Of a DNA stretch of 41,705 bases, positions 1 to 41,705 are shown in pieces. The notes below the pieces were generated by a model that saw only the letters and a program-made list of their open reading frames with translations, searched no databases and was not told the origin of the DNA. How positions within the stretch are numbered: the stretch's first letter is position 1; every line of letters begins with the position of its first letter. Origin of the DNA: Candidatus Aminicenantes bacterium (lineage in GTDB: Bacteria > Acidobacteriota > Aminicenantia > Aminicenantales > UBA4085); assembly GCA_026393855.1 (NCBI GenBank), contig JAPKZJ010000034.1, positions 1 through 41,705 of the forward strand, written 5' to 3'. The translations under genes and the position numbers were made by a program.

Positions 1-1
1 C

Positions 2-166
2 TACATCGAATACCTTCTGGATCGGACCTTCTACAACAAGAGCCTGACGGCCCGCATCCTCAACATCTCCCGGACCGCCCTCTATGACCGCCTCGCCCTC
101 GGCCAGTCCGACCCCGTCGAAGATCCCTCCTGGCTGACCAAGACGGACCGTCTCTCCAGCCACTGA
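2..166 (+). CDS. C-terminal end of a sigma-54-dependent (NtrC-type) activator, partial
   Basis: The frame is open from the window edge and ends in TGA after 54 residues. It reads YIEYLLDRTFYNKSLTARIL then NISRTALYDRL, which has the form of the Fis-type helix-turn-helix at the C-terminus of NtrC-family enhancer-binding proteins: a first helix, an N-K-S/T-x-A-A-x-x-L turn region, then I-S-R-x-x-L-Y-x-R-L as recognition helix. About 23 residues follow it. The receiver and AAA+ parts would lie upstream, outside the window, so signal and targets cannot be told. It converges on the guanylyltransferase gene with only two bases between the stop codons. It could instead be another Fis-domain protein. 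Confidence 0.72.
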   Translation, partial: YIEYLLDRTFYNKSLTARILNISRTALYDRLALGQSDPVEDPSWLTKTDRLSSH

Positions 167-168
167 AG

Positions 169-1260
169 CTAGATCTGTTTGACGCGGCCGGAGCGGGCCA
201 GAAAATCCAACACTTCCTTGACCCGCTGGTCCTGATCCCTGGCGCAAACAAGCAGGGCGTCCGGCGTGTCGACCACGATCAAATCCCGCACGCCGATGAG
301 GGCGGTAAACCGCCCGGGATTGCGGCACAGCGTCCCCGACGAGTCAAGTTGCAGGACGTCGCCGACGGCCGCGTTGCCGTCCGCGTCTTTCTCCCAGACG
401 TCGAATAGCGAGGACCAGGCCCCCACGTCCGACCAGCCGAAGTCGCCGCGCAGGACGACGACACCGCGGGCTCGCTCCATCAGGGCGTAGTCGATCGACA
501 GGGCCGGGATCTCCCGGAAGACCGCCTTCAGCCGGGAGGCGGACTTGGCCCGCAGCGCGTCCAGGATGCGGACCCAATAGGGATGGAAGTCCGGGGCGAA
601 CGCTTCGAGGCGCTCGGCAAAGACCGAGGCCCGCCATAGGAACATGCCCGAGTTCCAGAGGTAGTTGCCCGCCTCCAGAAACGCCCGAGCCTGCTCCAGG
701 CGGGGCTTTTCCTTGAACTCGGCCGCGGGGTAAAACACCTCGCCGGCGGCGACGAAGCCAGCGTCCTTCTCATACCGGATGTATCCGTAGCCCGTCGACG
801 GGAAGGTGGGCGGAATGCCGAAGGTGACCAGGCAATCCTTAGCGGCCGCGGTCTTAGCGGCGGCCTTAAGCTTGCGCAGAAACGTCTTCCGGTCCCGGAT
901 CAGGTGGTCGGAGGCCAGGACCGCCACCACGGCCTCGGGATTGCGCAGATACACGGCGGCCGTCGCCAGGATGAGAGAAGGCGCCGTATTGCGGGCCGCG
1001 GGCTCGACCAGGAGATTGGCCGCCGGCAGCTCTGGCAGCAGACGGCGAATCGTCGCGGTATGGCCGGCCCCGGCCACGGTATAGACGTCGCGGGCCGGGA
1101 TGAGCGGCAGAACGCGGTCGAGCGTCTCCCGGATCATGGCCGTCTCCCCCGCGATCGGCAGAAACTGCTTGGGCGATCGACGGCGGCTGAGCGGCCAGAA
1201 CCGGGTGCCGCTGCCCCCGGCCATGATGACGGCCTTGAGGTCCGGCGCGCTCGCCTTCAT
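169..1260 (-). CDS. manC: Mannose-1-phosphate guanylyltransferase (GDP-mannose pyrophosphorylase)
   Basis: A 363-residue nucleotidyltransferase that makes GDP-mannose from mannose-1-phosphate and GTP, a cytoplasmic step towards surface polysaccharides. The signature GGSGTRFWPLSR at residues 15-26 with PKQF at 30-33 is the ManC/Man1P guanylyltransferase nucleotide-binding loop and lysine. VEPAARNTAPS, NSGMFLWRA and GDFGWSDVGAW are further family blocks. It lacks the C-terminal cupin phosphomannose isomerase domain of bifunctional ManC proteins (about 470 residues), so it is the short, single-function form. Its ATG overlaps the stop of the upstream mutase gene as ATGA, implying translational coupling. 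The mutase presumably supplies its substrate. It is the last gene of the long minus-strand cluster, and no terminator hairpin is visible after it. Confidence 0.93.
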   Translation of the reverse strand: MKASAPDLKAVIMAGGSGTRFWPLSRRRSPKQFLPIAGETAMIRETLDRVLPLIPARDVYTVAGAGHTATIRRLLPELPAANLLVEPAARNTAPSLILATAAVYLRNPEAVVAVLASDHLIRDRKTFLRKLKAAAKTAAAKDCLVTFGIPPTFPSTGYGYIRYEKDAGFVAAGEVFYPAAEFKEKPRLEQARAFLEAGNYLWNSGMFLWRASVFAERLEAFAPDFHPYWVRILDALRAKSASRLKAVFREIPALSIDYALMERARGVVVLRGDFGWSDVGAWSSLFDVWEKDADGNAAVGDVLQLDSSGTLCRNPGRFTALIGVRDLIVVDTPDALLVCARDQDQRVKEVLDFLARSGRVKQI

Positions 1261-2624
1261 TGGCCCAGCTTGTGGATCGCCTGGGCCACCAAGCCTTTGA
1301 CCTCGGCCCGGATGGCCTCGAGATCCGCCTCAGTCTCGGCTTCGAAGCGCAGGACCAGGACGGCCTGGGTGTTGGACGCCCGGACGAGGGCCCAGCCGCG
1401 CGGGAAACGGGCTCGGACGCCGTCGATGTCGATGATCGGCACCCGGGCCTTCAGGGCGGCCTTAACCTCGTCGACGATCCGGAACTTGACCTCGTCGGAG
1501 GCATAGATGCGGATCTCGGGAGTGCTGAAAGTCCGGGGCAGGTCCGCCAGCATCGTCGAGACCTTGCGATCGGATTTGGCGACCAGTTCGACCAGCCGGG
1601 CCGAGGCGTAGATGGCGTCGTCGAACCCGTACCAGCGGTCGGCGAAGAACAAATGGCCGCTCATCTCGCCGGCCAGCAGGGCATGCTCCTCCTTGATCTT
1701 TTTCTTGATCAGGGAATGGCCGGTCTTCCACATGATCGGCCGCCCGCCGAGCTTGGCGATCTCGTCGTAGAGGACCTGGGTGGCCTTGACTTCGGAGATG
1801 ATGGCCGCCCCGGGATGGTCTTTGAGGATGTCGCGGGCGAAAAGGATCATCAGCTGGTCGCCCCAGAGCAGGCGTCCGGCGTCGTCCACGACCCCGAGCC
1901 GGTCGGCGTCGCCGTCGTAGGCGATGCCCAAGTCGGCGCCCGTTTCCCGGACGGCCTTGACCAGGGCTTCCATGGCCTCGGGCAGGGTCGGGTCGGGATG
2001 ATGGTTGGGGAATCGCCCGTCCATGTCGCAGAAGAGCTCCGTCACCTTGCAGCCCAGCTTCCGGAAGATCGGCACGGCCACGACGCCGCCGGTTCCGTTG
2101 CCTGCATCGATGACGATCGAGAGCGGTCGGGCCGGCTTGATCAGCCCCAGAACATAGGCCGTGTACTCGGGGATGATGTCTAATTGCGTTTCCTCGCCGG
2201 GGCCCTCGGTCGGCAGGTCGCCGGCTTCGATCAGCCGCCGTACGTCCTGGATCGCGTCGCCATAGAGAGTGTCCTGGCCGCACATCATCTTGAAGCCGTT
2301 GTACTCCGGCGGGTTGTGCGAACCGGTGATCATGACCCCGGCCTCGAGGCCGCGGTGGAAGATCATGAAATAGAGGAGCGGCGTCGGCACCGTCCCGATC
2401 GAAACGACGGAGCATCCGGCCGCGCGCAAGCCCTGGCTCAAGGCCTCGGCGTAGGCCGGCGAGCTCAACCGGCAGTCCCGGCCCATGGCCACCCGGCGCT
2501 TGTCCCGGCGCCGGAAATAGACGCCCATGGCCAGGCCGAGCGTCCGGACGACCTCGGGGGTCAGGTCCTGGTCGACGATGCCGCGGATGTCGTATTCGCG
2601 GAAGATGCTGGGGTTGATCGTCAA
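1257..2624 (-). CDS. manB: Phosphomannomutase/phosphoglucomutase
   Basis: Alpha-D-phosphohexomutase of 455 residues that interconverts hexose-6-phosphate and hexose-1-phosphate. The phosphoserine loop is TGSHNPPEYNGFK with Ser102; the Mg2+ loop is DGDADR at 237-242; GEMSGHLFF is the sugar-binding loop; and RASNTQAVLVLRFEA near the C-terminus is the phosphate-binding loop. All four domains are present. I chose a TTG start at 2624 because GGAGG sits five bases upstream and the protein then begins at INPSIFREYDIRG, where family members begin. The longer in-frame start at 2696 would run into kdsC. The next gene is the guanylyltransferase, so mannose-1-phosphate is the likely main product. PMM and PGM activity cannot be separated by sequence alone (AlgC-type dual enzymes look the same). 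Confidence 0.93.
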   Translation of the reverse strand: MTINPSIFREYDIRGIVDQDLTPEVVRTLGLAMGVYFRRRDKRRVAMGRDCRLSSPAYAEALSQGLRAAGCSVVSIGTVPTPLLYFMIFHRGLEAGVMITGSHNPPEYNGFKMMCGQDTLYGDAIQDVRRLIEAGDLPTEGPGEETQLDIIPEYTAYVLGLIKPARPLSIVIDAGNGTGGVVAVPIFRKLGCKVTELFCDMDGRFPNHHPDPTLPEAMEALVKAVRETGADLGIAYDGDADRLGVVDDAGRLLWGDQLMILFARDILKDHPGAAIISEVKATQVLYDEIAKLGGRPIMWKTGHSLIKKKIKEEHALLAGEMSGHLFFADRWYGFDDAIYASARLVELVAKSDRKVSTMLADLPRTFSTPEIRIYASDEVKFRIVDEVKAALKARVPIIDIDGVRARFPRGWALVRASNTQAVLVLRFEAETEADLEAIRAEVKGLVAQAIHKLGQ

Positions 2625-2644
2625 GGAGTCCTCCCTTCTCGGCG

Positions 2645-3184
2645 TCAGAGCTTGCGGTCGAAAATGGTCTTGAACTCGGCCGTTACGAGATCCCATTTCC
2701 GTTGGGCCGTGAGAATGTAATCGACGAGCTCGCGGTAGGCGCCGCGGCCGCCCCGGGCCTTGCAGACATAGTGGACGCTCTTGCGCACGGCCGGATGGGC
2801 GTCGGCCACGGCGGCCGAGAAGCCCGCCATCCGCAGGACCGCCAGGTCGCCCAGGTCGTCGCCGATGAAGGCCACTTCCTCCGGCCGGAGGCCATGGCGT
2901 GTCAGGATGTCGCGGAACGGCGGCATCTTGTCGACGGCCCCCTGGACGAGCTCGTCGATCTTCAGCCGGGCCGCCCGGTGCTCCAGGCCGCGCGAGCGTT
3001 TGCCGGTGATGATGCCCAGCTTGAGCCCGGCCAATTGGGCCAGTAGGACGGCCAGCCCGTCCTTGACATGGTAGGACTTGATCTCCTCCCCGTCCGGCAT
3101 TACGGCCAAGGTGCCGTCGGTCAGCGTCCCATCCACGTCGGTCAGGATCATACGGATCCGACGGGCCCGGGCACGGTTGGTCAT
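2645..3184 (-). CDS. kdsC: 3-deoxy-D-manno-octulosonate 8-phosphate phosphatase (KdsC)
   Basis: A 179-residue HAD-superfamily phosphatase that removes the phosphate from Kdo-8-phosphate to give Kdo. Motif I is ILTDVDGTLTDG with the nucleophilic aspartate near residue 15; motif II is the IITGK segment; motif IV is FIGDDLGDL. The short length and the absence of a large cap domain fit the tetrameric KdsC (C0) type. The ATG at 3184 was chosen because it forms a TGATG overlap with the stop of kdsD; an in-frame start seven codons upstream is possible. It lies between kdsD and the hexomutase gene and so completes the Kdo pathway within one transcription unit. Confidence 0.93.
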   Translation of the reverse strand: MTNRARARRIRMILTDVDGTLTDGTLAVMPDGEEIKSYHVKDGLAVLLAQLAGLKLGIITGKRSRGLEHRAARLKIDELVQGAVDKMPPFRDILTRHGLRPEEVAFIGDDLGDLAVLRMAGFSAAVADAHPAVRKSVHYVCKARGGRGAYRELVDYILTAQRKWDLVTAEFKTIFDRKL

Positions 3185-4155
3185 CAGAACATCTCCGTGC
3201 GCCACAGGTCGTGGAGGTGGATGATGCCGACCGCCCGACCGTCGTCGTCCAGGACCACGAGCGAGGTGATCCGCTTGGCCTCCATCAGGTTGAGGGCCTC
3301 GGTGGCTAAGCCGGCCCGGCCGACCGTGACGGGATCCTTGGTCATGCCCTCGGCCGCGGTCAGCCCGAAGAGGGCGTCCCGATGGAGCCGGATGAGGCGC
3401 CGCAGGTCGCCGTCGGTGATGACGCCGGCCAAGCGGCCGTCGGCATCGAGAACGCAGGTCATGCCCAGCCGCTTGCGGGTCATCTCTTCCACGGCCTCGG
3501 CCATCGGCGCGGCCAGGCCGACGCCGGGGATGTCGCGGCCTTTATGCATCAGCGATTCGACCTTGAGCAGCTTCTTGCCCAGGGCGCCTTTGGGGTGGAT
3601 GCGGGCGAAGTCCTTCTCGCCCAGGCCCTTCTTGCGCATGACCGCGATGGCCAGGGCGTCGCCCATGGCCAGGGCCGCGGTGGAGCTGGCCGTCGGCACC
3701 AGCCCGCTCGGCCCGGCTTCATGATCGACCCGGGCGTCGATGACGACGTCGCTGTAGCGGGCGATCCGGCTGTGCCGATTCCCGGTCAGGCTGATAAGCT
3801 TGACGCCGATCCGCTTGAAGAAGGTCAATAGGTCGATGATCTCCCGCGTCTCGCCGCTGTAGGAGACGGCCAGGACGACGTCGTCCTTGAGGATCATGCC
3901 TAGGTCGCCGTGCCCGGCCTCGGCCGGATGGACGAACATGGCCGGCGTGCCGCAGCTGGCCAGGGTGGCGGCGATTTTTCGCCCCACCAGCCCCGACTTG
4001 CCCATGCCGATAACGATAATCCGGGCCTTGGTCCGGCAGATGATGTCGACGGCTTTGAGGAAGCCGTCGTCGAGCCGGCCGGCCAGGGCGCCGACGGCGC
4101 GGGCCTCAATGTCCAGAACCTCGCGGGCGGCCGCGAGGAGGTCTTTCTTGGTCAT
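3184..4155 (-). CDS. kdsD: D-arabinose-5-phosphate isomerase (KdsD)
   Basis: A 323-residue sugar isomerase that converts ribulose-5-phosphate to arabinose-5-phosphate, the first committed step to Kdo. An N-terminal SIS domain (about residues 30-170) carries IIVIGMGKSGLVGRK and the family hallmark HPAEAGHGDLGM. The C-terminal third is a tandem CBS pair (about 205-323). This SIS-CBS-CBS layout and length match KdsD/KpsF/GutQ. Its position between kdsA and kdsC, overlapping kdsA as ATGA and kdsC as TGATG, makes the LPS paralogue (KdsD) the most likely. The CBS domains may bind a nucleotide or sugar nucleotide for feedback control, but this is not visible in the sequence. Confidence 0.95.
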   Translation of the reverse strand: MTKKDLLAAAREVLDIEARAVGALAGRLDDGFLKAVDIICRTKARIIVIGMGKSGLVGRKIAATLASCGTPAMFVHPAEAGHGDLGMILKDDVVLAVSYSGETREIIDLLTFFKRIGVKLISLTGNRHSRIARYSDVVIDARVDHEAGPSGLVPTASSTAALAMGDALAIAVMRKKGLGEKDFARIHPKGALGKKLLKVESLMHKGRDIPGVGLAAPMAEAVEEMTRKRLGMTCVLDADGRLAGVITDGDLRRLIRLHRDALFGLTAAEGMTKDPVTVGRAGLATEALNLMEAKRITSLVVLDDDGRAVGIIHLHDLWRTEMF

Positions 4156-4962
4156 GCCCGTCCCCCACCAAGCGCCGCCTTCAGCCGGACGAGGCCCCGC
4201 AGCAGGGCTTCCAGCCGGCGAAGCGGGAAGGTATTGTGCTTGTCCGAAAGGGCCCGCTCGGGCGCCTCGTGGACTTCGAGGAAGAGGCCGTCGGCCCCCG
4301 CCGCCAGGGCGGCCCGGGCAATCGTCGGGATCTCCCCGGCCTCGCCGCCGCTCGCGGTCCCTTGGCCGCCGGGCCGCTGGACGCTGTGCGAGGCGTCGAT
4401 GACGACCGGGCAGCCGAAGCTTTGCATCAGGGGGATGCCCCGGACGTCGACGACCAGATTGTTGTATCCGAAGGAAGTCCCCCGCTCAGTCAGTAGGATC
4501 CGGTCGTTCCCGCGGGAACGGACCTTGTCGACGGCATTCTTCATCTCGGCCGGGGACATGAACTGGCCTTTCTTGATGTTGATCGGCTTGCCCGTATCCG
4601 CGGCGGCCGCCAACAGGTCGGTCTGGCGGCAAAGGAAGGCGGGAATCTGGATGACGTCGAGGACGGCGGCCGCCCGCCCGGCCTGCCAGGCCTCGTGAAT
4701 GTCGGAGAGGACGGGAACGCCGACCTCGTCCTTGACGGCCCGCAGCACGTCCAGGCCCGCTTCCAGCCCGGGGCCGCGGAAGGATTCGACCGAGGAGCGG
4801 TTGGCCTTGTCGAAGGAGGCCTTGAAGACAAACGGGATGCGGAGCCCCCGACAGACGGCGTCGATCCGGCGGGCCAAGGCCAGCGCATGCCGCCGGCTCT
4901 CGATGACGCAGGGTCCCGCGATCAGGAAAAGCCCCGCGCCGCCGCCGAGCGAAACGCCGGGA

Positions 4963-6569
<1,607 letters not shown>

Positions 6570-6573
<4 letters not shown>

Positions 6574-7295
6574 GACGTCCGCCTCTGCAGGAGATTTTCG
6601 ACCTTGATTATATCCGCCGGCGCGTCGACGCTCAAGGTCGCGACGCGCGTCTCGACCATCCGGATGCGGAGGCCGGCGTCCAGGGCCCGCAGCTGCTCCA
6701 GCCGCTCGGCCCGCTCCAAGCGCGAGGGGGGCAAGTCCCGGTAGCCGAGCAGGACGTCGCGGCGGAAGGCATAAATACCTATATGCCGATAGAAATAGTC
6801 GGAACTATCGGACCGCAGCGCGGCCCGCGAGAAATAGAGGGCTTCCCCGCCGCGGTCGACGACGACCTTGACAACGTTGGGATCGGCCAGGAGGGCCGGG
6901 TCGGTCTCTCGGATCATAAGGGACGCCATCGCCGCGCCGGCCTCGACGGCCTCCACCAGAGGATCGAGCATGGCGCCTTCGATCAGGGGCTCGTCGCCCT
7001 GGATGTTGAGGATGATCCCGGCATCCGTCCGGGCCGCGACTTCGGCGACCCGATCGGTTCCCGATTCACACGCGGCTGAAGTCATCTCGGCTTCGGCCCC
7101 GAACCCGCGCGCGGCGTTAAAAATGCGCTCATCGTCCGTGGCCACGATAACGCGCTCAAGGCGGGTCGCCCGCGCGGCCCCATCATAAACCCATTGCACC
7201 ATAGGCCGGCCCAGAATCGGAGCCAGCGGCTTGCCCGGAAACCGGGTGGCCCCATAACGGACGGGAATGATGCCAATGGCCAAGCCGGGCCTCAC
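6570..7295 (-). CDS. kdsB: CMP-Kdo synthetase (3-deoxy-manno-octulosonate cytidylyltransferase)
   Basis: A 241-residue cytidylyltransferase that activates Kdo with CTP to CMP-Kdo for lipid A glycosylation. The N-terminal block IIPVRYGATRFPGKPL (9-24) corresponds to the PARYxSTRLPGKPL signature of KdsB. IVATDDERI, the NIQGDEPLI segment and YFSRAALR then HIGIYAFRRDVL are further family blocks. The start is GTG at 7295, whose GTGA overlaps the stop of the bactofilin gene; no ATG lies near the beginning of the conserved fold. It is coupled downstream to pyrG by ATGA, so the enzyme and the supplier of its CTP are translated in tandem. Confidence 0.95.
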
Positions 7296-7681
7296 TGTTC
7301 GATGATCGACTTGACTTCGTCTTCGGTCGATTTGGATTCGAGCGTCTGGCAGTTCGCCTCGAGGTAGGCGCCTTCTTCGATGACCAGCTTGGGCGCCTGA
7401 ATCGTCCCGAAGACGCGGCCGCGGCTGTGGATCTCGATCCGCTCGGTGGCCACGATCGTGCCCCGGAATTCGCCGTTGATCAGGGCGAAGGAGACATGAA
7501 CGTCGGCCTCAACCTTGCCCCGCTCGCCGATGATCAGATGGGACTCGGAATCGATCCGGCCGCGAAAGAAGCCGTCTACGCGGAACGAGCCCTTGAACTT
7601 GAGCTCGCCGTTGAATTCAGTCCCGTCGTCGAAAAACCCGGTGATTTTGGTCTCGTCGATTTTGCGTTCCTTGTCTTTCAT
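7292..7681 (-). CDS. Bactofilin (polymer-forming cytoskeletal protein)
   Basis: A 129-residue protein whose central part (about 15-110) is the bactofilin beta-helix: short turns of alternating small and hydrophobic residues such as FNGELKFKGSFRVDG, FRGRIDSESHLIIG, EADVHVSFALINGEFRG and IEIHSRGRVFGTI. Bactofilins polymerise without nucleotide and act as membrane-associated scaffolds for cell shape, polar complexes or envelope synthesis. The charged N-terminal tail and acidic C-terminal tail are typical. It overlaps parB upstream (ATGA) and kdsB downstream (GTGA). In Myxococcus xanthus bactofilins organise the ParABS machinery, and the direct parA-parB-bactofilin order suggests a comparable link here. 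That link is inference. Confidence 0.92.
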   Translation of the reverse strand: MKDKERKIDETKITGFFDDGTEFNGELKFKGSFRVDGFFRGRIDSESHLIIGERGKVEADVHVSFALINGEFRGTIVATERIEIHSRGRVFGTIQAPKLVIEEGAYLEANCQTLESKSTEDEVKSIIEQ

Positions 7682-8526
7682 GCCTTCGCTCCCTTGATAA
7701 GGTCGAAAATCCGATTGAGGTCTTCCAGCGTGTAGTAATGGACCCTGATGACGCCCTTTTTGGCCGTGCCGTCGATCGTCACCTTGGTCCCCAAAACTCT
7801 GAGCAGCTCCTCCTGGACGGACTCCAGGTTGGGATCGAGCCGTCTTTTCGAACGGGGCTTGTCCGATGCGAGTTTGCGCCCGGCCGCGGCCGCTTCGGCC
7901 TCGCGGACGGAAAGCCCCTTGCTGATGATGCGGCGGGCTAGCTCGATCTGGCCACGCTCGTCTTCGACGGCCAGGATGGCCTTGGCATGGCCCATGCTCA
8001 ACCGCCCGGCCCTGATATGCTCTTGGATCTCGGCCGCAAGCTTCAGGAGCCGCAGGGTATTCGTGACGGAAACCCGGTCCTTGCCGACTTTTTCGGCAAC
8101 TTCCTGCTGGGTATAACCCAGCTCGTCCATCAGCCGATGATAGGCCATGGCCACTTCGACCGGGTTCAACTGTTCACGCTGGAGGTTTTCGATCAGCGAT
8201 ATCTCGAGCTGGCCTTCGCGCGGGATGTGGCGGACCAGAACGGGGATCTTGCGGAGCCCCGCTTTCTGGGCTGCGCGCCAGCGCCGCTCGCCGATGATGA
8301 TTTTGTAGAAGCCGGACTCGGGGACGACTACGATCGGCTGCAGGACGCCGGCTTCGCGGATGGACGCGGCCAGCTCCTCGATTGCGTCGTCATTGAAATC
8401 CAGCCTCGGCTGGTCGGGATTCGGCTTGACCAGCTCAATATCGACATCAGCGAACTTCTCGTCCTTGAGGATCCCTAATTCCTCCGGAATGAACGCTTTG
8501 ATTCCTTTACCCAGGGCTTTTTTCAT
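7678..8526 (-). CDS. parB: Chromosome-partitioning protein ParB
   Basis: A 282-residue CTP-dependent DNA clamp that loads at parS and spreads to form the centromere complex. The N-terminal start [13 protein letters not shown] resembles the ParA-interacting peptide region of ParB/Spo0J proteins. The ParB/Srx fold contains GERRWRA at 79-85, the CTP-binding arginine patch, and ENLQREQLN at 113-121. A helix-turn-helix follows ([20 protein letters not shown]). The basic linker and the C-terminal dimerisation domain are present, so the protein is full length. It overlaps parA and the bactofilin gene by ATGA. A perfect parS site lies about 760 bases upstream, at the parA start. Confidence 0.96.
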
Positions 8527-9278
8527 TTCTGCAGGAACTCCTCGGCCAGATTCAGGTAAGCCTCCGCGCCGCGGGAGCGGATGTCGTAGAGCAGGACGGG
8601 TTTGCCGAAGCTGGGAGCCTCGGCCAATCGGATACTCCTGGGGATGACGACATTATAGACCACGGATTTTAGCGATTTTCGGACTTCATCCGATACCTGC
8701 TTGGACAGGTTCGTCCTCTCGTCGAACATCGTCAGGAGAATGCCCTCGATCGAGAGCTCGGGATTGAAATAGGACCGGACTTCGTTCAAGGTGTGAAGCA
8801 GGTCCGGAATCCCCTCCATACAGAAGAATTCCGTCTGGACAGGGATCAGAATGGAATCTGCGGCCGAGAGGGCGTTGATAGTCAGAAATCCAAGGGATGG
8901 GGGGCAATCGATAAAAATATAATTGAACCGCGGCCTTGCTTTTTCGAGGGTTTCGCGAAGGGCATATTCGCGCTTCTCCCGCGAATAAAGCTCGGCCTCG
9001 ACGCCGGCCAGCTCGGGCGAACAGGGGCAAACATAGAGGTTGTCCTGGGCCGTTCCGACGATGCAGTCCATGATGTCGCGGCCGTTCATCATAGCTTGAT
9101 AAATGCCTTTGTTGGATTCGCGCGGGATGCCCAGCCCCGCCGTGGCCATCCCCTGGGGATCGAAGTCGACAAGAAGAATTCGCTGTTTTTTAAGGGCCAG
9201 CGCGGCGGCCAGATTAATCGAGGTCGTGGTCTTCCCCACGCCTCCTTTTTGATTGGCGACGGCGACGATTTTATTCAT
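8523..9278 (-). CDS. parA: Chromosome-partitioning ATPase ParA (Soj)
   Basis: A 251-residue ATPase with a deviant Walker A motif, KGGVGKTTT (10-18), at the very N-terminus, the Walker A' segment [12 protein letters not shown], and the Walker B strand [11 protein letters not shown]. Small ParAs of this length without an N-terminal DNA-binding domain are chromosomal Soj types; they bind DNA non-specifically and move ParB complexes. I chose the ATG at 9278 because [13 protein letters not shown] is the canonical beginning; the open frame continues upstream only across the parS site. The start lies inside the last codons of mnmG, so the two genes overlap by 8 bases. The stop overlaps parB as ATGA. 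Confidence 0.96.
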
Positions 9279-11157
9279 GGGCCTTGGATGTTCCACGTGG
9301 AACATCGGGGCTTGATTTGCGCTTTTTCGCGGCCGCCCCGACATGAAGATAGACGCTGAAAACATCCGAAGGTGTCAATCCGGGGATTTTTTTCATCTCG
9401 CCTATCGTTCTCGGTTTCGCTTGGCTCATTTTTTCGTTTGCTTCCCGAGTCAGGCCGCGGATCGCTTTCAAGTCGATCGCGGCTGGAATTTTTAGTCCGT
9501 CGATCTTACGAAACTTGGAAATCTCTTTTTCCTGCTTCCGAAGATAGCCTTCGTACTTGATCTCGGCCTCGATATGCCGAGCCTCTTCCTCGCCAAGGGG
9601 ATCTGGAAATCGGGCGTATTGTAACACATCGGCCCAGCGGTTTTCAGGCTTTTTCAAGTACTCTACCAGGCTGATGCTGTCGTTTTTCTTATTTCTGACC
9701 CGCGTGGCCGCCAGAAGCTTGAAAACGCGTCCAATCCTCTCCCTGCGGCGCAAAAAATCCTCATAGACCTCGGGCGGAAGAAGACCGATCTCCCGGCCGC
9801 GGGGCATCATCCGGACGTCGGCGTTGTCGATCCTCAAATGCAATCGGCGCTCGGATCTGGCCGTAAATAACCGATACGGTTCCACGACGCCTTTACCGAC
9901 CAGATCATCGATCAGAACGCCTAGGTATGATTCGCGCCGGTCGGGAACGAACGGGGCCCGTCTTTTTATCTTAAGCGCGGCGTTGACGCCGGCCGCCAGC
10001 CCTTGGGCGGCCGCCTCCTCATAGCCCGACGTTCCGTTGATCTGGCCGGCCAAATAGAGTCCGGCCGCCAAGCGGGATTCCAGCGTCGGATGGAGATCGA
10101 CGGACGCGAAAGCATCATACTCGATGGCATAGCCGGGTCGCAGGATCCCGGCTCCGTCGAGGCCGGGGATGCTTCGCAGGATTTCCTTCTGCACTTCGAA
10201 CGGGAGACTCGTGGAAAGGCCGTTGACGTACACTTCGCTGGTTTCCAAGCCTTCCGGCTCCAAAAAGAACTGATGCCGGGGGTGATGGGGGAATTTGACG
10301 ACCTTGTCCTCGATCGAAGGGCAATAGCGCGCCCCGACGCCCTTGATGGCGCCAGCGAAAAGGGGCGATTTATCGATGTTCCGGCGAATGACTCGGTGCG
10401 TTTCCGGAGTCGTATGCCCCACATGGCAGAGAACTTTGTTTTCCAGACGCTCCCGAGTCCGGTAGGAAAAAGGCACCGGCGGCTCGTCGCCCGCCTGCGC
10501 CTCAAACTGGGTCCAATCGATCGTTTCGCGGTCCAGGCGCATGGGCGTTCCCGTCTTGAGGCGGAAGACCCGATGCCCCAGCTTCTGCAAGCTGTCGCTG
10601 AGCGCCAGGGACGCGGGCTCGTTGGCCCGGCCGGCCGGGTACTGACTCGCGCCGATATGGATGAGCCCGTTGAGGAAAGTCCCAGGCGTCACGACGACGG
10701 CCTTGGCCCCCAGTCGCGATCCGTCTATCAATTGGACGCCGTTCGTTTGGCCGTTCTTGACCAGGATCTCCGTGACGATTCCCTGGAAAAGATGGAGATT
10801 CGGCGTCGCCTCGAGAACGGCTGTCATCGCCCGCCGGTACCGGGCTTTGTCGCATTGGGCCCGCGGGGCTTGCACAGCCGCACCCCGGCTGCGATTGAGG
10901 AGGCGAAATTGGATGCCGGTCTGATCCGCCAGGACGCCCATCAGCCCGCCCAGGGCGTCGATTTCGCGGACAAGATGTCCCTTGGCCAGCCCGCCGATGG
11001 CCGGATTGCAGGACATTTGGGCAATTGTCTCCAGATGGATCGTCGTCAGGCAGACACTGAGGCCCAAGGTCGCCACGGCGTAGGCCGCCTCGCAACCGGC
11101 GTGTCCGGCGCCGACGACAATGACGTCGTACGTTTCGGAAAAACCGGTTTGAGCCAT
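9271..11157 (-). CDS. mnmG: tRNA uridine-5-carboxymethylaminomethyl modification enzyme MnmG (GidA)
   Basis: A 628-residue FAD-binding partner of MnmE; the MnmEG complex modifies the wobble uridine of several tRNAs. The dinucleotide fold [14 protein letters not shown] lies at residues 12-25. [39 protein letters not shown] and the [17 protein letters not shown] segment are family signatures, and [15 protein letters not shown] is the conserved second signature. The ATG at 11157 gives the normal N-terminus; an in-frame TTG eleven codons upstream is less likely. The last codons contain the parS palindrome and overlap the parA start. rsmG, which often follows mnmG in other bacteria, is absent here. 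The upstream non-coding island separates it from mnmE. Confidence 0.96.
9289..9304. promoter_or_regulatory. parS centromere site
   Basis: TGTTCCACGTGGAACA is a perfect 16-bp palindrome that matches the bacterial parS consensus TGTTNCACGTGNAACA at every fixed base. It lies 11 bases upstream of the parA start and inside the coding sequence of mnmG, where it encodes part of a Val-Pro-Arg-Gly-Thr stretch. ParB should load here. I found no second full match in the window. Confidence 0.95.
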
Positions 11158-11195
11158 TTCTTTTCGCCGTCGGCGCGTCCCGGCGGCCAATTCGG

Positions 11196-11201
11196 ATTAT
11201 C
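11196..11201 (-). promoter_or_regulatory. Possible -10 element for mnmG
   Basis: On the minus strand GATAAT lies about 38 bases upstream of the mnmG ATG. The -35 region at the usual distance (TTTTTA) is a poor match, so this is only a weak candidate for the start of the long mnmG-parAB-kds-man transcript. Confidence 0.3.
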
Positions 11202-11492
11202 GCACAGACCGCAAGCCTTAAAAAATAAATCTTTTCCCATCTCCGGGAAATAAGCGCGGTTCGGGGTATGCCGTTGGGGGCAACGGTATCATGCCGCGTG
11301 AACAGTTCCTTCTACAGTCGTGATCGTAGCGAGGGAACTACGCAGCAAGATTGGCCAATGGCGAAATAGCGAGCGGCGCCTTACCCCGAAGGCGCACAAC
11401 ACTTTTGATCCCATTGGTATCACCGCCCCTACCCCTCCTTCAAGGAGGGGATTGGTTCGCGCCTTCGGCTACAGGTGCCGAGGGAAGCCAAT

Positions 11493-11542
11493 CCTCGCGG
11501 GGACTTTCGAAGCGACGTCCCTACAAGGACTGCGAAGCGCTG
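11493..11542 (+). repeat. 50-bp direct repeat, copy A
   Basis: Begins CCTCGCGGGGACTTTCGAAG and ends with GGACTGCGAAGCGCTG. It differs from copy B at 11640-11689 by three substitutions in 50 bases. Each copy is itself a pair of about 20-base units related to GAGGACTGCGAAGCGCTG, and GGGAC/GTCCC inside it can pair. Confidence 0.85.
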
Positions 11543-11639
11543 CAACCGCCGAGGGCTGTTTGAGCACGCGACCACCCAACGGAATCGAAACGGAGTGGGT
11601 GGTCTCCAAGAACGGACGATCATGAATGCGCAGTTCCGC

Positions 11640-11689
11640 CCTCGCGGGGACTGTCGATGCGACGTCCCTACGAGGACTGCGAAGCGCTG
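11640..11689 (+). repeat. 50-bp direct repeat, copy B
   Basis: Same unit as copy A in the same orientation, 147 bases downstream. It is intergenic, inside the inverted-repeat-bounded island between mnmG and mnmE. The flanking sequences of the two copies are not similar over any longer distance. Confidence 0.85.
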
Positions 11690-11919
11690 GAGGCGCCGAA
11701 GAGAGCTGTGGGAAAAACAAACAGGAGCTCGCCGCCCTCATTCGGACAGTCGGGGCGACTTTCCGAATGAGGACCGCGCAAAGCCTGGCCGGGCCAATCA
11801 ATGCGCCGTCGATAGCTGTTGGATTGAGGGCTCACGAAAGAAACTGATCACGGCGCATCGCACCGTTGCCCCCAACGGTGACTCCGGGCCGCGTTTCCCG
11901 GAGATGAACGAAGGACGGC

Positions 11920-13302
11920 TTATTTGCCCAGGCAGAAGCGGCTGAATACGCTTTCGATGACTTCGTCCGTCGAAATCTGCCCGGTCAGGCGCCCGATGCC
12001 GGTCAACGCGGGCTGGAGCTCTTCGGCCAGTATCTCAGCCCTGAACCCCTCTGCGGTGGTCCGGTAGGCATTCCGCAAGCTGCCGCATATCTCCTCCAGG
12101 ATGAGCTTCTGGCGAAGATGAAGGACGGCATCGGGTTCCCTGCGTTGCCTGGCCCCGAATGTTCGATGGATCAATTCCCGCAGCGCGGCGATATTGTCTC
12201 CGCGCAGGGCCGAAACGGCGATCGTCGGGGTGCTGGCGCGGAGAGAAAGGAAGGAGCGGATGTCGAATCGGCCGGCCCGATCGCTTTTATTGAAGACGAA
12301 AATCGCTTTTTTACCTGGAAAAGATCCAGCCAAAGTCCGATCCGCCCTTGAAGCCGGCCGCGAAGAGTCGAAGACAAAAACAACCCCGTCGGCCGCCCCG
12401 GCCTCCACGCGGCCGCGCCGGATGCCTTCGCGCTCGACGGGCGTCCGACCCAGGCCGAGACCGGCCATATCGACGATTTGGAAGACGGCTTCCTTGACGA
12501 TCATCCGTTCCCGAAGAAAATCCCTTGTCGTCCCGGCTTCAGCCGAGACGATGGCTCGCGGCTGATCGAGCAGGGCGTTGAATAGGGTGGATTTGCCGAC
12601 GTTCGTCCGCCCGGCCAAGGCTAGGCCGACCCCTTCCCGAAGCATACGGCCGGCGTCATAGCTCTCGATCATCCGTTCGACGACGGCCTGTAAAGCTCTC
12701 AGCCGTCCGGCGATTCCCGCTTCGGAAATCTCGAGCGCATCGTCGGGAAACTCGAAGGTGCTTTCCACATCGGCCAAAAGCTCGACCAGATCCGCCCTCA
12801 GCTTTCCGACTTTTTCCGTCAGGCCGCCCCGGACTTGGCGGAAGGCCGCTCGGGCTTGGGGCAGGGTAAAGGAGCGGATCAGAGAATCGACCGCCTCGGA
12901 TTGCATAATATCCAGGCGGCCATTGAGAAAAGCGCGAAAAGTGAACTCTCCCGGTTGGGCCAAGCGGGCCCCGGCCCGAAGAGCCATGCGCAGGGCCTCT
13001 TCCAGGACAGCAGGACTGCCGTGGCAGCTGATTTCGACGATGTCCTGCCTGGTATATGATTTGGGGGCCCGGAAGTAGAGGAGGAACCCTTCGTCCAAGG
13101 GAACAGCACCCTTCCGGCCGAGGATATCTCCGAAAATGGCCCGGCGTTCCGGGAATCCGGTGCCGCCGGACCGGCGCGGTCGAAAGAGTCGCTTAGCGAC
13201 GCCGACCGAACCGGGGCCGCTCAGTCGGAGGATGCCGATTCCCCCGGGGCCGGGGGGAGTCGCGACGGCCGCGATGGTGTCATCGGGGCCATGCTCGAAC
13301 AT
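11920..13302 (-). CDS. mnmE: tRNA modification GTPase MnmE (TrmE)
   Basis: A 460-residue protein with the MnmE layout: an N-terminal tetrahydrofolate-binding domain (1-120, beginning with the DDTIAAVATPPGPGGIGILR region), a helical domain with an inserted G domain, and a C-terminal cysteine motif ending FCLGK (CIGK in most). The G domain carries GRTNVGKS (231-238), EAGTTRD (255-261) and NKSD (338-341). The G3 motif reads DMAG (278-281) instead of the usual DTAG. It works with MnmG in wobble-uridine modification. It lies 13 bases after jag in the rpmH-rnpA-yidD-yidC-jag-mnmE unit. No obvious Shine-Dalgarno sequence precedes the ATG. Confidence 0.95.
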   Translation of the reverse strand: MFEHGPDDTIAAVATPPGPGGIGILRLSGPGSVGVAKRLFRPRRSGGTGFPERRAIFGDILGRKGAVPLDEGFLLYFRAPKSYTRQDIVEISCHGSPAVLEEALRMALRAGARLAQPGEFTFRAFLNGRLDIMQSEAVDSLIRSFTLPQARAAFRQVRGGLTEKVGKLRADLVELLADVESTFEFPDDALEISEAGIAGRLRALQAVVERMIESYDAGRMLREGVGLALAGRTNVGKSTLFNALLDQPRAIVSAEAGTTRDFLRERMIVKEAVFQIVDMAGLGLGRTPVEREGIRRGRVEAGAADGVVFVFDSSRPASRADRTLAGSFPGKKAIFVFNKSDRAGRFDIRSFLSLRASTPTIAVSALRGDNIAALRELIHRTFGARQRREPDAVLHLRQKLILEEICGSLRNAYRTTAEGFRAEILAEELQPALTGIGRLTGQISTDEVIESVFSRFCLGK

Positions 13303-13315
13303 CGGAACCCGGGGG

Positions 13316-13972
13316 TCAGGCTTCGCCTTCCCGGGGAGGCGTCCGCTTGCCGTCGCGGCCGGCGGCGTAGATCTTGATCCGCTTGAGGAATCCGTCGCCC
13401 AGGCTTTCGCTGGTCATGCCGGGGACTTGATTGACGGCGATATGGACGATCCGCCGTTCGTAAGGGTTCATCAGTTCGGTGATCTCGCTGCGGCCGTTCT
13501 GGCGGACATGCTGGGCCACTTCGAGAGCGTACTCGCGGATCTTCTTTTCCTTGCGCTTGCGGTAGAACTCGCAGTCCACCTGGACCTTCTCGCCGGAGAC
13601 CTTGTTCAGGACGTGCTGCAGGGCCAGCAGGAGCTGGCCGTCCTTCCAGAGCAGCAGCTGCTTGTCGGGCCCGTCGAAGACGACGAACAGGATGTTGTTG
13701 CGCCGCTGGATGCGGTAGTTGATCTCGAGCGGAAAGACCTTGAGCAGGCGGTCTAGGAACGACGCCGCGGCGTCTTCAGGCGGGGCGGCCTTGGGCACGG
13801 CCCGGATGACGACTTCCTTGCTGATCCCGAATAAACGGGTCTTTTCGGTCACGATCTCGTAATTGAATTCGGCCCGGGTCAGCTTGAGGACGTGCTCGGC
13901 GTGGAGGATGGCATCCTCCAAATTCTTGCCTTTGAATTCCTGGAGGTCTTCACTTTTTGTTGGATTTTCCAT
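13316..13972 (-). CDS. jag: Jag/KhpB-type RNA-binding protein (KH and R3H domains)
   Basis: A 218-residue protein with an N-terminal Jag_N segment (FKGKNLEDAILHAEHVLKLT, then EKTRLFGI), a KH-like domain around residues 75-145 containing KDGQLLLALQHVLNKV, and an R3H domain at about 150-200 (the MNPYERRIVHIAV segment). Jag/KhpB binds RNA and is involved in cell envelope control in Gram-positive bacteria; its role in Gram-negative bacteria is poorly known. It starts inside the 3' end of yidC (23-base overlap) and sits between yidC and mnmE, the usual place for this family. The tail after R3H is short and charged. Confidence 0.93.
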   Translation of the reverse strand: MENPTKSEDLQEFKGKNLEDAILHAEHVLKLTRAEFNYEIVTEKTRLFGISKEVVIRAVPKAAPPEDAAASFLDRLLKVFPLEINYRIQRRNNILFVVFDGPDKQLLLWKDGQLLLALQHVLNKVSGEKVQVDCEFYRKRKEKKIREYALEVAQHVRQNGRSEITELMNPYERRIVHIAVNQVPGMTSESLGDGFLKRIKIYAAGRDGKRTPPREGEA

Positions 13973-15647
13973 TGGATTCGCCTTTTTTCCGCTTCATCAT
14001 GCGATTGATCAGGGCCTGCTGAGCGATCTGCAGGACGTTGGACGTCAGCCAGTAGAGGACCAGGCCGCTCTGGAAATTCATGAAAAAGATGGTCATGACG
14101 AAGGGCATGATCATCATCATCTTGGCCTGGCTGGGGTCGGCCGAGGTCGGCGTCATCTTCTGGCTGATGAACTGGGTGATGCCCATCAGGACGGGGGTGA
14201 CATAGTAGGGGTCGCGCACGGACAGGTCGCCGATCCAGAGAATCCAGGGGCTCTGGCGGAACTCGATGGCCGACCGCAGCATGCTGAAGATGCCGAAGAA
14301 GAAGGGGATCTGGATGAGCAGGGGCAGACAGCCGCCGGCGGGATTGACGCCGTGCTGCTTGTACAAGGCCATCATCTCCTCGTTCATCCGCCGCCGCTCC
14401 TGGATGTCGGTCTTGGACTTCTTGTACTTGTTGCGCAGGGCCTTGATCTTGGGCTGCAGCGCGGCCATCTTGGACATCGACTTGGTGCTGGCATAGGTCA
14501 GCGGGAAGAAGATGATCTTGATGATCAGGGTCAGGATGATGATCGACCAGCCCCAGTTGGGGAAGGCCCGGTGGATGACTTTGATGGTGGCGAAGAGGAT
14601 CTCGGCGAAGATGCCGAAAGTGCCGAAACGGAGCAGCTTCTTGGCGTTATGGCCGAAGTCGGTCAGGAGGTCGTAATCCTTGGGGCCGATGAAAATCCGG
14701 CCGGGCCGGCTGGCCGCCAGGAAGAACAGGGCGCCCGTATCGGTATCTTTCCGGATCAGGGCGGCCGCTCCGGGCTTGGCCGCGGGCAGGATCAGGGCGC
14801 AGAAATAATTATCGTCGTAAGCCGCCCAGTCCAGGAAATTGAGGACGCTCCGCTCGGGCTTAAACTTGCGCTCGTCGACCCGGTAGAAGTTCTTGCCGGC
14901 CAAGGCGGTCATGCCGCCGCCGACGCCAAAGCTCTTTTGCAGCTCCTTGGCGGTGGGGTTGCCGATGCCCGGCCCCCACAGGACCCGCGGCTCGACGGGC
15001 TTGCCGCCCCGGAGGACCTTGATGTCGGCCTGAAAATCGTATTTCCCGCCGGTAAAAGTGTAGATCTTCTCGACTTCGATGTCTTTGCCGTCCGAGTACC
15101 GGAAGCGGAGCTCGCCCTTCTGGCCGTCTTTGATGATCAGGTCGGTTCCCAAAACTTCATAGAAGGAAGCGTTCAGGGGATCGGCCTGGACGGCCGGGAG
15201 ATCGATGGTCGGGACGGCTCCGCCAGCGTCCTCGAGCAGGCTGAGGGGATGCACGCCAAGGGTTTCGGTGAGCCGGGGGACCATCTCCAGGGGCTGCTTT
15301 TTCTCGTCCAGGTGCTTTTTAAGCTTCCAACTGAGGAGGACGCCGCCTTTATTGGTCCAGACGGCCTCGAACAGGGAAGTATCGACTTTGGTTTTGATTT
15401 CGGCCGCAGCCGCGGCGGGCGGCGTAACGGGGAGGGAAGCGGTCGCCGTTTTCGCGGCGGCGCTTTTTTCTCCGGGCGCGCCGGCAGGCGGGTTTTGAGC
15501 GGCTACCGCCCCCGGGGCGGCGACGGTCTGGGCCGTGTCCGGAGTCACAATGCCGGGTTCCGGGACCTTCTTGTTGAACAAGAGCTGATACCCGAAAAGC
15601 ACGACGAAGGACAAAACGATGGCCAACAGCAAGCGCTTGGTATCCAT
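13950..15647 (-). CDS. yidC: Membrane protein insertase YidC (Oxa1 family)
   Basis: A 565-residue inner-membrane insertase. Residues 6-24 form the first membrane segment (TKRLLLAIVLSFVVLFGYQL). An Ala/Pro-rich linker and a large periplasmic beta domain (about 75-350) follow, as in Gram-negative YidC. The conserved Oxa1 core begins at WGWSIIILTLIIKIIFFPLT, continues with the cytoplasmic KMAALQPKIKALRNKYK coiled coil, and then has three further membrane segments, with a lysine-rich tail. I chose the ATG at 15647 because GAGG lies just upstream and the membrane anchor starts at once; in-frame codons further up overlap yidD. Its 3' end overlaps jag. Confidence 0.96.
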   Translation of the reverse strand: MDTKRLLLAIVLSFVVLFGYQLLFNKKVPEPGIVTPDTAQTVAAPGAVAAQNPPAGAPGEKSAAAKTATASLPVTPPAAAAAEIKTKVDTSLFEAVWTNKGGVLLSWKLKKHLDEKKQPLEMVPRLTETLGVHPLSLLEDAGGAVPTIDLPAVQADPLNASFYEVLGTDLIIKDGQKGELRFRYSDGKDIEVEKIYTFTGGKYDFQADIKVLRGGKPVEPRVLWGPGIGNPTAKELQKSFGVGGGMTALAGKNFYRVDERKFKPERSVLNFLDWAAYDDNYFCALILPAAKPGAAALIRKDTDTGALFFLAASRPGRIFIGPKDYDLLTDFGHNAKKLLRFGTFGIFAEILFATIKVIHRAFPNWGWSIIILTLIIKIIFFPLTYASTKSMSKMAALQPKIKALRNKYKKSKTDIQERRRMNEEMMALYKQHGVNPAGGCLPLLIQIPFFFGIFSMLRSAIEFRQSPWILWIGDLSVRDPYYVTPVLMGITQFISQKMTPTSADPSQAKMMMIMPFVMTIFFMNFQSGLVLYWLTSNVLQIAQQALINRMMKRKKGESNGKSNKK

Positions 15648-15657
15648 GAATGACCTC

Positions 15658-15867
15658 TTATGGCACGGGATCCACCCCTCCGGCATGGAAAGGGTGGCAG
15701 CGGAGCAGACGTTTAAGCCCAAGGACGAGCCCCTTGGCGGGTCCGTATTTCGTCACTGCTTCGGCGGTGTAATCCGAACAAGTCGGCCAATACCGGCAAT
15801 GCGTGCCGATGATCGGGGAGAGCGTTTTCTTGTATATTTTTATTAATATCAATAATATACGAGTCAT
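15658..15867 (-). CDS. yidD: Membrane protein insertion efficiency factor YidD
   Basis: A 69-residue protein with the whole YidD signature: a hydrophobic amphipathic start (LLILIKIYKKTLSPIIG), the cysteine motif CRYWPTCSDYTAEAV, and the C-terminal RCHPFHAGGVDPVP. It is a peripheral inner-membrane protein thought to help YidC-dependent insertion. It starts four bases after the rnpA stop and ends ten bases before yidC, the standard position. Confidence 0.96.
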   Translation of the reverse strand: MTRILLILIKIYKKTLSPIIGTHCRYWPTCSDYTAEAVTKYGPAKGLVLGLKRLLRCHPFHAGGVDPVP

Positions 15868-15871
15868 TGGC

Positions 15872-16231
15872 TCAATCTTCGGCCGGCCGGCTGCGAGCGA
15901 TGTACTTCATGGCGGCTTGGTACTGCTTGAACAGCTCGCTCCATTCGGCCTGGCAAATTCCCATCCGGGCGATCACCAACATGTCCATGGTTCCCGGCAC
16001 CAAATCCTTCTGCCGGCGAAACAGCTCCTTGGCCCGGCGGCGGGCCTTGTTCCTCTGGACGGCGTTGCCGATTTTGCGGCTGGCCACGGCCGACATGCGG
16101 GAAAATCCCAGCTCGTTCGGCCGAAAGATCAAGTTGAAAAATTTGCCGCGAAAACAGCCGCCGTTGCCGTAGAGATCGGAAAAATCCTTTTTCTTACGGA
16201 TCCTCTCGCGAGGACCATAGGCTTCGGACAT
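15872..16231 (-). CDS. rnpA: Ribonuclease P protein component
   Basis: A 119-residue basic protein that, with the RNase P RNA, matures the 5' ends of tRNAs. The N-terminal RIRKKKDFSDLYGNG block and the RNR motif in AVQRNKARRRAKELFR are those of RnpA; SRKIGNAV precedes the latter as in other members. The ATG overlaps the rpmH stop as TAATG, so it is translated with the ribosomal protein gene. Confidence 0.95.
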   Translation of the reverse strand: MSEAYGPRERIRKKKDFSDLYGNGGCFRGKFFNLIFRPNELGFSRMSAVASRKIGNAVQRNKARRRAKELFRRQKDLVPGTMDMLVIARMGICQAEWSELFKQYQAAMKYIARSRPAED

Positions 16232-16365
16232 TAAAGGGCGAGGCGTTTCCTGCCTTTCGCCCGACGGTTCTTGATAACTTTTCGTCCGCCGGCCGTGCTC
16301 ATGCGGACCAGGAACCCGTGGGTTTTCTTCTTTTTGCGGTTGTTGGGGTTAAATGTAGGCTTCAT
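16231..16365 (-). CDS. rpmH: 50S ribosomal protein L34
   Basis: A 44-residue, strongly basic protein that starts [19 protein letters not shown], continues [20 protein letters not shown] and ends KRLAL. This is the complete L34 sequence pattern. AAGGA lies eight to twelve bases upstream of the ATG. It is the first gene of the rpmH-rnpA-yidD-yidC-jag-mnmE unit, with its own promoter just upstream. A dnaA gene, the most common upstream neighbour, is not present in the window. Confidence 0.98.
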
Positions 16366-16389
16366 CGAAACTGTCCTTGTAAGGCGGGT

Positions 16390-16418
16390 ATGTTAAACGA
16401 CTGCGGCCTTTCTGTCAA
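16390..16418 (-). promoter_or_regulatory. Housekeeping (sigma-70-type) promoter of rpmH
   Basis: On the minus strand TTGACA (16418-16413) is a perfect -35. It is followed after 17 bases by TAACAT (16395-16390) as -10. Transcription would start near 16383, giving a leader of about 18 bases that still contains the AAGGA ribosome-binding site of rpmH. Confidence 0.75.
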
Positions 16419-16486
16419 GCCGTATTATCGCTAACAGTCGCCGAATTAACCCGTTAGACTCCCTGGGCTTTGCCGCCCTCGCCGCG

Positions 16487-16554
16487 ACGGGCGAAACGCT
16501 GGTCGCTACGAGGACTGCGAAACGACTGCCCTCGCGAGGACTACCAAAGCGTTG
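16487..16554 (+). repeat. Dispersed repeat, diverged third copy
   Basis: In the gap between rpmH and carD the units ACGAGGACTGCGAAACGACTG (16508-16528, first and last parts) and GCGAGGACTACCAAAGCGTT (16534-16553) repeat the GAGGACTGCGAAGCG core of the 50-bp repeats at 11493 and 11640. A weaker unit (GACGGGCGAAACGCTGG) begins at 16487. The rest of this 310-base gap holds the two divergent promoters; I see no gene or DnaA-box cluster in it. Confidence 0.6.
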
Positions 16555-16636
16555 CCGGGCCGAAACGCCGAACCATCCTCCCTGGACTTGGGCGATGAAT
16601 CAATGATTTGACCCCGGGGCCGGAAAGGGCCGGAGT

Positions 16637-16666
16637 TTGACTTAGGAGGCCAAAACCGGTTATAAT
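16637..16666 (+). promoter_or_regulatory. Housekeeping promoter of carD, near-leaderless
   Basis: TTGACT (16637-16642), an 18-base spacer and a perfect TATAAT (16661-16666). The carD ATG is only ten bases after the -10 box, so transcription should start about 3-5 bases before the ATG. The GGAGG at 16645 lies between the promoter boxes, upstream of the transcript, and cannot serve as ribosome-binding site. Confidence 0.85.
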
Positions 16667-16676
16667 AGTCGTCTTC

Positions 16677-17195
16677 ATGGATACTTTCAAGGTCGGAGAC
16701 AGGGTCATCTACCCCAACCAGGGCCTCGGCGTCATCGAGGACGTTCAGGATCAGGCCTACGACGGTGAAAAGTTCCGCATTTACTGCCTCCGGATCAAGG
16801 CCAACAACACCCTGGTCATGGTCCCGGCTGCCTCGGCCGAGGAGATGGGCATCCGCAAGCTCATCAACGAACGGACCGTCAAGCAGATCTTCGATTACCT
16901 CCGCAAGGGGGCCATCGAAGTCTCGATGAACTGGAAGGGCCGCTACAAAGAACACGTCAACCTGATGAAGTCGGGGACGATCTTCGACATGGTCGCCGTT
17001 CTCAAGAGCCTTTATTACCTCAGCCTGATCAAGCCCCTGTCGTTCCGCGAGAAGAAGATGATGGAGAAGGCCAAGGAGCTGATCATCTCGGAGATCTCGG
17101 CCGCCTCCTCCCTGTCCATTCCCCAGATCGAGCGCAAGATCACCCTCACCCTGTCCAGCTGCTTCAAGGATCAGAAGCACGGACTCGAAGCCTGA
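16677..17195 (+). CDS. carD: CarD/CdnL-family RNA polymerase-binding regulator
   Basis: A 172-residue global transcription factor that binds the RNA polymerase beta subunit and stabilises the open complex, notably at rRNA promoters. The N-terminal Tudor-like RNAP-interacting domain begins FKVGDRVIYPNQGLGVIEDV. The helical C-terminal part includes FREKKMMEKAKELIISEIS, the DNA-binding helix region typical of CarD/CdnL. It lies divergent to rpmH with its own strong, near-leaderless promoter and is followed ten bases later by the CNNM/CBS gene. TRCF and DksA-like alternatives are excluded by size and lack of other domains. Confidence 0.93.
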   Translation: MDTFKVGDRVIYPNQGLGVIEDVQDQAYDGEKFRIYCLRIKANNTLVMVPAASAEEMGIRKLINERTVKQIFDYLRKGAIEVSMNWKGRYKEHVNLMKSGTIFDMVAVLKSLYYLSLIKPLSFREKKMMEKAKELIISEISAASSLSIPQIERKITLTLSSCFKDQKHGLEA

Positions 17196-17205
17196 GGGTT
17201 GCGCC

Positions 17206-18477
17206 ATGTCGCTCGTCCCGGTCCTCCTGTTCGCCGCCTGCATGCTGGCGAGCGCCTTTTTCGCCGCCTCCGAGACGGCCTTCATTTCCTCCAACCCCTA
17301 CACCCTTGAGTACCTGGAAAAGCAAGGCTCGCATAAGGCCGGACTGGTCCGCCGCATCCTAGCCCGCCTGGACGACCTGATCACCGCCCTGCTCATCGGC
17401 AACACCCTGGTCAACGCGGCCGCAGCCTCGCTGGCCACCTATATCATCTCGACCCTCCTGCCGGGCAACCCCCGGGTCGTCCTCCTGGCCACCGCGGCCA
17501 CAACCATCCTTCTGCTCTTCTTCTCCGAAATCAACCCCAAAATCTACGCTGCCTACAACCCCCACAAGCTGGCCTTTCTGTTCGCCCGCCCGGTGCGCGG
17601 GGTCATGATTCTGTTCGCTCCGCTGATCAAAGTCTTCACCTTCGTCTCCAGTCTCTTGTTCCGGAAATCGCGCGAGCGCTCGCCCAGCCTTAACCGGACG
17701 ATCACCGAAGACGAAACCAAGATCTTCCTGACCACCGGCGTCCAGGGCATGAGCGCCTTTCGCAAGAAGATGATCTCCGAGATCCTCGATCTAGCTTCGC
17801 GGCCGATCCGGGACATCATGACCCCGCGGCCGCGAATCAAGGCCCTGGACATCAGCGCCCCGCAGGACCAGGTCCTGGAATCCATCCTGAGCGAAGAGTT
17901 CTCGCGGTTTCCCGTCTACCGCGGCCGCCTCGACCACATCGAGGGGCTCATCCACACCAAGGACATCATCCCTTACCTCATCCGCCGCGAGCCGATCGAT
18001 CTTTCCCGCTTCCTGCGCAAGCCCTTCTACATCCCCGAATCGGCTTCGGTCGAGAGCGCCCTCGTCCAGATGCGCGAGAACGCCGTCCACCTGGCCTTCG
18101 TCATCGACGAGTTCGGCAACATGGAAGGCCTGGTCACCATGGAAGACCTGATCGAGGAAATCGTAGGCGACATCCAGGACGAGTACGACGTCAAGGAGGA
18201 GGAGGGCTGGGCCCCCCAGCCCGACGGCGGCTGGATGATCAAGGGAGCGGCGACGGTCAAGGACCTCAACGAGAGGCTGGATCTCCGCCTCCCCGAAAGC
18301 GCCGATTACGCCACCCTGGCCGGGTTCTTCCTGCTCGAATTCGGCCGCATCCCGCGGGAAAAGGACGCCCTGGACTACCGCGGCCGTCGCTTCACCGTGG
18401 AGCGGATGGCCAAGCGGCACATCAGCCTGATCCGGGTCGAGCCCCGGCCCGCCGGGGCAGCCGGGAGCCGCCCATGA
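17206..18477 (+). CDS. CNNM/CBS-domain membrane protein (CorC/HlyC family)
   Basis: A 423-residue inner-membrane protein. An N-terminal CNNM (DUF21) domain of about 180 residues has several membrane segments and the ASETAFISSNPY block near residue 21. A tandem CBS pair follows (about 200-325, beginning with IRDIMTPRPRI and including LAFVIDEFGNMEGLVTMEDL). The C-terminal CorC_HlyC transporter-associated domain (about 340-415) contains GAATVKDLNERL. Relatives are linked to Mg2+/Co2+ resistance and export, but the ion here is unknown; haemolysin is a historical misnomer. GAGG precedes the start. The stop overlaps smpB as ATGA. No cysteine or protease motif suggests another role. Confidence 0.9.
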   Translation: MSLVPVLLFAACMLASAFFAASETAFISSNPYTLEYLEKQGSHKAGLVRRILARLDDLITALLIGNTLVNAAAASLATYIISTLLPGNPRVVLLATAATTILLLFFSEINPKIYAAYNPHKLAFLFARPVRGVMILFAPLIKVFTFVSSLLFRKSRERSPSLNRTITEDETKIFLTTGVQGMSAFRKKMISEILDLASRPIRDIMTPRPRIKALDISAPQDQVLESILSEEFSRFPVYRGRLDHIEGLIHTKDIIPYLIRREPIDLSRFLRKPFYIPESASVESALVQMRENAVHLAFVIDEFGNMEGLVTMEDLIEEIVGDIQDEYDVKEEEGWAPQPDGGWMIKGAATVKDLNERLDLRLPESADYATLAGFFLLEFGRIPREKDALDYRGRRFTVERMAKRHISLIRVEPRPAGAAGSRP

Positions 18478-18923
18478 AGGTCGTCGCCGTCAACAAGAAG
18501 GCCTATTTCAATTATGAGATCCTGGAGACCATCGAAGCCGGGATCGCCCTGCTGGGCAGCGAAGTCAAATCGATCCGCGAGGGCCGGGTCGTCCTGAAGG
18601 ACAGCTTTGCCGACATCAAGGGTTCGGAGATCGTCCTCTTCCAGCTCCATATCAGCCCCTACGAAGCGGCCAACATCTTCAACCACGAGCCGCTCCGGGT
18701 CCGCAAGCTCCTGCTCCACCGCCGCGAGATCCGGCGGTTAACCGGGAAGATCAAAGAAAAGGGATTGACCCTCATCCCGACCAAGATCCTGTTCAACGAG
18801 AAGGGACTGATTAAGATCGAGCTGGGGCTGGCCAAGGGCAAGAAGCTTTACGAAAAGAAGGACGCCATCAAGGATCGCGACCGAGCCCGCGAAGCCCGGT
18901 CCGCCTTAAAACACGGTCGGTGA
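18474..18923 (+). CDS. smpB: SsrA-binding protein SmpB
   Basis: A 149-residue tmRNA partner for rescue of stalled ribosomes. The start VVAVNKKAYFNYEILETIEAG, the GSEVKSIREG block, and the basic C-terminal tail GKKLYEKKDAIKDRDRAREA are those of SmpB. Translation is coupled to the CNNM/CBS gene by ATGA. Its last 18 bases overlap the 3' end of pdxA on the other strand. No tmRNA gene is visible in the window. Confidence 0.97.
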   Translation: MKVVAVNKKAYFNYEILETIEAGIALLGSEVKSIREGRVVLKDSFADIKGSEIVLFQLHISPYEAANIFNHEPLRVRKLLLHRREIRRLTGKIKEKGLTLIPTKILFNEKGLIKIELGLAKGKKLYEKKDAIKDRDRAREARSALKHGR

Positions 18924-19886
18924 CAGCTCGACCGCCAACCGCACTGCCTCGGCCATGCTCTGGGGATTGGCCAGGTTTTTCCCCGCGATATCGAAGGCCG
19001 TGCCGTGGTCCGGCGACGTGCGCAGGAACGGCAGGCCCAGCGTGGCGTTGACCCCCGTGTCGAAGGCTTCCAGCTTGAACGGGATCAGGCCCTGGTCATG
19101 GTACAAGGCGATGACGATCCGCCGGGGCCGGCCGTAGGCCATTCTAAAGACGACGTCGGGGGGGTGGGGACCGGAGATGTCCGCCCCGGCGGCCCGGGCT
19201 TCCTCTACGGCGGGGGCGATCGTCTCGATCTCTTCCCGTCCCATAAGGCCGTTCTCGCCGGCGTGCGGATTGAGGCCCGCGACCAGGTAATGATGCCGGC
19301 CGGGGCTGGCCTTCTCGACCCCCTGCCGAAGCGTGACGATGAAACGGACGAGAGCGTCTTTCTCCAAACGGCGCAGGGCGTCCTTGAGAGGCAGGTGGTG
19401 GGAGAACAGGGCCACGACGAGCTTCTCCGACCAGAAGGACATGATCGCGTTCGGATAGATCGTCTCCAGAAACTCGGTGTGGCCATGATAGGGGATTCCG
19501 CCCAGGCTCCAGGACAGCTTGGAGATCGGTGCCGTGACCACGGCCTGAATCCGGCCGGCCCGGGCCGCTTCGACGGCCGCTTGGAAAAAGGCGAAGGAGG
19601 CGCGCCCGTTCTCGGCCGCGGCCACGCCCCGCCCCTCGGGCAGCGGTCCGGCCGGGATTTCGAGCAGCGAAAATCTCGGCCCCGCATCGCCGGCGCCGGG
19701 GTCAAAGGGCACGGCGGCCAGGCTCACGCCGAGCGCCCGCTCCTCCCGCCGCAAGAGCGCGGCGGTCCCGAAAAGGACGTAGCGGGCAGGGGGGAGCTCC
19801 GGCCACCGCAGGAGCGCCTTGACGACGATCTCCGGGCCGATGCCCCCGGGATCGCCCAAGGTGATGCCGACCAGCGGCAGGCTCAT
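18906..19886 (-). CDS. pdxA: 4-hydroxythreonine-4-phosphate dehydrogenase (PdxA)
   Basis: A 326-residue metal- and NAD-dependent dehydrogenase of pyridoxal-phosphate synthesis (DXP-dependent route). ITLGDPGGIGPEI lies at the N-terminus. TAPISKLSWSLGG then GHTEFLE (metal-binding His136), and ALYHDQGLIPFKL plus NATLGLPFLRTSPDHGTA are family signatures. Related PdxA2-type enzymes act on other 4-phosphohydroxy substrates, so vitamin B6 synthesis is likely but not certain. It overlaps the upstream Hfq-like gene by ATGA and converges with smpB. Confidence 0.94.
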   Translation of the reverse strand: MSLPLVGITLGDPGGIGPEIVVKALLRWPELPPARYVLFGTAALLRREERALGVSLAAVPFDPGAGDAGPRFSLLEIPAGPLPEGRGVAAAENGRASFAFFQAAVEAARAGRIQAVVTAPISKLSWSLGGIPYHGHTEFLETIYPNAIMSFWSEKLVVALFSHHLPLKDALRRLEKDALVRFIVTLRQGVEKASPGRHHYLVAGLNPHAGENGLMGREEIETIAPAVEEARAAGADISGPHPPDVVFRMAYGRPRRIVIALYHDQGLIPFKLEAFDTGVNATLGLPFLRTSPDHGTAFDIAGKNLANPQSMAEAVRLAVELSPTVF

Positions 19887-20311
19887 CGCCGATCGTCCGG
19901 CTCGCCCTCGCCGCCTTCCTTGCCCTCATCGAGCTTATAGAGATACTTAATCGAGTTTTTATAGACCAGCAGATTAGGGGCGCCCTCGCGGTTGAGCTTG
20001 ATGCACGACCGGTCATACCACTCGATGTAGCCCTCGATCATCTCGCCGTCGGAGAAGACTACCGCCATCGGGGTCTTCTTGCTCATCTGCTTGAGGTAGT
20101 AATAGCTTTCGGCCGACGTATCGGTGGGCGGGTGCATCTTCTTCTGAAGATGAGGACCGCCCTGGGGATGCTGGCCCGGCCCATGACCGCCGCGCGTTTC
20201 ATGGGCGGGAGGAACCGGATGGGAGGGCTGGGGCTTGGGCGAAGGGACCTCGGCGCTCTTCATCTTTTCCTTTATTTCGGAGAGATTAGGCCGGATCAGG
20301 CGTCTGTTCAT
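19883..20311 (-). CDS. Hfq-like (Sm-fold) protein with N-terminal extension
   Basis: A 142-residue protein. Residues 67-126 look like an Hfq core: an N-terminal helix (AESYYYLKQMSKKTP), Sm1 strands with VFSDGEMIEGYIEWYD (85-100), and the Sm2-like LLVYKNSIKYLY (114-125), where Hfq has YKHAI. Before it lies a Pro/His/Gly-rich, probably disordered stretch of about 65 residues; after it an acidic Gly/Glu tail. Hfq binds small RNAs and mRNAs as a hexamer. The extension and the YKNS variant make the exact RNA-binding behaviour uncertain. The ATG at 20311 has GGGAG seven bases upstream; a longer frame exists but would cross the promoter at 20358-20386. It is coupled to pdxA by ATGA. Confidence 0.75.
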   Translation of the reverse strand: MNRRLIRPNLSEIKEKMKSAEVPSPKPQPSHPVPPAHETRGGHGPGQHPQGGPHLQKKMHPPTDTSAESYYYLKQMSKKTPMAVVFSDGEMIEGYIEWYDRSCIKLNREGAPNLLVYKNSIKYLYKLDEGKEGGEGEPDDRR

Positions 20312-20357
20312 TGGATGACTCCCACTGCGGATTAGGGGCAAGCCCTTGTTACTCACC

Positions 20358-20386
20358 ATGATACCACCCGGGAAGGGGACAATCAA
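20358..20386 (-). promoter_or_regulatory. Promoter of the hfq-like/pdxA unit
   Basis: On the minus strand TTGATT (20386-20381), a 17-base spacer and TATCAT (20363-20358). The start would fall near 20351, leaving a leader of about 40 bases with the GGGAG ribosome-binding site. Confidence 0.65.
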
Positions 20387-20406
20387 CTCAGATGGGGACC
20401 GCGGCC

Positions 20407-21072
20407 TCAGCGGGCCTGAATCAGGGGCTTGAGAGCGCGGTACCAATTCGCCGCCAGCTCCTTATATCCCTCCCGCGACGGATGGACGCCGGGCAGGAGG
20501 TCCGAGCGGCCGAGAAAAAGGGCGTGATTGTCGACGAAGAGGATCCGCGCCTCGAGCGCCATGGCCCGGACGGCCGGGTTGATTTCCTCCGTCACCCGTC
20601 GCCGCGAATCCAGGTCGAAGGGGTAGGCTGGGCCTTCGGGGATCGGCGGAATGGCGGCCAGCAGGATGCGCGAGGGGTTGCCGTCGCGGTTGCGAAACGT
20701 CCCCAGGATGGCCAAAATCTCGCCCATATTGGCCGTGAATCGCTCCGTCGAAGTGTGATCCAGATCCGTCCGGACGTCGTTTGTGCCGAGCTGCAGGAGG
20801 ACAAAATCGGGCTTCAGCTTGAGGAGCTCCTCGCGATTGTGGCCCAGGTAGCTCAGATATTCGCCGGAGCGGTTGCCGCTGCGGCCCCGGTTTAAAACCC
20901 GGGCCCGGATGCCGTCGGCGGCCAGAAGCTTTTGAAGATAATGGGGGTAGCCGCCGGCCGTGATGCTGTCTCCGGCGCAGAGGATGATGACGCCGCGGGG
21001 CGGCGCGATGCAAACCGAGACGAAAAATGGCAAGAGGAGGAGGACGGAAACCCGGCCGATCTGGATCTGCAC
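20407..21072 (-). CDS. SGNH/GDSL-family hydrolase, probably exported
   Basis: A 221-residue protein with an N-terminal hydrophobic signal (VSVLLLLPFFVSVCIA) and an SGNH hydrolase fold: block I GDSIT with Ser36, block II Gly in NRGRSGN, block III GTND (96-99) with Asn98, and block V GVHPSREGY with His197. Such enzymes are esterases, lipases or acyl-carbohydrate deacylases; the substrate is unknown. The aspartate normally three residues before the catalytic histidine is Pro194 here, so the usual triad would be a Ser-His dyad. The start is GTG at 21072, six bases after a -10-like box, so the mRNA may be leaderless. It is oriented away from the metal-efflux operon and may be unrelated to it. Confidence 0.85.
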   Translation of the reverse strand: MQIQIGRVSVLLLLPFFVSVCIAPPRGVIILCAGDSITAGGYPHYLQKLLAADGIRARVLNRGRSGNRSGEYLSYLGHNREELLKLKPDFVLLQLGTNDVRTDLDHTSTERFTANMGEILAILGTFRNRDGNPSRILLAAIPPIPEGPAYPFDLDSRRRVTEEINPAVRAMALEARILFVDNHALFLGRSDLLPGVHPSREGYKELAANWYRALKPLIQAR

Positions 21073-21078
21073 GGAGTC

Positions 21079-21108
21079 ATTTTAATCCCGCTTCGACGCC
21101 CCCGGCAA
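21079..21108 (-). promoter_or_regulatory. Possible leaderless promoter of the SGNH hydrolase
   Basis: On the minus strand TTGCCG (21108-21103), an 18-base spacer and TAAAAT (21084-21079). The GTG start codon begins seven bases after the -10 box, where transcription would start. No Shine-Dalgarno sequence is visible. Confidence 0.5.
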
Positions 21109-21116
21109 GCCCTCGA

Positions 21117-21145
21117 TTGACAGGCGGGGGCTTGGGGACTACCAT
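21117..21145 (+). promoter_or_regulatory. Leaderless promoter of the metal-efflux locus
   Basis: A perfect -35 TTGACA (21117-21122), 17 bases, then TACCAT (21140-21145). The ATG of the Cys-rich protein follows after six bases, so the first transcribed base should be at or next to the start codon. There is no ribosome-binding site in this gap. Confidence 0.7.
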
Positions 21146-21151
21146 ATCCGC

Positions 21152-21610
21152 ATGTCCACAGCAGCCCGAAGCCGCGGATCGCGGACGGCCTTTTGCGTTC
21201 TGGCCGTCATACTGCACGTGGCGTTCGCCGTCTTGGCGGCCTTGCCCCAGGTCGTCTTCTGCCACCGCGCGGGCGGGAGTGTCGCCGTCGAATTCGCCGG
21301 CCCCTCCGGCGTCTGTATGTGCGAGGAATGCGAACACTGCCTGGAACGCCTGGCGGAAACCCGGGCCGGCACCCGGCCTCGCGGCGCCTCCTTGGAAGCC
21401 TGCCACTGCCGCCATGATTTGATTCTTCTCGAGGCGGCCCGGTCCTGCTTCCTGCGCGACAAAGCCAAGGCGGGCATCGCGTCCGACTTCGTCTCCGCCG
21501 CTTCGCCGGCCATCCTGCCCGATCTCCTCCAAGCCGGGCTCGCACCCGCTTCTCCCGCCTCTCTTTCCCCGCCCGCATTCCCGGGCGGATACGCCCTTCT
21601 CCGCTGCTGA
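21152..21610 (+). CDS. Small exported Cys-rich protein of the metal-efflux locus
   Basis: A 152-residue protein that I do not recognise as a characterised family. Residues 13-36 are a hydrophobic export signal or membrane anchor. Then come FCHRAGGSVAVEFAG, a dense cluster CMCEECEHC (Cys55, 57, 60, 63), a second pair CHCRHD (Cys84, Cys86 with His85 and His88), and a Pro/Ala-rich tail ending in Cys152. Ten cysteines in all suggest soft-metal binding or disulfides. It is the first gene downstream of the promoter, 95 bases before the CusC-like gene, so a periplasmic metal-binding or sensing role in the efflux system is a reasonable inference. A GGAGACG/CGTCTCC hairpin lies at 21648-21665 in the following gap. 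Confidence 0.7.
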   Translation: MSTAARSRGSRTAFCVLAVILHVAFAVLAALPQVVFCHRAGGSVAVEFAGPSGVCMCEECEHCLERLAETRAGTRPRGASLEACHCRHDLILLEAARSCFLRDKAKAGIASDFVSAASPAILPDLLQAGLAPASPASLSPPAFPGGYALLRC

Positions 21611-21705
21611 CCATCCTCTCCGGCTTCGCGGGCCCCCCGCGCCGTCCGGAGACGCCTCCGTCTCCATCCCCGTCGTCGTTCCCGAACGCCCATCGGAGAC
21701 AGCCC

Positions 21706-22974
21706 ATGATCATGCCGAAAAAAACCCGGCTCCGCCGCCATGCCGCGGCCATCTGGCCGGCCCTTATCCTCGTCTTTGCCCCGGCTTTCGCCGCCCAGGG
21801 GACTCAAAACCCGCCGCCCGGCCTTTCCCTGGCCCAAGCCGTCGAGACGGCCCTGGCCCGCCACCCGGACGTGCTGATGGCCCAGCAGGCGGCCAAAGCC
21901 GCCGCCGGCCGACGGCTTCAGGCCGAGGCCCGGCCGGATCCTTCCCTTTCGCTGGATACGCTCGGGATTCCCTGGACGCTTAAATCGGGCGACAGCACAC
22001 CCGAGTATTCCCTCGGCTTGGAGCAAACCATTGAGTTCCCCGGCCGCCGCGCCGCCCGGGTCGAAATAGCCAAGCTGGACGAGGAGTCGGCAGGCTTGGA
22101 GATCGAGCGCATCCGACTGCTCATCGCCGCCCGGGTCCGGAAAGCCTACAGCCGGGCGGTCTTGGCGGAGCGGACGCTGGCGGCCACCGAGCCCCTCGGC
22201 GGGCTCCTCGATCGGTTCCTGGAAGCCATGACCATAAGATTCCAGAGCGGCGACGCGGCCTACGGCGACATCTTGCGGGCCAGGGTCGAGAAGGCCCGGC
22301 TCCAGAATCGTCTGATCGAGGCCCGGCGTGAACAGGCCGCGGCCCGCGGCGAGCTGCTCCTTCTTATAGGGCTGTCTCCGGACGAGCCGATCCGGTTGAC
22401 CGACGACGCGGGCTACAAGCCGTTCGGACCGACTCTGGCCCAAGTCCTCGAGGCAGCCCGGGCCGGCCGGCCGTCGCTGCGCCTGGCGCGCTTGCGGGCG
22501 AGCCGGGCGGAGGCGGAAACGCGCCTGGCCGCTTTGGCCGGGAAGCCCGACTTCTCGGCCGGGCTGTTCGTGCCCAGCAAAAGCGTGCGCGGCTGGGGCG
22601 TTTCCTTCGGGCTGAGCCTGCCGCTGTCCCGCCGCCGGACCGAAGGCATCCGGGCGGAAGCCTCAGCCGCCCGCGAGACAAGCCTGATCGGTTCTGCCGC
22701 CCTGGACCGCCGCCTGACCGTCCTTATCGGCACCGCCTACGCCGACATGCGTTCGGCCGAGGAGCAGGTTAAAGTTTTCGAGCAGAAGCTCCTGAGCGAA
22801 ATCGAGGCCGAGATCGGCAACGGCCTGGAGCAGTATCGGCTCGGCCGGATCGAGTCCTACGCCCTGCTCGACCTCTACCGGGCGCTTTCCGAGGCCCGGC
22901 TCGAGCACCTGCATTCCCTCTATCTATACGCCGCCTCGCTGGCCGATCTGGAAGCCGCGGGCGAAGATTATTGA
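21706..22974 (+). CDS. CusC/CzcC-like outer-membrane efflux protein (TolC family)
   Basis: A 422-residue outer-membrane channel subunit. An N-terminal signal peptide (IWPALILVFAPAFAAQ) is followed by two OEP repeats of long alpha-helices; LSLAQAVETALARHPDV opens the first repeat, and LGRIESYALLDLYRAL lies in the last. It is at the short end of the family (CusC about 460). GGAG lies seven bases before the ATG at 21706; a second ATG two codons later is possible. It stands directly before the adaptor and the HME-RND pump, so it should form the exit duct for metal ions. No N-terminal lipobox is seen, unlike CusC. Confidence 0.88.
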   Translation: MIMPKKTRLRRHAAAIWPALILVFAPAFAAQGTQNPPPGLSLAQAVETALARHPDVLMAQQAAKAAAGRRLQAEARPDPSLSLDTLGIPWTLKSGDSTPEYSLGLEQTIEFPGRRAARVEIAKLDEESAGLEIERIRLLIAARVRKAYSRAVLAERTLAATEPLGGLLDRFLEAMTIRFQSGDAAYGDILRARVEKARLQNRLIEARREQAAARGELLLLIGLSPDEPIRLTDDAGYKPFGPTLAQVLEAARAGRPSLRLARLRASRAEAETRLAALAGKPDFSAGLFVPSKSVRGWGVSFGLSLPLSRRRTEGIRAEASAARETSLIGSAALDRRLTVLIGTAYADMRSAEEQVKVFEQKLLSEIEAEIGNGLEQYRLGRIESYALLDLYRALSEARLEHLHSLYLYAASLADLEAAGEDY

Positions 22975-22988
22975 AACGGAGAATAACC

Positions 22989-24101
22989 ATGACCAAATCG
23001 AAATGCCTGATAGCCTTGATGATCATCCTGACAGCCGGCCTGGCGGCCGCTTGCCGGAACGCGGAGACGGACGGAACGGCCGCGGCTGCGCCCGAAGGCG
23101 AGACCCGCGCTCCGGCCGGAACGGTGACGCTGTCGGCCCAGGCCGCGGCCGACGGCGGGATCGTCGTGGTCGAAGCCAAAATGACCGCCCTGGCCGAGCG
23201 GATCGCCGCCCCGGGCGAGCTCGAATTCAACGCTCGGCGCCTGGCCGAGGTCTCGACCCGCGCCGACGGCCGGATCGAGCGGGCGCTCGTCGTGGCCGGC
23301 GACCGGGTCGCGGCCGGACAGGTTCTGGCCGAGATCTACAGCCGGGAATACCTGGCGTCCCAAGCCGAAGTCCTACAGGCGGCCGCCCGGGTCTCGCGCC
23401 TCGGAGGCGATCCCGAGGAGGCGGCGGCCAAGGCGTTCCTTGAAGCGGCCCGCCGCAAGCTCATTCCCCTCGGGCTGGAAGAGAAAGACGTCGACGCCCT
23501 GATCACGACGGGGACAGTTCGTCCGTTTCTCGCCGTCCGGGCGCCTTTCGCCGGGACGGTCATCGAAGCCGCGAGCCTGGCCGGCGCCCATGTCCAAGCC
23601 GGCGCTCCCTTATTTAAGTTGGCCGATCTGGCCGGCCTGTGGGCCTGCGTGCACATCTTCGAGAAGGACTTGGCCGCGGCCAAAGCCGGGACGGACGCGG
23701 TCCTTCGCACCCAAGCCTACCCGGGGCGGGAGTTCCGGGGCCGTCTGGTTCTCGTCGGAGCCGTCATGGACGATAAAACCCGGACCATCGAGGGCCGGAT
23801 CGAGGTCCCCAACGGGGACGGGAGCCTGCGGGTCGGGATGTATGTCGAGGCCGCAATCGCCTCGGGCGCCGAACGGACGGCCCTGCTCGTGCCCCTGGCG
23901 GCACTGCAGGAATTCCAATCGCGGCCCGTCGTCTTCGTCAAGACCGGACCGACCTCCTACGCCCTGCGGGCGGTCGAAGTCGGAGCCCGGACGGCGGCTG
24001 TGGCCGAAATCACCAAGGGGCTCGCGGCCGGCGAGCTGGTCGTCTCGGCCGGGAGCTTCCTGATCAAGTCCGAGCTCCTGAAGTCCAGCCTGGGGGAATG
24101 A
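22989..24101 (+). CDS. CusB/CzcB-like periplasmic adaptor lipoprotein
   Basis: A 370-residue membrane-fusion protein. The signal ends in a lipobox LAAAC with Cys22, so it should be lipid-anchored. The barrel-sandwich (lipoyl) half-motifs are STRADGRIERALVVAGDRV and RAPFAGTVIEAASLAGAHV, joined by a short helical hairpin. The beta-barrel and C-terminal membrane-proximal domains follow (DDKTRTIEGRIEVPN, then LRVGMYVEA). These match HlyD_D23/CusB-type adaptors. The ATG at 22989 has GGAG seven bases upstream, fourteen bases after the channel gene. Methionines used by E. coli CusB for Cu/Ag binding are not evident, so the metal cannot be read from this subunit. Confidence 0.9.
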   Translation: MTKSKCLIALMIILTAGLAAACRNAETDGTAAAAPEGETRAPAGTVTLSAQAAADGGIVVVEAKMTALAERIAAPGELEFNARRLAEVSTRADGRIERALVVAGDRVAAGQVLAEIYSREYLASQAEVLQAAARVSRLGGDPEEAAAKAFLEAARRKLIPLGLEEKDVDALITTGTVRPFLAVRAPFAGTVIEAASLAGAHVQAGAPLFKLADLAGLWACVHIFEKDLAAAKAGTDAVLRTQAYPGREFRGRLVLVGAVMDDKTRTIEGRIEVPNGDGSLRVGMYVEAAIASGAERTALLVPLAALQEFQSRPVVFVKTGPTSYALRAVEVGARTAAVAEITKGLAAGELVVSAGSFLIKSELLKSSLGE

Positions 24102-24102
24102 C

Positions 24103-27100
24103 ATGGGGGTCATCGACAGGCTGATCGATCGTTCGCTCCGCAACCGTTTGCTCGTCCTCGTCGGCGTCGGCCTGCTGGTCGGGTTCGGCGTCTGGTCGTT
24201 TCTCAAAATCCCCATCGACGCCTTTCCAGACGTCACCAACATCCAGGTCGAGGTCCTGTCGACGGTCCCCGGGATGGCCCCGCTGGAGGTCGAAAAATTC
24301 GTCACCTACCCGGTCGAGATCACCCTTCGCGGGCTGCCCCGGCTGGCCCAGCTCCGCTCGGTCTCCAAGTTCGGACTGTCCGTCATCACGGTCGTGTTCG
24401 AAGACGGGGTCGACATCTACTTCGCCCGCCAGCTTGTGCTGGAGCGGCTGATCGAGGCCCGGGAGCGGGTCCCGGCCGGGATCGAGATCGCCATGGGCCC
24501 CGTCTCGACGGCCATGGGCGAGATCTACCAGTACACTCTGGAAGGCCCCGTGCCGGAGGACGAAGCCGGCCGGATCGAGCGGTTGACCGAGCTGCGGACG
24601 GCCCAGGACTGGATTCTGGCACCGCTGCTCAAATCGATCCCCGGAGTCAGCGAGATCAACTCCTTCGGCGGCTACATCCGCCAGTACGAGGTGACCGCCG
24701 ACCCGGCCAAGCTGATAAAGTTCGGCCTGACCCTGACCGACCTGGCCGAAGCCCTGCGCCGCAACAACCTAAACGTGGGCGGGAACATCCTGCAGGGGCC
24801 TTCCCAGCAGGCCTTAGTCCGCGGCATCGGCTTGCTCCAATCGGCGGCCGACATGGAGCGGATCGTCCTCAAGTCCGAGGCCGGAACCCCCGTTTGGCTT
24901 CGCGACGTGGCCACGGCCCAGGCCGGCCAAGCGGTGCGGCAGGGGGCGGCCGTGAAGGACGGCCGGGGCGAGGCGGTCGGCGGAGTGGTCATGATGCTTC
25001 GCGGCGCCAACGGGCGCGAAGTCGTCGAGGCCGTCGAAGCCCGGGTGGCCGAGATCAACGCCGGCACCGTCCTGCCGCCCGGCCTCAAGATCGTTCCCTT
25101 CTACAAGCGCTCGGACATCGTCAAGGCCAGCATCCATACGGTCAGCGAGGCGCTGGTCATCGGATCGCTGTTCGTCGTCCTGGTCCTGTACCTCTTTCTG
25201 CGCAGCTTCCGGGGCGCCTTTATCGTCATCCTGGCCCTGCCGCTGTCGATGCTCTTTACCTTTATCACCATGCGGCTGGCCGGGCTCTCGGCCAACCTGA
25301 TGTCGCTCGGAGGCCTGGCCATATCCATCGGCATGATCATCGACGCGACCATCATCCAGGTGGAGAATGTCCAGCGGCATTTGTCGGAAACCGGGGCCCG
25401 GGCGGCCAAGCTGGCCACCGTCTACCGGGCCGTCCTGGAGGTCCGCAAGCCGAGCATCTTCGGCGAGCTGATCATCGCCCTGACCTTCATCCCGATCATC
25501 GCCCTGCAGGGCATCGAGGGCAAGATGTTCCTGCCGCTGGCCTTTACCCACGTCATCGCCCTGTTCGCCTCGCTGATCCTTTCGCTGCTCGTCATCCCCG
25601 CCTTCTGCCACCTTTTCCTCAAGGCCCAGGGCGAGAAGCGGATCATCCTGGTCGACGCGGCCAAGAAAGTCTATCGGCCCCTCCTCGTCTGGGGGCTGGA
25701 CCATAAGGCCTGGCTGTTCGGCCTGTCGATTCTTCTCCTGGCCGGGACGGCGGCCATCATCCCGCGGCTGGGCACCGAGTTCATGCCGATCATGGACGAG
25801 GGCGCCCTGGACATGGACGTCCAATTCCTGCCGGGCATGTCCCTGGATCAGTCGGTGGCCATGAATCGCAAAGTGGAAGAGAAGCTCAAGGCGTTCCCGG
25901 AGATCGAGACCGTCGTCGGCAAGACCGGTCAGACCGGGATCGCCCTGGAGGCACGCGGGGTCGAGAAGACCGGCTATGTCGGCATCCTCAAGCCGCGCCG
26001 GGAATGGACCTCCGCTCGCAGCCGCGAGGAGCTGACCGAGAAGCTGCGCCAGGCCGTGGGGACCATCCCCGGGATGGCCTTCTCCTTCAGCCAGCCGATC
26101 GCCTGCCGCATCGACGAACTGGTCGCCGGCACCCGGGCCCAGCTGATCATCAAGCTGTTCGGCGAAGACCTCGATATTCTGAAGGCCAAGGCCGACGAGA
26201 TCGCCGGCCTTCTGGGCCGCATCCGGGGGACGGCCGACCTGGTCGTGGAAAGCATCGCCGGCCAGCCCTATCTTTCGATCGTGCCCGACCGCGAGAAGAT
26301 CGCCCGTTATGGGCTCTCGGTCGAGGACCTCCAGACGCTGGTCGAGACCGCGGTCGGAGGCAAGACGGTGACCCGGATGTACGAAGGCGAGCGGGCCGTC
26401 GACGTCCAGCTTCGGTATCCGGAACGGAACCGCAATTCGGCCGCCGCCATCGGGGCGCTGCCGCTTCGCGCCGCCAACGGGGAGATCGTTCCACTGGGCC
26501 AAGTGGCGGAGATCCGCGAGGCCGAAGGGCCCTCCCAGATCAGCCGCGAATCCGGCGAGCGCCGCATCGGCATCGAATGCAACATCGCGGGCCGGGATCT
26601 GGGCGGCTTCGTGGCCGAGGCCCGGCGCCTGATCGGCCGCGGCGTCTCGCTTCCGGCCGGATACCATCTGACCTGGGGCGGCCAGTTCGAGAACCAGCAG
26701 CGGGCCATGCGGCGGCTGGCGGTCATCCTCCCGGCCACCATCGGGCTCATCCTGCTCCTGCTCTTCCTGACCTTCGACTCCCTGCGCCTGGCCATGCTCG
26801 TCCTGTTCAACCTGCCCTTCGCCCTGATCGGCGGCGTCCTGTCCCTCGCCATCTCGGGACTTTACCTCTCGGTCCCCGCCTCGGTCGGCTTCATCGCCCT
26901 CTTCGGCATCGCCGTCCTCAACGGCATCGTCCTCCTGTCTTATGTCAGCCAGCTGCGCGAGGAGGGACTGGCGCCCCGCGAGGCGATCCTGCGCGGATGC
27001 CTCAATCGCCTGCGGCCCGTCCTGATGACGGCGACCATCACGATCTTCAGCCTCGTCCCGCTGCTCTTCGCCAAGGGTCCCGGCTCGGAGGTCCAACGGC

Positions 27101-27234
27101 CTTTGGCCGTGGTTGTGGTCGGCGGGCTGGTCACCTCGACCCTGATGACGCTTCTCGTCCTGCCGGCTCTTTACGCCAAGTGGGGGGCCGGCCGCAAGCG
27201 CGGACCCAAGGAGGAAGCTTCCGCCAAAGCCTGA
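24103..27234 (+). CDS. Heavy-metal efflux RND transporter (CusA/CzcA family, HME)
   Basis: A 1043-residue proton-driven pump with the duplicated RND layout: twelve membrane segments and two periplasmic loops. The start VIDRLIDRSLRNRLLVLVGV and the block FPDVTNIQVEVLSTVPGMAP are typical of HME-RND proteins. In membrane segment 4 it has SIGMIIDATIIQVEN with a single aspartate (Asp414), closer to the monovalent Cu/Ag-type pattern (CusA, IGxxxDAA) than to the DFGxxxDGA of Zn/Co/Cd pumps. GRDLGGFVAEARRLI and the GIAVLNGIVLLSY segment are further HME marks. It begins one base after the adaptor stop. Substrate Cu+/Ag+ is favoured but unproven, and the CDF gene that follows points to divalent ions as well. 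Confidence 0.92.
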   Translation: MGVIDRLIDRSLRNRLLVLVGVGLLVGFGVWSFLKIPIDAFPDVTNIQVEVLSTVPGMAPLEVEKFVTYPVEITLRGLPRLAQLRSVSKFGLSVITVVFEDGVDIYFARQLVLERLIEARERVPAGIEIAMGPVSTAMGEIYQYTLEGPVPEDEAGRIERLTELRTAQDWILAPLLKSIPGVSEINSFGGYIRQYEVTADPAKLIKFGLTLTDLAEALRRNNLNVGGNILQGPSQQALVRGIGLLQSAADMERIVLKSEAGTPVWLRDVATAQAGQAVRQGAAVKDGRGEAVGGVVMMLRGANGREVVEAVEARVAEINAGTVLPPGLKIVPFYKRSDIVKASIHTVSEALVIGSLFVVLVLYLFLRSFRGAFIVILALPLSMLFTFITMRLAGLSANLMSLGGLAISIGMIIDATIIQVENVQRHLSETGARAAKLATVYRAVLEVRKPSIFGELIIALTFIPIIALQGIEGKMFLPLAFTHVIALFASLILSLLVIPAFCHLFLKAQGEKRIILVDAAKKVYRPLLVWGLDHKAWLFGLSILLLAGTAAIIPRLGTEFMPIMDEGALDMDVQFLPGMSLDQSVAMNRKVEEKLKAFPEIETVVGKTGQTGIALEARGVEKTGYVGILKPRREWTSARSREELTEKLRQAVGTIPGMAFSFSQPIACRIDELVAGTRAQLIIKLFGEDLDILKAKADEIAGLLGRIRGTADLVVESIAGQPYLSIVPDREKIARYGLSVEDLQTLVETAVGGKTVTRMYEGERAVDVQLRYPERNRNSAAAIGALPLRAANGEIVPLGQVAEIREAEGPSQISRESGERRIGIECNIAGRDLGGFVAEARRLIGRGVSLPAGYHLTWGGQFENQQRAMRRLAVILPATIGLILLLLFLTFDSLRLAMLVLFNLPFALIGGVLSLAISGLYLSVPASVGFIALFGIAVLNGIVLLSYVSQLREEGLAPREAILRGCLNRLRPVLMTATITIFSLVPLLFAKGPGSEVQRPLAVVVVGGLVTSTLMTLLVLPALYAKWGAGRKRGPKEEASAKA

Positions 27235-27284
27235 TTTCGAGGATCGGGTAGAAAGGCCGGAGCCAGGTTAGTCCGGCTTGAAAA

Positions 27285-27293
27285 TGCTATAAT
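27285..27293 (+). promoter_or_regulatory. Extended -10 promoter of the CDF transporter
   Basis: TGCTATAAT is a perfect extended -10 box. The -35 position at 17-18 bases upstream is weak. The ATG lies ten bases after the box. The expected start (about 27299-27301) falls inside or after the GGAG that would otherwise be the ribosome-binding site, so the transcript may be nearly leaderless. Confidence 0.6.
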
Positions 27294-27303
27294 CCGGAGC
27301 ACC

Positions 27304-28188
27304 ATGGACGGTCACGGTCGTACCTCGTCGCCAAGGGGATTGCAAATCGCTCTGGCTCTGACCGTTCTTTTTATGGGCCTCGAGCTGGCCGGCGGCCTAT
27401 TCAGCCGGAGCTTGGCGCTTCTGGCGGACGCGGGACATATGGCCTCGGACGCCGGGGCCCTGGCGCTCAGCCTGTTCGCCTTCTGGCTTTCGACCAAGCC
27501 GCGCTCTCTCAGACGGACCTTCGGCTGGTTCCGCTTTGAGATCTTCGCCGCCCTCCTCAACGGCTTGACCCTGTGGCTGGCTTCGGGCCTTATCGCCTGG
27601 GAGGCCTTGCGCCGTTTTCGTTCCCCGCTCGAGATCAGGACCGGTCCCATGCTCCTGGTCGCAACGGCGGGGCTGGCCGTCAATCTCATCTGCGCCTGGA
27701 TCCTCCACACCGGTCGGGAGGAAAGCCTGAATGCCAAGGGGGCCTTCCTCCACGTGGTCGGAGATGCCGTGGGGAGCGTCGGGGTGATCACCGCCGGCGT
27801 CATCATCCGATTCACCGGGTGGAGGATCGTCGATCCCTTGGTCAGCCTTCTCCTCTGCGGGCTGATCGGCTGGAGCGCCTGGAGACTCATCCGTCAAGCG
27901 TTTCACATCCTGATGGAAGGTACGCCCGATCATCTCAATCTCGAGGAGATCCGGTCGGGTTTGGCCGCGCTCCCCGGGGTTCGCGACGTCCATGATCTGC
28001 ATATCTGGACCATCACCTCCGGGTTCACGGCGCTGACCGTCCACTTGGTCATCGACGAGGAAGCGAAATCGCAGGCCCTTCTCACCGCCGGCCGCGGTTA
28101 TTTGGCCGAGCGGCTGGGGATCCAGCATTCGACCATCCAGATCGAGACGCCGCCGGGCCGATCGTGCTCAACCGATTCCTGCGATTGA
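27304..28188 (+). CDS. Cation diffusion facilitator (zinc-type CDF transporter, CzcD/ZitB-like)
   Basis: A 294-residue antiporter with six membrane segments. The metal site is HxxxD in segment 2 (ADAGHMASDA, His45 and Asp49) and HxxxD in segment 5 (HVVGDAVGS, His150 and Asp154). The HD-HD arrangement is characteristic of Zn/Cd-type CDFs. The cytoplasmic ferredoxin-like domain follows (about 205-290, with VHDLHIWTITSG). It ends in CSTDSCD, a possible extra metal ligand pair. It sits 69 bases after the RND gene with its own promoter, so it can be expressed separately from the efflux operon while serving the same metal defence. Confidence 0.92.
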   Translation: MDGHGRTSSPRGLQIALALTVLFMGLELAGGLFSRSLALLADAGHMASDAGALALSLFAFWLSTKPRSLRRTFGWFRFEIFAALLNGLTLWLASGLIAWEALRRFRSPLEIRTGPMLLVATAGLAVNLICAWILHTGREESLNAKGAFLHVVGDAVGSVGVITAGVIIRFTGWRIVDPLVSLLLCGLIGWSAWRLIRQAFHILMEGTPDHLNLEEIRSGLAALPGVRDVHDLHIWTITSGFTALTVHLVIDEEAKSQALLTAGRGYLAERLGIQHSTIQIETPPGRSCSTDSCD

Positions 28189-28235
28189 GGCTTTCTCCCG
28201 TTCAATCCGCAGCATCTGAAGACGTTGCGAAATGA

Positions 28236-28289
28236 ACAATAAAAACGCCGTTCTAGCCTACTCTTTTCAGAGCAAGCGAGAACGGCGTT
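28236..28289 (-). terminator. Rho-independent terminator of the HAE-RND operon
   Basis: An 11-bp perfect stem AACGCCGTTCT (28244-28254) / AGAACGGCGTT (28279-28289) with a 24-base loop. Read on the minus strand it is followed by a TTTTTATTG tract, so it ends the operon whose last gene stops at 28323. On the plus strand no T-run follows, so it is a poor terminator for the CDF gene. The remainder of 28189-28322 shows nothing else. Confidence 0.75.
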
Positions 28290-28322
28290 ATGTATCGTTC
28301 GCGGACTTGAAGCCCGCTCGAC

Positions 28323-31300
28323 TCAAGGCCCGGCCGGAGCCGGGACGGGCGCGAGTTCCTCTTCGTGCCGTTTTTTCTTCGGGGTCAGCTTGTCGGCCAC
28401 CACGTAAAACGCGGGGACGACGACCAGGCTGAGGACGGTCGACAGCAGCAAACCGCCGATGACGCCGATAGCCATGGGCACCCGAATCTCGGATCCGGAG
28501 CCGAGGCCGAGGGCCGGCGGAATGGCCGCCATCATCGTCGCCGTGGCCGTCATCAGGATCGGCCGCAGCCGGATGGGACCGGCCTTCTGCATGGATTCCC
28601 GGGCGTTGAAACCCTTGACCCGGAAGGCGTTGGCATAGTCCACCAGGATGATCGAGTTCTTCTTGACGATGCCCATCAGCAGCAGCAGCCCGATCATGCT
28701 GAAGATGTTCAGCGACAGCCCGGCGATGGCCAGGGCGAAGGCGGCGCCGGCGATCGACAGCGGCAGGATGGTGATGATGGTGACGGGGTCCTTATACGAG
28801 TTGAACTGGGAGGCCAGGATCATGTAGGCGATCCCGATGCCCAGCAGGAGGGCAAAGAGCAGGCTGCTCATCGATTCGCGGAAGGCGACGCTGGCGCCGC
28901 CCAGCACGACCCGGTACCCGAGCGGCAGTTTTTTGGCCAGGCTCTCGACGTAACGGATAGCCTCGTCCTGGGAATGTCCCGGGGCGACGTTGGCGTACAC
29001 CGAGATGGCCCGCTCGCGGTCTTTGCGGGTGATGGCCTGCAGGGCCGGCTGCTCTTGATAAGTGATGAGGGAGGACAGGGGCATGAGCTGGTTCGTCCGC
29101 GTCCGGACCTTCATCCGGGCCAGGTCCTCGGGCCGCGACCGCTGGGCGGCCAGAAGCTTGAGCCGGACGTCGATCCGGCGGCCGCCGGTGCTGTACTTGC
29201 CCACCCGGACGCCGCCGACCAGCGCGTTCAGGGTGGTCGCCACTTCGTCGATGCTTACGCCGACGTCGGCGGCCATGGCTCGGTCGGGAACGATGCGCAG
29301 CTCGGGCTGGCCGATCCGGTAGTCGGAGTCGAGGTCCATGACGATGCCGCTGTCGCGCAGATCGTTCATGATCGTCTGGCTCTGGGCGATGAGCTCGTCC
29401 CAATTCGAGCCGCGGATCGAGAACTCGACCGGGAAGCCGCGTTGGGCGGTCAGACCCTGCTGGGACAGGTCCTGGATGACGGCCCGGATGCCGGGGATGG
29501 CGTTGAGCTCCCGGCGCAGGACGGTCGAGAGCTCGGCCACACTGAGCTTGCGCTTCTTGGGCGGGACGAGGGTGATGTTCATGTTGCCCGAGGTGGCGGC
29601 GCCCATGCCGACCGAAGTGAAGCTCTGGACGACTTCGGGCCGGTTGGCGATGATGTCCTCAGCCCGGGCCAGGAGCTTGCCCGTCTCGGTGATGTCGGCC
29701 CCGACCTGGGTCTGAAGGCGGATGGACATCCGGCTGAGGTCCTGTGTCGGGACCATCTCGGCCGGCATGCGGGTCAGCACGAGCATCGCCGCGCCAAACA
29801 CCACAAGGGCTGCGATCAGGATCCAGGCCGGGCGGCGGAGGCTCTTGGCCAGGATCCGGGCGTAGAACCGCTCCAACCCCTGGAAGCCCCGGTCGACCGC
29901 CAGGCCGATCCGGCTGCGTCCCTCCCGCGTCGTGCGCAGGAACTGCGAACAGCGGGCCGGGGCCAGGGTCACGGCTTCGACGTAGGACAGCACGACCGCC
30001 AGGCAAAGGGTGATGCCGAACTGCATGAAGAAGCGGCCGATGACACCCTTGACGAAGACGACGGGGATGAAGATCGCGACCACCGCCAGCGTCGCGGCCA
30101 GGGCGGCGAAGGCGATCTCCTGGGTCCCGCCCAGGGCCGCTTGGATCAGGGTTTGGCCGCTTTCGCGGTGGCGGAAGATGTTCTCCATGACCATGATGGC
30201 GTCGTCGACGACGATGCCCACCGCCAGGGCCATGGCCAGCAGGGTGAAGGTGTTGAAGGTGTAGCCGAGGAAATAGATGATGGCCACCGTGCCCAGGAGC
30301 GACATCGGGATGGCCAGGACGACATTGAGGGTCGAAGACAGAGATCCCAGGAACAGCCAGCAGACGAAGGCCGTCAAGAGGACCGAGAGCAGGATCTCGA
30401 ACTCGATCTCCCGCACCGACTCCTCAATGAACTGGGTGGTGTCGAAGACGACGGCCACGTTCAGGCCCTCGGGCAGGGTCTTTTGGAACTCGGCCAGGGC
30501 CTCGCGGACCTGGCGGGCCACGGCCACGGCGTTGGAGCCGCGCTGTTTCTTGATCGACAAGCCTTGGGCCTGGACGCCGTTGAGCCGGGCGATGCGGCGG
30601 GTGTCGTCGAAGCCATCCTCGACCAGAGCCACGTCGCTGATGTAGATGGGGGAGCCGTTGACCTGGCGGATGGAGATCTTGCGCAGGGTCTCGATGTCGA
30701 TGGCCTCGCCCAGGACGCGGACGTTGACCTCGCGGCCGGGCGTCTCCAGCCGGCCGGCCGGCAGCTCGACGTGCTCGCGCTGCAGGGCCGAGATGACGTC
30801 CCGAACGGTGACGCCCTTCTCGTCCAGCTTGACCGCGTCCAGCCAGACCCGAACGTTGCGGTCCTGGATGCCCATCAGGCTGATCTCGCCGACGCCGGGA
30901 ATCGTCTGCAACTTCTCCTTGAGGCTGTACTGGATGAGGTCGGTCAGGACCCGCGGCGGAACCGGCCCGGCCAGCGAGATCATCATAATCGGCTGGTCCT
31001 CGGGGTTGCTCTTGGAAATGGTCGGGGGATCAATGTCCCGGGGCAGGGAGCGGGTGGCCTGGGCGACCTTGGCCTGGACGTCCTGCAGGGCCAGCTCGAT
31101 GTTGCGCGACAGATCGAACTCGAGGGTCACGTTGGCGCCGCCCGAGCGGCAGCTCGAGCTGATGGCCTTCAGCCCTTCGACCTGGACAAGCGCTTCTTCC
31201 AGGCTCTCCACGACGTCGTTCTCGACAACCTCGGGGGCCGCGCCGGGCCAGGAGACGTTGACCGAGATGGTCGGGAAATCAACGTCGGGAAACTGGCTGA

Positions 31301-31400
31301 TGCCGATCCGGGTGGCGGACACGACGCCGAAGACGACCGTGGCCGCCATCAGCATCCAGGCCAGGACCGGCTTGCGGACGCAGACTTCAGTGATCTTCAT
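28323..31400 (-). CDS. RND multidrug-type efflux pump (HAE family, AcrB/MdtB-like)
   Basis: A 1025-residue inner-membrane pump. The start KITEVCVRKPVLAWMLMAAT and the block QFPDVDFPTISVNVSWPGAAPE are those of HAE-type RND proteins. Membrane segment 4 has GIVVDDAIMVMENIFRH with the double aspartate (Asp399, Asp400) of the AcrB proton relay, unlike the metal pump nearby. The tail region LMGIVKKNSIILVDYAN and GAxRLRPILMT-type block (AGPIRLRPILMTATAT) are conserved. Substrates are unknown; drugs, bile-like compounds or lipids are all possible. GAGG lies upstream of the ATG, 33 bases after the adaptor gene. It is the last gene of the tolC-adaptor-pump operon. Confidence 0.94.
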   Translation of the reverse strand: MKITEVCVRKPVLAWMLMAATVVFGVVSATRIGISQFPDVDFPTISVNVSWPGAAPEVVENDVVESLEEALVQVEGLKAISSSCRSGGANVTLEFDLSRNIELALQDVQAKVAQATRSLPRDIDPPTISKSNPEDQPIMMISLAGPVPPRVLTDLIQYSLKEKLQTIPGVGEISLMGIQDRNVRVWLDAVKLDEKGVTVRDVISALQREHVELPAGRLETPGREVNVRVLGEAIDIETLRKISIRQVNGSPIYISDVALVEDGFDDTRRIARLNGVQAQGLSIKKQRGSNAVAVARQVREALAEFQKTLPEGLNVAVVFDTTQFIEESVREIEFEILLSVLLTAFVCWLFLGSLSSTLNVVLAIPMSLLGTVAIIYFLGYTFNTFTLLAMALAVGIVVDDAIMVMENIFRHRESGQTLIQAALGGTQEIAFAALAATLAVVAIFIPVVFVKGVIGRFFMQFGITLCLAVVLSYVEAVTLAPARCSQFLRTTREGRSRIGLAVDRGFQGLERFYARILAKSLRRPAWILIAALVVFGAAMLVLTRMPAEMVPTQDLSRMSIRLQTQVGADITETGKLLARAEDIIANRPEVVQSFTSVGMGAATSGNMNITLVPPKKRKLSVAELSTVLRRELNAIPGIRAVIQDLSQQGLTAQRGFPVEFSIRGSNWDELIAQSQTIMNDLRDSGIVMDLDSDYRIGQPELRIVPDRAMAADVGVSIDEVATTLNALVGGVRVGKYSTGGRRIDVRLKLLAAQRSRPEDLARMKVRTRTNQLMPLSSLITYQEQPALQAITRKDRERAISVYANVAPGHSQDEAIRYVESLAKKLPLGYRVVLGGASVAFRESMSSLLFALLLGIGIAYMILASQFNSYKDPVTIITILPLSIAGAAFALAIAGLSLNIFSMIGLLLLMGIVKKNSIILVDYANAFRVKGFNARESMQKAGPIRLRPILMTATATMMAAIPPALGLGSGSEIRVPMAIGVIGGLLLSTVLSLVVVPAFYVVADKLTPKKKRHEEELAPVPAPAGP

Positions 31401-31433
31401 GGCGAATTCCTCTCATGCCGCGTCTCCCGCGCC

Positions 31434-32666
31434 TCAGCGTCCGGCGGGCGGCTTCTCGCCGGCCGGCTTTTCGCCGCCTCGCCGCTGGCCGACCGGTTTC
31501 GAACCAGGGCCCTTGCCGTCCGAAGACGGGACGCCGCCCGGAGGCACGACGCGGACCGGGAAGCCCGTCTGCAGCGCCTCGCCGCCTCGGACGACGACAT
31601 TCTCGCCGGTCTTGAGGCCGGACAGCACTTCAGCCTGGCCATCGATCGTCCGCAGCCCGATGGTCAAGACGCGCTCCTTGGCCACCCCGTCTTCCACAAC
31701 GAAGGCGATAAATCCACGCTCGCTCGGCCGCAGGGCCGTCTGGGGAATGACGGGCGATTCGCGCGGGCTGCTGACGGGGATGGTGATTTCGACGAAGGAG
31801 CCGGGCCGCAGGGTCTGGTCGGCCGTCTCGCGGACCTGGCCGGTCACTTCGACCATCCGCGAGTTCTCGTCGGCCGAGGCCGCGACGTGGGTCAGGACGG
31901 CCGTGTAGGTCCGAGGATTGTCGCGGACCTGGAAGGAGGCGATGAGTCCGTGCTTCAGCTGGGCCGCGTCGCGCTCGGGGACGCGGAAGCGGAGCAGGAG
32001 CGGGTCCCTCCGGACCAGGGTGGCCAGGACGGTGCCGACCTGGACGTACAGGCCGGTTTGCACGGTCCGCGTCTGGATGACTCCCGAAAAGGGCGCCTTG
32101 ACGAAAGCGTCGCGCTGGTTGAGCTTGGCCTGGTTCAGGGCGGCTTGGGTCTGCGACACATCCGCCATCGCCAGCCGGACCTTGGTCCGCCAGGTCTCCA
32201 CTTCTTCGCCGGGGATCAGACCGGGATTCTGGGCCTGAACCGCCTCGCGGCGCTTGAGGCCGGCATCGGCGTCGGCTTTGGACGCCACGGCTTTGTCGTA
32301 AGTCGCCTGGGCCGACTCGACCGCCAGGGTGAAGCGCTCGGGCTCGATTTCGACTAGAGTGTCTCCGAGGTTGGCGTAGTTGCCCTCGGCGAAGAGGACC
32401 CGGTCGACGACACCGGCCACCCGCGAGGTGACCTGGACCTTCTCGAAGGCCTCGACCGCACCGACCGCTCCGACGCTGAAGATGAGCGAGCGGGTCGAGA
32501 CCGGCTGGACTTCGACCGGGAAGGACATTCGGCCGCGGCCGGAAGCACCGGGCTTGGAGCCTGGGGCTTGGCCCGCGGCGGCGTCCTTCTTTTTACAGCC
32601 CACGGCGGCGATCGATCCGACCGCCAGGACGACGAGGAAAATCCGGGCCAGGGTTTTAGTATTCAA
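31434..32666 (-). CDS. RND periplasmic adaptor lipoprotein (AcrA/MexA-like)
   Basis: A 410-residue membrane-fusion protein with a lipobox AAVGC at Cys24, so lipid-anchored in the inner membrane. Lipoyl half-motifs are TSRVAGVVDRVLFAEGNYA and KAPFSGVIQTRTVQTGLYV, separated by a helical hairpin of about 80 residues. Beta-barrel and membrane-proximal domains follow, with ALRPSERGFIAFVVEDG. The C-terminal 40 residues are Gly/Pro/Lys-rich and probably disordered. The start is TTG at 32666 with AAAGGAG seven bases upstream; it overlaps the 3' end of tolC by 11 bases. It would join the pump encoded downstream to the TolC encoded upstream. Confidence 0.93.
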   Translation of the reverse strand: MNTKTLARIFLVVLAVGSIAAVGCKKKDAAAGQAPGSKPGASGRGRMSFPVEVQPVSTRSLIFSVGAVGAVEAFEKVQVTSRVAGVVDRVLFAEGNYANLGDTLVEIEPERFTLAVESAQATYDKAVASKADADAGLKRREAVQAQNPGLIPGEEVETWRTKVRLAMADVSQTQAALNQAKLNQRDAFVKAPFSGVIQTRTVQTGLYVQVGTVLATLVRRDPLLLRFRVPERDAAQLKHGLIASFQVRDNPRTYTAVLTHVAASADENSRMVEVTGQVRETADQTLRPGSFVEITIPVSSPRESPVIPQTALRPSERGFIAFVVEDGVAKERVLTIGLRTIDGQAEVLSGLKTGENVVVRGGEALQTGFPVRVVPPGGVPSSDGKGPGSKPVGQRRGGEKPAGEKPPAGR

Positions 32667-34065
32667 GGTTCGGCTCCTTTCCCAGGGGGTCCAGCCCCAA
32701 TGCGGATTCGAGGTTCAGATAAGTAAGGCCCAGCCCGTAGCGGGCTCGGACCAAGTCGACCGTGGCTTCAAACAGGCGGACGTTGGCGTCGGCCACCTGC
32801 AGGGCCGAGCTCAGGCCTTGGCGGTAGAGCTCGGCGGTCTCGGCTGCGTTGCGGACGGCGATGTCGTGGGCCACGGCGGCCTTCTTCAGCCCGGCCCGCT
32901 GGCTCTCCAGCGAGACGATGGCGCTGCGCACGTCGAGGTCGACTTTGCGCAGGCCCGCCTGGACGTCCAGGTCGGCCTGGAAGGCCAGGGCCTTGCGCTC
33001 GGAAAACTCGCCGTTGCGGGTCAGCCCGTCGAAGACGCTCCAGCTCATGCTCAGGCCGGCGTTCCAGTTGAAGTTCTTGCCCGTCAGCCCGGCCTCGTTG
33101 GTGTAGGAATAGCGGCCGTTGAGGGTCAGGGTGGGAAGCCATCGGAGGGACGGCTCGATGGTCAGGGCATGCTGGCTACGGGACTTGGACCGCAGGGCCA
33201 GGACGTCGGACCGCCGGGTCTGGGCCTGGGCGATGAGCTGATCGACCGGGGCGATCGATTCGTCGACCGCCTTGAGCAGGAAATCGGGCACCGTGAGCTT
33301 GCTCGGTGCGGGGGCGTTCATCAGGTAGCCGAGGCCGAGGTAGCTCGAGTCCACCTGGCCCTGGACCTGGGTCACCCCCATCTCGGCCGTGGCGAACTCG
33401 AGCTCGGCCCGGGTGACGTCGTTGGCCGAGACGAGGCCGGCCGAGAAGCGGGCCCGGGCCGCGTCCAGGCTCTGCTTGGCGTATTCCATGCGGCGCCTGG
33501 AGGCTTCCAAGACTTGGTCCTGGCTGAGGGTGCCGAGGAAGGACGTGCCCACTTCGAAGGCCAGATTGCGTTTGCCGTCGGCGGTGTTGTAACCCTCGGT
33601 CTCGAGGTCGGCGTTGGCCCCCAGCAGGGCCGGCAGGCTCTTCGAATCGAACAGGGTCATGCTCAGGTTGGCCGCCCCCGACAACCCGTTGTAGCTCTGG
33701 ACGATGATGTTCTGGTTGCCGATCAGGCGGGCCACCTCGAACGGTCGACGGGTATAGCTGCCGCTGACGCTGAGCTGGGGCAGGAAAACGGCCTTGGCCT
33801 TGGCCAGCCGGGCGTCGGCGACCAGCATGTTCTGGTCCGCTTTGATGGCCCGCTCGTTGTTGGCCAGAGCCAGCCGGATGGCCGTCTCCAGATTCATGGC
33901 CCCGTCCGGGACGGAGGCCTGAGCGTCCGCCCTGGTTCCGTTCTGGGCGGCCGCCCAGAGCGGGGCGGGTCCGGCCGGCATCAGGCCGACGGACGCGCCG
34001 AACAAAAGTAATCCGGCCAGGACCCTGATGGCCGCCGGCCTTCGTCGTCGCGCTGTGTTGTCCAT
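32656..34065 (-). CDS. TolC-family outer-membrane efflux protein of the HAE-RND operon
   Basis: A 469-residue channel protein with a twin-arginine-rich, then hydrophobic signal peptide (RVLAGLLLFGASVGL) and two OEP repeats, the first beginning MNLETAIRLALANNERAIKA. LPQLSVSGSYTRRPFE and LPTLTLNGRYSYTNEAG are the paired strand regions of the outer-membrane barrel. The ATG at 34065 was chosen because the signal peptide begins there; the frame stays open further upstream past the promoter. It is the first gene of the tolC-adaptor-RND operon and overlaps the adaptor start. Confidence 0.92.
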   Translation of the reverse strand: MDNTARRRRPAAIRVLAGLLLFGASVGLMPAGPAPLWAAAQNGTRADAQASVPDGAMNLETAIRLALANNERAIKADQNMLVADARLAKAKAVFLPQLSVSGSYTRRPFEVARLIGNQNIIVQSYNGLSGAANLSMTLFDSKSLPALLGANADLETEGYNTADGKRNLAFEVGTSFLGTLSQDQVLEASRRRMEYAKQSLDAARARFSAGLVSANDVTRAELEFATAEMGVTQVQGQVDSSYLGLGYLMNAPAPSKLTVPDFLLKAVDESIAPVDQLIAQAQTRRSDVLALRSKSRSQHALTIEPSLRWLPTLTLNGRYSYTNEAGLTGKNFNWNAGLSMSWSVFDGLTRNGEFSERKALAFQADLDVQAGLRKVDLDVRSAIVSLESQRAGLKKAAVAHDIAVRNAAETAELYRQGLSSALQVADANVRLFEATVDLVRARYGLGLTYLNLESALGLDPLGKEPNLEY

Positions 34066-34144
34066 GGTGATCCGGTCTCCGTTCGTTGTTCGCGCGGCGC
34101 CGGATGCGGAGAACCGGTCCGGCCGCGGGCTCAAAAAAGAGGCC

Positions 34145-34150
34145 ATTATA
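34145..34150 (-). promoter_or_regulatory. -10 box of the HAE-RND operon
   Basis: On the minus strand a perfect TATAAT lies 79 bases before the chosen tolC ATG and directly after the terminator of the preceding operon. The -35 region at 17 bases (TTTTTA) is poor; TTGAAC lies too close (11 bases). The sequence between contains no clear operator. Confidence 0.5.
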
Positions 34151-34163
34151 CTCCGTCGCTCGT

Positions 34164-34215
34164 TCAATAAAAATAAAGCCGTCCCCCTCTCCCGCGATCG
34201 GGAGAGAGGGACGGC
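34164..34215 (-). terminator. Strong Rho-independent terminator of the sigma-MacAB-TolC operon
   Basis: A 16-base stem, GCCGTCCCCCTCTCCC (34178-34193) with GGGAGAGAGGGACGGC (34200-34215), has one mismatch and a 6-base loop. On the minus strand it is followed by TTTATTTTTATTGA. It lies 26 bases after the stop of the second tolC and closes that operon. Confidence 0.93.
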
Positions 34216-34241
34216 TGTTGAACGAGCGTGTTCAGGGCCGG

Positions 34242-35813
34242 TTACTTGACTGGGATGTCGCTGATCTTGATAGCCTTGTTCTCGAGCAGCGTGCCCATGG
34301 CCCGGTCCAGACCGGTCTGGGCGACATTGTAGTTGATGATCGCCTGCAGCTCGGCCGAGCGGGCCGTGCCCAGGTCGCGCTGATACTGCAGAACGATATA
34401 GTTGGTGCTCAGCCCTACCCGCAGCTTCTCTGCCTCGGCCGCGAGCTTCTTCTCGGCCAAGTCGCGGGCCACCTGGTTGGCCTGGACCAGTTTGTACGAG
34501 GTCTGCATCAGCCGGACGGCGCTGCGAACCTCGTTGACGGCGGTCTTTTCCAGATTCTGCTGGTTGAGGACCGCGGTCTTCATGGTCAGTTGGGCCAAGC
34601 CGTAATTGGCCTTGGTGATGAAGTTGCTGAGACTGATGTCCAGGGTCAGGCCGATATTCCAGTTGGGGTACTTGAGGGCCAGGGTGTCCTTGAAGGCGTC
34701 GGAGAAGCCGCCCTTGATCTGGCCGATGACGACACCGAACAGCGGGTTGCCGTCATAGATGAGCTGGGTACCGGAGACGCCGGCGCCGGAGTAGCCGGCG
34801 CTCAGGCTGAGGCTGGGCAGGAGCTGGTTCTTGGCGTAGGCCAGGTTGAGCTCCTGGGTCTTCATGTCGATCTTGCTCATCCGCAGGTCGGGCCGTTTCT
34901 GCATGGCGATGGTCAGGGCCTGGGCCAGGTCCACCGGGTGGGCGGTGAACTCGGGCTGATCCACGGGCACCAGAGACTTGATCCCGGCTTCCTCTTCGGG
35001 CGAATAGTTGAGCAGGAGCCTGAGGTTGTCCTCATAAGCTTTGAGGGCGGACTCGGCCGAGATGATCGTGGCCTCGATGTTGGCCACTTGGGCCTGGGCG
35101 CTATAGACGTCCAAGGGCGCCATCTGGCCGATCTCGACCTTGCGCTCGTTGGTGGCCAGGAAATCTTTGGCCAATTGCAGGGAGGACATTTGGACCTTCA
35201 TGTTCTCGATGCCGTAGACCAGATTCCAGTAGGCCTGGGTAACGCCGTAGATAGTGTCTTGAACGGTCTTGGACAGCTGGAACTCCGAGCTGTCCAGGCT
35301 GTTGCGGGCGATCAGGATGTCCCGGTTGGCCATCTTGGCCCCGAAGTCCCGCAGCAGGGGCTGGGATAGGCTGAGCTGGATGCTGGTGCTGTAACGGGGG
35401 TTGATCGTGTTGCCCTTCTGGGTCGTGTCGGTCAGCCCGTTGGTCATCGACAGCGTCAGGGTGCCGCCCCAGGGGTTGCTCTGGCGAACCGAGCCCCCGT
35501 AGTTGTCGGTCTTGGTTATGTTGCTCGTCCCGGCCACGTCCAGGAACGAATAGGAAGCGCTCTGGCTGTCGCGTTTCTGGTAGTTGAAGGACAGGGTGGG
35601 CAGGTACTTTTCCCTGGACCGCACCAGCGAGAGGGAGGCGCTCTCGGGGCCGAGGACGGCCACCTGGAGGCTGATGTTGTTCTGCAGGGCCCGCACGATG
35701 CAGTCGTTGAGAGTCAGCTTGAGAACGCCCGCGGCGTCCTGGCCGCGGGCGGGCAGCCCGGCCGCAGCCAGCACGGCCAGGCCGAGACAGAGGGCGATGG
35801 TTTTTTTAGACAT
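34242..35813 (-). CDS. TolC-family outer-membrane efflux protein of the MacAB-type operon
   Basis: A 523-residue channel protein with a signal peptide (KTIALCLGLAVLAAAGLPARG) and two OEP repeats. The first contains LTLNDCIVRALQNNISLQVA; the second contains VDLAQALTIAMQKRPDLRMS. The Ser/Thr/Asn-rich stretch around residues 80-150 corresponds to the barrel part, longer than in the neighbouring TolC. It starts 20 bases after the MacB-like permease and is the last gene before the terminator, so it is the dedicated exit duct of this ABC pump. It is only distantly similar to the other two channel proteins in the window. Confidence 0.92.
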   Translation of the reverse strand: MSKKTIALCLGLAVLAAAGLPARGQDAAGVLKLTLNDCIVRALQNNISLQVAVLGPESASLSLVRSREKYLPTLSFNYQKRDSQSASYSFLDVAGTSNITKTDNYGGSVRQSNPWGGTLTLSMTNGLTDTTQKGNTINPRYSTSIQLSLSQPLLRDFGAKMANRDILIARNSLDSSEFQLSKTVQDTIYGVTQAYWNLVYGIENMKVQMSSLQLAKDFLATNERKVEIGQMAPLDVYSAQAQVANIEATIISAESALKAYEDNLRLLLNYSPEEEAGIKSLVPVDQPEFTAHPVDLAQALTIAMQKRPDLRMSKIDMKTQELNLAYAKNQLLPSLSLSAGYSGAGVSGTQLIYDGNPLFGVVIGQIKGGFSDAFKDTLALKYPNWNIGLTLDISLSNFITKANYGLAQLTMKTAVLNQQNLEKTAVNEVRSAVRLMQTSYKLVQANQVARDLAEKKLAAEAEKLRVGLSTNYIVLQYQRDLGTARSAELQAIINYNVAQTGLDRAMGTLLENKAIKISDIPVK

Positions 35814-35833
35814 GATGAACCTCGTTTCGTCGT

Positions 35834-37069
35834 TTATTCATACCGCAGGGCTTCGATGGGGTCGAGCTTGGAGGCCTTGCGGGCCGGGTAGAACCCGAAG
35901 AAGATCCCCACCGAGGCCGAGAAGAAGAAGGCCAGCAGCACCGATCCGGGCGAGACGACCGTGGTGAGCGAAGCGAAGAGGGGGATGAACTTGAGGAGCT
36001 TGGAAATCCCGACGCCCAGGATGATGCCCAGGATTCCGCCCAGCAGGCTCAAGACGACGGCCTCGGACAGGAATTGGAGCAGGATGTCCCGGGCCTTGGC
36101 CCCGATCGACATGCGGATGCCGATCTCGCGGATGCGCTCGGTCACGGACACCAGCATGATGTTCATGATGCCGATGCCGCCCACCAGCAGGGAGATGGAG
36201 GCGATCGAGCCCAGTAGGATGGTTAGAATGTTGGTCGCGTCGGCCGCGCCCTCGGCGATCTCGGCCATGTCGGCGACGCTGAAGTCGTCCGCGGCGCCGG
36301 GGGCGATGCGGTGGCGCTCCCGCAGCAGCTCTTCGATCTGCTGTTTGGCCTCGGCCGTTCGGGTCGCGGACACCGCCGAGACGTCGATGGAGCCTACGAA
36401 CTCGGCCTTCTGGATGCGCTTCATGCAGGTCGTATAGGGGATGGAGATGATGTCGTCGCGGCTGCCGAACCCGCCGGACTGGCCCTTGCTCTTGAAGACG
36501 CCGATGACGACGAAGGGGACCCGCTTGATCCGGATGGTCTTGCCCAGGGGATCCTCGCCTTCGAATAGGTTGGTTTTGACGTCGGCGCCCAGGACGCAGA
36601 CCTTGGCCGCGCCCTTGACCTGGCTTTCGTCGAAGAAGACGCCGGACTCCATCTCCCACTTGCGGACCTCGGTGTAGCTCTCGCCGTTGCCCTGGACGGA
36701 GGTGTTCCAGTTCTTGGCGGCATACACGACCTGGGCCCGGGCGCTGACGGAAGGCGATATGGATTCGACGGCCGAGAGGTTGCGCAGAGCCTCCGCGTCC
36801 TCGACGGTCAGGGTATTCCAGCCGCCGAAGCCGGTCCGGACGCCGCCGACGTTGCGGTTGCCCGGCCCGACGAACAATAGATTGGTGCCCATGCTGGCGA
36901 AGCGGCTCTCGACGGCGGCCTTGGCCCCGGCCCCAATGGAGACCATGGCGATGACGGCGCCGACGCCGATGATGATGCCCAGGCAGGTCAAAAAGGTCCG
37001 CATCTTGTTGCGGGCCAGGGCCCGCAGCGAGACGCGCAATATGCGCAGCATCAATGTGAAGGTCTTCAT
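35834..37069 (-). CDS. MacB-like ABC transporter permease (FtsX family)
   Basis: A 411-residue permease with the MacB topology: membrane segment 1 (about 27-45, [20 protein letters not shown]), a MacB_PCD periplasmic domain (about 50-270), then three C-terminal membrane segments with the FtsX block [23 protein letters not shown] and [19 protein letters not shown]. It has no ATPase domain, which is encoded separately upstream, unlike E. coli MacB. The ATG at 37069 overlaps the ATPase stop as ATGA. A longer in-frame beginning (to 37129) would run inside the ATPase gene and is rejected. Such pumps are mechanotransmitters for export of peptides, macrolides or lipoproteins; the substrate is unknown. 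Confidence 0.93.
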
Positions 37070-37758
37070 GCGTTCACCTCTTCCCGGACGATCAGGCCGT
37101 CCTTCATGTGGATGCGCCGCTTGGCGCACATGCCGATATCCATCTCGTGGGTGACCATGATGATGGAAATGCCCTTCTTGTTGTTGAGATCCTTGAAGAT
37201 GCCCATGATCTCGTCGCTGGTTTTGCTGTCCAGGTTGCCGGTCGGCTCATCGGCCAGGATGATCTGGGGGTTGTTGAGCAGGGCCCGGGCGATGGCCACC
37301 CGCTGCTGCTCGCCGCCGGAAAGCTGGTTGGTCTTGTGGGTTTCGCGGCCTTTGAGGCCGACCAGGGCCAGGGCTTCCATGGCCCGCTGGGCCCTTTCCC
37401 TGCCGGGCACGTTGGAGTAGAGGAGGGGCAGCTCGGCGTTTTCCAGGGCCGTCGTCCGCGACAGCAGATTGAACGATTGGAAAACGAACCCGATCTTCTG
37501 GTTGCGGATGGTGGCCAGCTGGTTGCGGTCGAGCTTGGCGATATCCACGCCGTCCAGGAGGTATGTGCCGGTCGACGGCTTATCCAGGCAGCCGATGATG
37601 TTCATCATCGTCGACTTGCCGGAGCCCGAGGCGCCCATGATGGCGACGAAGTCGCCTTCCTTGACCGAGTAAGTCACGCCGCGCAGGGCGCGGACCTCCG
37701 TCTCCCCAACATGGTAGGTTTTAGTCAGATTCTCCAGTTGGATGATTATCTTGTCCAT
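37066..37758 (-). CDS. ABC transporter ATP-binding protein (MacB/LolD/FtsE type)
   Basis: A 230-residue ATPase with Walker [10 protein letters not shown] (42-50), signature LSGGEQQR (146-153), Walker [13 protein letters not shown] (Asp170, Glu171) and the H-loop MVTHEMD. The sequence is typical of the MacB/LolD subfamily that pairs with FtsX-type permeases. It lies 28 bases after the MacA-like adaptor and is coupled to the permease gene by ATGA. Confidence 0.96.
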
Positions 37759-37786
37759 AGCAAAAGCCTTTGCCGCAAAAGCCGGC

Positions 37787-39238
37787 TTACCGGCCCATGA
37801 ACATCATGTTGCCGCCGGGGCCGCGCTGGCCCTGCTGGTTCGCGGGGGTCGCGGTGGTGGCGCCCTTGGCGGCTTCCAGGCCGAGGATGATCTTCATCCC
37901 TTCCTTAAGCTCACTGCGGGTGATCTCCGAATAGGTGTTGTCGGTGATGCCGGTGCGGACCATGTAGGGCTTGATCTGGCCCAGTTCGTCCAGGACCCAG
38001 ACCGTCCCGCCCTGCCGGCGGGAGCCGCCCGCGGCGCGCATCTGCTGGAAGCGCTGGAGCTGTTCGGGGGTCAGGGTGCTCGGGTCGAAATTGCCCCGCT
38101 GGCCGCCCTGGCGCTGGCCGACCTGGCCGGTGGCCTGAGCGCCGGTCTGGCCCGCCGGGGCCGTCTGGGCGCCGTCCGGCTTCTGGCCGACCTGGCCCGC
38201 CGCCGCGGCTTCTCCCGGCTGGCCGCCGCGCTGGCCCTGGGGCCGCAGCGTCGCCAGAAGCTTCTGCAGCTCTTCCTGGGGCAGGGCCGGAGTGAAGCGC
38301 ATCGCTGCATTCGGGATGCGGAGCGTGCCGCGCGCCTCGCCCGTGATGATGCTCACGGTCGCGGTCATGCCCGGCCGCAGCTTGACGTCGGGGTTGGGGG
38401 CGTCGACGATGGTGGCGTAGGTGACGACGTTCTGGGTCGTCACGGCCGCATAGCGGACCTGCAGGATGATGCCGGTGAAGGTCTCGCCCTGGAAGGCGTC
38501 GACCGTGAAGCGAACCTTCTGGCCTTCCTTGACCTTGCCGATATCGGCCTCGTCGACCGCGCACTGGACTTTCATCTTGGTCAGGTCGGACGCCACCTTG
38601 AACAGGACGGGCGCCGTCATGCTGGCGGCCACGGTCTGGCCCACATTGACCGGCCGGTCGATGACCGTGCCGTTGATGGGCGAGCGGATGATGCAGTATG
38701 ACAGATCGACCTTGCTCTGGTCGAGGGTCGACTTGGCCTGGGAGACGCGGGCATCCGCCGTCTGGACGCCGACGCGGGCGTTGACGAAGTTGGCGTCGGC
38801 CGTTTCCTTCTCCTCGAAGGAGACGAGGTTCCTCTGGAAGAGGTCCTGGGTCCGATCCTGCTTCTTCTTGGCGTTCTCCAGGGTGACCTTGGCCTGTTCG
38901 AGCGAGGCCAGGGAGCTCTGGTAGTTGGCCTGGTTGGACTCGACCTTGGCCTGCTGAATCGCCTGGTCGAGCTCGGCCATCAGCTGGCCGGCGGTGACCT
39001 TGGAATTGTAATCGGCGTAAAGCTTAGTGATCTTGCCCGACACCTGGCTGCCGACATCGACGATGTCGACGGGGTTGATGGTGCCCGAGGTGGTGACCAA
39101 GGCCTCGACGTCGCCCTTGGCTAGGACTTCCGTCCGGTACTTGGGTTGGTCGGCCTTGCCTTTCTTGATGAAGACGAAGAAAACTACAAGGGCGACCGCC
39201 AGGATGGCGATCAATCCGAAGATCGTCTTCTTTTTCAT
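37787..39238 (-). CDS. MacA-like periplasmic adaptor with a Gln/Gly-rich insertion
   Basis: A 483-residue membrane-fusion protein with an N-terminal membrane anchor (TIFGLIAILAVALVVFFVFI). Lipoyl halves are VDVGSQVSGKITKLYADYNS and RSPINGTVIDRPVNVG, around a coiled-coil hairpin (about 90-180) rich in Gln, Lys and Ala. The beta-barrel and membrane-proximal domains are interrupted at about 316-410 by a low-complexity Gly/Gln/Ala stretch that ends with an LTPEQLQRFQQM motif (389-400), like the LTxxQ motif of Spy/CpxP. The C-terminus is also Gly/Gln-rich (QQGQRGPGGNMM). It overlaps the Spy-like gene as ATGA and precedes the ATPase gene. Confidence 0.93.
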   Translation of the reverse strand: MKKKTIFGLIAILAVALVVFFVFIKKGKADQPKYRTEVLAKGDVEALVTTSGTINPVDIVDVGSQVSGKITKLYADYNSKVTAGQLMAELDQAIQQAKVESNQANYQSSLASLEQAKVTLENAKKKQDRTQDLFQRNLVSFEEKETADANFVNARVGVQTADARVSQAKSTLDQSKVDLSYCIIRSPINGTVIDRPVNVGQTVAASMTAPVLFKVASDLTKMKVQCAVDEADIGKVKEGQKVRFTVDAFQGETFTGIILQVRYAAVTTQNVVTYATIVDAPNPDVKLRPGMTATVSIITGEARGTLRIPNAAMRFTPALPQEELQKLLATLRPQGQRGGQPGEAAAAGQVGQKPDGAQTAPAGQTGAQATGQVGQRQGGQRGNFDPSTLTPEQLQRFQQMRAAGGSRRQGGTVWVLDELGQIKPYMVRTGITDNTYSEITRSELKEGMKIILGLEAAKGATTATPANQQGQRGPGGNMMFMGR

Positions 39239-39804
39239 TCGTTCACTCCTTTGGAATAATATTCATGGAACGGAGGTCGGAAATCCGTTCGCTGATTTCG
39301 GATATTGGGGCCGTCGGGCCCGGGACCGAGCCGGGGGGCGCGGTCGGGGCCTCCGTTGCGGCCGCCGCGGCCGGAGTCGGAGGACGGGGGTTGGTCGCGA
39401 CGGCTGGAGGCGTTGGCCCGCCGCCGCTCTTCCTCATGCTTCTTGATCATGGCGTCCATCTTGACCTTCTGTTCGGGGGTCAGGACGGCATCGATCTCGG
39501 ACTGGAGCTGGCTGCGGAGCTCGCCGTAGCGCTTGAACGTGTCGGTACGCAATTCCTTGAGCCGGGCGTCGGCCCGCATGCGCGCGTCATTGGCCTTGAA
39601 GACCTCGCGCAGGCGGGCCTGCTGCTCGGGGCTGAGGCCGATCTCCTTGGCCCAGGACTCCATGGTCGGCGGCCCGCCCGCGGAGCTTCGCCGGGCGTCG
39701 GGCTTCTTGGCCGCGAACCAGTTGTGGCCGAAGATCCCGGCGACGATCCCGGCCGCAAAGACAAGGAGGAAGGACAGAACGATCCAAACGCGCGGTTTGC
39801 TCAT
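39235..39804 (-). CDS. Spy/CpxP-like (LTxxQ, heavy-metal-resistance type) envelope protein
   Basis: A 189-residue protein with an N-terminal membrane anchor or signal (VWIVLSFLLVFAAGIVAGIF), then a helical domain carrying two LTxxQ-type motifs, LSPEQQARLREVF (57-69) and LTPEQKVKMDAMI (108-120), as in Spy, CpxP and CnrX/ZraP-like periplasmic proteins. These act as chaperones or stress sensors for envelope and metal damage. The C-terminal 60 residues are rich in Arg, Asp, Gly and Pro and probably disordered. It overlaps the anti-sigma gene and the MacA-like gene, both by ATGA, which suggests a sensing or chaperone role in the same envelope-stress circuit. Confidence 0.82.
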   Translation of the reverse strand: MSKPRVWIVLSFLLVFAAGIVAGIFGHNWFAAKKPDARRSSAGGPPTMESWAKEIGLSPEQQARLREVFKANDARMRADARLKELRTDTFKRYGELRSQLQSEIDAVLTPEQKVKMDAMIKKHEEERRRANASSRRDQPPSSDSGRGGRNGGPDRAPRLGPGPDGPNIRNQRTDFRPPFHEYYSKGVNE

Positions 39805-40301
39805 GGCCGGGGTCTCCGTTGGGCCGTCGTCTCGGAGGCGGCAAAGAGGATCGACATGGTGTTTTCTTCAGGCTTCTTGGTCTCGTCGAAAAAGGCCGAC
39901 GTTTCGTTCAGGCGGGACGTTTCGTTCAGCAGCAGGGCTTCGGTCTGGCTCAACCCGGCGTTGGCGCCCGGGAGGAACACCAGCCCGCCGACGAACAGGC
40001 CGATCAGGAACAACGACACGGGGATGGCCCGCAGGCACCAGGTCCGCCACAGGGCGGCCGGAGCCGCCGCGGCGGGATTGGCCAGGGCCTCGATGCGAGC
40101 CCCGACCCGGCCGGCGAAGCCCGGCCGCAGGGCCGGCATCGGCAGCCGGCCCAGGTCGTCGCGCAGGGCGACGAACTCAGCCCGCCGGGCCCGGCAGGCC
40201 GGACAGGTTTGGAGGTGCGCCTCCAGGTCCCGGCGCGGGCCGGGGGCCAGGTCGCGGTCCAGGGATTCCAGAATCCACCGTTCGGTGCTTCGGCAGTTCA
40301 T
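39801..40301 (-). CDS. Zinc-finger anti-sigma factor (ZAS family)
   Basis: A 166-residue membrane protein. The N-terminal zf-HC2 domain has HLQTCPAC (His29, Cys33, Cys36), the HxxxCxxC zinc motif of ZAS anti-sigma factors, which holds the ECF sigma factor. One membrane segment follows at about 92-112 (AIPVSLFLIGLFVGGLVFL). The outer part of about 50 residues includes a short repeated LNETS motif (LLNETSRLNETSAFFDET). It is coupled to the sigma gene by ATGA, as expected for a cognate pair, and to the Spy-like gene downstream. Confidence 0.9.
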   Translation of the reverse strand: MNCRSTERWILESLDRDLAPGPRRDLEAHLQTCPACRARRAEFVALRDDLGRLPMPALRPGFAGRVGARIEALANPAAAAPAALWRTWCLRAIPVSLFLIGLFVGGLVFLPGANAGLSQTEALLLNETSRLNETSAFFDETKKPEENTMSILFAASETTAQRRPRP

Positions 40302-40882
40302 GCTTCCCCTCCCTCGACTCCGAATCCTTCCCGTTCCAGGATCGGGGCCATTTTTTTTCGCAGCATCCGGCGAGCTCGGTGCAGCCGCGAATCGACGGTT
40401 CCCGGGGAGATCTTGAGGCTCTGGGCGATCTCCTCGTAGGACAGCCCGCGGACGTCCCGCAGGGTCAGAATGACGTTGTACTTGGGCGGCAGGGTATCGA
40501 GCGCCCGGTGCACGGCGGCGCGGCGCCGCTCGGTCTCCCCGGCCTCTTCCCGGCCGCGGACGGGGTCGGCGCTGGCGAACCGGCTTTCCTCGACCTCATC
40601 CAGGGCCACTTCCTTGCGGCGGACGATCTTGCGGAGGTGGTCTTTGACATGATTGACGGCGACCCGGTAAAGCCAGGTCCCGAACTCGGAATCAAAGCGA
40701 AAATCGGCCAGGTGGAGATAGGCCTTGACGAAGACGTCCTGGGCCAGATCCTCGGCCGTGGCCGGGTCGCGCACAAAGCTGAAAGCTAGATGGTACACTT
40801 TGGTCTCATACTTCTTGACGAGGGTCTCGAAAGCGCTCCGATCTCCCTGGCGAGCGCTTTCGACCAGCGTTCTGTCGTCCAT
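40298..40882 (-). CDS. ECF-family RNA polymerase sigma factor (RpoE-like)
   Basis: A 194-residue sigma factor with only regions 2 and 4. Region 2 includes FETLVKKYETKVYHLAFSFV, DLAQDVFVKAY and the FGTWLYRVAVNHVKDHLRK segment. Region 4 includes LPPKYNVILTLRDVRGLSY and EEIAQSLKISPGTVDSRLHR. The ATG at 40882 was chosen because it gives the usual ECF N-terminus; the frame continues upstream without similarity to the family. It is coupled to the zinc-finger anti-sigma gene. It is the first gene of a seven-gene operon ending at the terminator at 34164-34215. Confidence 0.96.
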   Translation of the reverse strand: MDDRTLVESARQGDRSAFETLVKKYETKVYHLAFSFVRDPATAEDLAQDVFVKAYLHLADFRFDSEFGTWLYRVAVNHVKDHLRKIVRRKEVALDEVEESRFASADPVRGREEAGETERRRAAVHRALDTLPPKYNVILTLRDVRGLSYEEIAQSLKISPGTVDSRLHRARRMLRKKMAPILEREGFGVEGGEA

Positions 40883-40913
40883 TGAGATGCAACGCTTTCC
40901 GCCTCCGTCATTT

Positions 40914-40943
40914 ATTAGACGCAGGCGACGGCGAAATCTTCCA
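40914..40943 (-). promoter_or_regulatory. Candidate ECF-type (autoregulated) promoter of the sigma operon
   Basis: On the minus strand TGGAAG (40943-40938) is followed after 16 bases by CGTCTAAT (40921-40914). GGAA-type -35 and CGTC-type -10 elements are the general ECF pattern. The same CGTCTAAT with an upstream GGGAAG stands before the secreted protein gene at 41605. The transcription start would be about 30 bases before the sigma ATG. Inference from two sites only. Confidence 0.5.
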
Positions 40944-41053
40944 GAATCCCGGCTTTTCCCTTGAGCGGCGCAAAACCGCCCGGACCCTTCCATTCGCCGG
41001 AATCTATTTAAAGAGAGGGAATAACGCCCGCCCCCCGGCCTCGGTGAGGCGCT

Positions 41054-41059
41054 ATTATA
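41054..41059 (-). promoter_or_regulatory. Possible housekeeping -10 box upstream of the sigma operon
   Basis: On the minus strand AGTATAATAG contains a perfect TATAAT about 170 bases before the sigma ATG. The -35 region is not convincing. It could give basal expression next to the ECF-type promoter. I see no gene in 40883-41191. Confidence 0.4.
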
Positions 41060-41117
41060 CTGCGGAACGGGGTCCAAGGGAACAGGCCGGGGGAGTCGGG
41101 ATCAGGGGAGAGAAAGG

Positions 41118-41154
41118 CCCCCTGCCCGCCCCCGGGGAGGAGCGGAGCAGGGGG
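41118..41154 (-). terminator. GC-rich hairpin after the secreted protein gene
   Basis: CCCCCTGC (41118-41125) pairs with GCAGGGGG (41147-41154). On the minus strand it lies about 40 bases after the stop of the secreted protein gene and is followed by CCTTTCTCTC, only a weak T-tract. It may be a terminator or an ordinary intergenic palindrome. Confidence 0.4.
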
Positions 41155-41191
41155 GAAAAGGGTTAGGAATTGAACAAGGAGGGGATTTGCC

Positions 41192-41605
41192 TTATTTGGC
41201 CTTGCGGACGGCCTTCCACTCGGGGGGGGTCATCTGGCCGCCGCCCGGGGGGTTGCCCTGGCCGCCGCCGAACTCCATTGTGCCCTTCATGTTGTTGTCG
41301 TCGACGAGGGTGCCCTTGTAGGTCGATTCGAACGTGCCGCGCTGGGTCTCGCGGACGATCTTCCAGGTCACGTCGTTGCCCTTGATCGTGCCCTCGCCCT
41401 TGGTCTCCGTGGGCTGACCGTCGCGCCCGACGCCGTTCACGGTCACGGCCAGCTTCTCGCCGGTCTGGACGAACGTGACGACGGACTTCGTTTCGCCGCG
41501 CTGGGTCGTCATGGTGAAGTCCCAAGCGCCGTTGATGTTGGCGGCGGCGTAGGCCACAAGCCCGGTCAGGGCCACGGCCAGCAGTGCGATCATCGCTTTC
41601 TTCAT
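41192..41605 (-). CDS. Small secreted beta-rich protein of unknown function
   Basis: A 137-residue protein with a clear signal peptide (KKAMIALLAVALTGLVAYA then AAN). The rest alternates polar and hydrophobic residues as in a small beta-barrel: NINGAWDFTMTTQRGETKS, then KLAVTVNGVG, GTIKGNDVTWKI, FESTYKGTLVDDNNMKGTME, and ends in a Gly/Pro-rich loop before EWKAVRKAK. This resembles small lipocalin-like secreted proteins seen in acidobacterial genomes, but I cannot name a family with certainty. The ATG at 41605 has GGAGGAG upstream; an in-frame beginning at 41662 lacks this. The promoter region shares CGTCTAAT with that of the ECF sigma gene. Confidence 0.78.
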   Translation of the reverse strand: MKKAMIALLAVALTGLVAYAAANINGAWDFTMTTQRGETKSVVTFVQTGEKLAVTVNGVGRDGQPTETKGEGTIKGNDVTWKIVRETQRGTFESTYKGTLVDDNNMKGTMEFGGGQGNPPGGGQMTPPEWKAVRKAK

Positions 41606-41660
41606 GAATTTCTCCTCCGTAGCGGAAATGCGGGTGGAGGCGAAACCTCTCACCACACTC

Positions 41661-41691
41661 ATTAGACGAAGAAGGTAAAATTATTCTTCCC
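41661..41691 (-). promoter_or_regulatory. Candidate ECF-type promoter of the secreted protein gene
   Basis: On the minus strand GGGAAG (41691-41686), 17 bases, then CGTCTAAT (41668-41661). The same octamer precedes the ECF sigma gene with a 16-base spacer. The start codon lies about 55 bases further on, leaving room for the GGAGGAG ribosome-binding site. Confidence 0.5.
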
Positions 41692-41705
41692 GATTTTTTA
41701 TCGAG

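Follow-up and report, generated by a model that had tools for sequence, protein, structure and literature searches.

A cysteine-rich protein heading a metal-type RND efflux operon in Candidatus Aminicenantes is probably a metal-sensing translated leader

The window analyzed here, a stretch of 41,705 nucleotides from a Candidatus Aminicenantes genome, carries the genes of a tripartite efflux pump headed by a short gene for a cysteine-rich protein, and the features of the locus are listed in Table 1. The placement of a promoter ahead of this leader gene and of pump genes behind it had been described in an earlier note made from the sequence, and both are confirmed; sites resembling the promoter occur only twice in the 41.7 kb window, against 0.02 expected by chance. 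The promoter spacing places the predicted transcription start at about position 21152, approximately at the leader ATG, and the leader mRNA is therefore probably leaderless; the promoter-to-ATG spacing is alike upstream of the leaders in the related genomes G089, G084 and G129. The gene for the cation diffusion facilitator (CDF) exporter is probably the last of the operon. A second RND transporter gene, of the multidrug (HAE) type (28323-31400, minus strand), is convergent with the metal operon, and a gene at 19883-20446 (minus strand), encoding an Hfq-like domain whose N-terminal extension is proline-rich, adjoins a gene for an SGNH hydrolase in an arrangement that is kept in the family. A scan of the window against Rfam gave no match.

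Table 1. Features of the leader gene, the spacer behind it and the efflux operon, in window coordinates.
Feature	Position	Strand	Basis
Promoter, sigma-70 type, TTGACA-17-TACCAT	21117..21145	+	Sequence scan
Cys-rich leader protein, type A, 152 aa, TGA stop	21152..21610	+	ORF, homologue searches, alignment
N-terminal hydrophobic helix, residues 6-30, signal sequence or signal anchor	21167..21241	+	AlphaFold2
Putative metal motif 1, VxCHRxxGxVxVE...CMCEECEHC, residues 35-63	21254..21340	+	Alignment; C37, E47, C55, C57 invariant
Putative metal motif 2, CHCRHD, residues 84-89	21401..21418	+	Alignment; C86 invariant
Linker, unconserved, predicted disordered, residues 90-149	21419..21598	+	AlphaFold2, alignment
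C-terminal LRC before stop, conserved; candidate arrest/termination motif	21599..21607	+	R151, C152 conserved
Anti-SD segment 1, TCTCCGG, 7 nt past stop; pairs with segment 2 or the SD	21617..21623	+	Fold prediction
Segment 2, CCGGAGACG	21646..21654	+	Partner of segment 1 in minimum-energy fold, of segment 3 when masked
Anti-SD segment 3, CGTCTCC	21659..21665	+	Partner of the SD in minimum-energy fold, of segment 2 when masked
Shine-Dalgarno (SD) GGAGAC of channel gene	21695..21700	+	Predicted P(unpaired) 0.03
Outer-membrane efflux protein (OEP), PF02321	21706..22974	+	Pfam
Periplasmic adaptor, HlyD_D23, PF16576 / TIGR01730	22971..24101	+	Pfam, NCBIfam
HME-RND transporter, CusA/CzcA family TIGR00914, without CusA Met triad	24103..27234	+	NCBIfam, alignment
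CDF cation exporter	27304..28188	+	Pfam, NCBIfam

A check of the open reading frame and its translation (MSTAARSRGSRTAFCVLAVILHVAFAVLAALPQVVFCHRAGGSVAVEFAGPSGVCMCEECEHCLERL...ACHCRHDLILL...LSPPAFPGGYALLRC-stop) recovers the coordinates, motifs and terminal cysteine first described for the leader protein, with C37, CMCEECEHC at residues 55-63, CHCRHD at 84-89, and C152 as the last residue. Its characterization as an unrecognized, cysteine-rich and probably exported protein also stands. Neither Pfam nor NCBIfam contains a matching family, and an N-terminal export signal is predicted from hydropathy together with the AlphaFold2 helix at residues 6-30, across most of which pLDDT exceeds 90. The region of the two motifs is predicted to be moderately ordered (pLDDT ∼77) and residues 91-152 to be disordered (pLDDT <50). 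The PDB yielded neither a sequence nor a fold match. A match to the zf-C4_ClpX zinc finger fell below threshold (14.7 bits against a cut-off of 27) and was set aside, as was a lipoprotein, since the residue preceding C37 is F, L, I, W or V and does not fit a lipobox. Like CusF, this is a small, predicted exported protein of a metal RND locus, but it has neither the CusF domain (PF11604) nor a Met/His/Trp barrel, being Cys-based and first in its operon, and the view that it is unlike CusF is thus upheld.

The RND protein scores 1127 bits against TIGR00914, for which the cut-off is 701. In CusA the methionine triad, which we take to be M573/M623/M672, aligns with D572/K622/E672 of the window protein, and a CDF gene follows the RND gene as in czc operons. 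The designation of the locus as Cus-type is therefore not supported, because the pump is without the CusA triad; the cysteines of the leader suggest a soft or borderline metal.

Homologues were sought across the order and the class, using the protein as query first and profiles next. The resulting family, type A, has 14 members including that of the window, all within Ca. Aminicenantes (Acidobacteriota): five are from the window's own taxonomic family (G081, G082, G084, G088 and G089), six from f12, a different family in the class (G110, G111 and G113-G116), and two further f12 members, G129 and G123, were added by a pump-guided survey. Type A proteins are 145-163 residues long, and V35, C37, E47, C55, C57, C86 and C152 are invariant across the aligned set, with G42, R102 and R151 nearly so; some members (L069, L070) have extra Cys and His residues. 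A second group, type D, has the same VxC..xG....E and C.D motifs, ends in [VI]LL[IV]-stop, precedes pumps in G021, G117, G137 and G139, and is also present in other Acidobacteriota families; no Pfam or NCBIfam model covers it either. A profile built from type D and three type A rows retrieves the window protein (E 7e-4), and an hhalign comparison of the two types gives a probability of 45% (E 2e-4), and because this match is accompanied by a common motif, common spacing and similar C-termini we consider types A and D to be probably one family.

The association with efflux is consistent. Among the 12 members from the protein search, the window included, two end at a contig edge and all ten with downstream DNA lead OEP-adaptor-HME-RND genes, so that the homologues are strictly linked to metal-type efflux genes and the refuting outcome named in the earlier note, a lack of such linkage, did not occur. 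At L064 the flanks of the operon are rearranged yet the order of leader and pump is intact, and the link is therefore to the pump. Several type D members from the protein search precede an OEP-like gene. In G346 and G388 type D genes adjoin a heavy-metal P-type ATPase gene with a different gene next, and the type D leaders L159 and L160 follow a heavy-metal P-type ATPase and, in place of a channel gene, have behind them a gene for a 296-residue uncharacterized protein. A search for plasmid-borne relatives gave none that was convincing.

Orthologous pumps carry unrelated leaders. At a single locus, identified by its pdxA, Hfq and SGNH genes and encoding the same pump (70-85% identical), genera g1 and g3 have a type A leader and g2, g4 and g5 an unrelated leader of 84-114 residues, type B, with the plan TM-HDYFCxEHxHExxSPLH...NIFHPPDxxS; all 11 pump orthologues in that taxonomic family have one or the other. 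The type B leaders before orthologous pumps (TM-HDxFCxEExH...IFHPPD end) are those at L105:2558-2812(+), L106:3761-4102(+), L107:7857-8201(-), L108:6240-6527(-) and L109:6487-6774(-) and those of L122, L123, L128, L131 and L132; none matched Pfam or NCBIfam among those scanned, and the terminal PPD is plausible as a ribosome-stalling motif. In hhalign comparisons no common origin was detected for types A, B and C (probabilities 0.6-2.3%; 0.9% for A and B). Another 37 HME-RND upstream regions of the class have enough DNA for inspection, and 29 of these encode a small membrane-anchored Cys/His leader, seven have none and one is unclear; the 29 leaders are of type B (HPPD/HPPN end), type E (AHPP, FHPP etc.), type C (RSPP/RAPP end), or type D or A. 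Type C (FHTE...CPxC...RSPP/RAPP end) occurs with a second HME-RND group (L110, L111, L112, L146-L150 and L152) and has a CruR-like plan with no match to DUF2946; L112 has a weak match, well short of the cut-off (20 bits, E 5e-4), to the LIC10965 family of Leptospira. Type E leaders (L114-L119, L124-L127, L129 and L130) are ∼101-110 residues long, mostly rich in His and Cys (GHVHHHH...CLCF), and end in AHPP, FHPP, FRPP or similar. Conserved Pro-Pro ends are confined to types B, C and E among the leaders found here, and arrest has been demonstrated for RAPP-like ends as a class (PMC10987492).

The C-terminus of type A is conserved behind a linker that is not, the mean pairwise identity being 0.63 at residues 149-152 and 0.14 for residues 104-140. 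Both CGC and CGT and both TGC and TGT are found as the terminal codons, and this synonymous variation indicates that selection is on the amino acids. All 12 full-length members have 65-73 residues between motif 2 and the C-terminus (mean 67.7, sd 2.3), whereas the loop between the motifs, though shorter, is more variable (29.6, sd 4.1); in type C, CPxC lies 53/50 residues before the end in most members. The stop codon is TGA in ten of 12 type A members, including all five low-G+C f12 leaders L069-L073, against a low-G+C f12 background of eight in 27 neighboring long ORFs; decoding of the TGA as selenocysteine appears unlikely and was set aside, since two members terminate with TAG. A Pro-Pro pair is found in the last 15 residues of the five f1 members, including that of the window, and of G129; it is absent from five f12 members, and in G123 lies just outside. 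With ∼30 residues in the ribosome tunnel and a similar number across the translocon, the metal motifs would have cleared the membrane by the time the last codon is decoded. The motif spacing of CruR is likewise fixed (PMC9426467).

The main proposal of the earlier note was a periplasmic scavenger or metallochaperone. Such a protein would, like CusF, deliver soft metal to the adaptor or to the RND transporter. It might well have a pair of Cys/His clusters on the predicted exported side, the constant linkage to a pump and the additional Cys and His residues of L069 and L070, but it would not be expected to stand strictly first, before the channel gene, or to keep a constant spacing to a conserved C-terminus, there is no match to the CusF domain or any other family, and the pump has no Met triad of the kind that receives Cu(I)/Ag(I) in CusA. 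CutF itself was once proposed to be a chaperone and was later shown to need its position in cis (PMC9426467, PMC9973294). We consider a chaperone or scavenger unlikely.

Downstream of the leader, the first 14 nucleotides after the stop codon are complementary to the SD sequence of the channel gene. Across 12 type A loci this pairing is better than that of same-base shuffles (Fisher combined p ∼8e-7) and better than that at 14 other gene junctions, a small control set from the same loci (mean z -1.62 vs -0.10, p 0.008); the rows being related, these p-values are optimistic. The complementarity reaches 11 bp and is strong in seven relatives and weaker, at a moderate level, in the window. It extends beyond the SD core in G115 (TACCTCCTT/AAGGAGGTA), G114 (TCCTCCGTA/TACGGAGGA) and G129 (GTTTCCTCCTT/AAGGAGGAAAC), and a further pair includes G-U pairs (TTCCTCTTT/AAGGAGGAA); the sequence of the extended complementarity differs from genome to genome. 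The SD is closed by stop-proximal bases in the minimum-energy fold of all seven f12 loci, and masking 10-22 nucleotides after the stop in silico lowers the predicted cost of opening it in every case, from 7.4 to 0.7, 11.0 to 3.4, 9.9 to 2.9, 14.6 to 5.5, 4.2 to 0.9 and 6.0 to 2.6 kcal/mol in six loci and from 8.2 to between 5.9 and 3.0 kcal/mol in the seventh. When the mask was placed at every position in five f12 loci, the stop-proximal placement was best in four and second in the fifth. G081, G082 and G089 have a weak anti-SD or none, and in G084 the SD is predicted to be open regardless. It is less consistent in the other leader types than in type A, with Fisher p 0.0009 and Wilcoxon p 0.14 for type B, Wilcoxon p 0.0002 and Fisher p 0.05 for type E, and p about 0.06-0.08 for type C; the first four type D leaders gave no significant result, and later type D relatives, one of which has a misassigned start codon, gave a combined p of 0.005.

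The spacer of the window itself is predicted to fold better than shuffled sequences (z -2.1) and to close the SD. In its minimum-energy fold segment 1 (21617-21623) is paired with bases 21646-21652 of segment 2, and bases 21660-21665 of segment 3 with the SD (21695-21700). Masking the first ten nucleotides is predicted to pair segments 2 and 3, as in a classical attenuator, but the SD then takes up a weaker partner and the net gain is modest, the opening cost falling from 6.3 to 5.0 kcal/mol. The window is high in G+C, and chance pairing there is likely. Because the predicted switch of the window is weak, the anti-SD is unclear in G081, G082 and G089, and the SD of G084 is open, a mechanism for the window is carried largely by homology. 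The window spacer is C-rich and can form alternative hairpins, as would also suit a leader that mainly attenuates transcription, through Rho or a hairpin, instead of opening the SD; Rho-dependent termination is used by CruR (PMC9426467). However, the window spacer contains no site resembling an intrinsic terminator, the complementarity in the f12 relatives is aimed at the SD, and the spacers are mostly short (45-137 nt, with one of 175 nt); attenuation as the main mode of action thus appears highly improbable.

The gene order of leader, channel, adaptor, RND and CDF recalls czcI-czcC-czcB-czcA-czcD, in which CzcI is likewise a small exported protein encoded directly upstream of the channel gene. 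A mature, membrane-anchored periplasmic protein could accordingly modulate the pump post-translationally, as CzcI of Cupriavidus metallidurans is reported to do as a periplasmic quencher of CzcCBA that damps the efflux of essential metals (PMC10127602). The czcI2 mRNA is leaderless (PMC10127602), CzcI, which has no C-terminal proline motif, is listed as CutF-like without a Pro motif in PMC9973294, and the motif region of the present leader is predicted to be moderately ordered. Yet residues 91-152 are predicted to be disordered and are unconserved save at the very end, the anti-SD behind the stop codon would have no role, and the swapping of unrelated leaders before orthologous pumps is harder to reconcile with a modulator that contacts a pump subunit. 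No Pfam or NCBIfam model matches the protein. We regard modulation of this kind as rather unlikely.

The probable explanation, in our view, is that the gene is a uORF, translated as a regulatory leader in the manner of CutF from Rhodobacter capsulatus. CutF is described as an exported small Cys protein encoded by a first gene, acting in cis and having a conserved C-terminus, with a stem-loop past its stop codon that hides the SD of the next gene, and the commonest neighbors of CutF-like proteins are reported to be OEP genes of RND pumps (PMC9973294). The present leader resembles it in being Cys-rich, predicted exported, first in its operon and conserved at the C-terminus, with a predicted hidden SD past the stop. 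It differs in having no sequence-family match, in ending with LRC-stop or [VI]LL[IV]-stop in a family of which many members have no Pro-Pro, in having more Cys ligands, in an operon that is not one for a multicopper oxidase, and in its length of 152 residues, against a filter of <150 residues in that study. By analogy, then, the leader would work as CutF does despite its different sequence family and length, and its C-terminal motif, taken over its own family, would not require proline. CruR (DUF2946) is likewise an exported uORF heading a metal operon, its Cys motif keeping a constant spacing to a conserved C-terminus, and switches off a copper uptake operon via Rho (PMC9426467). The leader shares the predicted export, the position and the fixed motif-to-end distance, but it ends in LRC without RAPP and has no match to DUF2946 (PF11162) at E<=1, nor do its relatives at E<=10; the type C leaders are nearer to CruR than the window leader is. 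SecM, ApdA, ApdP and RQH also combine an N-terminal export signal, a variable spacer and conserved C-terminal residues with control of the next gene, but they monitor the export machinery and have RAPP-like ends (PMC10987492).

In the mechanism that we propose, the N-terminal helix would insert the nascent leader into the Sec translocon, and the two Cys/His motifs would reach the far side of the membrane before the last residues, ∼65-70 further on, have left the catalytic center of the ribosome. A soft or borderline metal, once bound, would hold or slow the ribosome at LRC-stop, where it would cover the bases just past the stop codon. Left uncovered, these bases would pair with the channel SD, either directly or through an alternative hairpin; once they are covered, the SD would be free and the pump genes would be translated. 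Where metal is lacking the leader would be completed and released, and the pump mRNA would remain closed. From the sequence features and the analogy we infer co-translational export, the binding of metal and which metal it is, the stalling of the ribosome, and the direction in which the switch works. These features point to a cis-acting leader of the CutF/CruR type rather than to a chaperone, because of the fixed ruler with a conserved LRC-stop, the anti-SD complementarity, the predicted opening of the SD on masking, and the exchange of leaders at orthologous pumps. Counting against a translated leader are that LRC-stop is no known arrest motif, that the C-terminal di-proline of CutF-like proteins is missing in five of the seven f12 members, and that the conserved clusters of Cys, like the one at the terminus, would also be in place in a mature protein that binds metal. 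Among the roles first suggested, scavenger, metallochaperone and sensor for the pump, that of sensor appears to fit best, as a nascent chain acting in cis and not as a free periplasmic sensor.

More tentatively, and with some doubt, the A/D family may constitute a new class of arrest peptides, with a non-proline motif at the stop codon, that would detect soft metal in the periplasm by way of the nascent chain and switch on tripartite efflux pumps by the ribosome's footprint masking an anti-SD, as modules freely exchanged before orthologous pumps. The signature of the family is VxC..[DG]G....E, a second Cys motif, a disordered ruler of ∼68 residues, and [VIL]LRC-stop or [VI]LL[IV]-stop; some members may already lie inside the 29 CutF-like clusters reported in PMC9973294. 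If the proposal is correct, a stop-proximal and largely proline-free candidate arrest motif would join the few metal-responsive leaders, CutF, CruR and CopL, and caution would be called for in annotating such genes as periplasmic chaperones. An unannotated family would then explain how a phylum that is largely uncultured could control its metal pumps with no DNA-binding regulator dedicated to them.
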